DNA from: Candidatus Altarchaeales archaeon
GTDB lineage: Archaea; Altiarchaeota; Altiarchaeia; IMC4; SCGC-AAA252-I15
NCBI GenBank assembly: GCA_014727915.1
Contig: WJMO01000005.1
Coordinates: 248,001 to 312,000, forward strand
DNA length: 64,000 bases
Reading direction: 5' to 3'
Program-made: the position numbers and the translations under genes
Part shown: in pieces, positions 1 to 64,000 of the stretch
Numbering within the stretch: position 1 is the first letter of the stretch
Layout: every line of letters begins with the position of its first letter
Notes under the pieces: generated by a model
Database searches by the model: none
The model's input: the letters and a program-made list of their open reading frames with translations, nothing else
What the model was told of the DNA's origin: nothing

Positions 1-556
1 CGGGCGCCTGTGACACTAGTATCATGCCCACCAGCAGGCGGGTGAATGTGTCCTTTGCGTTGGCCCTCCCCTGGGGCGATCCTGCCATGAATATGAGGTA
101 TGCTGCCACTATGATTATGCCAAAGATGTATACTATCTGTAGCGCCTCCATGACCCTCATGTTTATGACCCTTATGTTCGGGTCCACAGGCATCTGTATG
201 GATATCTCCACGGCCTTGCCTTCCTCGTTGGTGTATACGACATATGGGTCGCAGAGTCCGCTGCTCGAGTATACGCATGGGTTTATCTGGGACATTATGA
301 CCGTGGGTCGCATCATCGTCACCACCCCATACGCCCCCCATTCAACCAGGTATGTTATCATGGATTCGACGACGTTCTCCCAGAAGTTGTCCCACATGTC
401 GACGAAGAAGTCCTTCGTCGCCTCCAGGTTCTCCTCGAAGTAATGCCAGTAGACGTCCCAGTTCACTCCCGCAGATACGTTTTGCACGGATAGCAGGGCC
501 AACGCTATGACTGCGAGCGCGAGCACCAGCTTCCTGCGGTTATGCAATGTTTTCAC
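1..556 (-). CDS. Secreted/polytopic membrane protein, VirB6/TrbL-like, partial (runs off window start)
   Basis: Not in ORF track (GTG start, truncated). Reverse-complement translation MKTLHNRRKLVLALAVIALALLSVQNVSAGVNWDVYWHYFEENLEATKDFFVDMW...ALQIVYIFGIIIVAAYLIFMAGSPQGRANAKDTFTRLLVGMILVSQAP is open to the window edge. It has a signal peptide and TM segments, and its GTG start overlaps the TGA of the upstream CDS. Confidence 0.75.
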   Translation of the reverse strand, partial: MKTLHNRRKLVLALAVIALALLSVQNVSAGVNWDVYWHYFEENLEATKDFFVDMWDNFWENVVESMITYLVEWGAYGVVTMMRPTVIMSQINPCVYSSSGLCDPYVVYTNEEGKAVEISIQMPVDPNIRVINMRVMEALQIVYIFGIIIVAAYLIFMAGSPQGRANAKDTFTRLLVGMILVSQAP

Positions 557-3500
557 GGCCAATTACCTTGGTTCTGCCTTCTTCTCATCTCCATGAAGAA
601 GTCCAGCATGTTGTCCGATTGGGTGCGGTTCTGGTCTCTGCTGTCCATGTTCCCCAAACTGAATGACTGGCGCATGTTCCTCCTCCAGGGAGCAGCCCTC
701 CTTGCGTCATATCCTATTATCCTATTATGTAGGGATTGTGCCAGCTGGTCGTACTCGGTCTGCTGGGCGTCCGTCCTCTGTGCTAGGCCCTTTAGTGTGT
801 CCAACCTGTCCAGGTCGGTGCCATAGGCGTCTAGGACACCTGTCACCTGACGGTCTGATATGCCCGTGGCGGCAGGGTCCATCAGCCCGTTGTCGAATCT
901 GTCGTTCCAGTCCGTGTCGCTCATCATATGAGGGCTTGGGGCCGCTGCTCCTGTCTGCTCGCTGTGCCATTCCCGTATGGCTGCCGCGGCACCGCCTGTG
1001 ACTTCCCGCCTTTCCGCGCCCCAGCTGTTACCGTGCCTGAATACACGGTCGCCTTCGATTGTGTACATTTCACCAGTATCCCCGTACACTCTGTTGCCTC
1101 TTATCTGGTATTCCATCCCTCCAGTAGCTGATGTTCTGCCCAGCTGCGCCAGCGTCCTGCTATGTTCCGCTTCGAACTCTCTCATCTCAGGGTTTCCTCC
1201 CTTGTTGGGGCTCACCGTTCCCCTTGCGCTGACCAGGTCGTCCCTCGCCTGCTGTTGCTCGAACCTCTCCCGGTGGCTGTCGTATGCGGTGTTCTGTGCC
1301 ATCGCCAAGGCCTGGGCTTCGAAGTTGGGGTCGCTTGGGTTCATGCCACTTGCCCTCAGCTGGGACTTAGCAGCCTTCAAGTGCTTTTTCCTGCCCCTAC
1401 CCCAGAGTCCCTGCCATACCGCTTGCCTTTCGACCATCTCATTTGCCATGTTGTCCCTGACTGCCTCGGTGTTGAGGCCGTGCTCGTCCATCGCCCGGCT
1501 CTTCGCTGTGGCGTCCGCCTGATTCTGCTGGGCCCTTGTCAAGACGGCCGTCCTATCTCCGTAGGCCTGCTGCTTCGCCCTTTCCATGTCCCCTCCGTTC
1601 TGGTCCAGGTAGTCCACCTTCTGGGATGCTGTCAGCTGGTCCCATACGGCGTCCCTGCTGTATCCTTCCTGGTGCGCAGAGTCCAGGCTGTTCCATACGT
1701 TGTCCTGGTCTCCCTTGTCGTTCAAAGCCAGCTGCCCTGCAGTCTTCCCCGCCTGGACGAGTTGTTCCGGAGTCAGCATGTCGGTGGACTCCCGGAAAGC
1801 TAGCCTCTTGGCGGAGTCCGTGTTCCCCCCTGTTATGTTGAGGTAGTCCGTCTGTTGCTGTGACGTTAGCGAGCTCCACACTCCCTCGGTCATGTAGTTC
1901 TGCCTTTCCTCCTGGGTCAGGGCTCCGCTGTTCCAGAGCGCGTCCGCCCTCACCTGCCGGCTGCGGTCCGCGCCGGAGGTGCTGACTCCATCCTCTCCAA
2001 AACGCTGCAGGCCGTCCTGGTAGGCGTTCGCCAATGCGATCCCCCTGACACCTTCTTCGTCGGCGTTCGGGTTAGCAGTTCTCGCCTGCTCTATGTAATT
2101 TTCCTGTGTATTCGTGTCAAGACTGTTCCAGTATTGGTTGGCTCTACGGTATTCTCTCCTACCCTGGGTGTATGCCTGGTCCCTCGCTTGGAGGGCGTCA
2201 CTCTGGTCCTGCCTAGATACCCTGAGGTTCCTCTGGGCGGTCTGGTTAGCCGTCTGCGCGGCTGTCAGATTAGCCGTCAGCTGGGCTCCGTTGTAGTTCC
2301 TGTTGAACCACTGGTCCACGTGCTGGTCGAACAAGGCCCTCTGCGTGGGGTCTAATGTCGAGGGGTCGACGCCCCTCCATGTCCTTGAGTTCCTGACATC
2401 CCGTTCCGCGTTCTGCCGGGCCTGGTCGTATGCGCTCTGGGCGTTGGCTTCGCTGGTCTGCGCGGTGTTGGCGGAGTTCTGGGCGGTGTTCAGGCTGTTA
2501 CTGGCGTTCGTGACCCTCGTGTCGTGCTGCTGCCTGTTGTTCACGAACTGGTCCCTTACGGTCTCATTGCCCCAACCCATCGAATCCGCCTGGCTCTGGC
2601 CAGCGGCATTTACTGTGTGCAAGCCAGCCTGCAATTCCCTCGCATAATGGTTGAAGGCATTCTCCTTAGCTGCGGTCTCTTCGGGCGACCCTGCTGCCAT
2701 GCCCGGATCCCACCCGAACCGTTTCTTCTGGTCGTCGGACATCTTACCCCAGAGTTCGTCCCGCAGGGGCTCGTGCATTGTGTTGGCCTGCCTGTCAAGC
2801 CGATTGGCCGGCCCTCTCCTTCCCTGGCTCCTTGCCTGCGCCGCCTGCTGCCGTGTCTGCCGCCTCTGATCCCCCATCTCCGCCAGCCTCTCAGTGAAGC
2901 TTGGGCTTCCGTCGTCGGGTCGCTGGCTCAGTTGCCGCATGAACTCCTCGTCCTCTCTCATGGTCTTGCCCGCCGGCTGAAGTATCTTGGCGCCTATAGC
3001 GGTCGTCAATGCGGCGACTCCAACGAAACCTGTTATTGACATTCCCAGCCCAGGAGCTGCCAGTATTGCGACGGGCAATGCGATGCCCACGGCGGTCATA
3101 GCGGCTGAGACCATCGGAGGGGCTCCCTTGGAACCTCCTTCCTCGTAGCTCTTGTAAAGGTTGTCCGCTCCCCTGGCCAAATTCCTCCTCACGCCACGGA
3201 AGCTGTGGACTCCATAGTTGAATTTTTGCTCTCCGGTCCTCGAGTCCTGCGTCCACCACCCGGTCATATAGTAAGACGCTCCTAAGAGCGTTCTACCAAC
3301 ACCCCAGTCGCCGATGCTATGCCTTAGAAAACCCCTCAAGGCGTATCCTACAGGAACCAGCAGAAGCTTCGGGGATAGGTTTGCGGCCAGTCCCATGCCC
3401 AGCCAGTAGGCCTTGCTCCAACCGCTCCTTGACGTGGCATACCTGACTCCATAGTATTGCTGTGCTGTCATCTCGTCTGGCCGGGTGCCTGCGGTTACCG

Positions 3501-4905
3501 CGGTTCCGAATGCCGCCCTGGTGGCCCGCTCGCCCCAGCTGACATCCCCCCATCCTCCGACCTCTCTTTCTCTGCCCCCGAGCGCCGAACCATATACCAT
3601 CGGGGGCTCTCCGTCCGGGCCCTGACCGATCGGCTGATGCCCGCCCCACGGGCTGTGGGGTTGTGAGGTGGCCGCGGAAGACGGAGGTCCTCCACCCCTG
3701 TCCGGGTAGCTGTGCCCTGCGGCCGACTCCCTTGGTCCCTCCAATCTGGCGTCTGACCTCTGCTGGATGTAAGCTGCCTGCGTGAACGCCTGACCCCCGT
3801 AGCCTTGCATCACATAGCCTACGAAAGCCAGCCTCGCGCTGCCCGTCGTCTGCGCCACGAATATGGTGCCCGACCCTACGGTGCTGAGCATCCCTGTGAT
3901 CATCATCGGCGACAATCCGATAAGCATGTATGCTATCAGCGCGGCTATGGCAGGGCCAGGGTTCAAATAGTCGAATGGCGACTGCAGTATCATCCAGGAC
4001 AGCACTATGAACACGGACATCGGTATGGGCATCATCGCCCATGTTATCGTCCACTTGGCCAGCTTGTATCCTATGCCCTTGAGGAAGTCGAATGCGAGGC
4101 AGAATATCGTGAACGGGAACAGCGCTCCGAACACCAGCACCATGTTGTACCTGACCGCGAGTACGAGGTATGGCAGGAAGATCATCGCGAGTATCATGCA
4201 TATTATCCCGAGTATCAGCGGCCATCCTATGCCGAAGGTGAAGAACGCTATCAATGCGATGGCTCCCGTTGCCATCCCTGCCCCGGCCGCGGCAGGCCCC
4301 ATCCCTACTATGGGGTCCCACGACACAGGCACACCTCCTATAGTCAGTATCTGGTGCACTATGAAGTTGTTCAGCTCCAGTAGCATGTCGTACATGGGGA
4401 ACGCGAGCCCGGAGAAGACCAACCCCATTATGAGCTTTTGGAGCATGGACTTCGCCTGGGTCCTGACTCTGGGAGCGGTCGCACCCCATATGAAGTATAC
4501 GGCAACCAGGAGTATCAGGACCATGTACAGGGGGACGAGTATCTGCATTATGATCCTCCCCACCGTCTGGATGACTGGATGGGTTGTGTCAGCGCATTTC
4601 ATGCCTCCCGGGTTGTTGCACCCTGCGAACATATAGCTCATGAAGGTGTTCTTGTACTCCTTGAGGGAGTCCGACATGAGCGACTGCAGGTTGTCCCCTC
4701 CCTTCTTTAAGATGCCTGTTGAATCCCCTTTTGCGCCTGCCTTCGTCGGGCTGTCAGAGCCCTCACGGTCGTGGAATGACGTCTTGGGGCTTCCGACGGT
4801 ATCTCCAGGGGCTGCGAAAGCGGTCGATAAGAACAATAGTACGGCGGTGGCGGAGATCAGTAATAGTAGGCCTCTTCGGTTGACCTGGGTCATAGTAAAT
4901 AACAT
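553..4905 (-). CDS. Large VirB6/TrbL-like polytopic membrane protein with long hydrophilic, Q/A-rich repeat C-terminus
   Basis: 1450-aa ORF; N-terminal signal-like segment; multiple TM helices in the first ~400 aa; motif PLYMVLILLVAVYFIWGATAPRVRTQAKSMLQKLIMGLVFSGLAFPMYDMLL shared in layout with the downstream partial gene; coiled, repeat-like C-terminal half. Confidence 0.7.
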   Translation of the reverse strand: MLFTMTQVNRRGLLLLISATAVLLFLSTAFAAPGDTVGSPKTSFHDREGSDSPTKAGAKGDSTGILKKGGDNLQSLMSDSLKEYKNTFMSYMFAGCNNPGGMKCADTTHPVIQTVGRIIMQILVPLYMVLILLVAVYFIWGATAPRVRTQAKSMLQKLIMGLVFSGLAFPMYDMLLELNNFIVHQILTIGGVPVSWDPIVGMGPAAAGAGMATGAIALIAFFTFGIGWPLILGIICMILAMIFLPYLVLAVRYNMVLVFGALFPFTIFCLAFDFLKGIGYKLAKWTITWAMMPIPMSVFIVLSWMILQSPFDYLNPGPAIAALIAYMLIGLSPMMITGMLSTVGSGTIFVAQTTGSARLAFVGYVMQGYGGQAFTQAAYIQQRSDARLEGPRESAAGHSYPDRGGGPPSSAATSQPHSPWGGHQPIGQGPDGEPPMVYGSALGGREREVGGWGDVSWGERATRAAFGTAVTAGTRPDEMTAQQYYGVRYATSRSGWSKAYWLGMGLAANLSPKLLLVPVGYALRGFLRHSIGDWGVGRTLLGASYYMTGWWTQDSRTGEQKFNYGVHSFRGVRRNLARGADNLYKSYEEGGSKGAPPMVSAAMTAVGIALPVAILAAPGLGMSITGFVGVAALTTAIGAKILQPAGKTMREDEEFMRQLSQRPDDGSPSFTERLAEMGDQRRQTRQQAAQARSQGRRGPANRLDRQANTMHEPLRDELWGKMSDDQKKRFGWDPGMAAGSPEETAAKENAFNHYARELQAGLHTVNAAGQSQADSMGWGNETVRDQFVNNRQQHDTRVTNASNSLNTAQNSANTAQTSEANAQSAYDQARQNAERDVRNSRTWRGVDPSTLDPTQRALFDQHVDQWFNRNYNGAQLTANLTAAQTANQTAQRNLRVSRQDQSDALQARDQAYTQGRREYRRANQYWNSLDTNTQENYIEQARTANPNADEEGVRGIALANAYQDGLQRFGEDGVSTSGADRSRQVRADALWNSGALTQEERQNYMTEGVWSSLTSQQQTDYLNITGGNTDSAKRLAFRESTDMLTPEQLVQAGKTAGQLALNDKGDQDNVWNSLDSAHQEGYSRDAVWDQLTASQKVDYLDQNGGDMERAKQQAYGDRTAVLTRAQQNQADATAKSRAMDEHGLNTEAVRDNMANEMVERQAVWQGLWGRGRKKHLKAAKSQLRASGMNPSDPNFEAQALAMAQNTAYDSHRERFEQQQARDDLVSARGTVSPNKGGNPEMREFEAEHSRTLAQLGRTSATGGMEYQIRGNRVYGDTGEMYTIEGDRVFRHGNSWGAERREVTGGAAAAIREWHSEQTGAAAPSPHMMSDTDWNDRFDNGLMDPAATGISDRQVTGVLDAYGTDLDRLDTLKGLAQRTDAQQTEYDQLAQSLHNRIIGYDARRAAPWRRNMRQSFSLGNMDSRDQNRTQSDNMLDFFMEMRRRQNQGNWP

Positions 4906-4946
4906 TAAATCTTGAGATATTTATTTAGTATAATATACTGTTTCCC

Positions 4947-5657
4947 TCAGTTTCCCGATAATATCTCAGGCATCCTCCCCCATGCGCCCACCGTATCGTC
5001 TTTCACTATCAGGACGCCCCTTATGCCCCCGATACTCCTTGCTTTTTCTATGGCCTTCTCCACGTCACCCGCCTCACATACTACATTGGCTATCGCCGTT
5101 GCCGCAGCGTCCGCTATAGCGCCCTTGTCTGCGAACACTGTGACGGAGTCGGCTTCTCCCAGGCTGATGCTGTGCCCCACGGAACCCGAGCTGGTGCATA
5201 TGTTGCAGGGTGTCTCGCCCGCAGTAACCCTTAATGCTATCCTGCCTGTTGTGCTCGATGGCCCCGAGTCCAAACCCACTATCATCTCGTCTTTTGTCTT
5301 CAGGTATATGTCTCCCCCGTTCTCCACTATGACTTCCTGCGCGCCTTTTGACACTATGTATTCGCCTATCAGATGGGAGAATGTCCCTGCCACGGCTGCC
5401 ATCGGCCCCACATCGCACTCTCCTGACGCTTCTATCAGGCTCCTGACTATCTCCGGGGCTGAAGGGTCTTCTTCAACGGGCTCATATGTTGACTTGAACA
5501 GCGGGTTCCTGTTTATGTAATCGACAAGCAGGTTGTAGTGTCTGATCAGTTCGTCCAGTGCGTCAACCTGAGCGTCAACGTCCGATTTGACCTTGATGTG
5601 GGTCTCACCGTAGTCGAGGCCGAAGGAGTTGAGAGGACGGTCGGTCAATCCCATCAC
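4947..5657 (-). CDS. UPF0280 / COG2122 family protein (implicated in homocysteine biosynthesis)
   Basis: 236 aa; GMPAVAGTFSH-like region, NGGDIYLKT, 'TSSGSVGHSISLGEADSVTVFADKGAIADAAATAIAN' typical of UPF0280; in operon with COG1900 and NIL-ferredoxin genes. Confidence 0.85.
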   Translation of the reverse strand: MMGLTDRPLNSFGLDYGETHIKVKSDVDAQVDALDELIRHYNLLVDYINRNPLFKSTYEPVEEDPSAPEIVRSLIEASGECDVGPMAAVAGTFSHLIGEYIVSKGAQEVIVENGGDIYLKTKDEMIVGLDSGPSSTTGRIALRVTAGETPCNICTSSGSVGHSISLGEADSVTVFADKGAIADAAATAIANVVCEAGDVEKAIEKARSIGGIRGVLIVKDDTVGAWGRMPEILSGN

Positions 5658-6049
5658 CCCTCTTGGAGGCTCAGCGCCCTAACGGGGCAGACTTCTATGC
5701 ATGCCTTGCACCGGATGCATTCGTCTTTGTCCAACTGCATCTTCCAGTCCTTGATTGTGATGGCCTTTGTGGGGCATACTCCATAGCATGCGCAGCAGTC
5801 AATGCATCGGTCGTCGTCTTTCAGGATGGTGCTCTCCAGCTTCTCCACCTCGACACTGTGCTTTCTGAGGTAGTCTGTGAGCTTCTTCTGCTTTTTATCG
5901 TCTCCTAAGACGGCGACTACCATCATTCCCTTGCTGTACTCCACGTCCGCCAGGAGTATGTTGACCATGACGCCAGTCTCTAGTATAGCCTCTGCTAGCG
6001 CTGGCTTCTTCACCTCATCCGTGGAATACTTCAGGACGTACTTGTTCAT
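5654..6049 (-). CDS. NIL domain + 4Fe-4S ferredoxin protein (MA1822-like)
   Basis: 131 aa; two CxxCxxCxxxC clusters (CIDCCACYGVCP, CIRCKACIEVCP) after an NIL-like N-terminus; ATGA overlap with downstream gene. Confidence 0.85.
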   Translation of the reverse strand: MNKYVLKYSTDEVKKPALAEAILETGVMVNILLADVEYSKGMMVVAVLGDDKKQKKLTDYLRKHSVEVEKLESTILKDDDRCIDCCACYGVCPTKAITIKDWKMQLDKDECIRCKACIEVCPVRALSLQEG

Positions 6050-7551
6050 TTGCTCAACCTCCCGTATACCCTGTTTATGTCTGACACGGTTATTATGCCC
6101 TTGATCTTCCCCTCATCGTCGACGACGGGGGTCGCGTTGTAGCCGTGCTTCTCCAGCTTCCTTGACGTCTCGTCTATTGTGTCTGTCGATTTTGAGGTTA
6201 TGACGTTCCGTGTCATCACCTCCGAGAGCTTCCTCTTACCCTGGGACAGTGCCTTGGTGAAGTCGAAGGAGGTCACGATGCCGACGACCTTGCCTTCACC
6301 GTTGACTATGGGTATCTGGTCGACTCCCTTCTCCACCATCAGCTCCGACACCTTCTTCAGCGAGTCCTTCTCTGATGCCGTGTGCACCTTCCTCGTCATC
6401 CCGTCCGAAACATGGTATGTCCTGTCCCTGACTTTCATGGCCTTGACTTCTCTCTTGCCTGGCAGGCTCTCCACGCCGTTGGCTAACGTGAACTCTCCCT
6501 CTTCGATCCACTTCTTCAGCTCGTCCATGATGTCATATGCTATCTTGAAGCTGGACAGGGGGGCGGCCTTCACCTTATCCCCGTTCAACTCTACCTTGCC
6601 TGTTATGAGCTCGCTGTATCTCACCTTCCTGAGCACTGGCCTGTCAATCCTTGGAACGCCATAGTCGGTCAGGCTAGATTCTATCTCGTCGTTGGTGACC
6701 GCGGTCGACCTGGCGAGCTCATCGTTCAATATGGGTATTGGGATTCCGATGCCGACGAACAGGCTTGTCCCGTACTCTGGCAGCGTCCCGCCCCTCACAT
6801 AGTCTGTGCTCATGTCTCTCAGCTCTCCCTTGACCGCGATCGTGCCCAGTTGCGTCTGGGGCGAGTGCTGTGTTCCCTCCCCCACTATCCTTCCCTGGGC
6901 TCCTCCGAGGAATATCTTGGTGCCGAAACCGATCGTCCTGTACTCGGGGTCGTTGTTCAAGGGGCTTATGTGTCCCGTGCCTGCGAAGTTTATGTTCCCC
7001 GCGTTTGGCAGCAGCGTGCCCATGTACGTCCTTATCTTCCGGTCTGACAGGTTGACTGCGGACACATAGCGTTGATAGTTGTTGCGGGGATTGTAAAGGT
7101 AGGCTTGGTTCAGGTCATCCAATGTTACTGTGGTTTCGAGCCTTCTCTTGGGGTAGCAGTCCGTAGGGTATGCTGTTGCTCTGACCTTTATCTCCTTCCT
7201 GGCGATGAGGTCTTCGATGACGTGGCTTCCACCGTATTCGAATCCACGGTCCTGGCTAAGTTCCGTCGCTCCTATGTAGCAGTCCACTGCCGCGAGACCG
7301 GCGTATGCTTCCACCTCGTTCAGCCAGACCCTCTGCATCTTGATGGGTGGGTTGCTGTGCCCGAAGTTCAGGAAGGCTCCGGATGAGCACATCGCGCCGT
7401 ACGTCCCTGTTGTCACGACGTCCACTTCCTTGGCCGCCTTCTCCGCTCCTTTCTCGGCGACTATCTCTGGCATCTCATCGGCTCTCACGACTACTGCGTC
7501 GCCCTTCCTTATCTTCTCGTTGATTTCGGCTATCGTCTTTACCATTGACAA
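6046..7551 (-). CDS. Homocysteine biosynthesis protein (COG1900, MA1821-like) with C-terminal tandem CBS domains
   Basis: 501 aa; TTGTYGAMCSSGAFLNFGHSNPPIKMQRVWLNEVEAYAGLAAVDCYIGATEL is characteristic of COG1900; C-terminal two CBS repeats (VSELMVEKGVDQIPIVNGEGKVVGIVTSFD ... HGYNATPVVDDEGKIKGIITVSDI). Confidence 0.9.
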   Translation of the reverse strand: MSMVKTIAEINEKIRKGDAVVVRADEMPEIVAEKGAEKAAKEVDVVTTGTYGAMCSSGAFLNFGHSNPPIKMQRVWLNEVEAYAGLAAVDCYIGATELSQDRGFEYGGSHVIEDLIARKEIKVRATAYPTDCYPKRRLETTVTLDDLNQAYLYNPRNNYQRYVSAVNLSDRKIRTYMGTLLPNAGNINFAGTGHISPLNNDPEYRTIGFGTKIFLGGAQGRIVGEGTQHSPQTQLGTIAVKGELRDMSTDYVRGGTLPEYGTSLFVGIGIPIPILNDELARSTAVTNDEIESSLTDYGVPRIDRPVLRKVRYSELITGKVELNGDKVKAAPLSSFKIAYDIMDELKKWIEEGEFTLANGVESLPGKREVKAMKVRDRTYHVSDGMTRKVHTASEKDSLKKVSELMVEKGVDQIPIVNGEGKVVGIVTSFDFTKALSQGKRKLSEVMTRNVITSKSTDTIDETSRKLEKHGYNATPVVDDEGKIKGIITVSDINRVYGRLSK

Positions 7552-7590
7552 AAAACAGTGTTATTCTCATATAAATACTTGCCTATTTTT

Positions 7591-7713
7591 ATTATGCATT
7601 TATGCATAATTATGTTTTTGGGCATATTCAAAGCCGCAAAATCCACTTAAACCCAAACCTTTTTAACACATAGTCGAATATGCATATGCATTGGTGAATA
7701 TGCGCCGGTGCAT
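7591..7713. promoter_or_regulatory. Cluster of ATGCAT-core inverted repeats in divergent promoter (putative operators)
   Basis: ATTATGCAT-TT-ATGCATAAT (7591-7610, 9-bp perfect arms), ATGCATATGCAT (7680-7691, perfect 12-bp palindrome), ATGCGCCGGTGCAT (7700-7713, near-palindrome). Confidence 0.55.
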
Positions 7714-7755
7714 ACTGTGGGAGCACCTCAGGGGTGGGGTGTCTAAGCAGGTGAT

Positions 7756-8319
7756 GTGATGCAGCTTCCACCGTTGGCTGAAATAGAGAAGCTCAGGAAG
7801 AGACTGGGTCTCACCCAGACGGAACTTGCAGTCAAGGCAGAGGTCAGCCAGAGCCTCATAGCACGCTTGGAAGCCGGCACTGTAGACCCGCGCTACAGCA
7901 AGGTAGCCAAGATATTCCTCGCCCTCGACGAGATGAAGGGCAAGGAACTGGAAGCCCAGCAGATCATGACCAAAGGCGTCGTGGGAATACAGCACACCGC
8001 GTCCATCGAATACGCGGCGACCAAGCTGAAGAAACACAACCTGAGCCAGATGCCCGTATTCGACGGCGACAAGGCCATAGGATCGTTCTCCGAGAAAGTC
8101 GTATTAGGCCTCATATCCAAGGGCGCCGACGCCAAGACATTCTCCAAGGAAGAGGTGGGCGAACACATGGAGGAATCATTCCCGACGGTCAAACCTGAGA
8201 CTCCCCTGAGCGTGGTCTCAGCCCTCCTGGAGCATAACACAGCCGTGGTAGTGCAGGAGCAGGGAAAGAACATTGGAATAATAACTAAAGCCGACCTATT
8301 GAAGGTCGTCCACAAATAG
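7756..8319 (+). CDS. HTH (XRE-type) + tandem CBS domain transcriptional regulator
   Basis: 187 aa; LRKRLGLTQTELAVKAEVSQSLIARLEAGTVDPRYSKVAKI helix-turn-helix followed by two CBS repeats; divergent from the COG1900 operon. GTG start at 7756 or ATG at 7759. Confidence 0.9.
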   Translation: MMQLPPLAEIEKLRKRLGLTQTELAVKAEVSQSLIARLEAGTVDPRYSKVAKIFLALDEMKGKELEAQQIMTKGVVGIQHTASIEYAATKLKKHNLSQMPVFDGDKAIGSFSEKVVLGLISKGADAKTFSKEEVGEHMEESFPTVKPETPLSVVSALLEHNTAVVVQEQGKNIGIITKADLLKVVHK

Positions 8320-8328
8320 AAGCGAAAC

Positions 8329-9024
8329 CTAGCTGAATGCGACGTGTAACTGGTCCAACTCCCGGGCGAGCATCCTCAACTCAGCAGTCACCTCACTTGG
8401 CAGGTCGTACATGAGCAGATTGCCTATCCTGCTCTTGATCCTATGGTGCAAGTTGCTAGTGTCCCCGCCGTTGCCCTCGTAGTGGACTGGCGGCTGTTCC
8501 CTCTTCCCGTTGCCCTCCACCCTGGATTCGATCCAATTTAGGCTCCTCTCGATGCTGGCCTTCTTCCGGTCGGGCAGGTTGTCTGCTATGCCCTTCACCC
8601 AGTTGCCTCCCGAAGACTTCTTCTGCGTGGGCTTATCCCGGTTCTCCATGTCGCTGATGAGCCGGTTGAAAAAACCGTTACCCCCCGAACTCCCATTGCC
8701 CCCCGACGAAGATGACTTGCTGAACAGGTTCATCGTGCTCTGAGTCCGCCCGTTGGCAGATTCGCTCTGCTTCCTGACATGCCTGACTCTCCTGGGCTCC
8801 TCGGCGGGCATGGCCATCCGGAGCTCGTCCGAGAACTGCTTCTCCCTCGCATACTCCCGGTCCATCTGCTTGCTGGATAAAACGACGGTCTCGTTCTCAT
8901 AGTGTATGCCTCGCTTGTCACCGTAGACCTGCCTGCAAGCCAACTCGTTAGAAACCTTCTCCATAACCCCCTTACTCCAGGGGCCAGACCTTGTCCTTGT
9001 GCTGGTACAGCCGTTTATCCTCAT
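8329..9024 (-). CDS. Hypothetical hydrophilic protein with Ser/Gly linker
   Basis: 231-aa ORF filling the interval; no competing CDS; real start may be internal (MEKVSNEL..., 8964). Confidence 0.5.
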   Translation of the reverse strand: MRINGCTSTRTRSGPWSKGVMEKVSNELACRQVYGDKRGIHYENETVVLSSKQMDREYAREKQFSDELRMAMPAEEPRRVRHVRKQSESANGRTQSTMNLFSKSSSSGGNGSSGGNGFFNRLISDMENRDKPTQKKSSGGNWVKGIADNLPDRKKASIERSLNWIESRVEGNGKREQPPVHYEGNGGDTSNLHHRIKSRIGNLLMYDLPSEVTAELRMLARELDQLHVAFS

Positions 9025-9242
9025 GGAAAGTCACCAAACAGATTTGCTGCCAGCCAACCAAGTAGTTAATTATGCAAACCTGCATTAAAAAACCTTTCGG
9101 TTATTCTCACTGGTTTCTTTGTAGAAATATTGGGCTTTTCGGCTTTTTCCGGATTTTCCTGCGGTATCCTCCTTTTCCGGCCTTCTGTGTTTTCCATGGT
9201 CTTTTTTAATGGGGCTGCCACTATTAATGTGACTGTAGGAAC

Positions 9243-11141
9243 ATGGCTTCGGTCGCTGAGAAGATACTGTCCACACATGTTGTGGGAGAGGAGGACGGCG
9301 AGATAGCAGTCCGAATAGACCAGACTCTCACCCAGGACGCGACGGGGACGATGGCCTTCCTCCAGTTCGAAGCCCTTGACCTCCCAAAGGTCAGGACCGA
9401 GCTGAGCGTCTCCTACGTAGACCATAACACTTTGCAGACGGAGACGTTGAACGCCGACGACCACCGGTACCTGCAGACTGCAGCCTCGAAGTATGGGGTG
9501 CTGTTCAGCAGGCCCGGCAACGGCATATGCCACCAGGTCCACCTGGAACGCTTCGCGAAACCCGGCAGGACACTCCTGGGATCGGACAGCCACACACCCA
9601 CCTCCGGGGGCATGGGAATGCTGGCGGTCGGCGCGGGAGGTCTGGACGTGGCACTGGCTATGGCAGGCCACCCCTTCTGGATGAAAAAGCCGAAGATAGT
9701 CGGCGTCGAACTCACAGGAGAACTCAAACCCTGGGTGTCAGCCAAAGATGTCATACTCGAGATACTACGTCGTAAGGGGGTAAAAGGAGGAGTCGGAAAG
9801 ATATTAGAATACCATGGTGAAGGTGTAGAAACGCTATCCGTCCCTGATCGGGCGACAATATCCAACATGGGAGCCGAGATGGGAGCCACAACCTCGTTGT
9901 TCCCCAGCGACAAGGTGACAAAGTCCTTCCTCGCATCCCAGGACAGGGAATCCGACTGGGCCGAGCTCAAAGCCGACGGCGAAAGCGGATACGATGAGAA
10001 ACTCCACCTGGACCTTTCCTCCGTCGAGCCAATGGTCGCCAAACCCCACAGCCCAGATAACGTCTTCAAAGTCTCCGACGAAGCCGGACTGAAGGTTGAC
10101 CAAGTATGCATCGGCTCATGCACCAACAGCAGCCTGAAAGACCTGATGATGGCCGCCCAGCTGCTCGATGGCAGGACGGTTCACCCTGACGTGAGCCTCA
10201 CAATATCGCCTGGTTCGAAGCAGGTTTTGAAGATGCTGTCAGAGAGCGGGCACCTGACCAAGCTGATAGACTCGGGGGCGAGGATACTCGAATGCGCATG
10301 CGGCCCATGCATAGGGATGGGGCAGAGCCCCAAGTTCAAGAGCGTGTCGGTGAGGACGTTCAACCGCAACTTCCAGGGAAGGAGCGGAACCGAGGACGCA
10401 GGCATATACCTTACCGGTGTTGAGGCGGCAGTCGCAGCCGCCATAAAAGGAGAGCTCACAGACCCCCTGGAACTAGGCGAATACCCCGACATAAAACTGC
10501 CCGGCATGTTCTCGGTCGATGACTCGATGATAATCCGGCCCACAGGCGGGGAGATCATTCGCGGGAACAACATAAAACCCCTATGCCTCAACCGCCCATT
10601 GTCCGACAAGATAAAGGGCGACGTTCTCATCAAGGTCGGCGACAACATATCCACAGACCACATACTCCCTGCAGGCTCCAAATGCCTCCCCCTCCGGAGC
10701 AACATACCCGCCATAAGCGAGTACGTCTTCCACAGCATAGACAAGAAATTCCCCAAGCGCGCCAAGAAAAAGAAGGGCGGATTCATCGTTGCGGGCAGCA
10801 ACTACGGCCAGGGCAGCTCACGAGAGCACGCCGCACTGGCCCCAATGTACCTCGGGGTCAAGGCCGTGCTAGCCAAGTCATTCGCCCGCATACACCGGTC
10901 CAACCTGATAAACTTCGGCATACTGCCCCTGGAGTTCAACGACCCCAGCGACTACGACGACCTCGAAAGGGGAGACGAGATCGCCATAAAGGGCCTGAGG
11001 GAGTGCCTCGCCAGGGGCGACGGAGAGCTGAAGGTCAAAGCCGACGACGAGAAGATAAAAGTCACATCAGACCTTACCCGCAGGCAGAGGGAGATAATAC
11101 TCGCCGGCGGACTGCTGAACTACGCGAGGGAAAATGCATAA
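9243..11141 (+). CDS. acnA: Aconitate hydratase
   Basis: 632 aa; LLGSDSHTPTSGGMGMLAVGAGGLDVA, VCIGSCTNSSLKDL, ILECACGPCIGMGQSP, IVAGSNYGQGSSREHAALAPMYLGVKAVLAKSFARIHRSNLINFGILPL are aconitase signatures. Confidence 0.96.
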   Translation: MASVAEKILSTHVVGEEDGEIAVRIDQTLTQDATGTMAFLQFEALDLPKVRTELSVSYVDHNTLQTETLNADDHRYLQTAASKYGVLFSRPGNGICHQVHLERFAKPGRTLLGSDSHTPTSGGMGMLAVGAGGLDVALAMAGHPFWMKKPKIVGVELTGELKPWVSAKDVILEILRRKGVKGGVGKILEYHGEGVETLSVPDRATISNMGAEMGATTSLFPSDKVTKSFLASQDRESDWAELKADGESGYDEKLHLDLSSVEPMVAKPHSPDNVFKVSDEAGLKVDQVCIGSCTNSSLKDLMMAAQLLDGRTVHPDVSLTISPGSKQVLKMLSESGHLTKLIDSGARILECACGPCIGMGQSPKFKSVSVRTFNRNFQGRSGTEDAGIYLTGVEAAVAAAIKGELTDPLELGEYPDIKLPGMFSVDDSMIIRPTGGEIIRGNNIKPLCLNRPLSDKIKGDVLIKVGDNISTDHILPAGSKCLPLRSNIPAISEYVFHSIDKKFPKRAKKKKGGFIVAGSNYGQGSSREHAALAPMYLGVKAVLAKSFARIHRSNLINFGILPLEFNDPSDYDDLERGDEIAIKGLRECLARGDGELKVKADDEKIKVTSDLTRRQREIILAGGLLNYARENA

Positions 11142-12189
11142 CATAACTTTGATAACAGGTGACGGTATCGGCCCGGAGGTCGCTGAGGCGGCCCGAAAGT
11201 GCGTAGACGCGACAGGAGTGCAGGTGGACTGGGACGTTCAACCCGCAGGATTGGAAGTACACGAGAAATCCGGCGATCCCTTGCCGAATTCGGTCTTCGA
11301 TTCCATACGCAAGAACAGGACTGCATTGAAGGCCCCCACGACAACACCTTTGGGTTCAGGATACCGCAGCGTCAACGTCAGGTTGCGGCATGAGCTTGAC
11401 CTATATGTGAACATGCGCCCCGCCAGGACACTGCCCGGCACATCAGGCGTAGAAGGTGTGGACTTGGTGGTGTTCAGGGAGAACTCTGAAGGTGCATACA
11501 CTGGAGTCGAGTTCAGCCGAGGCGAGGAAGAAACCAGGGACTTCATAGGCTACGTGAGCGAACACAAGGGCTTCAAGTTCAAGGACGACTCGGCGTTCTC
11601 CATAAAGTCCATCTCATACTCCGGGTCCAAGCGGATAATCGAAAGGGCATTCGAATACGCGGTAAAGTCCGGCAGGCATAAGGTCACATCCTCCACCAAG
11701 TCCAATGTTATGAAGGCCACTGACGGCCTGTTCCTGAAGGTCGCGGGAGAGATCGCGAGAAGATATGAAATCGAACATGAGCACATCCTCGCAGACGCAC
11801 TCTGCATGCTACTGGTGATGAAACCCAGGGAATTCGACGTCCTCGTCATGCCCAACCTCTACGGCGACATAGTATCGGAGATAGCCGCAGGGTTGACCGG
11901 GGGCATCGGCCTCGCGCCCGGAGCCAACATAGGAGACGAGTACGCAGTCTTCGAGGCCATACACGGGTCAGCCCCGGACATCGCAGGCAGGGGAATAGCC
12001 AACCCCACAGCGTTGATACTCTCCGCCTGCTTGATGCTCGACCACCTCGGAGAACACAAGGCCGCGTCAGACCTGAGAAAAGCCGTTGAAGATGTCATAG
12101 AAGAGGGAAGGCACGTAACCCCGGACTTGAAACCTAAATCGAAGACCACAACAGACCAGATGGCAAACGCCATAATCGAAAGAATATGA
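11134..12189 (+). CDS. icd: Isocitrate dehydrogenase (beta-decarboxylating dehydrogenase family)
   Basis: 351 aa; ITGDGIGPEVAEAA, LDLYVNMRPARTLPG, VVFRENSEGAYTGVE, MPNLYGDIVSEIAAGLTGGIGLAPGANIGD; overlaps the aconitase gene end, supporting isocitrate as substrate. Confidence 0.9.
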   Translation: MHNITLITGDGIGPEVAEAARKCVDATGVQVDWDVQPAGLEVHEKSGDPLPNSVFDSIRKNRTALKAPTTTPLGSGYRSVNVRLRHELDLYVNMRPARTLPGTSGVEGVDLVVFRENSEGAYTGVEFSRGEEETRDFIGYVSEHKGFKFKDDSAFSIKSISYSGSKRIIERAFEYAVKSGRHKVTSSTKSNVMKATDGLFLKVAGEIARRYEIEHEHILADALCMLLVMKPREFDVLVMPNLYGDIVSEIAAGLTGGIGLAPGANIGDEYAVFEAIHGSAPDIAGRGIANPTALILSACLMLDHLGEHKAASDLRKAVEDVIEEGRHVTPDLKPKSKTTTDQMANAIIERI

Positions 12190-12192
12190 AAC

Positions 12193-12396
12193 ATGCCGAC
12201 TTTTAAGGGCTTCGGTGAATACTATACCATGGGCGACTACGACGGAGAAATCTACCGGAGCATGAACGACATCTACGGGGAAGTGAACAACATGCGGATG
12301 ACCATACAAACGTTGAACGAGACCATGAAGGAAGTCGCAATGGAGATAAAAGCCCTCCGAGACGACCTGAAACAGCAGAGGAACAGCCCCATCTAG
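12193..12396 (+). CDS. Small coiled-coil hypothetical protein
   Basis: 67-aa ORF directly downstream of icd; heptad-like MRMTIQTLNETMKEVAMEIKALRDDL. Confidence 0.5.
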   Translation: MPTFKGFGEYYTMGDYDGEIYRSMNDIYGEVNNMRMTIQTLNETMKEVAMEIKALRDDLKQQRNSPI

Positions 12397-12560
12397 GCAC
12401 TTTCCCCGTGGCGTTTTTTTATCTCAGCCAATTCCCCCTTAGACGGCAGATCAGCCCCAAGGTATTCTATCACCTCCTGCCTCACATCATTGCCTTCCCT
12501 GACGCTCCTTACCAGATAATAGTACTCTCTACCCTTGACCCTCTTCTTCCGGACAAACAT
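12393..12560 (-). CDS. Small basic protein MFVRKKRVKGREYYYLVRSVREGNDVRQEVIEYLGADLPSKGELAEIKKRHGESA
   Basis: Not in ORF track (55 aa). Translated from reverse strand; resembles the small domain also found at the N-terminus of some transposases (KKRVKGREYYYLVRSVREG..VRQ.V...LG). Convergent stop codons overlap in CTAG (12393-12396). Confidence 0.6.
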   Translation of the reverse strand: MFVRKKRVKGREYYYLVRSVREGNDVRQEVIEYLGADLPSKGELAEIKKRHGESA

Positions 12561-12569
12561 GCTAAAAAC

Positions 12570-13355
12570 CTACTTGCCGAGCTTTTTTGACTTTAGCGTG
12601 GCTGCGTGAACCGCGTCCACTAGGGATTTCCCGACTTTGAGCGCTTCCAGCTTCTTCAAACCCTCCTCTGTCGTTCCCCCAGGGCTCTTGACCTCGTCTA
12701 TCAGCTCTTCAGGCGACTTCTTCGTGGTTATGACCATGTCGACAGAGCCCCTAATGGTCTGCAAAACAAGATTGTGGGATGTCTTCTCGTCCAAACCCTC
12801 CTTGACCCCCGCTTCAGTAAGCGCTCTTATTATGTAGTAAACGTATGCGGGGCCTGAACCGCTCAAACCCGTTACTGCGTCCATGTGCTTCTCCTCCACC
12901 TTGAATGCGATGCCTATGGAATTCAACAGGCTGCCCACGAGCACAGAATCCTCCTCCCCAGCCCTCTTACCCAGGCAGTATGCAGCCGCCAGCTCATATA
13001 TGACGGCGGGAGTGTTGGGCATAACCCTAATCACCCGGGCTTCCTTCAGCCGCTTCTCTATAGCCTTTGTCTTTACGCCCGCGGCTATCGATACTATGAG
13101 CCGGCTGCCCGCAATGTCCTCTATCTCATCCAAAACGTCCTCCATGTCCTTCGGCTTGACGCAGAGGAAGACGACATCGGATTCCTGCACCACTTCAAAC
13201 GCGCTGTACTTGGAAGCGACCCCCGCCTTCTCCAGAGCGTCCGGGTCCTTGTCGTATGCTAGAACGTTCGACGGTTCGATAAGCCCCCTGCTGATGAAAC
13301 CCTTCAAAAGGGCTGATCCCATCCTCCCTACCCCCACGAAACCGAACCGTGTCAT
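12570..13355 (-). CDS. proC: Pyrroline-5-carboxylate reductase
   Basis: Start chosen at MTRFGFVGVGRMGSALLKGF; VIRVMPNTPAVI, GLSGSGPAYVYYIIRALTEAGVKEGL, SPGGTTEEGLKKLE are ProC signatures. Confidence 0.93.
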   Translation of the reverse strand: MTRFGFVGVGRMGSALLKGFISRGLIEPSNVLAYDKDPDALEKAGVASKYSAFEVVQESDVVFLCVKPKDMEDVLDEIEDIAGSRLIVSIAAGVKTKAIEKRLKEARVIRVMPNTPAVIYELAAAYCLGKRAGEEDSVLVGSLLNSIGIAFKVEEKHMDAVTGLSGSGPAYVYYIIRALTEAGVKEGLDEKTSHNLVLQTIRGSVDMVITTKKSPEELIDEVKSPGGTTEEGLKKLEALKVGKSLVDAVHAATLKSKKLGK

Positions 13356-13470
13356 GATGTACACCCATGGGATTATGGAATAAAAAAACAGTTGTTCACC
13401 CCTGTTCACTTACGTCCATAGGAAACCTTATATGGGGTTCATGTGTGGTATCCTGTGAGGTGATATTGCA

Positions 13471-14727
13471 ATGAAAAAAACAACGACACTTTTCGTATTG
13501 GCTTTGCTGGCCACCACCGCGTGGGCGGCAAACGACCTGGCCGCGTCCACTGGCAGGCCAGCATTCGCTTCGGCGAAGGCCGTGGCAGAACCTGACATAG
13601 CCCTGTATAGGCCATATGACCAGGTGAAAGTGAAAATAGACCCTAGTAGAAAATATGTGAAAAACGGAGAAACCGCAGTGTACTATATCACACTGGCTGA
13701 CAACCACCCAAGACCAATATGTGCCTTGGAGGAAGAATATGATGTATCATGTCCAGTTCCACTGCACACATATAAAATATACGTAAATGGTCTTCCATTC
13801 GAAATTGAATACCCCGAGGAGGTAGAGGTGCCGGCGGGAGATGCCAGGGAGTTCAAACTGGTCGTGGACACCGGAGCACCAGTAGTAGAGGCTGAGATTG
13901 CTCTTGAGTCCGTTGAAGCCCATGTGGCAGATGACGGCGAGACGGTATCCGGCTCCGTTGGAGCTTCGAACCCAACACAGAAGATACTGGTCGGGAAACC
14001 CTATTATTTCAGGGTTTCAGCAAAATCCGATGACGCCTACGGGGCGGGCAAGGCAGTCCTTTACGTGGGAAGGAACATAATACCCCCCACACCAGGCGAT
14101 GAAGTGGATGTGAAGCTATACAAAGGATGGAACATAGTAAGCCTGCCTGGCATAGGCAAGGTAGTGAAGGCTCCGACACCAGAACCCTACGTTGATGGTT
14201 CAGTGCCTGAATCATACGAATATGACTACTCAGACGCTGAGGTCTCAGTGGAAGATGTGGAGTCACTGCCTGAACGACACCCTAGGATGTACTTCTTCAT
14301 CTACTTGAAGGACGAGAACAGGTATGCCACGTTCGCCGAAGCTGTAAGGCTCATGGGTAGATTGGAGTTCCGCAGGTACCTGCAGCACAACGCCTTCTGG
14401 GTGTACACGCCATCGGACGAGGTGCTTTCCTTCAGGGTGTCCCGGTTCACGAGTTACAACGGGATGCCAGTGGGGGAGGGCTGGAACTTCATACCCGTAA
14501 CCAGGGACATGAACGGTGTGTCATTGGATGATGTCAGCGGCACCTGCGACTTCCAGAGGCTGTACATGTGGGACAAGCAAGACCAGCAATGGTACAAGAT
14601 CGATGGAAGCCATGTTTTCAGCAGCAGGGAGCTATACACGGGTATAGTCGCAAGCGCCGAGGAGGACTGCAAGCTCGGCAAAAAATACGCGGAACCGGAC
14701 ATTGAGCCTCCGTCACTCCCAGACTAA
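13471..14727 (+). CDS. Secreted/cell-surface protein with 'GWN' repeat domains
   Basis: 418 aa; signal peptide MKKTTTLFVLALLATTAWA; KLYKGWNIVSLPG and VGEGWNFIPVT motifs; TATA-like TTATATGG upstream. Confidence 0.75.
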   Translation: MKKTTTLFVLALLATTAWAANDLAASTGRPAFASAKAVAEPDIALYRPYDQVKVKIDPSRKYVKNGETAVYYITLADNHPRPICALEEEYDVSCPVPLHTYKIYVNGLPFEIEYPEEVEVPAGDAREFKLVVDTGAPVVEAEIALESVEAHVADDGETVSGSVGASNPTQKILVGKPYYFRVSAKSDDAYGAGKAVLYVGRNIIPPTPGDEVDVKLYKGWNIVSLPGIGKVVKAPTPEPYVDGSVPESYEYDYSDAEVSVEDVESLPERHPRMYFFIYLKDENRYATFAEAVRLMGRLEFRRYLQHNAFWVYTPSDEVLSFRVSRFTSYNGMPVGEGWNFIPVTRDMNGVSLDDVSGTCDFQRLYMWDKQDQQWYKIDGSHVFSSRELYTGIVASAEEDCKLGKKYAEPDIEPPSLPD

Positions 14728-14778
14728 GCCAACAACCACCCACAGGGCCCCGCTTCCGATGGGGGCGGGGCTCAACAC

Positions 14779-16068
14779 TCACTCCCACCTCTTCTTCAGC
14801 TTCCGGTGGGTGAACTTCTTCTTACGGTAGTCTTCGACGATGTGTCCGTCGCCTTTCAGGATCCACTTGTGTATCACGAGGCCTTCCATCCCGACTGGTC
14901 CGCGGGCGTGTATCTTGTTTGTGCTGATTCCGATCTCCGCTCCCAGGCCGTACCTGTACCCGTCGCTGAACCTGGTAGACGCGTTCCACATCACAGACGA
15001 GCTGTCAACCGAGTCTATGAATTTCCTGGCTGTATACTCGTCCTCTGTGACGATGGCGTCCGTATGTGCCGACCCGTACCTGTTGATGTTCTCTATCGCT
15101 TCATCAACTCCATTTACCGTCCGAACGTTCACTACGAGGTCGTTGTATTCTGTGCTCCAGTCTATGTCGCAGGCTTTCTGAATGTCTCCGAGCACCTTGC
15201 AGGCCTTCTCATCGCCTTTGGCGGTCACGCCTGCCTTACGATACTCCTCCCATATCCTGGGTAGGAACTCTCCGACGATTCTTTCGTCCACTAGCAGGGT
15301 CTCCATAGCATTGCAGACTGCGGGATACTGGCATTTGGCATCGTAGGCGATCCTCAACGCCTTTTCCATGTCCGCCTCCCCGTCGACGTACACGTGGCAC
15401 ACACCGCTTGCATGGCCGAGGACTGGTATCCTCGTGTTCTCCTTTATGTACTTTACGAACTCGTTGCTTCCCCGGGGGACCAGAAGGCTTATGTACTCGT
15501 CCAGCTCCAGCATCTCCGTTACTTCCTCCCTGCTCTCCACCAGTTGTATCCAACCCTCCGGCATCCCAGACTCCTCTGTTGCCGCCTTCATCAGCCCGTA
15601 CAGCATCCTGTTGGTGTGCCGTGCCTCGCTCCCGCCTTTCATCATGACCGCGTTTCCGCTCTTCAGGCAGAGAGCGCCGACGTCCACCACAACGTTCGGC
15701 CTTGATTCGAATATGGCCCCTATGACCCCGATGGGAACCGTGATCTTGTATAGTTCAAGGTCTATGTCCAGTTCGATGGCGTATGTGGTCTCCCCCACGG
15801 GATCCTTCAGCTTCACCACGCTCTTCACACCCTCCACCATTGCTTCGACCTTCTCCTCGTTCAACTGCAGCCTCTTGTAGAGCGCCTCTCCGATCTCGTC
15901 CTTGGATTCCTCGCAGTCCCTGGCGTTTGCCTCCAGAATCTCCCCCTTACGGTCCCACAGGACCTTGGCCAAAGCCAACAGTGCCCTGTCCTTCTCGTCT
16001 GCTGACGTCTTGGCCAGTTCGAGGGATGCCCCCCTTGCCTGCCGCGCCTTTTCGATCGTGGTTGCCAT
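14779..16068 (-). CDS. proA: Gamma-glutamyl phosphate reductase
   Basis: Start at MATTIEKARQARG; PIGVIGAIFESRPNVVVDVGALCLKSGNAVMMKGGSEA, VPRGSNEFVKYIKENTRIPVLGHASGVCHVYVD, SVMWNASTRFSDGYRYGLGAEIGISTNKIHARGPVGMEGL. Confidence 0.95.
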   Translation of the reverse strand: MATTIEKARQARGASLELAKTSADEKDRALLALAKVLWDRKGEILEANARDCEESKDEIGEALYKRLQLNEEKVEAMVEGVKSVVKLKDPVGETTYAIELDIDLELYKITVPIGVIGAIFESRPNVVVDVGALCLKSGNAVMMKGGSEARHTNRMLYGLMKAATEESGMPEGWIQLVESREEVTEMLELDEYISLLVPRGSNEFVKYIKENTRIPVLGHASGVCHVYVDGEADMEKALRIAYDAKCQYPAVCNAMETLLVDERIVGEFLPRIWEEYRKAGVTAKGDEKACKVLGDIQKACDIDWSTEYNDLVVNVRTVNGVDEAIENINRYGSAHTDAIVTEDEYTARKFIDSVDSSSVMWNASTRFSDGYRYGLGAEIGISTNKIHARGPVGMEGLVIHKWILKGDGHIVEDYRKKKFTHRKLKKRWE

Positions 16069-16170
16069 CTCAGGAAAGAATATGGAGAGCCCAAGATAAA
16101 AAACCCACGAATCACAAATAATCAATAAAAAAACACAAATAATTTCAAGTTTTTTAGATATTGTTTTGGT

Positions 16171-17709
16171 TTGTTACCCTGCGGGCCGGATATTAACTTC
16201 CGCATCCTAGTTCTTTTCATGGGCCAGGCCGAATCGGAGAGGGGCAGATTCTACAGTGTGAAGCAGCCGCCACAGCATGGAGAGGCCGATCTGATAGAAC
16301 TTCGGACAGCGTCCCTCCCCAAGCCCATAAGCCAGACCCCTGAGGGTGTTATGAGGCCGTCCAACATCCTACTGATGGTGCCTGATGAATCCGGCGGCTC
16401 AAGGCTTTTCCTGGTGAGGGAATACATAAAGCGGGAGGGCGTTGACTTCCTGCCAGGGAAAGGCAAAAGCCCAAAGCTTAGAGTGGGTTCCGGCGAAGCT
16501 CCCCGTTTCGTGGCAGTGAGGGACAACAAGGCCTTTGTGATAGAGTTCGAAGAATACGGGATGGTCGAGGATGTCCCCCCTACAACCGGGCTGGAGAAGG
16601 GCCAGATCGGAGACCTGATTGAACTCCGGGACCATCTGGTGCCCATGATACGGCATATGAAGGAGGCGGTATCACATGCGGAAGCCCAGGGCTCAGGCTA
16701 CATACCATTCTACCCCTACGACCCGGAAGGCATCGAGGCAGTGCTCACACCCGCTCCCGTGGATAAGATGGCCGAGAAGGCGATGGGCCTGGACGTTATG
16801 TCCGCCAGCTACATCCGAAGGGAAGCCAACGGCTATGGGGTCAAAATACCCGGCCCCCTCCATGATTCGCTCCTTAAAAGGATGGGCGAAGGCAGGCTGA
16901 CCGACATAGAGGACAGGCGCGTGGCAGGAGCTCTCATGCCATGGGCTTTTGAGTTCATATGCCCGCTTGACGCGTCGACTATGAGCCACCACGACGCTGC
17001 AGGCCCCCTGTGGGCTTGCGCGGGCTTCGCTCAGGCCAGGGTTGAAGCTGGTGACAGGGGGGGAGCGGCAGAGTACATAAGCTCCGGCCTGAAGAATGCG
17101 ATAACAGTGCTGGAAAGGAGGCCTTGGGTGCAGTATGTGGGCAGGAGCTCCGGATTGGTTGAGAAGAACAGGCGGAACAGAAACTCTAACTACAGGCACG
17201 AGCTTGAACTCCTAGGAGAGAATGCCGACTCTGTGGCCGGCCTGCTCGCAAGGGGCCAAATGTGCAGGCAGACGGCATTGGAAGGCGGCCCCGGGCTCTA
17301 CACTGCATTCGACCGGTGGCTGCCGGTGTTCCTGATAGGCATGAACAACCATTTGAACGACAGCGGACTGCGCAGGTCCGCGTCCAACAGGGAGCACCAG
17401 ATACGGATGATCGCCGAGTCGGGAGGGGAAGACCAGATGACGGAGCAGAGCGCTGAGATGCTGAGGTCCGCGATCGCAGGCTACGCCAAGGCAGCCGGCT
17501 CAGCTGTCCGATGCAATGCCGGAGACTTGGAACTACAGGTGCAGTCGGCTGATGGACTGCTCAACTCCGCGCTAACATGGAGCAGCACCCTGGAGCACGC
17601 GACACAGCCCAGCACCGGATTATGGGTCAGCCCTCAGGAAGACTTCCTACAGATGACAGACCCCCAGAACATAAGGAGGGTGGTCGAAGCGCTCAACCAC
17701 CTTGTCTAG
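16171..17709 (+). CDS. Hypothetical protein
   Basis: 512-aa ORF without recognised motifs; the true start may be ATG at 16219 (MGQAESERG). Confidence 0.6.
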   Translation: MLPCGPDINFRILVLFMGQAESERGRFYSVKQPPQHGEADLIELRTASLPKPISQTPEGVMRPSNILLMVPDESGGSRLFLVREYIKREGVDFLPGKGKSPKLRVGSGEAPRFVAVRDNKAFVIEFEEYGMVEDVPPTTGLEKGQIGDLIELRDHLVPMIRHMKEAVSHAEAQGSGYIPFYPYDPEGIEAVLTPAPVDKMAEKAMGLDVMSASYIRREANGYGVKIPGPLHDSLLKRMGEGRLTDIEDRRVAGALMPWAFEFICPLDASTMSHHDAAGPLWACAGFAQARVEAGDRGGAAEYISSGLKNAITVLERRPWVQYVGRSSGLVEKNRRNRNSNYRHELELLGENADSVAGLLARGQMCRQTALEGGPGLYTAFDRWLPVFLIGMNNHLNDSGLRRSASNREHQIRMIAESGGEDQMTEQSAEMLRSAIAGYAKAAGSAVRCNAGDLELQVQSADGLLNSALTWSSTLEHATQPSTGLWVSPQEDFLQMTDPQNIRRVVEALNHLV

Positions 17710-18026
17710 AGTTTGACGGGACGGTCCTGCTCGTATTTGACCCTGTTCTTCAACGCGGTCTCGGCCTTCCCGAGCTCATAGCCCAGATAGGCGGCGTGGT
17801 CTATCCGAGTTATCAGACTGTTGCCCAGTATGGTCCTGTAAAGTGTCTCAGCGTTGGTGCCCTTGAACACCTTGTTCAGCTTGCCGGAGACCGTCCGCCT
17901 CCGGGTTCCGACGTCCTTGACCACGTTAACATAGTGCTCGACCACGATGTTCCTCCTGGCGCCGTCAAGGTATATGTAGAAGAAGCCGCCACTGTCCTCT
18001 TTGAAATCCATGTACTTGCGGTCCAT
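17706..18026 (-). CDS. DUF4346-like small protein
   Basis: 106 aa; DSGGFFYIYLDGARRNIVVEHY ... HAAYLGYELGKAETALKNRVKYEQDRPVKL matches the DUF4346 pattern as I recall it. Stop overlaps the opposing CDS stop in CTAG. Confidence 0.6.
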   Translation of the reverse strand: MDRKYMDFKEDSGGFFYIYLDGARRNIVVEHYVNVVKDVGTRRRTVSGKLNKVFKGTNAETLYRTILGNSLITRIDHAAYLGYELGKAETALKNRVKYEQDRPVKL

Positions 18027-18093
18027 CCCACCTCAACCAAGAAAATAGAATGATTCACGATTTAAATAACATCCCTTCGATGGTATTGGTATC

Positions 18094-19866
18094 ATGCTCA
18101 GGTGGTTGGACGATTATTTCGGCCTACAATGGCTTGCAGGACTATCCATCGCGGTGCTCTTCCTCGCAGCCGGAATACTGACAATCGGCGATTATGGCAT
18201 AACCGTGGACAGCCCGGAGAACTTCCTCTGGGGCGACATATACCTCCGATTCTACCAGTCCTGGAACCCCGCCTACCTGAGGTACGGTGAGGGCGAGAAC
18301 CCGTTGATAGAGTATCCACCAGCACCCACCCACGTATTCGACCATAGGGTGAAATACCGGCCGTGGATGTTCCACCCCGTTGCCAAGATATTCACAGCAT
18401 TCACCCATCAGACGTTCCATGAGCGTCTGGGTTGGCTAGACGACATCGACGCACACCACCTAGGCATACTGGTGATATCCGCGGCCGGCGTATTCGCACT
18501 ATATGCCATGGTCTACGAGGTGTTCGGCTACGCTCCCGCAGTAATATCTGCAGCCTCTCTCGCATTATACCCTCGTTTCATAGCCCACAGCCACAACAAC
18601 GTAAAGGACACGCCAATGACATGTTTCTTCATATTCACCATGTACTGCTTTTGGAAGGCGTTCAACACCAGGGACCTGCGCTGGAGCATACTTGCAGGCA
18701 CTTCGCTTGGCCTATCATTGAACGTCAAGATAAACGCCTACTTCATGCCTCTGATATTCGGGGTTTGGCTGTTCCTCACCTACAAGGGCGGAGAGGGCAC
18801 GGTTATGATGCCCAAATTCACAGTTGAACGGGCGAGCATCAAATACTGCCTCCAGGAGAGGAGATACGACTCCAAGCTCAACATCGCAGTCATAGTAATA
18901 TTGGCGCTGTCCGTGATGTACCTGAGCTGGCCGTACCTATGGGAAAGGCCGCTGGCCAACCTGTTCACGAGCATGCAATTGTTCGCCCAGGGCGGAAAGG
19001 ACATACCCGTTCTCTACAACGGCGTGATATACTCCTCATCAACGGACCTGCCGTTCTACTATGCTCCGCATTACCTGCTGATCGTAACACCCCCCCAAGT
19101 TCTGTTACTATCCGCCCTTGGCATGTTCGAGGCAGGCAGGATCCTTAAGTCAAAGCGGAAACCGGACTCTGACAAGAGGGAGATGATAATCCTCCTCCTG
19201 CTCTGGCTCCTGACCCCCCTCGCAAAGTACATGATACCCGGCACTGTAGTAATCGATGGCATAAGGCATTTCCTGGAGGTGGTGCCGCCTCTCTGCGTAT
19301 TCGCAGGGCTCGGTGGCGGGCTCCTATATGGCAGAGCCAGGGATTACCTGTCCTCTCGCGCTTCTCACCCAAGGATACTGGCAGTTATCCTGGTGATCCT
19401 GCTCTATGCTCCCACGGCATACGCGAACGTGAGACTCCACCCCTACCAGATAGCATACTTCAACTTCCTCGTCGGCGGGGTCAAGGGAGCAGAGGGCAGG
19501 TATGAGATAGGATACTGGGGCACGGCCTTGAAGGAGGCGGCATGGTGGACGTCCCAGTGGAAGACGCCAGACGTTAAGGTGATGGACCCAATGTGGTGGC
19601 ATCTGACCGCATACTACCTCGACATATCCCGGAACCCCGGGGAAAAGAACTACGTCATACTATTGAACGACCCTACAATGCACAACATCTCCTGGTTCAG
19701 CCCCCGCACTCGCAACATCATGGCCTACGTCCTCGAGAACAAGACGCCAGTCCACACAGTCGGCGTCGAAGGAGTGCCACTCGCCTACGTCTACGACGTA
19801 GCCGGGGATGAATTCAAGAACATAGAAGGATACGAAGTCCAAAACTACACTGCCTGCGGTTGCTGA
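18094..19866 (+). CDS. PMT/ArnT-like (GT-C) membrane glycosyltransferase
   Basis: 590 aa; many TM helices; LYPRFIAHSHNNVKDTPMTCFFIFTMYCFWKA; DGIRHFLEVVPPLCVFAGLG; early acidic DYGITVDSPENF loop. Confidence 0.7.
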   Translation: MLRWLDDYFGLQWLAGLSIAVLFLAAGILTIGDYGITVDSPENFLWGDIYLRFYQSWNPAYLRYGEGENPLIEYPPAPTHVFDHRVKYRPWMFHPVAKIFTAFTHQTFHERLGWLDDIDAHHLGILVISAAGVFALYAMVYEVFGYAPAVISAASLALYPRFIAHSHNNVKDTPMTCFFIFTMYCFWKAFNTRDLRWSILAGTSLGLSLNVKINAYFMPLIFGVWLFLTYKGGEGTVMMPKFTVERASIKYCLQERRYDSKLNIAVIVILALSVMYLSWPYLWERPLANLFTSMQLFAQGGKDIPVLYNGVIYSSSTDLPFYYAPHYLLIVTPPQVLLLSALGMFEAGRILKSKRKPDSDKREMIILLLLWLLTPLAKYMIPGTVVIDGIRHFLEVVPPLCVFAGLGGGLLYGRARDYLSSRASHPRILAVILVILLYAPTAYANVRLHPYQIAYFNFLVGGVKGAEGRYEIGYWGTALKEAAWWTSQWKTPDVKVMDPMWWHLTAYYLDISRNPGEKNYVILLNDPTMHNISWFSPRTRNIMAYVLENKTPVHTVGVEGVPLAYVYDVAGDEFKNIEGYEVQNYTACGC

Positions 19867-19900
19867 CAAAACCACCCCCCAAAAACAGGCTCCAAATAGT

Positions 19901-20284
19901 TCACGCTTTCAGTATTCTTATCGCTAGGTGGGCTGCGTTTTTCCCGTTGTCCACTCCCACCGCCGCCACTGGAACCCCCGGCGGCATCTGCACCACTGCT
20001 AATAGGGCGTCCATTCCCCCGAGCTTCGCGTCCACGGGAACGCCAATAACAGGTTTGGCGGTCTTGGACGCGACCACCCCCGGAAGGGCTGCTGAAAGCC
20101 CGGCTATGCATATGAAAACCCTAGCGTCCGTATTCTCCACTATCTCATCCAAACGGTCTGGCTCCCTGTGGGCGCTGCAGTATTCGACCTTATGGTCTGT
20201 CTTGTTCTCCTTGAGCACTTCCTCGGCCTTCTCCACTATCTTCCGGTCGGATTCGCTCCCCGCTATTATTAAAACGTCGACCAT
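19901..20284 (-). CDS. purE: PurE-family (AIR carboxylase/NCAIR mutase) protein
   Basis: 127 aa; [77 protein letters not shown]. Confidence 0.85.
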
Positions 20285-20301
20285 AATAGGTTAAAGGTAA
20301 A

Positions 20302-21066
20302 ATGGCTATTAAAGTAGCTCTCTTGGGCGCTGGAAGGATGGGCCGGGCAGCGGCAAAGAAGATAGTCGAGGCAGGGGACATTGAAATTGTCGCAGCATAC
20401 GACCTAAAACCCGGAGGTCCTGTTGAAGGGGTCAAAGTCCAGGACATAAAAGAGCTTGACGGCGGTCTTGACGGCGTTGACGTCGCTGTGGACTTCACCC
20501 TGCCAAGCGCATGCTGCGAGAACGCTAAGACAATATCCGATGCTGGCGTGAAGCTTGTGGTTGGCACCACCGGCTTCGACGAAGGTCAGATGAAGAAGCT
20601 GAAGGATATGGTGGAACCCGTAGGTGCTGTGATATCCCCGAACATGAGCGTCGGCGTCAACGTGTTCTGGCAGCTCGTCGGCGAAGCGGCTGAAAAGTTC
20701 AAAGGCTACGACATCGAGGTTGTCGAAGCCCATCACAGGTTCAAGAAGGACGCGCCAAGCGGCACGGCATTGAAAGCCGTCGAGAGGATATGCGAGGCCT
20801 CCGGCAGGGATGTGAGAGGTGATGTGGTCTATGGGAGGGAGGGCGAGTGCCCCCGGCGTGAGGGGGAGATCGGCGTTCACAGCATACGTGCCGGCGACAT
20901 AGTTGGAGAACACACGGTAATATTCTCCACATTGGGCGAACGGTTCGAGATACGCCACCAAGCCCATTCACGCGAAAGCTTCGCGTCTGGGATACCTGAT
21001 GCGATAAGGTTCATAAAGGCCAGGAAAGGGGTTTATGACATGCAGGATGTGCTGGGATTGAGATGA
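20302..21066 (+). CDS. dapB: 4-hydroxy-tetrahydrodipicolinate reductase
   Basis: 254 aa; VALLGAGRMGRAA, VVGTTGFDE, ISPNMSVGVNVFWQLV, VVEAHHRFKKDAPSGTA. Confidence 0.95.
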   Translation: MAIKVALLGAGRMGRAAAKKIVEAGDIEIVAAYDLKPGGPVEGVKVQDIKELDGGLDGVDVAVDFTLPSACCENAKTISDAGVKLVVGTTGFDEGQMKKLKDMVEPVGAVISPNMSVGVNVFWQLVGEAAEKFKGYDIEVVEAHHRFKKDAPSGTALKAVERICEASGRDVRGDVVYGREGECPRREGEIGVHSIRAGDIVGEHTVIFSTLGERFEIRHQAHSRESFASGIPDAIRFIKARKGVYDMQDVLGLR

Positions 21067-21632
21067 AGGTGCTCGGCATAAACGGAAGCCATCGCAGGGA
21101 CGGCAACACGCATCTGATGCTCGGAAAGGCCTTGGAAGTCTGCGAAAGAAACGGATTTGACACGGAACAGGTAAACCTCGCCGACCTGGAATTGGGCTAT
21201 TGCACCGTCTGCGATGCCTGCAAGTCCGAGTTCACCTGCAGCCTGGAAGATGATGTGATGGGTGTTCTTGAGAAGATGGCCTCAGCAGACGCTATCCTAG
21301 TCGCCACGCCGGTCTACTTCGGCGGGGTCACCGGGAGGCTGCGCACTTTATTCGACCGGACCCTGCCCCTCAGGCGGAACGGTCTCATGCTTTCAGGCAA
21401 GCTGGGAGCCGCCCTGGCTGTGGGTGGAAGCCGTAACGGAGGCCAGGAGATGAGCATACAGCAGATACACGCCTGGATGCTCATCCAGGAGATGGCAATA
21501 GTGGGGGACATGAAGACGGCCCACTTCGGGGGCATAGCCACCGCTCACAAGCCTGCAACCGTTGAAGCTGACGAGACCGGGATGAATACAGTGCTGAACA
21601 CCGCCGAGAACATATGCCGGCGGCTTAAATAG
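21063..21632 (+). CDS. NADPH-dependent FMN reductase / iron-sulfur flavoprotein family
   Basis: 189 aa; INGSHRRDGNTHLMLGKAL, ILVATPVYFGGVTGRLRTLFDR, CTVCDACKSEFTC; ATGA overlap with dapB. Confidence 0.85.
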   Translation: MKVLGINGSHRRDGNTHLMLGKALEVCERNGFDTEQVNLADLELGYCTVCDACKSEFTCSLEDDVMGVLEKMASADAILVATPVYFGGVTGRLRTLFDRTLPLRRNGLMLSGKLGAALAVGGSRNGGQEMSIQQIHAWMLIQEMAIVGDMKTAHFGGIATAHKPATVEADETGMNTVLNTAENICRRLK

Positions 21633-21638
21633 GGTAAA

Positions 21639-22244
21639 TTACCTCCTGCATTCGTCTCTGAAGTTCTCGAGTATCCTCAGCCCGTTGTCGCCGCTCTTCT
21701 CCGGGTGGAATTGGGTGGCGTGAACGTTCCCTTCGCTGATCACCGACGGGAAGGTCCGCCCGTATTCGGTTTCGCCCGCAACCACCCAAACAGAGTTAGG
21801 CATTACATGGTATGAGTGGACGAAGTAGAAGTAGCTCCCGTCCTCCACTCCCTCCAGCAACGGGGTTTCCCTCACCCTCCTCACGGTATTCCATCCCATG
21901 TGTGGAACTTTCAAACCGCCCGTGAACTTCCGGCAGGTTCCCCTGAACAGTCCGAGGCCCCCGACTCCCGGGTTCTCCTCGCTGGACTCGAATATCAACT
22001 GTATCCCGAGACAGACTCCGAGGAAGGGCGTGCCCGAATCGACGGCATCCTCTATCGATGGTTTGAACGCTTTCACCTTCTCCATTGCGTCGCCGAAAGC
22101 CCCCACACCCGGCAGAACGATACCGTCCGCGTCCCCGATCATTCCAGGGTCTTCAACGAGCTTCAAATCCGCCCCGACCTTCCTCAGCCCGTTGCTTATG
22201 CTTCTGAGGTTCCCGGCTCCGTAGTCTATCACAGCAATCATCAT
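21639..22244 (-). CDS. hisH: Imidazole glycerol phosphate synthase glutamine amidotransferase subunit
   Basis: 201 aa; VIDYGAGNLRSISNGLRKVG, LPGVGAFGDAM, FLGVCLGIQLIFESSEE, VPHMGWN, YFVHSYHV, HATQFHPEKSGDNGLRILENF. Confidence 0.96.
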   Translation of the reverse strand: MMIAVIDYGAGNLRSISNGLRKVGADLKLVEDPGMIGDADGIVLPGVGAFGDAMEKVKAFKPSIEDAVDSGTPFLGVCLGIQLIFESSEENPGVGGLGLFRGTCRKFTGGLKVPHMGWNTVRRVRETPLLEGVEDGSYFYFVHSYHVMPNSVWVVAGETEYGRTFPSVISEGNVHATQFHPEKSGDNGLRILENFRDECRR

Positions 22245-22280
22245 GGCCTTAATTTATGTGTGTTCTCTATCTTTAATACG

Positions 22281-23252
22281 ATGAGCAGACCTCCTGCCGA
22301 GAGACCCCCCGGCGAAGGCGCCCCGTTGGAGCGGGCTCCAAAGGCATGGGAGTACCCTGGACTGGATGCTCGTCTTCTGAAGTTCGTGAAGCGGGAAGGG
22401 CAGGTTGGGTTCCGGCGGCGTGCCCACGACATAGACGACTCTGGCTACGTGGAGATAGGCGGCCTCAAATACATGGTGTTGGAAAACATCAATTCGCCCC
22501 GTTTTAGCTTCACAGTGCCGATGGGCCTTAACGCATTATTTGACAGATCCTGCAAGGCTATGGGTGTTGTGGGCGCTGGGGGTAGTGTCTGCTTCGCAGG
22601 CCCGGTGGACGTAAAAAATCTCGAATCTGCGGGAATCACATTCGACGGTGGTATCAGCAGCTGGGGTTCCGTCCACGCGAGAGAGGGCGAGATAAAGGGC
22701 CGGGGCGACATAATCGCAGAACAGGTTAAGGCAAGATCGAACATCGGCGTATATGGTTCCGTCAGCGCTCAGCTGGTGATGTCCCTGGACGGGTTCCTGT
22801 CAGCGGACTCTGTTCGGGGCGAGGCTATCCTCGGAAGCCGCGGAGTCCTCGCCATGAACGGTAGCCTCGAATACCCCAACGAGGCGAACACCGATGTCAG
22901 GCGGATATGTTTGGTCTGGAGCAGGGATGGGAGAATATACTCAAAGGGCGGCATAAGAACCGGAAGCATCTGCTCATCCCAGGACATACTCACCTCAGAG
23001 GGTGACTTGCAGATAGAAAAGGACGCCTTCTGCATCTCAGCTAATATAAAGGGCCGGGTCGTGAACTCGAAGGGCGAGGACGCTTCAACCAACCTATACT
23101 CCAGACGCGGCGGCCAGATACTAGACGAGTATGACCGGAAAGTCATGGTGCCAGCAAGGGATGTGGATCCAGACGACCTCTACCGGAAGGTGGAGCGGTC
23201 CCCCTTCGCATGGGATAGGTGGGAGCAGTACTACACTCGCTATACTGACTGA
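22281..23252 (+). CDS. Bactofilin-like / beta-helical repeat protein
   Basis: Start taken at MSRPPAERPP inside the longer ORF (upstream part is antisense to hisH). Alternating hydrophobic GISSWGSVHAREGEIKGRGDIIAEQVKARSNIGVYGSVSAQLVMSLDGFLSADSVRGEAILGSRGVLAMNGSL suggests a beta-solenoid. Confidence 0.6.
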   Translation: MSRPPAERPPGEGAPLERAPKAWEYPGLDARLLKFVKREGQVGFRRRAHDIDDSGYVEIGGLKYMVLENINSPRFSFTVPMGLNALFDRSCKAMGVVGAGGSVCFAGPVDVKNLESAGITFDGGISSWGSVHAREGEIKGRGDIIAEQVKARSNIGVYGSVSAQLVMSLDGFLSADSVRGEAILGSRGVLAMNGSLEYPNEANTDVRRICLVWSRDGRIYSKGGIRTGSICSSQDILTSEGDLQIEKDAFCISANIKGRVVNSKGEDASTNLYSRRGGQILDEYDRKVMVPARDVDPDDLYRKVERSPFAWDRWEQYYTRYTD

Positions 23253-23974
23253 TATGCCTTGACTGCGCTGATTATCCTCGCTAGCATCATCGGGTCCCGC
23301 TCAGCTATAGTCCCGGTGACTATCACGTCCGCGCCCGCTTCCACGACCTCAACCACTGAATCGGGTGTTCTCATGCCCCCTCCAACGATCAAGGGGACGG
23401 AGATCTCGCCTCTTACTGTTCTCACCATCTCAACCGGCACTGGCTTGTCGGCTCCGCTGCCAGCCTCCAGGTAAACGCAGCTCATCCCATAGTATTCGGC
23501 GGTAAGCGAGTAGGCGACCGCTTTATCAATGTCTTCCTCTCCTATCCTGTCGACCTCTCCCACTTTCTCGACAGTCGTGGGTTCCCTGCTTGTCGATATT
23601 ACAACATAACCCATTGGTATAGGATCAACGCCCATCTTCTTCAGATGGGGTGCTGCTTTCATCTGCTCGCCCACGAGGAACCTCCTGTTCTTGCTGTTCA
23701 TGAGCATCATCCAGAATATGTGGTCCGCGTGTGCGCTCACCCCCGCGGCAGTGCTGGGGAAAAGGATAGTGGGCAGGTTGCATGACCGTCTTATGGCTTT
23801 TGTGACTGTGTCCGTCACCTCATTCCCAGCGGTGGACCCCCCGACCATTATCGCATCGGACCCGTATTCTTCCGCTTTGGCCGCGAGCTCCCCCGCATTC
23901 CCCGGGCTCTGATTGTCGGGGTCTATAAGCGTGAAATGGGTTTTTCCGCCTTTCAGGATATCTTGCAGGTCCAT
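23240..23974 (-). CDS. Geranylgeranylglyceryl phosphate synthase
   Basis: 244 aa; HFTLIDPDNQSP, DAIMVGGSTAG, ILFPSTAAGVSAHADHIFWMMLMNS, VYLEAGSGADKPVP, PLIVGGGMRTPDSVVEVVEAGADVIVTGTIAE. Confidence 0.95.
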   Translation of the reverse strand: MDLQDILKGGKTHFTLIDPDNQSPGNAGELAAKAEEYGSDAIMVGGSTAGNEVTDTVTKAIRRSCNLPTILFPSTAAGVSAHADHIFWMMLMNSKNRRFLVGEQMKAAPHLKKMGVDPIPMGYVVISTSREPTTVEKVGEVDRIGEEDIDKAVAYSLTAEYYGMSCVYLEAGSGADKPVPVEMVRTVRGEISVPLIVGGGMRTPDSVVEVVEAGADVIVTGTIAERDPMMLARIISAVKAYQSV

Positions 23975-24010
23975 GAGGAAAAGTATGGGTTTTCAGGTAA
24001 AAAATACGTT

Positions 24011-24823
24011 TCAGCGGGTGAATTTGGGCCCCGCCCTCCTGAATTCCCTTATCTTCTGCGGCTTTAGCTTCCCATCATAGTCGTATAGCACCACCCTCTC
24101 CTCCACCCAGTCTGCCTCGGGTTTATCGCATTTTTCGCCCTGCCTGCACCGTTCTCTAGCATGGGATAGCCTTTGGACACGCGCCTGCTGGACTTGGGTC
24201 CGCTCCTCGTCGAATTCGAAATGCCAGTCGACGTGGAGGTTGACATCCCTCCCGTGGGTGATATCCCGCACCAGTTCAACCAGTAGTTCAGGGTTTGTCA
24301 CCTTGATCTTCTTAGGCTCCGCTGGCGCCCCTCCCTCGCCCGCGTCCAAAGGCACTGTGCCTGCAGCTGGTGATGCCAAAGGCACTGTGCCTGCAGCTGG
24401 TGATGCCAAAGGCACTGTGCCTGCAGCTGGTGATGCCAATGATGTTGTGCCTGCAGCCGGTGATGTTGCACCCTCTGATGATGTTGCCGTTGAAGCCGGC
24501 CCTCCCGCAGTCTCAGCCGGTATCTCCCTATCCGACCGTAGCTCGACCATAACTTCGCTTTCTCCCGTATTGATCCTCACTCCAAGATGGCTTACCCCAT
24601 CGCCTGGCACCACCTCGAACCGGCTGAACGTTACTGTCTTGGGATAGTCTGCCTTTAACTTCGCCTCACGCTCCCTGTAGGTTTCGGCCAGTAGCTTGTC
24701 CGCTCCGCCGGGGGTGACCTGCTTGAGCCCTTCCATCACTTCCTCGATCCTCTGAGGCGGCTGTGCGGTGTCATGTGCTGGTTGCTCGGCTGCGTGCGCT
24801 TCCTGCGGTGGCGGGCTTGGCAT
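24011..24823 (-). CDS. Hypothetical protein with Pro/Ala/Gly linker repeats
   Basis: 270 aa; (LASPAAGTVP)n linker; ordered C-terminal segment with EERVVLYDYDGKLKPQKIREFRR. Confidence 0.6.
   Translation of the reverse strand: MPSPPPQEAHAAEQPAHDTAQPPQRIEEVMEGLKQVTPGGADKLLAETYREREAKLKADYPKTVTFSRFEVVPGDGVSHLGVRINTGESEVMVELRSDREIPAETAGGPASTATSSEGATSPAAGTTSLASPAAGTVPLASPAAGTVPLASPAAGTVPLDAGEGGAPAEPKKIKVTNPELLVELVRDITHGRDVNLHVDWHFEFDEERTQVQQARVQRLSHARERCRQGEKCDKPEADWVEERVVLYDYDGKLKPQKIREFRRAGPKFTR
24346..24465. repeat. 30-bp in-frame tandem repeat, 3 exact copies plus 1 degenerate
   Basis: ccaaaggcactgtgcctgcagctggtgatg at 24346, 24376 and 24406, then ccaatgatgttgtgcctgcagccggtgatg at 24436. Confidence 0.95.
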
Positions 24824-24853
24824 ATACTATTTCAGGATGAAAAACGTTATAAA

Positions 24854-25861
24854 TCAAATCACGCCGCTCTCTTCCGCTGCCTGGCGGGCTTTTCCCTCGG
24901 TGATACCTGCCCGGAGGATGGTGTGCCGTTCCCTGACTTCATGGGCTTTCACAAGCGCTTCCACTATCAAGTCCTCGCCTATCCTCAGGTCCTTTGCGTT
25001 TGTAGGGGCTTTGCATTTCTTCAGCGCGTTCCTTATCCTCCTCCACTCCGCGTCGTGCAGGTAGGCCATCACTATCGCTCCCACACCGCACTGTTCCCCG
25101 TGCAGTGCGGGCTCCTCGCAGATGATGTCCAGTGTGTGGCTGAACATGTGCTCGCTCCCGCTGCATGGGCGTGAAGAGCCTGCGATGCCTATGGCGACAC
25201 CGGATGAAATCAGCGCTTCGACGAGGACGCTGATGTCATCATATATGTCCTGCGCCTTATTCATGACTATCTCGGCGCTCATGCTCGAGAGTGCCGCGGC
25301 GTAGTCTCCGTAGTATTCTCCCTTCTCGTCGTGGGCGAGCTTCCAGTCCAGGACCGCGGTGTAGTTGGATATGGCGTCCGCGCACCCGGAGGCGAGCAGC
25401 CGCCTGGGGGCTTTGGCTATTATCTTGGTGTCGCATATGACTCCCAGCGGGCAGTGCACTCCCACAGACAATGGCCTGTCCCTCTTCAAAGACGCCTGGG
25501 GCGAGGCTATGCCGTCGTGGCTTGCGGATGTCGGGACGCTGATGAGAGGCAGCTTGCTCTCGAAGGAGATTATCTTGCTCGCGTCCAGGATCTTGCCCCC
25601 TCCGACGCCGACCACGTACTGGGCATTATCCCTCTTGACCTTCTCTTTCAGCTCGTCTAGTGTCTTGTCCGTAACGTCCTCGGCTATTGTGACTTCGCCG
25701 TTGACTTCGACCGCGACGGTCTCTCCCGCGATCTCTCCCGTCTTTTCGTCGCAGAGTATCAGGGGCTTCCCTTGAAGGTCGAGTTCTGCGACTACTTCGT
25801 CCACCTCGTAGACTGCGTCTTCCCCTACCAGGACTTTCCGGGGGAGTTCGATGTTCTTCAT
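24854..25861 (-). CDS. egsA: sn-glycerol-1-phosphate dehydrogenase
   Basis: 335 aa; VVGVGGGKILDASKI, ISVPTSASHDGIASPQASLK, GCADAISNYTAVLDWKLAH, SRPCSGSEHMFSHTLD. Confidence 0.95.
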   Translation of the reverse strand: MKNIELPRKVLVGEDAVYEVDEVVAELDLQGKPLILCDEKTGEIAGETVAVEVNGEVTIAEDVTDKTLDELKEKVKRDNAQYVVGVGGGKILDASKIISFESKLPLISVPTSASHDGIASPQASLKRDRPLSVGVHCPLGVICDTKIIAKAPRRLLASGCADAISNYTAVLDWKLAHDEKGEYYGDYAAALSSMSAEIVMNKAQDIYDDISVLVEALISSGVAIGIAGSSRPCSGSEHMFSHTLDIICEEPALHGEQCGVGAIVMAYLHDAEWRRIRNALKKCKAPTNAKDLRIGEDLIVEALVKAHEVRERHTILRAGITEGKARQAAEESGVI

Positions 25862-26154
25862 AGTAGCGAGATTATCTGCGCGTGCTTGACCCCGCAGACT
25901 TTGACCGTGTTCTCCTCGTCTATCAGCTTTCGTCTCACGGCGACTTCGACTATCCCGTCACCCATTAGGTTGGCTATGCTGGCTTCTCTGACCAGCTCCA
26001 TGAACTGTTCCTCAGTCACTTCCTCGCCGCCGTAGAACCTTTCGTTGACGTGTATCTCCAGCTCTCCGTCAGTGTATCTCTCTCCTAGGATGTCTTGGTC
26101 GCACGCAGCCAACAGGGTGTCGCTGCCCAGCCTATGGACCTTTGCGGAGTACAT
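25858..26154 (-). CDS. DUF424 family protein
   Basis: MYSAKVHRLGSDTLLAACDQDILGERYTDGELEIHVNERFYGGEEVTEE; typical position between aIF2-beta and egsA; overlaps egsA start. Confidence 0.85.
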   Translation of the reverse strand: MYSAKVHRLGSDTLLAACDQDILGERYTDGELEIHVNERFYGGEEVTEEQFMELVREASIANLMGDGIVEVAVRRKLIDEENTVKVCGVKHAQIISLL

Positions 26155-26162
26155 GCTATCGT

Positions 26163-26582
26163 CTATTTTATCCTGCGCATCGGCCACCATCCTCCGCAGG
26201 CTTCGCATTTGATTATCTTCTGCCCTTCCAGCTCCCCGGTTTTCGTGTCGGGCCTACCGCACTCGTGGCAGATGACGTATTCTTTCGCGTACTCGTTGAG
26301 GCGGTCTCCGACTATGTTAGTCTTAAGCTTCCTCTGTATTATCGCCCTGTTTGTCTCCAGGTTAGCGGGAGCTGCCAGCTCCTTTGAGAGGAACTTGAGC
26401 ACGTGCTCTGGCTTCCGCCCCATCGCGGTCGTTATCTCGTTGAAGTTCCTGATGATTGTGGTGTTCCCCTCTATGAAAGTGTCTGCTGCGGGTATCTCGA
26501 AGCGCTCGTGCTTTTTCAGCTTCTCCGGCAGCCCGGTCCACACCCGCTCTAGCAGTTTGTCATACTCGTATCTGCTGTCCAT
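26163..26582 (-). CDS. Translation initiation factor aIF2 subunit beta
   Basis: 139 aa; EGNTTIIRNFNEITTAMGRKPEHVLKFLSKELAAPANL; zinc ribbon CHECGRPDTKTGELEGQKIIKCEAC. Confidence 0.95.
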   Translation of the reverse strand: MDSRYEYDKLLERVWTGLPEKLKKHERFEIPAADTFIEGNTTIIRNFNEITTAMGRKPEHVLKFLSKELAAPANLETNRAIIQRKLKTNIVGDRLNEYAKEYVICHECGRPDTKTGELEGQKIIKCEACGGWWPMRRIK

Positions 26583-26758
26583 GGTAGGTTGATACTATAG
26601 TAGAGCCTTAAATAAAAGGTAAAAGGGGTTCCTCCTCCACGGTGAAAACATCCAAAAACACAAACAACTTGTACAATGTTCAAAACGGTTGTTTTGGGCG
26701 TTTTCTTCAGTATTTAAGCAAAAAACGACGATATTTAACAATAGGTGTCTCCCCTAAA

Positions 26759-29700
26759 ATGGCTAAGTCTACATCCGGCTCTAGGACAAGGAATCTGCCC
26801 CATGTGGACGTGGACTACTCCGCTGACCCTGCCGCCCTGGAAGCCGCCCGTAAACTGATGGAAGACCGTCTCCTGGTCGCCGAAGTGGCGGGACGGTACC
26901 AGCGGGCCGACAGGGGCATGGACGCTATGATGGGAGACCTTGAATCCATGACCTTGCTAGCCATGCCAGGCGGATACAAGTCAGCAGCGCTATTCTCGTC
27001 GCGTTCCGTCCTCGGAGCGGGCACTAACACACCCGTCCATAGGATGAACCCTGTGGATATGGCAGGCCCCAACCCCGACAACCCCAACGAGACCGACGCT
27101 GAGAGGGAAGCCAGGATCGCTAGCTTGAAGGGTGTCGGAGCGCTTTACCACTACTCCCGGGGCATGGAAACCCTTCTTCGGAGGGTAGGGAAGGCGGAGG
27201 CCAAGGACGCTCACGTGGTGCAGGTGGGAGGCCAACAGCTCAGCCTGATGGACGACCCCCAATTGGACGACATCGCAGGCGAGCTCGTGTCTCTACTCCA
27301 CACGGCCACCGTGGACATGAGCGCAGTTAAACCCGGGGTTATAGGTTTCGACCCGAACAGGAGATGGGACCGAAGCCAGATAAAAAAGGTATTCAGCACT
27401 CAAATAACAGAAGAGACAGACAAACTTCTGAAAAAGCCAGAATACAGGGATCGACTCTCCGCAGCCTCCGCGATAGTTGATGAAGAAAAGAGAAAAGAAG
27501 CGGAGGCAGGTGTAAAGAGTGAAGCTGAGGCCGAGGTAATTGCACGTTTCGAGTCAGAATACGGTACTCCCCGCATCAGCCGGGGCATGACAAGCCACGA
27601 CCCCCACAGGATAAGGGGCATCCTCCACAGGCGGAGCGCCAGGAGCTCATGGTCCGGCAAACCATTCGACCAAATGCCCCTCGTAGACGCGCTAGTGACC
27701 TGGAGGGCTCTCCACGAATCCGGACAGTCACTTCCAGGGACCGGCGAATTGGATGGAGTGCTCGCGGGACCTAACAACCAGAACTTCTTCGATGCCGCGT
27801 TGACCCACCACGCCCGCTCATTCCACTTCCTCGACCGCGATGGCCATCCTGCTAACCTGCAACAGGTCGAAGACCAGCTGAGAGAGCAGGGTGTCGTATT
27901 CAACTCCATATTCTGGGATACACTGGCTTGGATATCAAGGGACGAGGCGATCAGGAACCACATGATATACCTGATAGTGAAGAAGCGAATGGGTGACAGG
28001 GTCTGGGGCATCCAATCTCTGAACCATGGGCTCGCACACCCCTCAAAGGTGAAGAATGCCCTTGGGAGATACCATGACGCCCACGGACAGACGATAGCGG
28101 AGATTCGTCGCAGAAGGCCCGGCGCGGTCAGCTCGGCGGACGTCGCAGGCCAGAGCTGGCAGGAGATGGTCCACGGAGGATACGGCGATGCTATATCCGA
28201 CTCATACGGCCGTAACATCGCAATGGGCTGGCACAAGGGAGGCGATGACAAGCTACTCCAGAAGGGATGGGTTCTCGGAGCAGGTAACGCGTGGTGGAAG
28301 TTCGAGATGTGCATGCGGATGTGCACAGAATTCCACATGCCATTCAGGAACATGGTCGGCCAGAGGCTCTCCCTGGAGAACATGACAGAATACGACCGGG
28401 AGATCGCTGAAGCACTATGGAATCGCATGAACAACAACGTCACACGCGATGTCAGCGGCAGGATAGTCGGCCATAGACGCTACGGTTTCTGGGTTGGAGC
28501 CCGCCAGTTCGAAGACTCCGACGCCAAAGACCATACGATAGAGAACGTCCCGAGCCACGAGGGAGCCACATTCGACTACGTCAAGAGGACGTGGTGGGGT
28601 GGTGTGGACCCGGACACCGACGAGGTAGTCCTCATCAGAGGCTATGGCCTCACAGTCGGAGACGTCTGGCATGCCAGGGAGATGGGAAGCTACTTCAGGC
28701 ACAGCCAACGCCAGGTGATACTAAACACCGTTAACAGGGCGTTGAACACGATTGACCCGACACGTGACCAGTACACTGAGGTCTGCCAGGTCACGGACGC
28801 CGACCTTGCAAAGACTATACCGGATATGGGGGGTTCCAACGTATCTGAATTGGTCGTGCAAGCTAGCAGGGCGGTGGTCTCTGGCAGGGGAGACGATGTG
28901 AGCAAGCGCGTTGCCGAGGAGACCCGGCTGTCTGAGGAAGAGCTGAGGATAGGGATCCGCGAGGAGAGGATAGAACGGGATGTCCTTGCGGCAGCCAACG
29001 CGGTCAGGCGGAGGGGTGGTAAGAGGGAGGCACGCCACCTGGACCAGATAGACCTAGAAGACGTGGACGAAGGCGTTATCGCAGCCTCACAGTATCGCGC
29101 CCTCATGGAAGAGGAAATAGACAGGATACGTGGCGAGAGATCGTGCTCACGCACAGAAGCATTGGAACATCACATAGCTGCCAGGGCAGCTCGCAAGCAG
29201 AAGAAGGGCAAGGCCACCGCGGATCAGGTGAGGGAGCTAAAGGAGGATGAGGGCCTGGACCACGGCACATTAGACGAGCGCATGGACAGGCTGGCATACC
29301 TTGAGCTCGCCGACAGCCTGGGACGTAAGCGACTGAGGTTCGACGTTAAAGCAGGCACTCTCATCTACATGCACACCTTCTGGAGGAAGGCTGGGATAGA
29401 CGCGGAGTTCCCCGACATAGACCTGCAGGCTAGGACAACCTACGGTGACGGATTGGCTCCCCCAACATGCTTATCGATTATACATAACGAAGCCGACACA
29501 ATGTCCCGGACCGCCGAGGACAGCCAGTTCCGCATAGACGTGGACACACCCTATGAGCGGGCCGCCACCCCAGATGAAGCTGCGGTAATGCGAGCATACT
29601 CTGATTCGATACTCCACAACATGCGCGGCATAATAACCAAGATATACAAGTCCACCCAGTGGTTCAAGATCAGCAGCCCCCAGTGGGCTGACCCCATGTA

Positions 29701-32700
29701 CGCCGAGCCGAGGGCGCAGTCCTTCAGCGACCTGTTCCTGTCACTCTTCAAGCCCGTTGACGATCAGGGTCAACCCCTCATGGACGCCGAAGACGACGAC
29801 GCAGGCAAGGCCTTGAGGGAGAAGATAGCGGCTGCCACCGGAGAGAGCACACCCAACGAGTACCTTATGATGCAGACCCTGCTACTTCTCTCCAAGAGGG
29901 CTCAGGCCAGGAACATGCAGCTGACCAGCCTGGCGATGACCCAGCGCGTACCAAACTTCGAGCAGTTCGCGAACTTCGACAGGGCATACATATGGGATTC
30001 GCTGGAGAACTCAGGCCCCCGCGGCTTCGCACTTGAAGACGGGCAACAGTGGGGTGTCATGCGCACGATACGCCTGATAGGCCATTTGGGCCCCGAGCTT
30101 CGCGCCATAAGGAAGAACCTCCACGGCGGGATGTACTCGCCGATAGGCCGTGAACTCTACGAGGGAGAACGATGCGCTTCAGGCACATACACGGACGAGA
30201 CCGGGAGGCAGGTTACGGTCACACGGGACGAGCTCATCAAGAAGATACAGACGATGATAACCACCCCCGGCGGGGAATTCGAGGCTGTGGGCAGGGCCAT
30301 GCGCGACCCTCAACGCCTTAAGGACCAGCATAGGCGCTCGATCGAGCAGAGAAAGAAATCCGTCGGTGCAATAGACCTGCAGGAATGTCCGGACGCGGAC
30401 TATGAGATGGCAAGGCAGCTTTTCATGTTCCTGGAGCACGTGGACGCCTCGATGGACGGTGTCGGAGGCATGGTCCGGCTATCCAACAACCTCGGTTTCT
30501 GCGACATAGGCCTGGGGAAGGGCCAGACCGCCGAGCTCGCCGACATGGAGAAGATAGTCGAAGCAGTCACCGGCGGCCCCGACTACAAGCTACAGGTCAG
30601 GGAGACTCCCACCTCCGACCTGCGGCTGATCTCAGCCGCCCAGAGATCATGCAACATGGGTCACGTGGACCCCACAAGAATACCCGGCGAGCAGGCCATA
30701 GTCGGCACATTCCAGGATGACGCGGTTTATGTCCCGGGCGTGGACATTGAAGGGGGCGGATGGCCCAACGAATGGATATCACTCCAGGGTCCTCTGATGA
30801 TGGACCCCTACACTCGGCCATTCATGCAGAATTTCGTGCGTAACCAGAGCAGTCACAGGGACTTCCGAAGGATGAGAGCCGCCGACAACCTATCCTTGGT
30901 GGGAGTATGGGACATGTTAGACGCCAACAACATAGACCCCGGGCACCCCGCATATGCTATGCTCATGACGTCAGTCGATAGCTCAACCCCAGACTGGGCC
31001 GCGGTCGACTCAGCTCTCGCAGCAGACCCTGCCGCCGCACCGATACAGACGGCTATCACCGCATTATCAGCCCCGGGAGGCGCGGGCTTGAACCCGCAGA
31101 ATGCGATGCATGTCTTCAGAACTCATGGGATAGACGCGTCACACCCCGCCTACGTCGCATTCGTAGACTCAATAAATGCTACGGCAACCGCCCCGGACTG
31201 GAACATGATGGAGCATGAAATCTCCAACGTACACGGTAACGGTATCATCTCCGCTGCCAGGTTCCTGGGCGTCAACGAACCTGAAAATCCGACTGTGCAG
31301 CACAGCCTCGGAGAATGGCTCAAACACTACGGTCAGGGGGTTATAGATGAGACTACCGGCTGGGTGCTGGACCATCAGAGGCTCCAAGCCCAGCAGCGGG
31401 GAGACCCGGGCGAAGCAGCATACGAGGACCGTGCCAACGGCCTCTTCGAGAGCGCGAAGGAAGAGTACATCGCAGCCCGGTCCGAACTGGATGGCGTAAC
31501 ATACCAGACGCGCGAAGTCCATGTGTCCGACGATGGTAACATATCCACTGAGCCCATACCAGGGACTGCGACTACGCCTCGGACGTTGACTACCGGCGAG
31601 AACCTCGAGGTCATAACGTTGGAGAGGATGGCTTTGGCGAGGGCGGCCCAGGCTGACACGCAATCAGGCGCCTCAAACGGACAGCTTAGAGCCCTATACA
31701 ACCGTTCGCACGATGACCTGGCGGCCGCCTGGCTGATCTCGATAGGCAGGGACTCGTCGGTCGCAGAGCAGGAGAGCAGGTTCTGGCGGGAACCGTTCTA
31801 CTGGTATGACCAGATGTACAGGTACCACACGGACCGCTTCCAGGGTGCGGACCTCCATCTAGGATATGCGCCTGCCAAGGCAGGGATGGCTGCCATGCAC
31901 GCTCAAATAGACAACATCTCACGGGTCAGCGGAGAAGATAGCCGCCCGATCTACATAGGTGCTGGAGTTGCAGGCACAGCCGGCACGGTCGTCGGCCTGG
32001 GTGCTGCAGGCACCAGCCTTGTGATATCAGGAGGCTTCGCCGGTCCTGCATTGGCTGTAGCGGGCATCGGAGCCGTAGCAGCCGCCGGAGGGTTCGGGAT
32101 CGAGTCGGCGTTTGACCGGCGTAGGATGGCGGAAGGATGGGCTCGCGCGGCTGTGGACACATACAGCCATTATCTGCCGGAGCAGATGGAGCGTGGTTAC
32201 GCCAGATTATGCGAACTCAGAAGGGTGAAGGAGCTGGGCGGTCAAACTCTTGACAACTGCGGTTGCAGGACCATCATGGGCTTCCTGAAGCAGAGCCCCT
32301 GGACCTACCGCACCGACCCCGGGGTGGCGAAGTCGGAGGAGTCTGCGATGTGGCTGGACCACCTCACGAACACCCAGGTAATCCACGGGTCCCAGTTCCA
32401 GCTTACACCAGCCATGACATCAGTCTTCATGGAATTGGCACACCCGGACACATACAGGGCGAGGCATTATAAGCGGGAAGCCCTGCATAACGCCGGCATA
32501 TACGTTGACGCAGACCATACGAGATTGCATATACCTGTCGCCACAGCCTATCCCGCCGGAGTTCCGGAAGCGGTTAGTATGCTGGACACAGCAGAGACCA
32601 CGGCCAACATACAGGGTGGCTGGTGGAGTTACATAGCTGGTCCGATAACGGCCGGGCTGGGAAGCAAGTACGTGCGTCAGGTATGGGATGTGGCAGCGGT

Positions 32701-32968
32701 AGAGAACCGGGAGGCAGCTGCAAGGCGCACTCCAGCATATGCCGACATCCCCGGCGCATTCCACCATCAGCTGGCATTGATGCGACCGCAAGGGAGCAAA
32801 GCCCACTCGGAGCAGCTTCGCACGGCAGCTCGCAAGCTACAGGATGAGTTCCACGGCCAGGGCGAGCCCATAGTTTCATCGCCTGTCGTCAGGGAGATAC
32901 AGCGGGCCATAATGACTGCCGCAATAGACGAGCAGCACGGGCAGGAGCCGACAGGCCATCCGAGGTGA
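26759..32968 (+). CDS. Giant hypothetical protein with C-terminal glycine-zipper TM segment
   Basis: Start at MAKSTSGSRTRN; ~2069 aa; IYIGAGVAGTAGTVVGLGAAGTSLVISGGFAGPALAVAGIGAVAAAGGFG hydrophobic segment; internal HPAY repeats. Confidence 0.75.
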   Translation: MAKSTSGSRTRNLPHVDVDYSADPAALEAARKLMEDRLLVAEVAGRYQRADRGMDAMMGDLESMTLLAMPGGYKSAALFSSRSVLGAGTNTPVHRMNPVDMAGPNPDNPNETDAEREARIASLKGVGALYHYSRGMETLLRRVGKAEAKDAHVVQVGGQQLSLMDDPQLDDIAGELVSLLHTATVDMSAVKPGVIGFDPNRRWDRSQIKKVFSTQITEETDKLLKKPEYRDRLSAASAIVDEEKRKEAEAGVKSEAEAEVIARFESEYGTPRISRGMTSHDPHRIRGILHRRSARSSWSGKPFDQMPLVDALVTWRALHESGQSLPGTGELDGVLAGPNNQNFFDAALTHHARSFHFLDRDGHPANLQQVEDQLREQGVVFNSIFWDTLAWISRDEAIRNHMIYLIVKKRMGDRVWGIQSLNHGLAHPSKVKNALGRYHDAHGQTIAEIRRRRPGAVSSADVAGQSWQEMVHGGYGDAISDSYGRNIAMGWHKGGDDKLLQKGWVLGAGNAWWKFEMCMRMCTEFHMPFRNMVGQRLSLENMTEYDREIAEALWNRMNNNVTRDVSGRIVGHRRYGFWVGARQFEDSDAKDHTIENVPSHEGATFDYVKRTWWGGVDPDTDEVVLIRGYGLTVGDVWHAREMGSYFRHSQRQVILNTVNRALNTIDPTRDQYTEVCQVTDADLAKTIPDMGGSNVSELVVQASRAVVSGRGDDVSKRVAEETRLSEEELRIGIREERIERDVLAAANAVRRRGGKREARHLDQIDLEDVDEGVIAASQYRALMEEEIDRIRGERSCSRTEALEHHIAARAARKQKKGKATADQVRELKEDEGLDHGTLDERMDRLAYLELADSLGRKRLRFDVKAGTLIYMHTFWRKAGIDAEFPDIDLQARTTYGDGLAPPTCLSIIHNEADTMSRTAEDSQFRIDVDTPYERAATPDEAAVMRAYSDSILHNMRGIITKIYKSTQWFKISSPQWADPMYAEPRAQSFSDLFLSLFKPVDDQGQPLMDAEDDDAGKALREKIAAATGESTPNEYLMMQTLLLLSKRAQARNMQLTSLAMTQRVPNFEQFANFDRAYIWDSLENSGPRGFALEDGQQWGVMRTIRLIGHLGPELRAIRKNLHGGMYSPIGRELYEGERCASGTYTDETGRQVTVTRDELIKKIQTMITTPGGEFEAVGRAMRDPQRLKDQHRRSIEQRKKSVGAIDLQECPDADYEMARQLFMFLEHVDASMDGVGGMVRLSNNLGFCDIGLGKGQTAELADMEKIVEAVTGGPDYKLQVRETPTSDLRLISAAQRSCNMGHVDPTRIPGEQAIVGTFQDDAVYVPGVDIEGGGWPNEWISLQGPLMMDPYTRPFMQNFVRNQSSHRDFRRMRAADNLSLVGVWDMLDANNIDPGHPAYAMLMTSVDSSTPDWAAVDSALAADPAAAPIQTAITALSAPGGAGLNPQNAMHVFRTHGIDASHPAYVAFVDSINATATAPDWNMMEHEISNVHGNGIISAARFLGVNEPENPTVQHSLGEWLKHYGQGVIDETTGWVLDHQRLQAQQRGDPGEAAYEDRANGLFESAKEEYIAARSELDGVTYQTREVHVSDDGNISTEPIPGTATTPRTLTTGENLEVITLERMALARAAQADTQSGASNGQLRALYNRSHDDLAAAWLISIGRDSSVAEQESRFWREPFYWYDQMYRYHTDRFQGADLHLGYAPAKAGMAAMHAQIDNISRVSGEDSRPIYIGAGVAGTAGTVVGLGAAGTSLVISGGFAGPALAVAGIGAVAAAGGFGIESAFDRRRMAEGWARAAVDTYSHYLPEQMERGYARLCELRRVKELGGQTLDNCGCRTIMGFLKQSPWTYRTDPGVAKSEESAMWLDHLTNTQVIHGSQFQLTPAMTSVFMELAHPDTYRARHYKREALHNAGIYVDADHTRLHIPVATAYPAGVPEAVSMLDTAETTANIQGGWWSYIAGPITAGLGSKYVRQVWDVAAVENREAAARRTPAYADIPGAFHHQLALMRPQGSKAHSEQLRTAARKLQDEFHGQGEPIVSSPVVREIQRAIMTAAIDEQHGQEPTGHPR

Positions 32969-32977
32969 AAAGATAAA

Positions 32978-35542
32978 ATGAGACAAAGGAGATCTAGAAG
33001 GCAGACTGGGTCGCAGCCAGGCCAGACTGGCTCGCAGTCAGAGGATCAGGAGAGCCATTGGAAGAGAAACCTGCTGATAGGAGTATTGGGTTGGGAGGCA
33101 ATCGGCCTTTTACCCTACGTCCCAGACGGCCCGGTAAAGGGCATCCTATTCAACGGATGGGGCATATGGGGGAGGCCCGAAACCGTTGCCACCGCTCCCA
33201 TGGACGCTGCCACAAAGGAGATCGCCGACATGACCGGCGCAGCCGAGACCGAGCTGCAGGCTGCAAGGGCCGCAACCACCATCGGAGACAAGCTGGGCCA
33301 CTACGACGCCGCAGCCGGCAAATACAAGTCAATACACGAGAGATACGGTGACAGCACCGAAGGCGCGGGTCTGGCTGGCCAGGCGGGGACGATGCTAGAA
33401 TCCGCCAAAGCAGCTAAGACCGGCGGGAAAGACGCGGAAGCTCAAAACAGATTCAAATCAACCGTTGACTTGGCCAGGGAGCTTGAGAGGAGCTATCCAG
33501 ACAGCGCTCAAGTAGCCAGGGCCATGAGGGCCGAGGCAGCGGTAGGCCTGGGGAAGCCCGAGCTGGCGGCAGACGTATTCACATCCTACCTGAGGGCCGA
33601 ACCGCAAGACCAGTCCAACATAGAAGACCTCATGAAAGCCCGGGCATCTGCGATAGAGCAGCTTACAGGCGGTGATCCAACATCTCCTTTCATGACGACA
33701 GTCCAGACGGCTGAGAAGGCTTTGGCTGACGGGATTAGAACTGGAGATTCCAGGCTATATGAGGATGCGGCGAACATCTACAGCGGCATCGCAGACAATT
33801 CCTCATTGTCAGAGACAGAAAGGGGTCTCGCGGCCTACCTTGCGGGCGATTCCGCCCGGAGGGCGGGCAACGTCGCCGAGGCACTTGGCAGGGTAGACGA
33901 GGCTGAACGGCTGCGTAATGCATCGCACACCGCATACTCGAGGGTAAAGTCGGAGTTCGGAGGATCGCCGTTCGTCCAGGAAGCTGAACTGGGACGTGCT
34001 GGCGTATTGCAGCAGCTCGGTAAGGAAGACGATGCAAGGGATGTTTACCGTGAGGTGCTGAGGACCTCATCATCCACGGATGATGAGCGCAGCAGGGCCA
34101 CTGATGCTTTAAGGGGCATTGTATCACCTCCAGCACCCTCGACAGCTCCAGGCACACCAGGCGCTGGAACTGCCGGGAGGACAAGACCCCCAACAGCATC
34201 GGACCCCGGCTCGGCCTCTGGCACCTCCCAAATTCCTCTCGCGCCCAAGACTCGCGGACCAGCAGCCCGCACCCCAGCTCCCTCGGCGACTAGGACGGAA
34301 CCCTATGTGGACGCGGAGGGGACCTACACCTACGATGTCGGCACTGTGAACCTTACTCAGGACGCGGATGGCAGGGTTTCAGGCACTTTCCAATCGAGTG
34401 AAAAGAGCGGAGGCAAACCACGCTATGAGGGCGATATGGAAGGGCATGTTGAGGGCAACACGCTGAAGATGACATACCGCCAGACCAAGGGCGGTGATAG
34501 GGGGGGAGACATCGAATGGAGGTTCAACCGGGACGGGACGATAGATGCGACGTTCAGGGAATCCGGCCGGTCACCCTATGAGTACAGTCCCCAAAGGGAG
34601 GGAGGCCCTGCCAATTGGCTTAAGACAGAGGCTGAAGTCCATGGAGCCCGGGTCAGCGCGTCATACCAGCGGGCCGAGGAGAAACTAGCTGCTGGAGACT
34701 ACGACGGCGCCATCACCATCTACAGGCAGGTAGCTGGCGATACCCAGCTATCAGACGACCAGAGGGCAGGAGGCAACTACCAGCTTGGCTCCGCGTACGT
34801 TGCAAAGGCGGAGAAACTCGATGATAGTGCGGCCTCGTCCGTCGGCCCGGTGAAGGCAGGACATGAACGGGATGCGCTGGAGGCGAGGAACCATGCGATA
34901 GCGGCTTTCCGGAACGTCCCTCAAACATCCGACTGGGCTTGTGAGGCCCGCCTGGCAACTGGGGACACCCTGGCCGAGCTAGGGAGAACTGATGAGGCTC
35001 AGCAGGCATATGCTCAGGTGCTAACCGCGCCTCAACCGTCAGCGGAAGCTCGCGAATCCGCCGTGGACAGGATGCTCCCAGATACGCCGACGAAAGGCCA
35101 GCTGATGGCGGTCGTCAGCGGGGCCGAGGAAGTATTGGATGACGCGGCCGGGGCTAAGAACGCGGGTTTGATCGTGGAAAATGTTGCCAAACCATATGCT
35201 CAAACCGCCGCAGACACCACCTCCGGATTCACTCCAATCGAAAAGTCTACTGCGGCGTTCCTGGCAGGCTACGCACGTGAGACGGCAGCTTCTGTGGCTG
35301 CAGGCCCTGCGGAGGCTGACCAGCTCATCAAGGGAGCCCGGGACGCATACAGGTCTGTCGTAGACCAAACCCCGTCAGTCCCGCTGGTAAACCAGGCTAG
35401 AATCCGTGTCGGACACATATTCACTCAGTTGGGCGAGAAAGACGATGCGGAATCGGCTTTCCAGGCTGTGATAACAAGCGGCACCGCATCAGGAGACGAG
35501 AAGGAAGCGGCGTCCGCAGGCCTGAGAGCTCTTAACCAGTAA
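32978..35542 (+). CDS. TPR-repeat protein with N-terminal TM and central beta-domain
   Basis: 854 aa; TM near N-terminus; TPR-like AEAVFTSYLRAEP, DEAQQAYAQVL, KDDAESAFQAVI; central GTYTYDVGTVNLTQDADGRVSGTF domain. Confidence 0.75.
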   Translation: MRQRRSRRQTGSQPGQTGSQSEDQESHWKRNLLIGVLGWEAIGLLPYVPDGPVKGILFNGWGIWGRPETVATAPMDAATKEIADMTGAAETELQAARAATTIGDKLGHYDAAAGKYKSIHERYGDSTEGAGLAGQAGTMLESAKAAKTGGKDAEAQNRFKSTVDLARELERSYPDSAQVARAMRAEAAVGLGKPELAADVFTSYLRAEPQDQSNIEDLMKARASAIEQLTGGDPTSPFMTTVQTAEKALADGIRTGDSRLYEDAANIYSGIADNSSLSETERGLAAYLAGDSARRAGNVAEALGRVDEAERLRNASHTAYSRVKSEFGGSPFVQEAELGRAGVLQQLGKEDDARDVYREVLRTSSSTDDERSRATDALRGIVSPPAPSTAPGTPGAGTAGRTRPPTASDPGSASGTSQIPLAPKTRGPAARTPAPSATRTEPYVDAEGTYTYDVGTVNLTQDADGRVSGTFQSSEKSGGKPRYEGDMEGHVEGNTLKMTYRQTKGGDRGGDIEWRFNRDGTIDATFRESGRSPYEYSPQREGGPANWLKTEAEVHGARVSASYQRAEEKLAAGDYDGAITIYRQVAGDTQLSDDQRAGGNYQLGSAYVAKAEKLDDSAASSVGPVKAGHERDALEARNHAIAAFRNVPQTSDWACEARLATGDTLAELGRTDEAQQAYAQVLTAPQPSAEARESAVDRMLPDTPTKGQLMAVVSGAEEVLDDAAGAKNAGLIVENVAKPYAQTAADTTSGFTPIEKSTAAFLAGYARETAASVAAGPAEADQLIKGARDAYRSVVDQTPSVPLVNQARIRVGHIFTQLGEKDDAESAFQAVITSGTASGDEKEAASAGLRALNQ

Positions 35543-35569
35543 ATCCCATACTCTCTGGGGGGTGAGCTT

Positions 35570-38500
35570 TTGAAGCAGACGATAGTGCGAGGGAGTGTTC
35601 CCGAAACCGAAGCCGAAGAGCGATTCGACCTCCCTCCTGAGAAGAAGGCCAGGGTCCCCGAACTTAAGAACCGCCTTTACAGCTCACTGCATCAGGCGTT
35701 GGACGCTCAGAGGAGAGCAGCCGGCGAAGCCGACGATGGGAAGAGGGCTGCACTACTAAGATCTGCAGAGGGCGGATTCCATGATGTCGTTGACGCTTTC
35801 GAGCAGGTTAACCGGAACTACGGTGACAGGGCGAACCTGGTGAGAAGGGCTCGACTGTCCGGAATACGTGCTTTGACAGGTTTGGGACGTCACGAGGACG
35901 CCGAGCGCCTTATGCTCACATTCCTGGATTCGACCGATGACGCCGGAGACAGGGTCAAGGCGGTCCGCGCCTACGTCCCCGACATGCCGCACTCGGACGT
36001 GTTAAAGCTACAGCGCGCGGAGATGCACCGTGCTTCCGGCAACTACCATGCTGCGGCTTCATCCTACCGTCAGCTGGCGTCCGGGACCCTGAGAGACGAT
36101 CTTATGGTTTTCGCTCTTACCTCGTCCGCCGACTGCTGGCATAGGCAGGCCCGGGCTGAAGGCCATGAGAACCTCACTGCCCCTGAGGCTACGGGGAGTC
36201 TGAGGAGGGGTCAGGATATCTCCCGGCAGGTCGATGAAGACTTCACAGACTTCGAATACCCCGGCCTTGTCAACCGGGCTAGGCTCACTAGGATAAGGGT
36301 CTCCAACCTTCTCGGAGACGTGAACGAATCTAGGCAGGCGCTATTCAAGATCCTCCACTCTCATGAGTCAACGCTGGACGAGCGGTTGGCTGCTGTCAGC
36401 TCATACTTCAAAGGAAGTGGCATCTCCGGCTTGGAGGCTGGAGAGCGTTCCATGGCGGCGTCCGACTACCAAGCAGCCCAACAGTCCTTCGAAAACGTAT
36501 TGGGCGGCGCGGCGACCGGGGATTTGAGAGCATATGCGCTCGTCAGGTCCGGGGACGCCCACATGGGCCAGGCATTCGCTCACTTGGAGGCAGGAGGCCT
36601 TGGCGGTGTCGAGTCTGAGGAATATGAGCGCGCGGCACAAGCATATGCGCGGGCGTGCTCTGAGTGCAGGGGCTCTTCCATCACCCACACGGCTCTGCTT
36701 TCTAGGGGGGTTGCTTTGGGCAAGTTGGGAGACTACAGTGGAAGATGGGATGCCTACTCAACGGCTTATATGAATGCGTCATCGCCGTCGGACCGGTTGG
36801 AGGCGTTGGAGCACATTCTCCCGGACTCAGACTCCAGGGAGTTCTTCCTCTCCAATGCTATGGCTGCCGAGAGTGTCGTCCATGAGTCGTCTGGTGAGGA
36901 ACCTTACATGCAGGCCAGGGCGTTGGAGAGCGCTGCTGAAAGGTATGGGCGGATGAAAGCGTCGGTTTTCACACCTGAGGAGCGTGCTATGGCGGGTTTT
37001 CTGGCTTCCAAGACGAGCTTGTCTGCTGCTGTATTATCCTATGCGGAGGCAGGAGACCTAGAGTCGATGCGATTGTGGGAGCAACATGGAGCTATCGAGG
37101 ATGCTGAGAGGAACTGTTCGGCAGCGCGCAGGGGTTTCGTCGAATTGGAATCAACGGCGTCGGATGGTTTCCTGAAGAACGAGGCGAGGCTAGGGAGGAT
37201 GCAGGCTTCACTGATGACGCCGGGCCTAAGGCAGGATGCTATAGGCGCGTTCACATCCCTGATGGCTTCGGGTGATCCGACTTACTCCCAGCAGATGAGG
37301 GCGCAGAAGATCCTATTAGATTCGCTTCGAACCGACGACGTCTCTCGCACGCTGTTGTTGGATGCCGGTGAAGTCCTCGCCTCCGGTGTCACGGCAGGGG
37401 ACCCCCAACGGATGGTCCGGGCGAAGGAGCTCTTCGATTCTGTACACTCAATAGGCGGCTTTCAGGATTCGGAGGATGTCCGGGGCTACATCTCCTTCAT
37501 GTCATCGCTGTGCGACCTGCGGGCAGCCAATGCATATGAGCTGCAGGGACGTGGGTTGGATGCCAGCGAACACTATGGGCTGGCCAGGTCAGGGCTGGAA
37601 TCAGCATCGGATGACCTGGCATGGGGCAACGCGGCAAGATCGACGTCCATACAGGCCCACAGGGGCATTTCCAGGGTCGGCTCAGCCACTGCTTTGGCTG
37701 CTGATTCCCGCGGGCTTGTCAGCGCGGGAGTAACATCAGCCACATGGGCCTCCAATTTGGACGCGGGAACCACGGGCTCTACACCCGGCCTTGCCGTCGG
37801 GTCAGACGAGGCTGACGAGCGTTCGTTGAGGGCGTTCATGTCTGCCATGGGGAATGCGTCAAACTATGACGAGCGGATGACAGCCGCAGAGTCTCTGCTC
37901 CCGGACCAGCAGGGAAAGTGGGAGTTCATGCAAGCAGTCTCCGGGGCTGAGAGAGCGGTTGAAAGCCATAGGTACGATGAGGCCGCATCCGTCTACCGGG
38001 CATTGCTTGAGGATCCTAGCGTCTCAGGGGAGCAGAGGCTGGTGGCATTGTACCTCGGCGGCATCGCTTCATTGGAGTCTGCTCGGCCGAGGATGGCGGC
38101 TGTAGCACGAGACGCCAACGCGCTCGCAGACAGCTATGCCAGGTCTGCGGTCGACTCCTACGTTCCCGGCGCTCCGTTCTCCCTCCAGCAGTTCCCCTTG
38201 GAGCCGTTGAAGGAGTCGATGGATAGGAACATGGAATGGTCCCGTCACAGCTGCCAGGACGCCCATGAGATGCTAACCCGCCTGAAGCAGGAGCATCCCG
38301 TCTTCAGCGAGGACGCTACCGTCCAGTTGGCCGACGCCCACGCTCTCCTGGGCCTTGGGGATTCGGCGGCCGCTGCCGGGCTTTTCCAGGAGTCTGCTGA
38401 ACTGCCTTCTTTGTCGGAGGGGCATCAGAGGATGGCTGCTCAGGGGCTGAACGCATCCGGGGTCGTCGGCTACCAGGTTACTGCAGTGTTGGACGCAGGC

Positions 38501-39382
38501 CATATGCTGGGCCTAGGGGAATATGACGGGGCGGCCAGGACGTTCGCTCAGGTCTCTGATAACGCGCAGACAGAAGGGCAGAAGGTAACAGCATCATACT
38601 ACCGTGCCGAGGCATTGCTGCTTTCTGCGAGGGACCTGGCAAGTCAAGGTAAAGATGAAGAGGCGAACAGGAGATTCATCGAGGCGGCAGGGGCGTTCCA
38701 GTCTCTGACCGGAAAACAGGGTTGGGGCGGCCGGGCCCTAATAGGGCTGGGGTATTCACAGCGCGGGCTAGGGGACGAGGCCGCCGCCGCCCAGACCTTC
38801 CGTTCCATCCCAGAAGATGCTCATGAAGACATCGTCGCGGCATCGGTGTTCGCGCTCGACGGGGGGGACATCTACACAGACCCTCGTCATTCTGCCCTGC
38901 GCGAGCCCGCCAGGCTTTCCGAACTTGCCAGTGTATTCAACGACCATCGACTATATGACCTGGCAGGTGAATGCTACACGTCCGCTGCGGAGTCCGCCAG
39001 GCTGCCCCAGGACAGGGATGAGGCATATGCTTTGGCTGCCAGGGCCTATGAGGCGTCATATATTCGGGTCTCAAAGCTTGCTGGTGGGGTTGGCAGCCCT
39101 GTCCTAGCCGCTCATCTCAACATCGAGGCTGCCAACAGAAGGTGGAGTGCGGCCGACAGCTACCGGGAGATCGCATCTTCCGGTTCCTACGGCGGCGAGG
39201 CCAGGGACGGGCTCACCCGCCTGGGCGTGTTGGGGTCTGACCGTGTCGCGGAAAAGAAGGGAGATGTTGATGTGGCTAGGACGGCATGGTCTGAGAGGCT
39301 GTTCCAGGGGGTCAGCCTTTTCAGGGGCGTTGTTGACAGGCTGCGGCGTGTCGGCCGCCGAATGGGCGGTCAGGTCGTTTGA
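35570..39382 (+). CDS. Large TPR-repeat protein
   Basis: 1270 aa; TTG start with GGGGGGTG upstream; repeated helical pairs such as GNYHAAASSYRQLASG, GEYDGAARTFAQVSDNA, HRYDEAASVYRALLEDP. Confidence 0.75.
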   Translation: MKQTIVRGSVPETEAEERFDLPPEKKARVPELKNRLYSSLHQALDAQRRAAGEADDGKRAALLRSAEGGFHDVVDAFEQVNRNYGDRANLVRRARLSGIRALTGLGRHEDAERLMLTFLDSTDDAGDRVKAVRAYVPDMPHSDVLKLQRAEMHRASGNYHAAASSYRQLASGTLRDDLMVFALTSSADCWHRQARAEGHENLTAPEATGSLRRGQDISRQVDEDFTDFEYPGLVNRARLTRIRVSNLLGDVNESRQALFKILHSHESTLDERLAAVSSYFKGSGISGLEAGERSMAASDYQAAQQSFENVLGGAATGDLRAYALVRSGDAHMGQAFAHLEAGGLGGVESEEYERAAQAYARACSECRGSSITHTALLSRGVALGKLGDYSGRWDAYSTAYMNASSPSDRLEALEHILPDSDSREFFLSNAMAAESVVHESSGEEPYMQARALESAAERYGRMKASVFTPEERAMAGFLASKTSLSAAVLSYAEAGDLESMRLWEQHGAIEDAERNCSAARRGFVELESTASDGFLKNEARLGRMQASLMTPGLRQDAIGAFTSLMASGDPTYSQQMRAQKILLDSLRTDDVSRTLLLDAGEVLASGVTAGDPQRMVRAKELFDSVHSIGGFQDSEDVRGYISFMSSLCDLRAANAYELQGRGLDASEHYGLARSGLESASDDLAWGNAARSTSIQAHRGISRVGSATALAADSRGLVSAGVTSATWASNLDAGTTGSTPGLAVGSDEADERSLRAFMSAMGNASNYDERMTAAESLLPDQQGKWEFMQAVSGAERAVESHRYDEAASVYRALLEDPSVSGEQRLVALYLGGIASLESARPRMAAVARDANALADSYARSAVDSYVPGAPFSLQQFPLEPLKESMDRNMEWSRHSCQDAHEMLTRLKQEHPVFSEDATVQLADAHALLGLGDSAAAAGLFQESAELPSLSEGHQRMAAQGLNASGVVGYQVTAVLDAGHMLGLGEYDGAARTFAQVSDNAQTEGQKVTASYYRAEALLLSARDLASQGKDEEANRRFIEAAGAFQSLTGKQGWGGRALIGLGYSQRGLGDEAAAAQTFRSIPEDAHEDIVAASVFALDGGDIYTDPRHSALREPARLSELASVFNDHRLYDLAGECYTSAAESARLPQDRDEAYALAARAYEASYIRVSKLAGGVGSPVLAAHLNIEAANRRWSAADSYREIASSGSYGGEARDGLTRLGVLGSDRVAEKKGDVDVARTAWSERLFQGVSLFRGVVDRLRRVGRRMGGQVV

Positions 39383-39614
39383 GCGGAGGCGTGAAGGTCG
39401 GACATACGAGCCCTACGATGGCAGGGCCGACGATACCGCGGTGCTATGGCGGAGGCTAGACGCGGAAAATGCAGGATTGCTCTACCTTGCCGGCAGGCAT
39501 GTCGGCGGCAGATTGTCTGACGTCCTGGCCGACGCCGCAATATTCTATCTTGGAGAATCTGTTGTTGACGCGTTCCTTGACGAGGCGAATAAGAGAAAAA
39601 GGGAAGTGAGATAA
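39348..39614 (+). CDS. Small hypothetical protein overlapping end of TPR gene
   Basis: In-frame GTG gives VSAAEWAVRSFERRREGRTYEPYDGRADDTAVLWRRLDAENAGLLYLAGRHVGGRLSDVLADAAIFYLG...; start uncertain. Confidence 0.45.
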   Translation: MSAAEWAVRSFERRREGRTYEPYDGRADDTAVLWRRLDAENAGLLYLAGRHVGGRLSDVLADAAIFYLGESVVDAFLDEANKRKREVR

Positions 39615-39623
39615 CGCCCCGGG

Positions 39624-40070
39624 CTAGGGCGTTATGAACTTCCTGTTCACGTCCATTATCAGCGAGTCACAGTCCTGCTTTATCTTCTCGAGCGTGGCGA
39701 CGATCCTCTCGCGCTCCTGCTCGACGTCGTCGATCATCTCATACGCTTCTATTGCGGTTTTGAAGTCGTCTATCTCGACCATGGTGTACTCGCTCTCGTT
39801 CATCTTCTTGCTGATCTTCCTGCATAGGGCTTCAAGCCAGACGTTCATGCCTTCTTTGACCCTCCGGCGGATCATCTTGTCGTTGTCCATCTCCTGCTTC
39901 ATCAGGCGGACTATGGGAGCCATTGGGAACGCGTATCCTGACTCGTCCTCTTCTGAGAACTCCTCCTCGGAGCCTTCGGCAGCCTCCTCTGCAGGTTCTT
40001 CTACGGCCTCTTCAACAGGCTCTTCAGCAGCTTCCTCGACCTCTTCCTTCTTCTTTTTCTTCCTAGCCAT
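39624..40070 (-). CDS. Hypothetical protein, Lys then Glu-rich N-terminus, helical C-terminus
   Basis: Start at MARKKKKKEEVEEAAEEP; DEVEQERERIVATLEKIKQDCDSLI helical tail. Confidence 0.6.
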   Translation of the reverse strand: MARKKKKKEEVEEAAEEPVEEAVEEPAEEAAEGSEEEFSEEDESGYAFPMAPIVRLMKQEMDNDKMIRRRVKEGMNVWLEALCRKISKKMNESEYTMVEIDDFKTAIEAYEMIDDVEQERERIVATLEKIKQDCDSLIMDVNRKFITP

Positions 40071-40353
40071 TTTCAAAACCACGAATTAAAAATATTTCAA
40101 ATATTTTCAAAATAATTTCAACTAAAATCCAAATTATTTTAAAAACGTCCAACTACCGGTTTTTTGTCTCAGGTAGCCAAACCACCCCACACAAAAGGGC
40201 TATAATATATTATATAATATTATTAAAAAGGACGAAAAACAGGAGAAAACGGGGGTGGACGCGACTCCGCCCACGGCTCCGTCGCCCTCATCGGTTGAGC
40301 ATTATTATATCCTGATTTCCCTGTATATTGACACGATTTCTCGCACAAAAACT

Positions 40354-40425
40354 GCTGGGGTGGCCAAGCCCGGTTAGGCGATCGGCTGCAGACCGATGAA
40401 CGGGGGTTCGAATCCCTCCCCCAGC
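40354..40425 (+). tRNA. tRNA-Cys (GCA)
   Basis: Cloverleaf by hand: acceptor GCTGGGG/CCCCAGC, D-arm GCC/GGC, anticodon stem ATCGG/CCGAT with loop CTGCAGA (GCA), T-loop TTCGAAT. No encoded CCA. Confidence 0.95.
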
Positions 40426-40435
40426 TTTTTGTTTT

Positions 40436-41560
40436 TCATGTGGCTGTTTCTGTGCAGGCTTTTTGTATGTCCTGGTATTCTATTTCCCTGCAGTATTCGG
40501 GTCTGTTATGTCTTTCGGCCAGTAGTCCTATGCAGGCGTATTCCCTTTCCAGTATGCCTGCTTCCTCACAGTCTTCGGCTTCCTTGACGTCTTCTGGGAT
40601 GTGCATCCTCTTGCAGGTACCCTGCCATCCGGGGTTTTCGATTTTATTGCAGATGGAATCGTTGTTTAATGCCACCGTGTAGCTTAATGTCTGAGTATCG
40701 TAGACTGGTTTGAACGGATTTTCCCCTTCTTCATCTTTCGCATAGCCTCTGAAGGAGATTGTAATGTTCAGATGATCCGAGTTCAATACTGAAATCCTCG
40801 ATTGTTCCCTCAGCATTATCCTGAAAACGTACTCTTTCTCCTGGCCGGGTTGGAATGCCCTATCCCGGATGTCGATATTATAGTATGAACTGGAAATTCT
40901 TGTGCTGGGCGAGTCCTCCCCTGTTTTTTCCCGGACTAGCTTGTGCGCTGAAGGGTTTATGTCCACGTGCAATCTGGAATCCTCCAACCTGTCATCCAGT
41001 GTGTTCTTCACAGCTACAGTGAACTCGAACTCGTTCGAATACGCATCTGGCGCCTTAACTGTCAGAGCATCTGGTGTTTCTCCTGTCTCGAACATGTTGT
41101 CGGCTTGGAATATTGACATGTGCGCCCTTGACATGTATTTCAGCTCTTCAATTGACGGGTTCTCACGATGTAGCTCCTGGATTGAATACAGTTTCGTGTG
41201 TCCTGAGAGGAAGTAGAGAGTGTCCCCCACATCTCTTCCAATGTTGAACTCTTGTGACAGGGATTCCGTCATCTTAACAGGCCTCCCAACATCGTCTTCA
41301 AAAACCCAGTGGTCGTAGATGCGCTCCCCCATCACTCTCGGCACCTGTCTGCCGTCTCTTTCTTCATCAAGCCTCCTGACGAAGCCGATGTAGAACTCGG
41401 TTGTGTTATGTTCATAAGGAAAAAAATAGCTTGGCTGGTCATCCGCATTCATCTCATCTGCTCCCAGGTCGCTTGGCTGTTCTGCTCCAATACACCCTGG
41501 GAAAGCCGGCAAAAGCAATAATGCCAACAGAGTAATGTAATAATGCCTGTCCATCATCAC
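40436..41560 (-). CDS. Lipoprotein, hypothetical
   Basis: 374 aa; signal with lipobox LLLLPAFPGC; Cys-rich C-terminus. Confidence 0.7.
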   Translation of the reverse strand: MMMDRHYYITLLALLLLPAFPGCIGAEQPSDLGADEMNADDQPSYFFPYEHNTTEFYIGFVRRLDEERDGRQVPRVMGERIYDHWVFEDDVGRPVKMTESLSQEFNIGRDVGDTLYFLSGHTKLYSIQELHRENPSIEELKYMSRAHMSIFQADNMFETGETPDALTVKAPDAYSNEFEFTVAVKNTLDDRLEDSRLHVDINPSAHKLVREKTGEDSPSTRISSSYYNIDIRDRAFQPGQEKEYVFRIMLREQSRISVLNSDHLNITISFRGYAKDEEGENPFKPVYDTQTLSYTVALNNDSICNKIENPGWQGTCKRMHIPEDVKEAEDCEEAGILEREYACIGLLAERHNRPEYCREIEYQDIQKACTETAT

Positions 41561-41603
41561 CCTCTTTTTGACTTACCCCTTTATATCATGGATTATGGTT
41601 TTT

Positions 41604-42080
41604 TCACATGTCGACGGTTGTTTGGCCCATGTTCTGGCATCTGTGTTCGAGGGTGCATATCCTGGCGTAGGCTGTGACTGTGATGTCGCATGACTCTTCG
41701 CTGCCTTTTAGCAGTAGTGTTCCATTGTTTGTGTCGTGGACTGTCTTGTCTATGAACTTGTGGAAGCCCTTGTCCTCGCCCAGCTGGTCCACGGACAGTG
41801 TAACATTGTATATGTCCACTCCTGGCGCGTACCATTCGAAGCCCACTATCCTCTCGGTCTTGTTGACTATCCACTTGAAGTATATCTGATTGCCGTCGTC
41901 TCCCTCATCCTCTGCCGTCTCTGCCTTTATGCCCTTGGCGGTCTCAGCAGGTCTTATTTCATCTGCGGCTGTTGTCGTCATGGCCTCATCCGCTTTGAGA
42001 GCCCGGATGAACTGGAATACCAGCACCGCCAACACCGCGCATCCGATGTAGAATAGTATGGTCTCGGAGGTCTTGTTCAT
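41604..42080 (-). CDS. Membrane-anchored hypothetical protein
   Basis: Start at MNKTSETILFYIGCAVLAVLVFQFI; single TM then extracytoplasmic domain. Confidence 0.6.
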   Translation of the reverse strand: MNKTSETILFYIGCAVLAVLVFQFIRALKADEAMTTTAADEIRPAETAKGIKAETAEDEGDDGNQIYFKWIVNKTERIVGFEWYAPGVDIYNVTLSVDQLGEDKGFHKFIDKTVHDTNNGTLLLKGSEESCDITVTAYARICTLEHRCQNMGQTTVDM

Positions 42081-42172
42081 GGTTTCATATGTGGTATCCA
42101 ATGCTTAAAGCTTTTGCGTGTCCGGCCCGCTCTACTCTGATGCTTTTATCTTTTCCATGTGATTCATTCTCT

Positions 42173-42925
42173 ATGGGGGTGGAAGTCTTCTACTTTGGAG
42201 TGGCTGTGGTCATCGGGGGTCTCTTGTTGTTCTACAGGGGCTTCAGGTGGTTCCGGGAGAACCAGCTAATACATAACACCCCCACCTCAAAGGTCCGGTC
42301 CATGGCAATGGGCCGGGTTGAGCTGTACGGGACCATCGAATCCTGCCCTAAAAAAGAGGTTAAGACCCCATTCAGCGGATTGCCGTGTGTCTGGTGCAAG
42401 TGGGTTGTCGAAGAGCGCCGGTCCTACGGCGACGATAAGAAGTGGACCAAGGTTAAAGAGGGCGTGTTGAACGGTCTCTTCTACCTCCGGGACGAGACCG
42501 GCAAGGTAATGGTATACCCCAAGAATGCTGATGTTGACGTGCCGCAGTTCAGGGAGTACTCGAACAGGATGTTCGGCAGCCTTCCCCAGGGTGCCCTCAG
42601 CTTCCTGGAAGGCAGGGGACTTAAGACATCCGGTCTCTTCGGCTCTGACCGGACCTTCCGGCTCACCGAGTATTTTCTCATGCCCGGGGATGAAGTGTAC
42701 GTTCTCGGCACCGCCCGGGACAACCCGCTGGTGGAGGACGGCACCTCCGACATAAACGAGGAAGACATCATAGTATGCGGCGGAGAGTTCTTCTACATCT
42801 CCCGAAGGCCCCTCAAGGACGTTCACGAATACCACGCCGCGAAGGTCATAACTGGCTTCGGCGGGGGCATACTCCTCACTTTGGCGGGTGTATATCTGAT
42901 GCTCTACTATTTAGGCATCGTATAG
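42173..42925 (+). CDS. GIDE-domain (MUL1-like) membrane protein
   Basis: TM at both ends; GRVELYGTIESCPKKEVKTPFSGLPCVWCKWVVEERRS...KVKEGVLNGLFYLRDETGKVMVYPKNADVDVP resembles the GIDE domain. Confidence 0.65.
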   Translation: MGVEVFYFGVAVVIGGLLLFYRGFRWFRENQLIHNTPTSKVRSMAMGRVELYGTIESCPKKEVKTPFSGLPCVWCKWVVEERRSYGDDKKWTKVKEGVLNGLFYLRDETGKVMVYPKNADVDVPQFREYSNRMFGSLPQGALSFLEGRGLKTSGLFGSDRTFRLTEYFLMPGDEVYVLGTARDNPLVEDGTSDINEEDIIVCGGEFFYISRRPLKDVHEYHAAKVITGFGGGILLTLAGVYLMLYYLGIV

Positions 42926-42941
42926 TAATCCTTTTAATGTC

Positions 42942-43517
42942 ATGTTCCTTGGTTTGATCATATTAGCTGTCGTCGCTTTCCTATTGTCAGCAGTAATGGT
43001 CGCCAACTACCTGGTGGGAACATACAACAGCCTGGTCGAGTTGAAGAACGACATCGTTAAGGCGTGGGCCAACATCGACGTTCTTCTGAAGCAGCGCAGC
43101 GATGAGGTGCCCAACCTAGTCAGCACAGTGAAGGGCTACATGGCCCACGAACGGGAGGTCCTGGAGGCCGTCACACAAGCCCGTGCTTCGGTTGTGCGGG
43201 CAGGTTCCGTCGGCGAGAAGGCAGCAACCAACGATATGTTGGAGGTTGCGTTGGGCCGGCTGTTCGCGGTCGTGGAGGCATATCCTGAGCTGAAGGCAGA
43301 TGAGAGCTTCCTGGAGCTGCAGAAGCGGATAACCCGTTTGGAGAACGAGATCGCCGACAGGAGAGAGTTCTACAACGATGCCGTTACCATCTTCAACACC
43401 CGCATTGAATCCTACCCTGACCGATTCGTCGCCGGCTGGATGGGTTTGAGGCGAAGACCCCTATTCAAGGCGAGGCCCAGGGAGCGTCTGAGGGTCAAGA
43501 CGAGCTTCACCAAGTAA
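42942..43517 (+). CDS. LemA family protein
   Basis: 191 aa; YNSLVELKNDIVKAWANIDVLLKQRSDEVPNLVSTVKGYMAHEREVLEAVTQAR; NDAVTIFNTRIESYPDRFVAG. Confidence 0.95.
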   Translation: MFLGLIILAVVAFLLSAVMVANYLVGTYNSLVELKNDIVKAWANIDVLLKQRSDEVPNLVSTVKGYMAHEREVLEAVTQARASVVRAGSVGEKAATNDMLEVALGRLFAVVEAYPELKADESFLELQKRITRLENEIADRREFYNDAVTIFNTRIESYPDRFVAGWMGLRRRPLFKARPRERLRVKTSFTK

Positions 43518-43531
43518 GAAACTGCATGAAC

Positions 43532-44362
43532 CTATATATAAACCCCTTTAACCGGTGTCTTCTGCGTTTTTACCGTGTTTTTCCCGCTCTCTTTGGTCTC
43601 ATAGTCCAGTTCAACCACAATGTCATATTCCCCTCCTGGTACTCCTGGGATGCATTCGGTCGAGAATCTCAACGATTCATCCGCTTCTATGACTCCCCTG
43701 TAGTCGAGGCTGCACTTCACCACTCCGTCCTCAACCACCCTAATCTGCCCGACGGTCAACTCACCGGGTCCCTCGTTCCTGAACTCTGCCTTGAAAGTGC
43801 CGGCGGAGAAGAACATTATCCTGTCCGGTTTCGGTTCCAGCCTGTATATTCCGTCAGATGCTATGGCGGCTGTGGTCTGGTTCCGTATGCCAGCTCCCTG
43901 CCTCGTCTCGTACTCCCTCCATAGGTCCTTTCTTGGGATGTCGTCATGTGCTTGCATGGACTGCATTAGAAGGAGGCCTGCTGACAGCAATGTGATGGAA
44001 AGTGCGAATGCCATAAGCTGGTTGTATCGCTTTTCCGCCTTCTCCCCGGCCACTATGATGTTGCTGAACTCGCCCGCGTTGCCGTACAGTACCATGAGGA
44101 ACACCATGCTCTTACCGATGTTCACGACCGTTAGCAAGTCGGGTATGTCGTTGAATGAGACGATGATGTTGACTATCTGGTATATGACTGCCACCCTGTA
44201 GGCATTCGTGAAGCGCTTCAGGACGCCGGCGCCCGTGAGCAAAAGCAGGATACCAAGGCTCAACCCCAACATGTCCCCCCTGTAGGCTGAGAACACTATC
44301 AGGCTCTCCATGAGGAACACCAACCCTATGAAGTCTACTGCGCGGGAGCTCCTCCTATCCAA
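43532..44362 (-). CDS. Polytopic membrane protein, hypothetical
   Basis: 276 aa with ~5 hydrophobic segments and a C-terminal soluble beta-rich domain. Confidence 0.6.
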   Translation of the reverse strand: MDRRSSRAVDFIGLVFLMESLIVFSAYRGDMLGLSLGILLLLTGAGVLKRFTNAYRVAVIYQIVNIIVSFNDIPDLLTVVNIGKSMVFLMVLYGNAGEFSNIIVAGEKAEKRYNQLMAFALSITLLSAGLLLMQSMQAHDDIPRKDLWREYETRQGAGIRNQTTAAIASDGIYRLEPKPDRIMFFSAGTFKAEFRNEGPGELTVGQIRVVEDGVVKCSLDYRGVIEADESLRFSTECIPGVPGGEYDIVVELDYETKESGKNTVKTQKTPVKGVYI

Positions 44363-44405
44363 GGGATACCACCACTAAGACTATTCTTGGGCAGCGTATA
44401 AAACT

Positions 44406-45494
44406 TTACTCGAACAGCTTCAGGTATTCCCCATAACCCTTCTCTCCCAGTTCTTCTTTGGGTATGAACTTCAAAGCCGCCGAGTTTATGCAGTATCTAG
44501 TGCCTGTGGGGGGTGGTCCGTCCTCGAAGACATGGCCGAGGTGGCTGTCTCCCTCCCTGCTCCTTACCTCGGTCCTCACCATCCCCAGAGTTCGGTCCGT
44601 GTTCTCTACTATGGTGTCCTCTTCTATGGGCCTGTTGAAGCTCGGCCACCCTGTTCCGGAGTCGAACTTGTCCGTCGAGCTGAACAGCGGCTCCCCAGAT
44701 ACTATGTCGACGTATATGCCCTCACTCTTGTTATCCCAGTACTCGTTGTTGAAGGCTGCTTCGGTCCCGTTCTCCCTGGTCACCCTATACTGGGTGGGAG
44801 TCAGCTTCTCCCTGAGCTCATCCTCCGAAGGGCGTTTATATCCCCTTTCACCGCCGGAGCCAGGTTTGGGACCGTCTTCTACCCCGTCTTTCCACACGCT
44901 CTTGAGGTAGCCTTCCCTCCTGGACATTGCCTTGTAGCCCTTGTATTGGACGGGGTTCTTCTTGTAGTAGTCCTGGTGGTATTCCTCAGCTGGGTAGAAG
45001 CCCGTGTATTCCCTTATCTCGGTCGCGATGGGCCTCTTGAACTTCCCCGACCCGTTCAGCCTCTTCTTGGACTCCTCGGCCAGCCTCTTCTGTATGCTGT
45101 TGTGGTAGAATATCACCGTCTGATACTGGCTTCCCCTGTCCGCGAACTGGCCGATTGCGTCCGTGGGGTCTATCTGCTGCCAGTACACCTCCAAGAGCTC
45201 ATCATACCCTATGCTCTCCGGGTCGTATGTTATCTGCACCGCCTCCACATGCCCTGTGCCTCCCTCCGACACCTTCTTGTAGGTCGCGTCCTCATCGCTT
45301 CCACCGCTGTACCCTACTGTGACCTCAACCACTCCCTCCAGATTCTCAAAGGGTGGTTCCATGCACCAGAAGCAACCTCCTGCAAACGTTGCCTTCTCAA
45401 CCTCCCCCTCATACTCTGGTATTCCCTCTTTTGGTTCCATGCATCCGCCTCCTGTCAAAACTATCAATAAAACGATGACGGCCTTGTTCATCAT
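44406..45494 (-). CDS. msrAB: Bifunctional peptide methionine sulfoxide reductase MsrA/MsrB, lipoprotein
   Basis: 362 aa; lipobox [11 protein letters not shown]; Msr[32 protein letters not shown]; Msr[11 protein letters not shown] ... [28 protein letters not shown]. Confidence 0.95.
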
Positions 45495-45590
45495 CTATCT
45501 TCCCTCATCATTCTATTAAATACTTGGCAGTTACGGGTTGGTAATGTTTTCTAAACCCTTTTTCTTCTCCTAATCGAATTATTTCACCTA

Positions 45591-45947
45591 ATGGAAGCTG
45601 ATACCATCTTCTTTGTCGAGCGGGATGTCTGCGACAGCAGTGCCTGGTCGCTGAAATGGGGCACTCTAATACTCTATAAGGCGGGTTTGGTGTTCTATTA
45701 TAACCGGCCCCGCGCTGAAGAGCCGGAGAGACTGCAGGACGTGGTCAAGACCGGCGACATCCTGGAGGTGCGGGTTGAGAAGATGGACTGGCTGGTGAGC
45801 AAGATATTCTGGGTGGGCCGCAAGCTCGTGGTGTTCAAGACACGGGAGGGGGAGAAGAAATACTATCTCAGGGAAACTGAAAAGCTGTTCATGGCCTTTG
45901 ACATGCTGGACAACTCGATCAAGTGCGTGGACAAATCCAAAAAATGA
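45591..45947 (+). CDS. Hypothetical protein (PH/GRAM-like beta fold suspected)
   Basis: 118 aa; alternating W-rich beta pattern WSLKWGTLILYKAGLVFYYN...KLVVFKTREGEKKYYL. Confidence 0.5.
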   Translation: MEADTIFFVERDVCDSSAWSLKWGTLILYKAGLVFYYNRPRAEEPERLQDVVKTGDILEVRVEKMDWLVSKIFWVGRKLVVFKTREGEKKYYLRETEKLFMAFDMLDNSIKCVDKSKK

Positions 45948-46126
45948 CCTTAAACAGGCCCAACAACCTTTTTATTCGAGTATTCCCTATCTCTACGACC
46001 CTGGGGGTGTTTATATCCTATATAGGTCAAAATCCCTATTAGGATAAAACCGCACATTCTGGTGTGGTTTATATTCCGCCATTGGTTAATCTTTTAACTC
46101 AATTTTGGTTTTCAAGGTGATATGCG

Positions 46127-46714
46127 ATGTTGGTAGTTATGACCGGCGTGCCCGGTGTCGGGAAGTCGACTGTTGTCAAGACCGCCTTCAAACAGGCGGA
46201 GGAGAAGGGAATAGACGTTAACTTTGACCTCGTTAACTTCGGGGACATGATGCTCAAGACCGCCGAGAAGGAGGGTCTTGTCAAGCACCGTGACGAGATG
46301 AGGCAGCTGCCCGTGGAGCAGCAGCACAGCATACAGAAGCATGCTGCAGCCGAGATAAGGAAGATGGCTGACAGCGGAGACGTCATATTGGACACTCACG
46401 CGTCCATCGAGACCCCGAACGGTTTCATACCCGGCATGCCCGAGTGGGTTTTGCGGGAGATGAAGCCTGATGTGATCGTGGTCTTGGAGAGCAGGCCTGA
46501 GGACGTCAACAAGTTCCGGAAGAAGGACTTGGGAGACGATTTCCGGAGGCGCGAGGTCGACAACATCGAGGGCATAGAGAGGCATCAGAGCGTCAACCGG
46601 AGCATTGCCATGGCATATTCGGTTTTCACAGGGACTCCCATCAAGCTGATCTGGAAGCCTGAGGGCACCCTACCCCGGGCTGCAGAGGAACTATTAGGTG
46701 TTTTAAGTGCTTGA
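46127..46714 (+). CDS. adkA: Archaeal adenylate kinase
   Basis: 195 aa; VVMTGVPGVGKSTVVKTA; DTHASIETPNGFIPGMPEWVL; conserved adk-EMC3-L34e-cmk neighbourhood. Confidence 0.95.
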   Translation: MLVVMTGVPGVGKSTVVKTAFKQAEEKGIDVNFDLVNFGDMMLKTAEKEGLVKHRDEMRQLPVEQQHSIQKHAAAEIRKMADSGDVILDTHASIETPNGFIPGMPEWVLREMKPDVIVVLESRPEDVNKFRKKDLGDDFRRREVDNIEGIERHQSVNRSIAMAYSVFTGTPIKLIWKPEGTLPRAAEELLGVLSA

Positions 46715-47483
46715 GATCACTACTGCGGGGCAGGTTATCGGGGTCATCTCCGCTGGCATGGCTCTCATGAGCTCGCTGGTCCGGCATGCGGTATTGGACA
46801 AGGACAAGCTCAAATCCCAGAAGTTGAAGCTCAAGGAGAAGCAGTCGCTGATGAAGGAGGCTCAGAAGAGCAAGGACATGAAGGCCATGCAGAAGCACCA
46901 GAAGGAGATGATGGACCTCTCTATGGAGCAGATGCGCCACGGTATGAAGCCCATGATATTCACCATAATACCCTTCATACTCGTGTTCGGGTGGCTTCGC
47001 GGAACATATGGCGTTGCAGGCTATATCTACAATGTCTCCGTCACTGATTCACTGCCTCCTGGCATCGAATTCTCCGGCGTTGAAGCGGGGGACGGGAACT
47101 ATGTTAAGCCGACCCGTCAGGTCTCATGGGAGTGGGAGGAGATTAAACCGGGTGAGAAGGGCGAGTTGTCGGTTAATCTGATAGTTGATGGTTCCCCGGA
47201 AGTTGGCGTTTCCGATACTCCGACCGAGGTGGAGTATGTCTTCCCGAACGGTACTGGAGCCTCCTACATGTTAGGCGTCAACGGCGGCAGCTCACAGCTT
47301 GAGGTCGTGAAGACCCAGCCGGAAACCCAAGGTAATAAGCTTACCTACAATATACTCTATGAGAACACCGGATCTGGAACGGTTGCATCGTTATTCGGGT
47401 TCAACCTGTCCTGGTTCTGGTGGTATTTCCTTTGCAGCGTACTGGTTTCGATGATATTAAACAAAGCATTAGGTTTAACATAG
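46707..47483 (+). CDS. EMC3/TMCO1 (DUF106) Oxa1-superfamily membrane protein
   Basis: 258 aa; cytosolic KLKEKQSLMKEAQKSKDMKAMQKHQKEMMDL hairpin; TM helices; canonical synteny. Confidence 0.9.
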   Translation: MLEITTAGQVIGVISAGMALMSSLVRHAVLDKDKLKSQKLKLKEKQSLMKEAQKSKDMKAMQKHQKEMMDLSMEQMRHGMKPMIFTIIPFILVFGWLRGTYGVAGYIYNVSVTDSLPPGIEFSGVEAGDGNYVKPTRQVSWEWEEIKPGEKGELSVNLIVDGSPEVGVSDTPTEVEYVFPNGTGASYMLGVNGGSSQLEVVKTQPETQGNKLTYNILYENTGSGTVASLFGFNLSWFWWYFLCSVLVSMILNKALGLT

Positions 47484-47492
47484 GAGGATAAA

Positions 47493-47963
47493 ATGGTAGC
47501 GCCAAGCAAGCGAACAAGGTCTACGAAGAAGGTTAGGCGTAAGACACCCGGCGGGAAGAACACCACCCTCTTCAGGAGGGCGAAGTCCGCCAAGCCCAGA
47601 TGCGGGAGATGCGGAAAGCAGCTGTCAGGTATGGCATCAGGCACTGCGACGGAGATGAAGTCATTCAACAAGAGTTCTAAGGTGCCTGCGAGGCCGTATG
47701 CGGGCGTCCTATGCACCGACTGCCTTGACGGTCTGGTCAGGTATGTCACGCGCATGGAGGCCAAGCACAAGGAGTCTGCTTTCGCCGACCTTAACCTTCA
47801 GAGGGATTTGACCCTTGAGAAGTATCTCCCGAGGGGATGGTGGGGTGAGGTCTCCGCTGGTAAGGTGTCCGTGAAGAAGGACGGTAAGAAGCCGGCCGGG
47901 AAGAGGACCGACTCCAAGTCAAAAGCCAAGACCGTCAAGAAGAAGGCCAAGAAAAAGGCTTAA
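47493..47963 (+). CDS. rpl34e: Ribosomal protein L34e with basic C-terminal extension
   Basis: KRTRSTKKVRRKTPGGKNTTLFRRAKSAKPRCGRCGKQLSG; CTDCLDGLVRY; synteny. Confidence 0.9.
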   Translation: MVAPSKRTRSTKKVRRKTPGGKNTTLFRRAKSAKPRCGRCGKQLSGMASGTATEMKSFNKSSKVPARPYAGVLCTDCLDGLVRYVTRMEAKHKESAFADLNLQRDLTLEKYLPRGWWGEVSAGKVSVKKDGKKPAGKRTDSKSKAKTVKKKAKKKA

Positions 47964-47979
47964 AATCCTTTCAGGGTTT

Positions 47980-48507
47980 ATGATGATAGTCACCGTCGGT
48001 GGTTCAGCCGCTTCGGGCAAGTCCACCCTCGCAGGGGCTTTAGCTGAGCGGCTGGGATTCAACCATGTCTCCGCAGGCCAGGTCATGCGTGACATGGCCG
48101 CTGAGAAGGGGATGTCATTGGTTGAGTTCTCCAAATACGCGGAGGAACACCCTGAAGTCGACCGTGAGATTGACATGCGGCAGAAGGAGCTTGCAGTCGG
48201 GGATTCTGTCGTTGACGGAAGGCTGTCAAGGTATTTCCTAGAGCCTGACGTGTCCATATGGCTAACTGCCCCAGTTGATGTCAGGGCTGAGCGTGTCCTC
48301 GGCCGGGGTGAGAAGTACGAGTCCGTCAGCGCCGCTAGGAAGGACATCATCGAGCGGGATTCCAGCGAGCGCAGGCGTTACCTGGAATTCTACGATATCG
48401 ACCTGGACGACCTGAGCCAATACGATCTCGTGCTGAACACGGGCAGGTTCAACATCGAGCAGATGACCTCTCTGGCTTCGGCGGCCGTGGATTCTTTAAG
48501 GAATTAG
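47980..48507 (+). CDS. cmk: Archaeal cytidylate kinase
   Basis: 175 aa; VTVGGSAASGKSTLAGALAERLGFNHVSAGQVMRDMAAEKG; synteny. Confidence 0.93.
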   Translation: MMIVTVGGSAASGKSTLAGALAERLGFNHVSAGQVMRDMAAEKGMSLVEFSKYAEEHPEVDREIDMRQKELAVGDSVVDGRLSRYFLEPDVSIWLTAPVDVRAERVLGRGEKYESVSAARKDIIERDSSERRRYLEFYDIDLDDLSQYDLVLNTGRFNIEQMTSLASAAVDSLRN

Positions 48508-48525
48508 TTCAATTCTTTTAATGTC

Positions 48526-49101
48526 ATGGACGGCGGGCAGGATTTTCTGATGAAGCGCCTTATCTCGATGGCCAGGCTCACCGCAGACCCCAGCACGCTC
48601 ATCAGGACAATATACGAGGAGGAGCAGCGTAACCCCGACAACCACATGGTCTACGTGCTCAAGGGTTGGGCTCAGTCGGGGATGGGAAAGAATACCGCTG
48701 CTCTGGAGTCCTTTGACCGTGCCATAGAGTTGAATCCCCGGAGTGCATGGGGGTATTATGGGAAGGGCGAAGCTTTGAGGGAGCTCAGGAGGTTTGATGA
48801 GGCTTTGAAGTGCTTCTCGCGGGCTGTTGAGCTGAAGCCCCGCAGGGCTGATTTCTGGCTTAGCAAGGGTTTTATGGAAGAGGAGGTTGGCATGCTGAAG
48901 GCAGCCGGGGAATCCTTCAAAAAGGCGATTAGCTTGGGGGATAGGAGTGGTTGGGCCCAGTATGGTCAGTCCAGGCTTCTCGTCTATGAGGAGAGGCTGG
49001 AGGAGGCGCTTGACGAGTGCAGGAACGCTATGCAGTTGAGCCCTGACGAGGAGGAGTTCAAGATGCATGAGGCCTTCATCCTGGACCTGATCAAGGATTA
49101 G
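48526..49101 (+). CDS. TPR-repeat protein
   Basis: 191 aa; NTAALESFDRAIELNPRSAWGYYGKGEALRELRRFDEALKCFSRAVELKPRRADFWLSKGF. Confidence 0.9.
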   Translation: MDGGQDFLMKRLISMARLTADPSTLIRTIYEEEQRNPDNHMVYVLKGWAQSGMGKNTAALESFDRAIELNPRSAWGYYGKGEALRELRRFDEALKCFSRAVELKPRRADFWLSKGFMEEEVGMLKAAGESFKKAISLGDRSGWAQYGQSRLLVYEERLEEALDECRNAMQLSPDEEEFKMHEAFILDLIKD

Positions 49102-49125
49102 GTTCTTTTATTTTGTCCAAGCTAA

Positions 49126-49614
49126 ATGTTTAACAAGATGAGAGTGAAGTTGAGGGGTCAGGGTTCGCTTGAGTTCATCATGACCTACGGTTGGGTCCTG
49201 CTCGTGCTCTTGGTCGTTGTCGTGGTCATGTGGCAGTGGGGTTTGTTCGACATAGGCGCTAGTGTCGATCCCGGCAGCTTTGGGTTCTGGGGGTTGGTCG
49301 TGGCCCAGGGCAACGAGTTCATACTGGACGAGTCCGGCAGCCTGCAGGTGAGCTTGCTCAACAACATCGGATACAACATCACATTGTTCAACTATTCGGC
49401 TACCATCGATGGCGTCTACAAGCAGTGCGAGGCGTGCACGCCGTTGGTCATCGAACCCGGCGAGAACGAGGTCATACAGTTGGACCATTTCGAATGGGGC
49501 CGGCCCTCCGGCAAGAGGTTCGACGCATTTCTCGTTCTCCAGTACAATGACAGCCGAACCGGCGGGGAAGTCTACCAGAGCTCCGGACGCATATGGGGCA
49601 ACGCAGAGCTATAG
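49126..49614 (+). CDS. Class III signal peptide (prepilin-like) protein
   Basis: 162 aa; MFNKMRVKLRGQGSLEFIMTYGWVLLVLLVVVVVMWQW: QGSLEF class III signal peptide followed by hydrophobic stretch. Confidence 0.85.
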   Translation: MFNKMRVKLRGQGSLEFIMTYGWVLLVLLVVVVVMWQWGLFDIGASVDPGSFGFWGLVVAQGNEFILDESGSLQVSLLNNIGYNITLFNYSATIDGVYKQCEACTPLVIEPGENEVIQLDHFEWGRPSGKRFDAFLVLQYNDSRTGGEVYQSSGRIWGNAEL

Positions 49615-49624
49615 GGCTTCTGGC

Positions 49625-50950
49625 TCACTGATTAACCGCTTTCCTGCAGGCTTCCTTGAATATCTCGGTGAGTGTGGGGTGGGGGTGTATTGTCGCGGCA
49701 ACATCCGACGCTTTCAGCTTCATCTTCACAGCCAATGATGCCTCTCCTATCAGGTCTGAGGCGTGGGCTCCGATCATGTGCACGCCCACTATGACGCCCT
49801 CGCCATCAACTACTACCTTGCAGAATCCTGATCTTTCGCCCATGCAACGTGCCTTCCCGTTGCTGATGTAGTCTGCCCTCCCAACCTTGCATCCGCTGCC
49901 TGCCTCGTCCTCTGTAACCCCTACCCTGCCGATCTCGGGTAGTGTGAACACGCACCATGGCACGGCATCATAGTCCACTTCATCATCCAATCCCATTATG
50001 TTCTTGGCTGCAGTTTCAGCGCCGGCGTAGGCCACGTGGGCCAGCTTATAGCTCCCTCCCGTGACGTCTCCAACTGCGTATACGCCCTTCACGCTCGTTT
50101 CCATGCGTGGGTTGACTTTGACTCCGTCCTCTCCGACTTCAACCCCTAATTCCCCGACTCCCTCAGGGATGTTGGGTTTCCTGCCCACAGCCAACAGTAT
50201 CCTATCTGCTTTGATGTCTTCTCCGCCGACTTTCACCGTCTTACTATCCCTGTCGGCGGATTCGACTTTCACATCCTTCACTATCCTGACATCCTTTGAG
50301 AGTATACTCTCCAACTCCTTTGATATCTCACTGTCCTCTGCTGCGAGAATCCTGGGCAGCGCCTCCACCAATGTGACGTTGCATCCGAGCTTCCCGTATA
50401 TTGCCGCGTACTCGCATCCTATGAACCCGCCTCCCACGACCACTATGTCCTCTGTGAACTCATTTGACGTGGCTGCGTCATCCCCGGATATAATGTACTC
50501 CCCGTCCAACTCCAGGCCTGGAAGGCCTGTGGGCTTCGAACCAGACGCCAGCACGATGTTTTCGCATTCCAGGGTCATGCCCCCGGCTTCCACCTCGTTT
50601 GCCGACTTGACCCTGGCGTCTCCTTTTACGATTTCAACCCCCGTCTCCTCTAAAATCTTCTCTATCCCTTTCCTGAGGGTGAGTGCGACGCGGTCACGGC
50701 GTTTGAGCATCTTACCCACGTCTGTTTTCACATTGTTCGCTTCTATCCCGTGTTGTGCGGCTTTCCTGACGGCTTCAACGGCCTCGCAGCTGGCAGCCAA
50801 TGCCTTCGTGGGTATGCATCCCCTGTTCGTGCACACTCCCCCTAACTCGCTTTTTTCAACGACGGCTGCTTTGCCTCCCAGCTTGTGTATCCATAGGGCG
50901 CATTCGTAGCCTCCCGGTCCCCCGCCTATTATCACAGCATCGTATCTCAT
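49625..50950 (-). CDS. lpdA: Dihydrolipoyl dehydrogenase
   Basis: 441 aa; VIIGGGPGGYECALWIHKLGGKAAVVEKSELGGVCTNRGCIPTKAL; VVVGGGFIGCEYAAIYGKLG; VYAVGDVTGG; HPHPTLTEIFKEA. Confidence 0.95.
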   Translation of the reverse strand: MRYDAVIIGGGPGGYECALWIHKLGGKAAVVEKSELGGVCTNRGCIPTKALAASCEAVEAVRKAAQHGIEANNVKTDVGKMLKRRDRVALTLRKGIEKILEETGVEIVKGDARVKSANEVEAGGMTLECENIVLASGSKPTGLPGLELDGEYIISGDDAATSNEFTEDIVVVGGGFIGCEYAAIYGKLGCNVTLVEALPRILAAEDSEISKELESILSKDVRIVKDVKVESADRDSKTVKVGGEDIKADRILLAVGRKPNIPEGVGELGVEVGEDGVKVNPRMETSVKGVYAVGDVTGGSYKLAHVAYAGAETAAKNIMGLDDEVDYDAVPWCVFTLPEIGRVGVTEDEAGSGCKVGRADYISNGKARCMGERSGFCKVVVDGEGVIVGVHMIGAHASDLIGEASLAVKMKLKASDVAATIHPHPTLTEIFKEACRKAVNQ

Positions 50951-51714
50951 CTTTTGTTGTTCCAGTCAACGGTCGAATACTTGTTCTCCGAGAGAGCTTC
51001 GGCCTTCATCCTCTCCTCCCCTGTCGGCCTGCCCTTCTTAAGATCCAGCTTCAACGACTTAGCGAAACCTTTCCGGAACGCCGTCGAAGCCTTATCAAAT
51101 GTGATCTCACGATTTAAAACGTGTTTCACGGAGGTCACCCGCTCCTTAACTGCCTTGACCGCCTTGTCCCTCATCTTCTCATCCGATACCCTCAGGAGTT
51201 TGAACATCCTCTCCGCATCCACGTCCAAGAGGACGGTCCCATGCTGTAGCACGCAGTTCATCCTGCGTGTCTGGGCGTTGCCGCTGATCTTCCTGCCTCC
51301 TGTGATTATGTCGTTCAAGGGGGCGAACTCAGCGTCTATGCCCAATTCTTTGAAACCTCCTATGAGGCCTGAGCATATCAGCCTGTAGGATTCGAGAACG
51401 TCCTTTGGCACCGTGTCCTCTGGGGATATGAAGCTGTATGTCAGCTCAGTGTCGTGGTATACTGCTCCCCCGCCGGTTATTCGCCTTACCACGTCAACGC
51501 CTTCCTCAAAACAACTGTCAAGATCCACTTCCTCCCGCAGGCTCTGGAAGTATCCTATCGAGACGGTGGCTGGCTCCCATCCGTAGAACCTTAGCGTGGG
51601 TGGGCTGTTGCCCTGGCTCACCTCTTCCAGCACGGCTTCGTCCAATCCCATGTTCCAGTATCCTGGGTTGTGTCCTGTCTCCAATAGCCTGCACTTCACT
51701 TCACAGCCTCGCAT
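50947..51714 (-). CDS. lplA: Lipoate-protein ligase A, catalytic (N-terminal) subunit
   Basis: 255 aa; NMGLDEAVLEEV, PTLRFYGWEPATVSIGYFQ, VVRRITGGGAVYHDTELTYSF, DIITGGRKISGNAQTRRMNCVLQHGTVLLD. Confidence 0.93.
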   Translation of the reverse strand: MRGCEVKCRLLETGHNPGYWNMGLDEAVLEEVSQGNSPPTLRFYGWEPATVSIGYFQSLREEVDLDSCFEEGVDVVRRITGGGAVYHDTELTYSFISPEDTVPKDVLESYRLICSGLIGGFKELGIDAEFAPLNDIITGGRKISGNAQTRRMNCVLQHGTVLLDVDAERMFKLLRVSDEKMRDKAVKAVKERVTSVKHVLNREITFDKASTAFRKGFAKSLKLDLKKGRPTGEERMKAEALSENKYSTVDWNNKR

Positions 51715-51962
51715 ATGACCTTCACTATCGATTCCGCGTCCACACCGTACAATTCCGCCCCTTCCAGAGCCTTCTTAACGACCTTCCTGACGTCCCCGGC
51801 CTTTATGCCCCTCAGTTGTTCGTCCAGCTCGTCCATCCTGGACTCGGGGTGCATGAAGAAGTCGCCTGTTACCTTGGCCTTTAGTATCCTGCCATTCTCG
51901 TGTCTGACATCTGCTTTCAATAGCTTGCCTCCCGGAACCTTCAAAATGGCCTTTCCCCTCAT
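51696..51962 (-). CDS. lplB: Lipoate-protein ligase accessory (C-terminal) subunit
   Basis: 88 aa; KVPGGKLLKADVRHENGRILKAKVTGDFFMHPESRMDELDEQLRGIKA; overlaps lplA. Confidence 0.85.
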   Translation of the reverse strand: MRGKAILKVPGGKLLKADVRHENGRILKAKVTGDFFMHPESRMDELDEQLRGIKAGDVRKVVKKALEGAELYGVDAESIVKVICEAVK

Positions 51963-51994
51963 CTTTTTAATATTAATGTGTCCTCTTATTTAAC

Positions 51995-52111
51995 ATGGCT
52001 GGACCAATTCTGGGCGTTATCGGCGGATTGGGCGTTGTTAAGGTCGCCGAGCGCGGTATGGAAGAGATCGGGAAGGGATTGGATGATGAAGGGGAAGAAG
52101 ACGAAGACTGA
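51995..52111 (+). CDS. Small hypothetical protein MAGPILGVIGGLGVVKVAERGMEEIGKGLDDEGEEDED
   Basis: Short ORF below the track cutoff; located at the divergent promoter of lplB; overlaps the next ORF. Confidence 0.4.
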   Translation: MAGPILGVIGGLGVVKVAERGMEEIGKGLDDEGEEDED

Positions 52112-52304
52112 GCCCGAAGTCATCCACTCTCCAAATTCTAAGGTCTGCGTCAGCCCCGGCTGCCCACTTTGCACCCCGTTGGGGCTTGCGCTGTTCCTCG
52201 TCGGATTCATGGTGGTGTTCTACACGGACTGGCCCTACCAGGTGTTTGGGTGGTTGACGCTAGCGTTGGCTTACCTGCAGGCGTGGGTCAAACCACGCTG
52301 GTAG
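52086..52304 (+). CDS. Small membrane protein with Cys motif
   Basis: MKGKKTKTEPEVIHSPNSKVCVSPGCPLCTPLGLALFLVGFMVVFYTDWPYQVFGWLTLALAYLQAWVKPRW; one or two TM helices and CxxxxxCxxC. Start ATG at 52083 or 52086. Confidence 0.5.
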   Translation: MKGKKTKTEPEVIHSPNSKVCVSPGCPLCTPLGLALFLVGFMVVFYTDWPYQVFGWLTLALAYLQAWVKPRW

Positions 52305-52305
52305 G

Positions 52306-52917
52306 CTATAGTCCTTCCAGCAGTCCCATGAGCTCTCCAAGAGACTCTATCCTGTGGTCTCCGTCCACTCCTATCCCAACGGTTGTGCACCCCGCAGCCC
52401 CTCCGGCTCCTATGTCTGCTTTGGTGTCACCCACCATGACGGAATCCGACTCTTTCACCCTAACAGCCTTGCAGGCGTGGTGTATCAGGTCAGGCTCCGG
52501 TTTGCCGACTGCCACGTCGTCTCCGCCGAAAACTCCGTCGAACCTCCCAGTCAGGCCTACGGTCTCGAGGGTGAGGTGCATGAGCTCGCGGGGTGTGTTG
52601 GTCACGATGACCTTGAGCTTATTCTTCCTTGATAGGTATTCCAGGACCTCGTCCGTTTCGGGGAACAATGTCACGCTACCTATGTTGTTTGGGAAGAACT
52701 CATCGTATAGTTCCACCAGCTCGCCGGGTGATAGGTTGGGGAAGAACCTACTCACATCCTCCTCCGTCGACTGTCCCAGTATGTCCTGGCAGAACGTCTC
52801 ATAGCCGACTTTGTCCCCACCCGTGTATTCTAGGACGTCGTTGAAGGTCTTATGCCATGCTGGGATGGAGTCGACGAGCGTACCGTCCATGTCGAACAGG
52901 ACTGCTTCGTAGGTCAT
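52306..52917 (-). CDS. HAD-superfamily hydrolase (phosphoglycolate phosphatase-like)
   Basis: Start at MTYEAVLFDMDGTLVDS; IVTNTPRELM; GKPEPDLIHHACKAV; DSVMVGDTKADIGAGGAAGCTTVGIGVDGD. Confidence 0.9.
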   Translation of the reverse strand: MTYEAVLFDMDGTLVDSIPAWHKTFNDVLEYTGGDKVGYETFCQDILGQSTEEDVSRFFPNLSPGELVELYDEFFPNNIGSVTLFPETDEVLEYLSRKNKLKVIVTNTPRELMHLTLETVGLTGRFDGVFGGDDVAVGKPEPDLIHHACKAVRVKESDSVMVGDTKADIGAGGAAGCTTVGIGVDGDHRIESLGELMGLLEGL

Positions 52918-52954
52918 GGAGAAAGATATGTGTCGTCTTCCATTAAAAGCGTTT

Positions 52955-54304
52955 CTAGTATCCTGCGTCGTGCTTGGCCCACCGCTCCTTCTCGGTGAGT
53001 ATCCTGCTGATCTCCTGGAATACCGGGGGTATGGGCTTCCTGCCCGACTCAACAGCGTTCCTGTTGACTGGCGCCCTCACGATGAGGGCTCCGTCCACGC
53101 CGTAGTCGTTAACTCCTATCCCCGTGGTCTTGCCCACGTTGTAGTCGTTCAACGTGTGTATGTCCGCTCTGGCAAAGCGCCCGGTCGTCAGCGCATGGTC
53201 TCCCTCCATGTCAGCGGTGAAGACTTCGAAGTCCAAATCCATCAGCGGCCGGTATGCCCTGTAGTGGTTGAAGCCTGCGACATCGTCTGTGCGGATGGTG
53301 GTCACCTCCCCTCCCCTCATGACGGTCAGGCTGGCTCCTGGTATGAGCATCCTCGTGTAGGCCATCATCCTCCCGTCGTCCGCCTGCTCGTATACGACAT
53401 CCCTACTATGGTCTATTCTGCTCCTCTTCATCCTCTGAGCCCTATCAAACTCATCCTGTGCCAACGCCGATGACTGGTGGAACAGTGCGGTCAGGCTTGT
53501 CGGCTTTGTCTCGGTTGACTCCACGTCGGGGATGTACCTCCACATTGGTATGTACACCCCTCCCGGGGTATGATTGCGTTGGATAGTCCCAGCTTCCACA
53601 TCTAGTCTGGGAAATTGTATGTCCATGACAGAGCCTCCGCTCAGTCCCCTCACCAGAAGGCGGGTCCTATCCATGTCCTCCCTTCCCCGGTCTCCTCCGA
53701 TCTTTGTTATGTCGACTTTGCCCTCCCTTCCAGCTCCCCTGCTGAACATGTCCAACAGGCTGCCTTGGAAGCCGAGGGCTTGCAGCGATGGATCGTGTCC
53801 CTCTTCGCCGTCTACCACCACCGCCATAGGCACGCCGTCGCAGTGGCAGCTTATCGCATACTCGTCTCCGCCCCCGAGGGAACATATAACAACATCGCTT
53901 TTCCCGGACCTCAGCGGGTACTGGTCTTTGGGAAGCCTTCCCGCCAGGGCGTCAAAGTACCTCCTGGCGCCTCCAACCTCCTCTAACGTGTTCAGGAAAA
54001 GCCTCATGGCAGTCGGATGCCGGTCCATGGCGTGCGCGAACCCGTCCAGTTGTAGCTCTGGCATGCTCTCAACCAAGTCTCTGAGCAAGTGGGTCCTCTC
54101 CCCCCAGACCCCCGGGTGCCCGCTCCTGGAGTCGACCAGGTCGCGGAGGCTATCGCGTGTTGCGTGGAAATGAGCGTTAGGCCTGCTGATCAGACGTGTT
54201 TTCTCGGCGGCATCCTGTCTTGCAACATCTGCTGGCACCTGGCCTTGCTCTTCCTTCCCCCCCTGGCTTTGACCACCCTTTGGTTTCTCTTCCTCTTTTG
54301 CCAT
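52955..54304 (-). CDS. Putative divergent SpoIIE/RsbU-type (PP2C-like) phosphatase
   Basis: 449 aa; LGGGDEYAISCHCDGVPMAVVVDGEEGHDPSLQALGFQGSLLDMF resembles vGGDfYD...vviaDvsGHGv.AAllma; GGSVMDIQFPRLDVEAGTIQRNHTPGGVYIP resembles FvTalya.lD..tg.l...nAGHpPp; later LIPGASLTVMRGGEV resembles l.pGD.LvlyTDGvtE with the Asp lost. Manual motif comparison only. Confidence 0.45.
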   Translation of the reverse strand: MAKEEEKPKGGQSQGGKEEQGQVPADVARQDAAEKTRLISRPNAHFHATRDSLRDLVDSRSGHPGVWGERTHLLRDLVESMPELQLDGFAHAMDRHPTAMRLFLNTLEEVGGARRYFDALAGRLPKDQYPLRSGKSDVVICSLGGGDEYAISCHCDGVPMAVVVDGEEGHDPSLQALGFQGSLLDMFSRGAGREGKVDITKIGGDRGREDMDRTRLLVRGLSGGSVMDIQFPRLDVEAGTIQRNHTPGGVYIPMWRYIPDVESTETKPTSLTALFHQSSALAQDEFDRAQRMKRSRIDHSRDVVYEQADDGRMMAYTRMLIPGASLTVMRGGEVTTIRTDDVAGFNHYRAYRPLMDLDFEVFTADMEGDHALTTGRFARADIHTLNDYNVGKTTGIGVNDYGVDGALIVRAPVNRNAVESGRKPIPPVFQEISRILTEKERWAKHDAGY

Positions 54305-54338
54305 GACCCTTTTATTATTTGGTGAGCTATGTATTAAT

Positions 54339-57300
54339 CTAATTCGCCTGTTTGCCTTCCCGGGATTTCTCCCTCTTCTCCTCGATCCTCTGCCTCAAGT
54401 ACTCGTAGGCTTTTTTGTGGTCCCAGATGTTCTGGGGAGTCTCCTGGTTTTGGCTCTCAGAGTGCGAGATAATCTCACGCGCCCACCCCCCGCATTCTCT
54501 GCTGTCCAACAAACCCATCTCCTCTCTCCTCTGGAGCAGCCTTCGAGGCGGGAGGGATATGGTCACACTACCCCTGTCTGGGGGGACTCCGGCCTCATCG
54601 TCCAGGATCGCCTCAAGGCCTATCTGCAATGCTATCCCCTCGAACTCTTCGGAGAGCGCTCCGCAGGTGTAGTATGGCTTGTCCGCTCGCCTGCAGCTCC
54701 TCCTGCTCGATAGCAGGGCCTCCGCGAGGGTTGGCGCATACTCTGTCTTCTCCCCCGCGCTCCTGGGGGTTTCTGTGAATGACTCTCCCAGGTCGTTAGA
54801 CCCGTATGATGCTATGTCATAGTACGGGTGCAGTGATGCCATCTTACTCAATCCCATCCTGGATTCATATTGCAATATGAAGAGGACCTGCCTGTCAGGT
54901 GATTTGCCCACCTGTTCGAGCCTGCGCATGATTCTATCGAATGATTCCCTGCAGGCCTGCACGTCGCTGATGTGCTGGGCGTTTGGCAGTATGACCCCCG
55001 TCTGCTGTCGTGCGGTCGCGGCAGACCTTATTATGGCTCCCATGTTGGCGTCGAGCAGCCTGCGCCTACGAGGCTCTGCTATGAACCTAAGGCTGGTCAT
55101 ACCCCCTCTAAGCGCGTCTGGCCCGTATGCCTCCTGCAGTATCGGGAGGTATTTGTCTTCTGTGATGTCGAAGGTCCTCTTTAGGCTTGGGCATTCCCTG
55201 TATTCCGGCGGTGCGTGGTCGTAGAGGTAGTCGTCCACCCTCGAATACCTCCTCGTCAGGTACTCCTCCAGAACCCTGAACGAGTCCGGTTCAAAAACCT
55301 CTATGTGCGTGGGGTGGTCGGGGTTTGCATATGCGATGAACCTCCCTCGGATCCTGCTCTCATCATCGTCGTTGCCTGCAAAGACCAGCAGTTCGTCGCC
55401 CTGATGCCTTAGTGTCAGCTCCTCTCTCAAGTCTGTCCTGACCCTCCATCTCCTGGCTCCTCCGATCTCATCAAGCGGTTCAACCGACTCTACGTGGGAG
55501 CCGGCGTTTATCAGGTCGAACCTGTCGAAGCTGTTATTGGCCTGTTGGATGTTGGCGTAATTGTTATCTCCGAGGGTGAACGCTGGAAGTCTGCTGTTAA
55601 GCTTGACTCTGAGGGGTTGGAGGTCCGTGCTCGTGGCTATCTCGGTCCTGAATAGGTAAAGCCCCTCAGCCCCGTATCTTGTTGCGCGGGCAAGCTGGCT
55701 TTCGTTGAACCCGTTCAAAGTGGCTCCCCCAACTATCCTGAAACCGTCCGATGTGACCATGTTCCTTATCTCCCCGACTTCAGGCTCTATCGATACCTTC
55801 TGGGGTAATACGATCGCGTAACCCCTTTCCGGGCCTTGCAGTTCACAGCCGAAGAACTCACCTATCCTCCTCCCTGGACTCTCTATCATAACAGAGTTCC
55901 GGTCGTCTATGGGGTCTGCGATTAGCACGGGAGTTCCGTCCTCTATCCTATCCAGTTGTTCGGGGTCCACTCCCATGATTATGGCTTGACGCGCGGCTCC
56001 CGCGGCGATAGCTCCATGGCAGTTGCTCTTGCCATGTAATGAGCCCCAGCCTTCGAATCCCATATGCCTCAGCTCGATCACCTGGTCGGGCGTCGGGTCC
56101 CTCGGGAGGATGGCAACCCATCCCTCGTGCAGGCGTGTTAGTGTCTCCTGCGTCTGCCTTCTCATCTGGAGCAGGTCTCCGGCTCTGAGGGCGGTTTCCT
56201 TGAGGCCTCCCTCCATTATGACCTCGTTGCCGTCTATCCGTTCTCCTTCCTTGTCGGCCCAGATCACGCCCAGGAGCTCTCCTACCTTGCCTGGTTCCTC
56301 TGTTGGCGCGTGTATGGTGGCCCATGCGCAGTTTGGGTTCTCGCAGAAGCCGCCTCGCGTGTCCGGGTTGTGGAATGTGTCTTCGACTATCATTACCTCC
56401 TGCCTTCCGCTTTCCATAGCCCTTCTCGCGATGACCGCAGTGCCGTCTTCTGGCTTGTCCAATGGTATCCTAGCATCTCCCGGGACTGTTTGGAAACCTC
56501 CTTTCTTCCACTCGTACCTTGAGACCAGCTCCCTGGAACTGGGTTCCAGCAGGTATACCCCCGCCTGTCTGAAAACGGGTTCCTGGCCCTTTGGTTTGAT
56601 TGCTCTGCGGAGCACGTATGCCAGGATGTGAGTCTCTGAGAATCCGTCTCTGGTGGGCAGCAAAAGAGTCCTCATGTCAGCTTCTGCGTTGGCCCTCTGG
56701 GCGTCGTCCATCTCCTTGGGTTTTCCCTGGTCGTCCAACATGAACTGGCATCTTATGGCCAGCTCCAGGTTGGGGTGGGTTTCCTCCCCTACTGTTAGTG
56801 GCAGTCCTAGGGCGTCAACGATGCCCTGTGTTACCGGCTGGGCTAGCCTGGTGGCCAACGGCATCCTCAACTGTCCCAGGTAGTCTGCTTCACCCTTCCT
56901 CATGGCCTTGAACTCCTTTTCGTCCGTCAGTCCCAGGGCTGCAATCTCAGCGTCGGTCGCGTGCTTTCTACCGGTGGTTATGATGTCCATGAGAGCGTCC
57001 AAACGCCTTATCTGCAGCGGCACCTTGTCTTCACTCACCAGCCCATAGTCTATCACCTTCCCCCTCTCCTGTAGGGGGTCTCTCTTGACTGGCCCGTAGA
57101 CTACCATGCCCGATTCTCCTCCGCTGCCTACCAGCACGACGTTGCCCTGTTCCCTGTGCCTCCTGATCAGGCCCAGTTCGACCAGCTCCTCCGAGAAGCT
57201 GGTATCCTGGAATCTTAGCTCTCCTCCTGATTGTCCTGAAGCTTGCGCCAGCATCTTACCGTACTCTTCAGGGTTATCCTCTCTTTTTTTGATGTAGTCT

Positions 57301-57866
57301 TTCACACGCTGCTGGAAGTTGTCATGGTATGCTACGGTCAGCATGTCTGTCATCTGGCGCACGACCTGCTCGTCGGGGCCAATGGCTATCATATCTATCT
57401 GTCTCGGCTGGTTGTTGTGCGCTTCCGGGCCTTGCACTCCGAGGTCTCTCAGCTGGTCTGACCTGCACATCTCCTGCCATCCGAGGCTTCCGGGGGCGTT
57501 TCCTTCACCGTCTTTTCCCACTGGTATGAACAGCTTGCAGTCTATGTCATCCGGGTTGCCTCCTGTCTTCTTGCACCGTGGGTTATGCTCTCTGATGATC
57601 CTGAAGGTCGTGGTCGCAGGCCTGACGTGCAGCTCCTGCAGTGCCGGGAAAGTCATCTCAACCAGCGTGAGACCCTGGGTTTCAGCCCTTCTCCGTAGGT
57701 CTTCCGTGGTTATCACACCTACCGATCTTGTACTGGCGACTTCTATGGGAGTTGCGCCGGTTATCTGCGGGCCCTGCTCCTCAGGCTTCCTTGGCTGCGG
57801 GGGTTCCTGGGCCTGCGGGGGTTTCACCTCCTTTTGAGGGCCTTTCGGCTGGTCGTCAGATGGCAT
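54339..57866 (-). CDS. HPr-GAF-Enzyme I-like (PEP-utilising) multidomain protein
   Basis: 1175 aa. HPr-like aa ~66-185 (QELHVRPATTTFRII, GSLGWQEM, IDMIAIGPDEQVVRQMTDML); GAF-like aa ~410-540; phosphohistidine swivel ILPRDPTPDQVIELRHMGFEGWGSLHGKSNCHGAIAAGAARQAIIMGV; PEP barrel GAEGLYLFRTEI, GGMTSLRF, LQYESRMGLSKMA, YGSNDLGES, YYTCGALSEE. Confidence 0.75.
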   Translation of the reverse strand: MPSDDQPKGPQKEVKPPQAQEPPQPRKPEEQGPQITGATPIEVASTRSVGVITTEDLRRRAETQGLTLVEMTFPALQELHVRPATTTFRIIREHNPRCKKTGGNPDDIDCKLFIPVGKDGEGNAPGSLGWQEMCRSDQLRDLGVQGPEAHNNQPRQIDMIAIGPDEQVVRQMTDMLTVAYHDNFQQRVKDYIKKREDNPEEYGKMLAQASGQSGGELRFQDTSFSEELVELGLIRRHREQGNVVLVGSGGESGMVVYGPVKRDPLQERGKVIDYGLVSEDKVPLQIRRLDALMDIITTGRKHATDAEIAALGLTDEKEFKAMRKGEADYLGQLRMPLATRLAQPVTQGIVDALGLPLTVGEETHPNLELAIRCQFMLDDQGKPKEMDDAQRANAEADMRTLLLPTRDGFSETHILAYVLRRAIKPKGQEPVFRQAGVYLLEPSSRELVSRYEWKKGGFQTVPGDARIPLDKPEDGTAVIARRAMESGRQEVMIVEDTFHNPDTRGGFCENPNCAWATIHAPTEEPGKVGELLGVIWADKEGERIDGNEVIMEGGLKETALRAGDLLQMRRQTQETLTRLHEGWVAILPRDPTPDQVIELRHMGFEGWGSLHGKSNCHGAIAAGAARQAIIMGVDPEQLDRIEDGTPVLIADPIDDRNSVMIESPGRRIGEFFGCELQGPERGYAIVLPQKVSIEPEVGEIRNMVTSDGFRIVGGATLNGFNESQLARATRYGAEGLYLFRTEIATSTDLQPLRVKLNSRLPAFTLGDNNYANIQQANNSFDRFDLINAGSHVESVEPLDEIGGARRWRVRTDLREELTLRHQGDELLVFAGNDDDESRIRGRFIAYANPDHPTHIEVFEPDSFRVLEEYLTRRYSRVDDYLYDHAPPEYRECPSLKRTFDITEDKYLPILQEAYGPDALRGGMTSLRFIAEPRRRRLLDANMGAIIRSAATARQQTGVILPNAQHISDVQACRESFDRIMRRLEQVGKSPDRQVLFILQYESRMGLSKMASLHPYYDIASYGSNDLGESFTETPRSAGEKTEYAPTLAEALLSSRRSCRRADKPYYTCGALSEEFEGIALQIGLEAILDDEAGVPPDRGSVTISLPPRRLLQRREEMGLLDSRECGGWAREIISHSESQNQETPQNIWDHKKAYEYLRQRIEEKREKSREGKQAN

Positions 57867-57910
57867 GTTAAGTACTGGGAGGGACAGGCTTAAAACATTG
57901 TGTTGGCGGT

Positions 57911-58750
57911 TTATTTGGCTGTTTCAGCTGCTTGGTAGCTGGTTCTAGCCAAGGGTTCGGATGTCACTTTTTCAAACCCCTTTTCAAACGCTTTTTCCTT
58001 GAATCGCTGGAATACCCTGGGTTCTACATATTCGACAACTTGCGTCTGCTTCCTTGTGGGTTGGAGGTACTGGCCAATCACGAGGAAGTCACAGCCCACT
58101 GCCCTCAGATCGTCCATCGCCTGAACGATCTCTCCCTCTTTCTCTCCTAATCCCAGCATTATGGACGACTTCGTCTTCAGGGAAGGGTTGAGCTTCTTCA
58201 CCTCCAATAGCGTCTGGAGGCTCCCCTGGTATGATGCCCTACTGTCTCTGAGATGTTGGAGCCTCTCCACGACTTCGATGTTGTGTGCGACCACGTCCGG
58301 TCCGGCGTTGACCACAGCTTCCAGTTCATCGCCTGTGTAGTCAGGTATAAGGACTTCTACCTTGGCTCCAACGCCCTTCAACGCCCTTATGCACTCTGCA
58401 TACCTTCCTGATCCCTTGTCCTTGAGGTCGTCCCTGTCAACGGATGTCAGCACTACATAAGCCAGATTCAGCTCTCGCACCGCTTCCGCGAGGTTGGCCG
58501 GCTCTTCGATGTCCAATTCATCACCGGCGTCCGAGCTTTTGACCGCGCAGAAACTGCAGTTCCTCGTGCAAGTTTCCCCCAGTATCATGAAGGTGGCTGT
58601 GCCGCAACCCCAGCATTCCCCCATGTTCGGGCAGCGAGCCTCCTCGCAGACCGTGTTGAGATTGTGCTTTCTCAGCACGTCTTTGACGCTTGCATAGCGT
58701 CCATGCCCCCCTATGGGGGCCTTCAGCCAATGGGGCTTCCCGGCTTCCAT
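57911..58750 (-). CDS. lipA: Lipoyl synthase
   Basis: 279 aa; CEEARCPNMGECWGCGTATFMILGETCTRNCSFCAV (auxiliary cluster plus radical SAM CxxxCxxC); SSIMLGLGEKEGEI; QYLQPTRKQTQVVEYV. Confidence 0.96.
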   Translation of the reverse strand: MEAGKPHWLKAPIGGHGRYASVKDVLRKHNLNTVCEEARCPNMGECWGCGTATFMILGETCTRNCSFCAVKSSDAGDELDIEEPANLAEAVRELNLAYVVLTSVDRDDLKDKGSGRYAECIRALKGVGAKVEVLIPDYTGDELEAVVNAGPDVVAHNIEVVERLQHLRDSRASYQGSLQTLLEVKKLNPSLKTKSSIMLGLGEKEGEIVQAMDDLRAVGCDFLVIGQYLQPTRKQTQVVEYVEPRVFQRFKEKAFEKGFEKVTSEPLARTSYQAAETAK

Positions 58751-58785
58751 GGGAGAAGATAGGCAGTTAGGGTAAATTAGCTTTT

Positions 58786-60231
58786 CTATGGTCGGTCTCT
58801 GCTCATGTTCCAGTTCAGAACGGGCTTACGCGCAGCAAGGGCGTCATCCAACCTCTTCACTGGGGTTTTTTGGGGCGCGCCTGTGACAAGCTCCGGTGTT
58901 TCAACGCACTCGGCCGCTATTCTCTCCATTATGTCCGCGAACTCATCCAATGATACTTTGCCTTCGGTCTCAGTGGGCTCTATCATCATCGCCTCCTCCA
59001 CTATCAACGGGAAGTAGATGGTGGGCGCGTGGACTCCATAGTCCAACAGCCTTTTGGCGATGTCAAGGGTGTGCACCTTGTTCTCATGGGCCTGCCGCCT
59101 CCCGGATAGAACGAACTCGTGCATGCATGTCCTGTCGAATGGGAGGTCATAGTGTTCCCTAAGCCTCTTCATGAGGTAGTTGGCGTTCAAGACCGCCTGC
59201 TCGCTGGCATCCTTCAATCCCCGTCCTCCCAATGCTTTGATGTAAGCGTAGGCTCGCAGGATGACTCCGAAGCTGCCGTGGAATGCCTTCACCCTGCCGA
59301 TGGACTTTGAACTGCTGTTCACAAGACCGTATCCGCCCCTGTCCTTCACAATCCTCGGCACAGGGAGAAACGGCTCCAGGTCCTTCTTCACACCTACCGG
59401 TCCCGACCCGGGCCCGCCTCCGCCGTGGGGTGTGCTGAAGGTCTTATGGAGGTTCAGGTGCACTATGTCGTATCCCATGTCTCCCGGCCTAGCCTTTCCC
59501 ATGATGGCGTTCATGTTCGCTCCATCGTAGTAGACGAGCCCTCCTTTCTCATGGACGATCTCCGTTATCTCGCAGATGTTCTCGTCGAAGAGTCCGAGGG
59601 TGTTCGGGTTGGTGAGCATGAGGCCTGCAACGTCCTCTGTCATGTGCTCATTGAGGTCTTTGAGGTCCAAATCGCCCCGCTCGTCAGACTTTATGACAGT
59701 CACCTCATATCCGAGGTAGGCTGCCGTGGCTGGGTTGGTGCCGTGGCTGCTGTCCGGGACGATTATCCTGGCCCTCTCCTCGCCCTTGTCCTTGAACCAC
59801 GCCTTCATGAGCATGGTCCCCGTCAGCTCCCCGTGCGCTCCCGCCGAGGGCTGTAGTGTGAACGCCTCCATGCCGGTTATCTCGCACAGCATATGTTCCA
59901 GATCGTGCATCACCTGCAAAGCGCCCTGGCACGTCTCCGATGGCTGTAGCGGGTGCAGGTCCCTGAACCCCTCCAACCTGGCGGTGTCCTCGTTCACCTT
60001 GGGGTTGTACTTCATGGTGCAGCTGCCCAGGGGATAGAATCCTGTGTCGACGCCGTAGTTCAAGCTGCTGAGATTGGTGTAGTGCCTAACCACGTCGACC
60101 TCGCTCAGCTCCGGCAAACCAACACCATCCCTCAACATATCCTTTGGGATCCTTGGTTTGGCTTTGACATCCGACTCCCGTGGCAAAACCCCAACCCTGC
60201 CCTTGACGGACTTCTCCTTCAACGTCTTCAA
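58786..60231 (-). CDS. gcvPB: Glycine dehydrogenase (decarboxylating) subunit 2
   Basis: 481 aa; [85 protein letters not shown]. Confidence 0.96.
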
Positions 60232-61505
60232 CCCAGCACCTCCACCAGACGGTCAAGGTCGTCTTTCCTGTGAATCTCTGTAGTGCACAAGAGCATCCTA
60301 TCATCGGAGACCATGTGACCAGGCATCATGCCGGCCTCCAAGACCCTCTCATAGGTGCCCTCTGGACACTCCACCAGGAACTCATTGTAGAACGGATGAT
60401 CGTATGCGAGGCTGAAACCGTCCAGCTTGGATATACTCTCGGACAGGTATGCGGCGTTACGGTGGCTCTCCAACGCCATCCTCCTAACACCCTCTGGGCC
60501 GAGCAGCGCCAGGTGGGCTGCTGCCGCGATGCCGCAGAGGCTCTGGGAGGTGCAGATGTTGGACAGCGCCTTCTCCCTCCGGATGTGCTGCTCCCGAGCC
60601 TGCAACGTAAGCGCAAAGCCGCGTTTCCCGTCCTCGTCTACTGTCTCTCCTACCAGCCGACCGGGCATCCTCCTGACATTCTCCAGCTTGGTCGCGAGCA
60701 CCCCATAAGAGGGCCCCCCGTATGACAATGGATTCCCATAGCCCTGGCCTTCGCAGACGGTGATGTCCGCCGGCGGAGGCTTCACCAAACCCAGCGACGT
60801 GATCTCCACCACACAGCATATCAAAAGGCTTCCATTCTCCGCCGCCTTCTCTTTCACCCCTGCCATCTCCTCCAGGCACCCGTGGTAGTTGGGGTTCTGC
60901 ATCACCACAGCGGCGGTTTCATCCCCCGGTTCCAGTTTATCCTGCAGGCCGTCATCCGATTCGACCACTGTCAGCTTCAGATCTCCCGCACTGCAGTATG
61001 ACTTCAACACCTCCACGTAATCGGGGTGTAGCAGGTCCGAGACGAGTATCTCATCCCTACCTGTCATGTTATGGGCCATGACGCAGGCTTCCGCCAATGC
61101 TGTGGACCCGTCGTACATTGTGGCGTTGCAGACCTCCTGGCCGGTGAGCTCGCACATCATGCTCTGATACTCGAACAGTGCCTGCAATACTCCCTGGCTG
61201 ACCTCGGCCTGGTACGGCGTGTATGATGTGTAGAACTCGCTCCGTGAGATTATGTGGTCGACGGCTGCTGGTATGTAGTGCCTGTAGGCCCCAGCCCCCA
61301 GGAAAGACGTGTCTGCCCTGTTCTTACCGGCTACCTCTCTCATGTGCCTGGCGAGCTCCTGCTCCGACAGGCCTTCCCCAACCTTCAAGCCCTCTTTCAG
61401 CAGTATCTCCGATGGCACGTCAGCGTATAGCTCATCAACGCCCTTTATCCCAAGGTATTCCAGCATCTGCTCTCGCTCTTCTGGGCTGCTGGGAGTGTAA
61501 CGCAT
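60228..61505 (-). CDS. gcvPA: Glycine dehydrogenase (decarboxylating) subunit 1
   Basis: 425 aa; [82 protein letters not shown]. Confidence 0.96.
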
Positions 61506-61506
61506 C

Positions 61507-61905
61507 TTACTTTCCCTGTTCGCCGACGAACTCAGAGTATTCTCCAGCGTCCATCAGCCCGTCCAACTCTCCGGCGTCCTTCAACCTCAGCTTGAACATC
61601 CAACCTTCACCGTATGGGCTCTTGTTCACCAGCTCCGGCGAGTCCTCAAGCGAGCCGTTGACTTCCGCGACTTCCCCTGATGCCGGCGCGTATATGTCCG
61701 AGACGGACTTCACGGACTCCACCACGCCAGCGCCCTTGGACTTCTCAACACTGTCCCCTGTTTTCGGCAGCTCGACGAACACGACATCTCCAAGCGCGTC
61801 CTGCGCATAGTCCGTTATGCCGACGGTGGCGGTGTCCCCCTCGACTTTGACCCACTCATGCTCTTTCGTATATTTAAGATCATCCGGGAATTCCATCTGA
61901 TTCAC
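61507..61905 (-). CDS. gcvH: Glycine cleavage system H protein
   Basis: 132 aa; YTKEHEWVKVEGDTATVGITDYAQDALGDVVFVELP; lipoyl lysine region VVESVKSVSDIYAPASGEV. Confidence 0.96.
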   Translation of the reverse strand: MNQMEFPDDLKYTKEHEWVKVEGDTATVGITDYAQDALGDVVFVELPKTGDSVEKSKGAGVVESVKSVSDIYAPASGEVAEVNGSLEDSPELVNKSPYGEGWMFKLRLKDAGELDGLMDAGEYSEFVGEQGK

Positions 61906-63008
61906 CTCTTGATGAATGGTAGATTTACGACTTTAGCTTTATAACGTTTCTCCCGGACTTCAACCTCTATTCCCGACCCGAGTTCGCTGTCTTCGGCCTT
62001 CACATACGCCAGTCCGATGTTCCTCTTTAAGGTGGGCGAGTAGCTGCCAGACGTCACATGCCCCGACTCCCCGTCTGCATTGTACACCTTGTAGCCCTCC
62101 CGCGCCACTGCCTTACCTTCCACCTCAAAGCCGACGAGCTTCTTCTCCAACCCGTCGGCGTGCTGTCTGAGCAGCTCGTCCCGTCCTATGAAATCCCTCT
62201 TGTCGAACTTCACAGTCCAGCCGATAGTGGCCTCCAACGGTGTTGTGGTCTCGTCTATGTCGTTGCCGTAGAGCATCAGCCCTGCCTCAAGCCTCAGAGT
62301 GTCCCTCGCACCCAACCCTATGGGATGTAAACCCTGCTTTTCTCCCGCTTCCATCAGGATATCCCATGTCTCCTCCGCATCATCGGATTTCACATATATC
62401 TCGAAACCGTCCTCTCCAGTGTATCCCGTCCTTGACACCACCGCCTTCACGTCGCTGAACATGACGTCCTCCCTGAACCTGAACCTACTCAGGTATGTGA
62501 CGTCAGGATCGGTCACCCCCCTGATTATGTCCTCTGCTTTAGGGCCCTGCAAGGCTATCATGGCGGTGGTCTCGCTCACATCCCTCAAAGACACATCATC
62601 GGTGTCGTATCCCATGTCCTTTAGGTTCTTCTCGATCCAGGAGCAGTCCTTTTCTATGTTGCCTGCGTTGACTACCAGCATGTAATGCTCTTTGTTATGG
62701 ACGTAGACGAGGAGGTCGTCCACTATGGTCCCGTTCTCGTAGCACATGGGGGTGTACATGCACTGGTCCTCGTCCAAGGCTGACACATCGTTGGTGACCA
62801 TGTGGTTGACGAACTCTTCGGCCTTCGGACCGAATATTAGGAACTCGCCCATGTGGGAGACGTCGAACAATCCGGCCTTCTCCCTGACGCACTCGTGCTC
62901 TCCGATGACTCCACTGTACTGGACTGGCATGGCCCAACCATGGAATTCGACGAACTTGGCGCCGAGGCGCTCATGGACCTCATACAATGGTGTGGTCTTG
63001 GATGTCAT
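61902..63008 (-). CDS. gcvT: Glycine cleavage system T protein (aminomethyltransferase)
   Basis: 368 aa; FVEFHGWAMPVQYSGVIGEHECVREKAGLFDVSHMGEF; SRTGYTGEDGFEIYV; LGARDTLRLEAGLMLYGNDID. Confidence 0.96.
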   Translation of the reverse strand: MTSKTTPLYEVHERLGAKFVEFHGWAMPVQYSGVIGEHECVREKAGLFDVSHMGEFLIFGPKAEEFVNHMVTNDVSALDEDQCMYTPMCYENGTIVDDLLVYVHNKEHYMLVVNAGNIEKDCSWIEKNLKDMGYDTDDVSLRDVSETTAMIALQGPKAEDIIRGVTDPDVTYLSRFRFREDVMFSDVKAVVSRTGYTGEDGFEIYVKSDDAEETWDILMEAGEKQGLHPIGLGARDTLRLEAGLMLYGNDIDETTTPLEATIGWTVKFDKRDFIGRDELLRQHADGLEKKLVGFEVEGKAVAREGYKVYNADGESGHVTSGSYSPTLKRNIGLAYVKAEDSELGSGIEVEVREKRYKAKVVNLPFIKR

Positions 63009-63080
63009 AGCTGCCTCACGCTGCGGTTTTATAGTAATTATCCCCAGCTATATAAATTCCCCTAGATTTAATTGATATAT

Positions 63081-64000
63081 GCACAGGATGAAGCTTGTGA
63101 AGATGATATCATTGGATATGGAGTCCCGGAAGAACATGTTCCAGGACTATCTGGTGAAGATAGAGCGCATGCAGTCGAAGGTGATAGTGGTATCATTCGT
63201 GATAGCACTCTTCCTGGGCCTTATACTGCTGTCTGTCAGGTTGGAACTGATATCCATCGAAACCTCCCATCTGGCCATGCTGTCCAACATCATGCTCAGC
63301 ATCTTCGCGGTCATAGTCGCAACAGCCTTCCTGAAGATAACCACTCCGCTCCTCAACCGGTTCTTCTTCTTCCTCGACTCCTCTTCGAGGAGCATAGTGG
63401 TGCACGCTTGGAACTACGGCGTATGGTTCGTGGCTTTGCTGGCGATACTGGCCCGTTTCACCGGCCACATGCAGTCCCTTGGAATATCGATCGGTGTCTT
63501 CTCGGCAGGCCTGGCGATAGCATTACAGCAGCCCATAACCTCCGTTGTCGGGTGGCTCATCATCATGGCCAAGAAACCGTACCGGGAAGGCGACCGGATT
63601 GTCGTCCGCGAAATAAAGGGCGACGTCGTGGAAATAACGCTTTTCTACACGGTGCTGAGGGAGTTTGGCAGGGACATGGACGGCGACGACCCGACTGGGG
63701 TGAAGATAACCATACCCAACAACATAATACTCATGGAGCCCATCCTCAACTACACCTCCGAGTTCCCCTTCATATGGGACTATACCGCAGTCTCAGTTAC
63801 ATACGAGAGCGACATACAACTGGCCAGGAAGCTGGTCAAGGAGGCGTCGATGGAGGTGCTCGGCGACTCTATGAAGCGTGCGGTTGAGCGCATGCGGCCA
63901 CACCTCTACGGCACGCCCCAGGAGGCCGACCTCTCCGAAGATCCTGTGGTCTTCACCAAGTTCTCCGACTCTTCCGTGGTATTGGACGTCCGCTACATCT
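63081..64000 (+). CDS. MscS-family mechanosensitive channel, partial (runs off window end)
   Basis: Not in ORF track. ATG at 63081 gives MHRMKLVKMISLDMESRKNMFQDYLVKIERMQSK...SLGISIGVFSAGLAIALQQPITSVVGWLIIMAKKPYREGDRIVV...VKITIPNNIILMEPILNYT, a typical MscS TM3/beta domain. Confidence 0.93.

Follow-up and report, generated by a model that had tools for sequence, protein, structure and literature searches.

The locus examined here raises the question of what a long reading frame with features of a PTS phosphorelay might be doing within a glycine-cleavage and lipoate gene cluster of an archaeon. Such phosphorelays are regarded as a bacterial invention that has reached few archaea, the best-known archaeal case serving sugar uptake (PMC2405797). 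The window, i.e. the whole stretch of 64,000 nucleotides that was analysed, is part of a 511-kb contig in a 1.81-Mb genome with an estimated completeness of 90.6%. The 16S and 23S genes are matched best by archaeal Rfam models, with SSU_rRNA_archaea matching the 16S gene over its full length (1426 bits), so the genome is archaeal; an archaeal-type (d)CMP kinase is also encoded in the window. The reading frame of interest, at 54339..57866 on the minus strand, is open for 1175 codons, compared with a longest open run of 339 codons when the bases of this stretch were shuffled 200 times, and is a real coding sequence. The encoded protein of 1175 amino acids, referred to here as P0001, was annotated as a probable HPr-like/Enzyme I (EI) fusion on the basis of the open frame and matches to PF02896 and TIGR01417. 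An earlier, sequence-only reading had proposed a fusion of HPr, GAF and EI domains constituting a self-contained phosphorelay.

The Enzyme I module

The EI part of this proposal was examined by profile and structural comparison. Hmmscan returned a single Pfam match in P0001, to PF02896 (E=1.7e-5, above the curated cut-off), but reported nothing for the HPr (PF00381), GAF or swivel (PF00391) models. The NCBIfam model TIGR01417 scored 24.3 bits against a cut-off of 341.7, and since this cut-off was missed P0001 is filed as a derived EI-like module as opposed to an orthologue. When the bare P0001 sequence was compared by hhalign with a profile made from EIs of bacterial loci, an alignment was obtained across both the swivel and the barrel (probability 98%, E=1.2e-14), a match well outside what chance would give. 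The phosphohistidine swivel domain (aa ~581–665; 55872..56126, minus strand) is covered by this alignment, H617 being invariant among the aligned EIs, while the PEP-binding barrel (aa ~700–1110; 54537..55769, minus strand) is identified by PF02896, hhalign, AlphaFold and Foldseek.

None of the nine EI active-site residues has been lost, these being H617 in the swivel domain and R740, R897, R927, E1001, N1024, D1025, R1035 and C1068 in the barrel. Of these, R897 and R1035 were absent from the sequence-only reading; the positions that it did list, including H80 in the N-terminal region, are all as it had stated. The equivalent residues in E. coli EI are, in the same order, H189, R296, R332, R358, E431, N454, D455, R465 and C502, and the same nine letters are present in 22 of the 22 bacterial EI/PtsP proteins examined. 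Identity to the EIs is otherwise only ∼20–25%, and the retention of nine catalytic residues at this level suggests selection on catalysis. The P0001 branch, on the other hand, is extremely divergent at ∼7 changes per site, a warning that the activity may have changed. The barrel is also interrupted by an insertion of ∼100 residues (aa ~766–864; 55275..55571, minus strand) that is missing from 19 aligned bacterial EIs and is predicted to consist mostly of beta strands. In an AlphaFold model prepared with 19 EIs in the alignment the barrel is confident, with pLDDT values mostly of 85–97 beyond aa 930, and a Foldseek search with this model gave EI as the top matches, the best PDB match being phosphorylated Enzyme I (2hwg). 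Since the input alignment itself leans toward EI, the model is to be taken as support and not as independent evidence. There is strong support for assigning the C-terminal part of P0001 as an EI module whose active site is intact.

The N-terminal and middle regions

The segment at aa 66–185 (57312..57671, minus strand), with H80 as candidate phospho-acceptor, had been read as an HPr domain. A comparison was made with 16 HPr domains, drawn from beside EIs, from fusions and from the same genome, against which aa 60–190 proved to be the top-scoring part of P0001. The score was equalled by one of 200 shuffles with hhalign and by one of 1000 with semi-global alignment, although the Pfam HPr model remained below threshold. 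When shuffling spared the motif LQELHVRPATT, the HPr score was reached by 19 of 1000 sequences, indicating that sequence outside the motif adds a little to the match. Folding of the region alone by AlphaFold, from the single sequence and with no alignment, gave no usable model (pLDDT 35). In the AlphaFold model prepared with 19 EIs, which is of low confidence here, the strand–helix order is compatible with HPr. The segment is best described as a probable HPr-like domain.

The region between the HPr-like domain and the swivel (aa 186–580; 56127..57311, minus strand) is without a Pfam or PDB match. A GAF-like segment had been proposed here at aa ~410–540, but is not supported: Pfam gave no GAF match in P0001, and 21 of 100 shuffles scored equally well against PtsP GAF domains, whereas genuine PtsP GAFs withheld from the profile scored with E below 1e-26. 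The EI HPr-docking helical domain (PF05524), for which the earlier reading had seen no room between GAF and swivel (aa ~541–583), was likewise undetectable in aa 200–440 of P0001 (12 of 100 shuffles), using a test that did locate the domain in a second EI from the same genome (0 of 100 shuffles). The reported absence thus holds as far as detection goes, but a helical domain may be hidden within aa 186–580.

Genomic context

The minus-strand gene order around P0001 is gcvT, gcvH, gcvPA, gcvPB, lipA, P0001, a 449-aa orphan, a HAD phosphatase gene, lplB, lplA and lpd. The upstream flank is formed by the lipoyl synthase gene lipA (57911..58750, minus strand; NCBIfam), and the downstream flank by the gene for the lipoate-protein ligase small subunit LplB (51696..51962, minus strand), which scored 64.3 bits with the NCBIfam LplB model against a cut-off of 65. 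The orphan gene (52955..54304, minus strand) is directly downstream of P0001, with 34 bp separating the frames, and the two are likely to be co-transcribed. The HAD-family protein (52306..52917, minus strand; NCBIfam, with the start set by inspection) is phosphoglycolate-phosphatase-like. Searches of the 449-aa orphan with Pfam, PHROGs, PADLOC and the PDB gave no match of note. The sequence LGGGDEYAIS is present in this protein, and a SpoIIE-like phosphatase, suspected by eye, was unsupported by Pfam or the PDB and was discarded. A possible small Cys-containing membrane protein (CVSPGCPLC) is encoded on the plus strand at 51978-52304, between the HAD gene and lplB.

In a relative from the same family (G005), lplB starts 42 bases after lipA and is followed by lplA and lpd with no insert. 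Given this uninterrupted order, an older glycine-cleavage/lipoate cluster most likely received the P0001, orphan and HAD genes as an insertion, the alternative being that G005 has lost all three. In a further relative (G002) the gene following lipA is unrelated. An unrelated 209-aa gene lies on the opposite strand between gcvPB and lipA in G002 (L069:2769-3398, plus strand), indicating that the cluster has been broken by other insertions too. The codon use of the insert (GC3 and Arg codons) equals that of its neighbours, and recent foreign acquisition as judged by composition was rejected on these grounds. A viral origin and a link to defence systems were similarly rejected, there being no PHROGs or PADLOC match.

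Relatives of the whole protein were found neither in 99 other archaeal genomes nor in IMG/VR, phages or plasmids, nor by a GTDB pattern scan that is sensitive to close relatives only; a second GTDB scan, conducted with an EI alignment, recovered ordinary bacterial EI/PtsP loci only.

Other phosphorelay components

Next, the remainder of the genome was surveyed for phosphorelay proteins. A stand-alone HPr-like protein of 158 aa (HPr158), with the motif EGLHIRPAS and a score at the Pfam cut-off, is encoded between the genes for 3-dehydroquinate synthase II and RtcB (L016:6808-7284; G000:C12 ~14807-15283). A second EI, of 754 aa, is encoded between acetolactate synthase and hisF (L017:4149-6413; G000:C12 ~140149-142412); it too is very divergent, has the catalytic residues, and carries a Pro-rich N-terminus resembling that of P0001, and a search of other archaeal genomes turned up no close relative of it. 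Both genes are distant from P0001 and do not adjoin each other. Given these two additional proteins, the proposal that P0001 is a self-contained phosphorelay is not established. The accompanying statement that PTS proteins are sparse in archaea agrees with the finding that none of 28 class relatives gave an HPr match, but in some other archaea (L025-L028) an HPr reading frame does lie beside EI.

The transporter search covered three families, namely the EIIA Ntr/fructose type (PF00359), the EIIA mannose type and one EIIC family. Both EIIA types are absent from the genome, at its completeness of 90.6%, and EIIC gave below-cut-off matches only, none of them confident. A 676-aa open frame (L075; G000:C11:467-856) showed a weak EIIC-like match of 16.4 bits, under the cut-off, and is probably an unrelated membrane protein.

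Proposed function and alternatives

To judge from its sequence features, P0001 is on balance probably a highly derived PEP:protein phosphotransferase that functions in a regulatory phosphorelay and not in sugar transport. PEP would phosphorylate H617, the phosphoryl group would then be transferred to H80 of the fused HPr-like domain and/or to H49 of HPr158, and from either of these it would move onward to a further target, for which the co-encoded 449-aa protein might be a candidate. Given HPr158 and the 754-aa EI, phosphotransfer could just as well occur in trans as in cis. By analogy with PTS-Ntr in bacteria, regulation is the most likely role of the relay, as opposed to sugar uptake, given the absence of two EIIA families and of any confident EIIC match. 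The place of the gene in the cluster suggests that P0001 may sense or control the glycine-cleavage/lipoate pathway. A more ambitious scheme, in which a transport-free archaeal PEP relay with two divergent EIs, two HPr modules and an acceptor replacing EIIA would control glycine cleavage and lipoylation, can be offered only tentatively and is rather unlikely.

Several other explanations were weighed against the phosphotransferase reading. The N-terminal region could feasibly not be HPr at all, in which case the EI module would autophosphorylate and work in trans with HPr158, LHVRPA being a coincidence within a sensor region. The silence of the Pfam HPr model, the weak residual match once the motif is discounted and the presence of a stand-alone HPr with its motif intact are all consistent with this, but the motif follows a beta-strand stretch and is succeeded by HPr-like spacing, the full-shuffle score was reached so rarely, and HPr–EI fusions are known from bacteria (PMC2405797), such that this explanation appears doubtful. 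It is somewhat less probable again that P0001 is a regulator, either binding PEP or no longer taking part in a relay, whose EI-derived module has been retained as a sensor or scaffold next to the glycine-cleavage system; extreme divergence, the barrel insertion and the failure to find a docking domain would fit such a role, whereas the retention of every catalytic residue speaks against it.

The tight order of P0001, the 449-aa gene and the HAD gene raises the prospect that P0001 phosphorylates, with no intermediate carrier, a metabolic protein encoded in the operon (the 449-aa partner, for instance) and that the HAD phosphatase reverses this. This is improbable, however, given that the 449-aa protein has no recognised domain and that HAD-family proteins for the most part have small phosphometabolites as substrates. 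The swivel and barrel folds are common to PEP synthase (PpsA) and pyruvate phosphate dikinase (PPDK) as well, so kinship with these enzymes was also considered, and Foldseek does indeed find both. Against this, the ATP-grasp domain (PF01326) is absent from P0001, ordinary PpsA and PPDK genes are already present in the genome, and the same P0001 segment gave E=1.6e-15 with the EI profile versus 9e-4 with an archaeal PEP-synthase/PPDK profile, favouring EI by ∼12 orders of magnitude; kinship of this kind is thus very improbable.

Comparison with known systems

The phosphotransferase reading places P0001 among several known types of protein. Bacterial PTS Enzyme I (ptsI; TIGR01417), its best profile and fold match, shares the swivel, the barrel and the nine active-site residues, but differs in that P0001 has low identity, the barrel insertion, no detectable helical domain and an extra 580 residues at the N-terminus. 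Several of the top database matches are to EI-Ntr (PtsP, GAF-EI), which likewise has a long region ahead of EI, and the lack of EIIC above cut-off in the host genome is a further likeness; conversely, in P0001 a GAF domain is undetectable and an HPr-like domain is fused, and EIIA-Ntr is absent from the genome. Bacterial PTS-Ntr is a transport-free relay; in Sinorhizobium and Caulobacter the autophosphorylation of PtsP is inhibited by glutamine, which works through the PtsP GAF domain (PMC4848567). It may serve, by analogy, as a model of what a transport-free relay is capable of; there is no evidence that P0001 senses glutamine.

P0001 also resembles the multiphosphoryl-transfer proteins (HPr–EI fusions, FruB/FPr and DhaM-type; PMC2405797), in which an HPr-like domain is N-terminal to EI in one chain, and it is best read as a highly derived variant of these, despite having no IIA that could be found, ∼400 residues between HPr and EI, an archaeal host and a glycine-cleavage setting. 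The combination had been thought undescribed, and the literature search found no paper describing P0001, but fusion of HPr to EI is in itself familiar. The new features are its extreme divergence, its occurrence in an archaeal lineage, the insertion in the barrel, the second EI and HPr that accompany it, and its position among glycine-cleavage genes. The genome would encode an archaeal relay with two EI-like proteins and HPr, no sugar transporter having been found in the families searched, which standard domain models barely detect in the case of P0001; if true, this would exemplify PEP-based signalling in an organism that is not a bacterium. A PTS phosphorelay in an archaeon is shared with L025-L028 and with Haloarcula marismortui, in which EI and HPr belong to a fructose PTS (PMC2405797). 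The EIs of L025-L028, however, are ordinary proteins of 555–593 aa with a separate HPr frame at the same locus, whereas that of P0001 is very divergent and fused.
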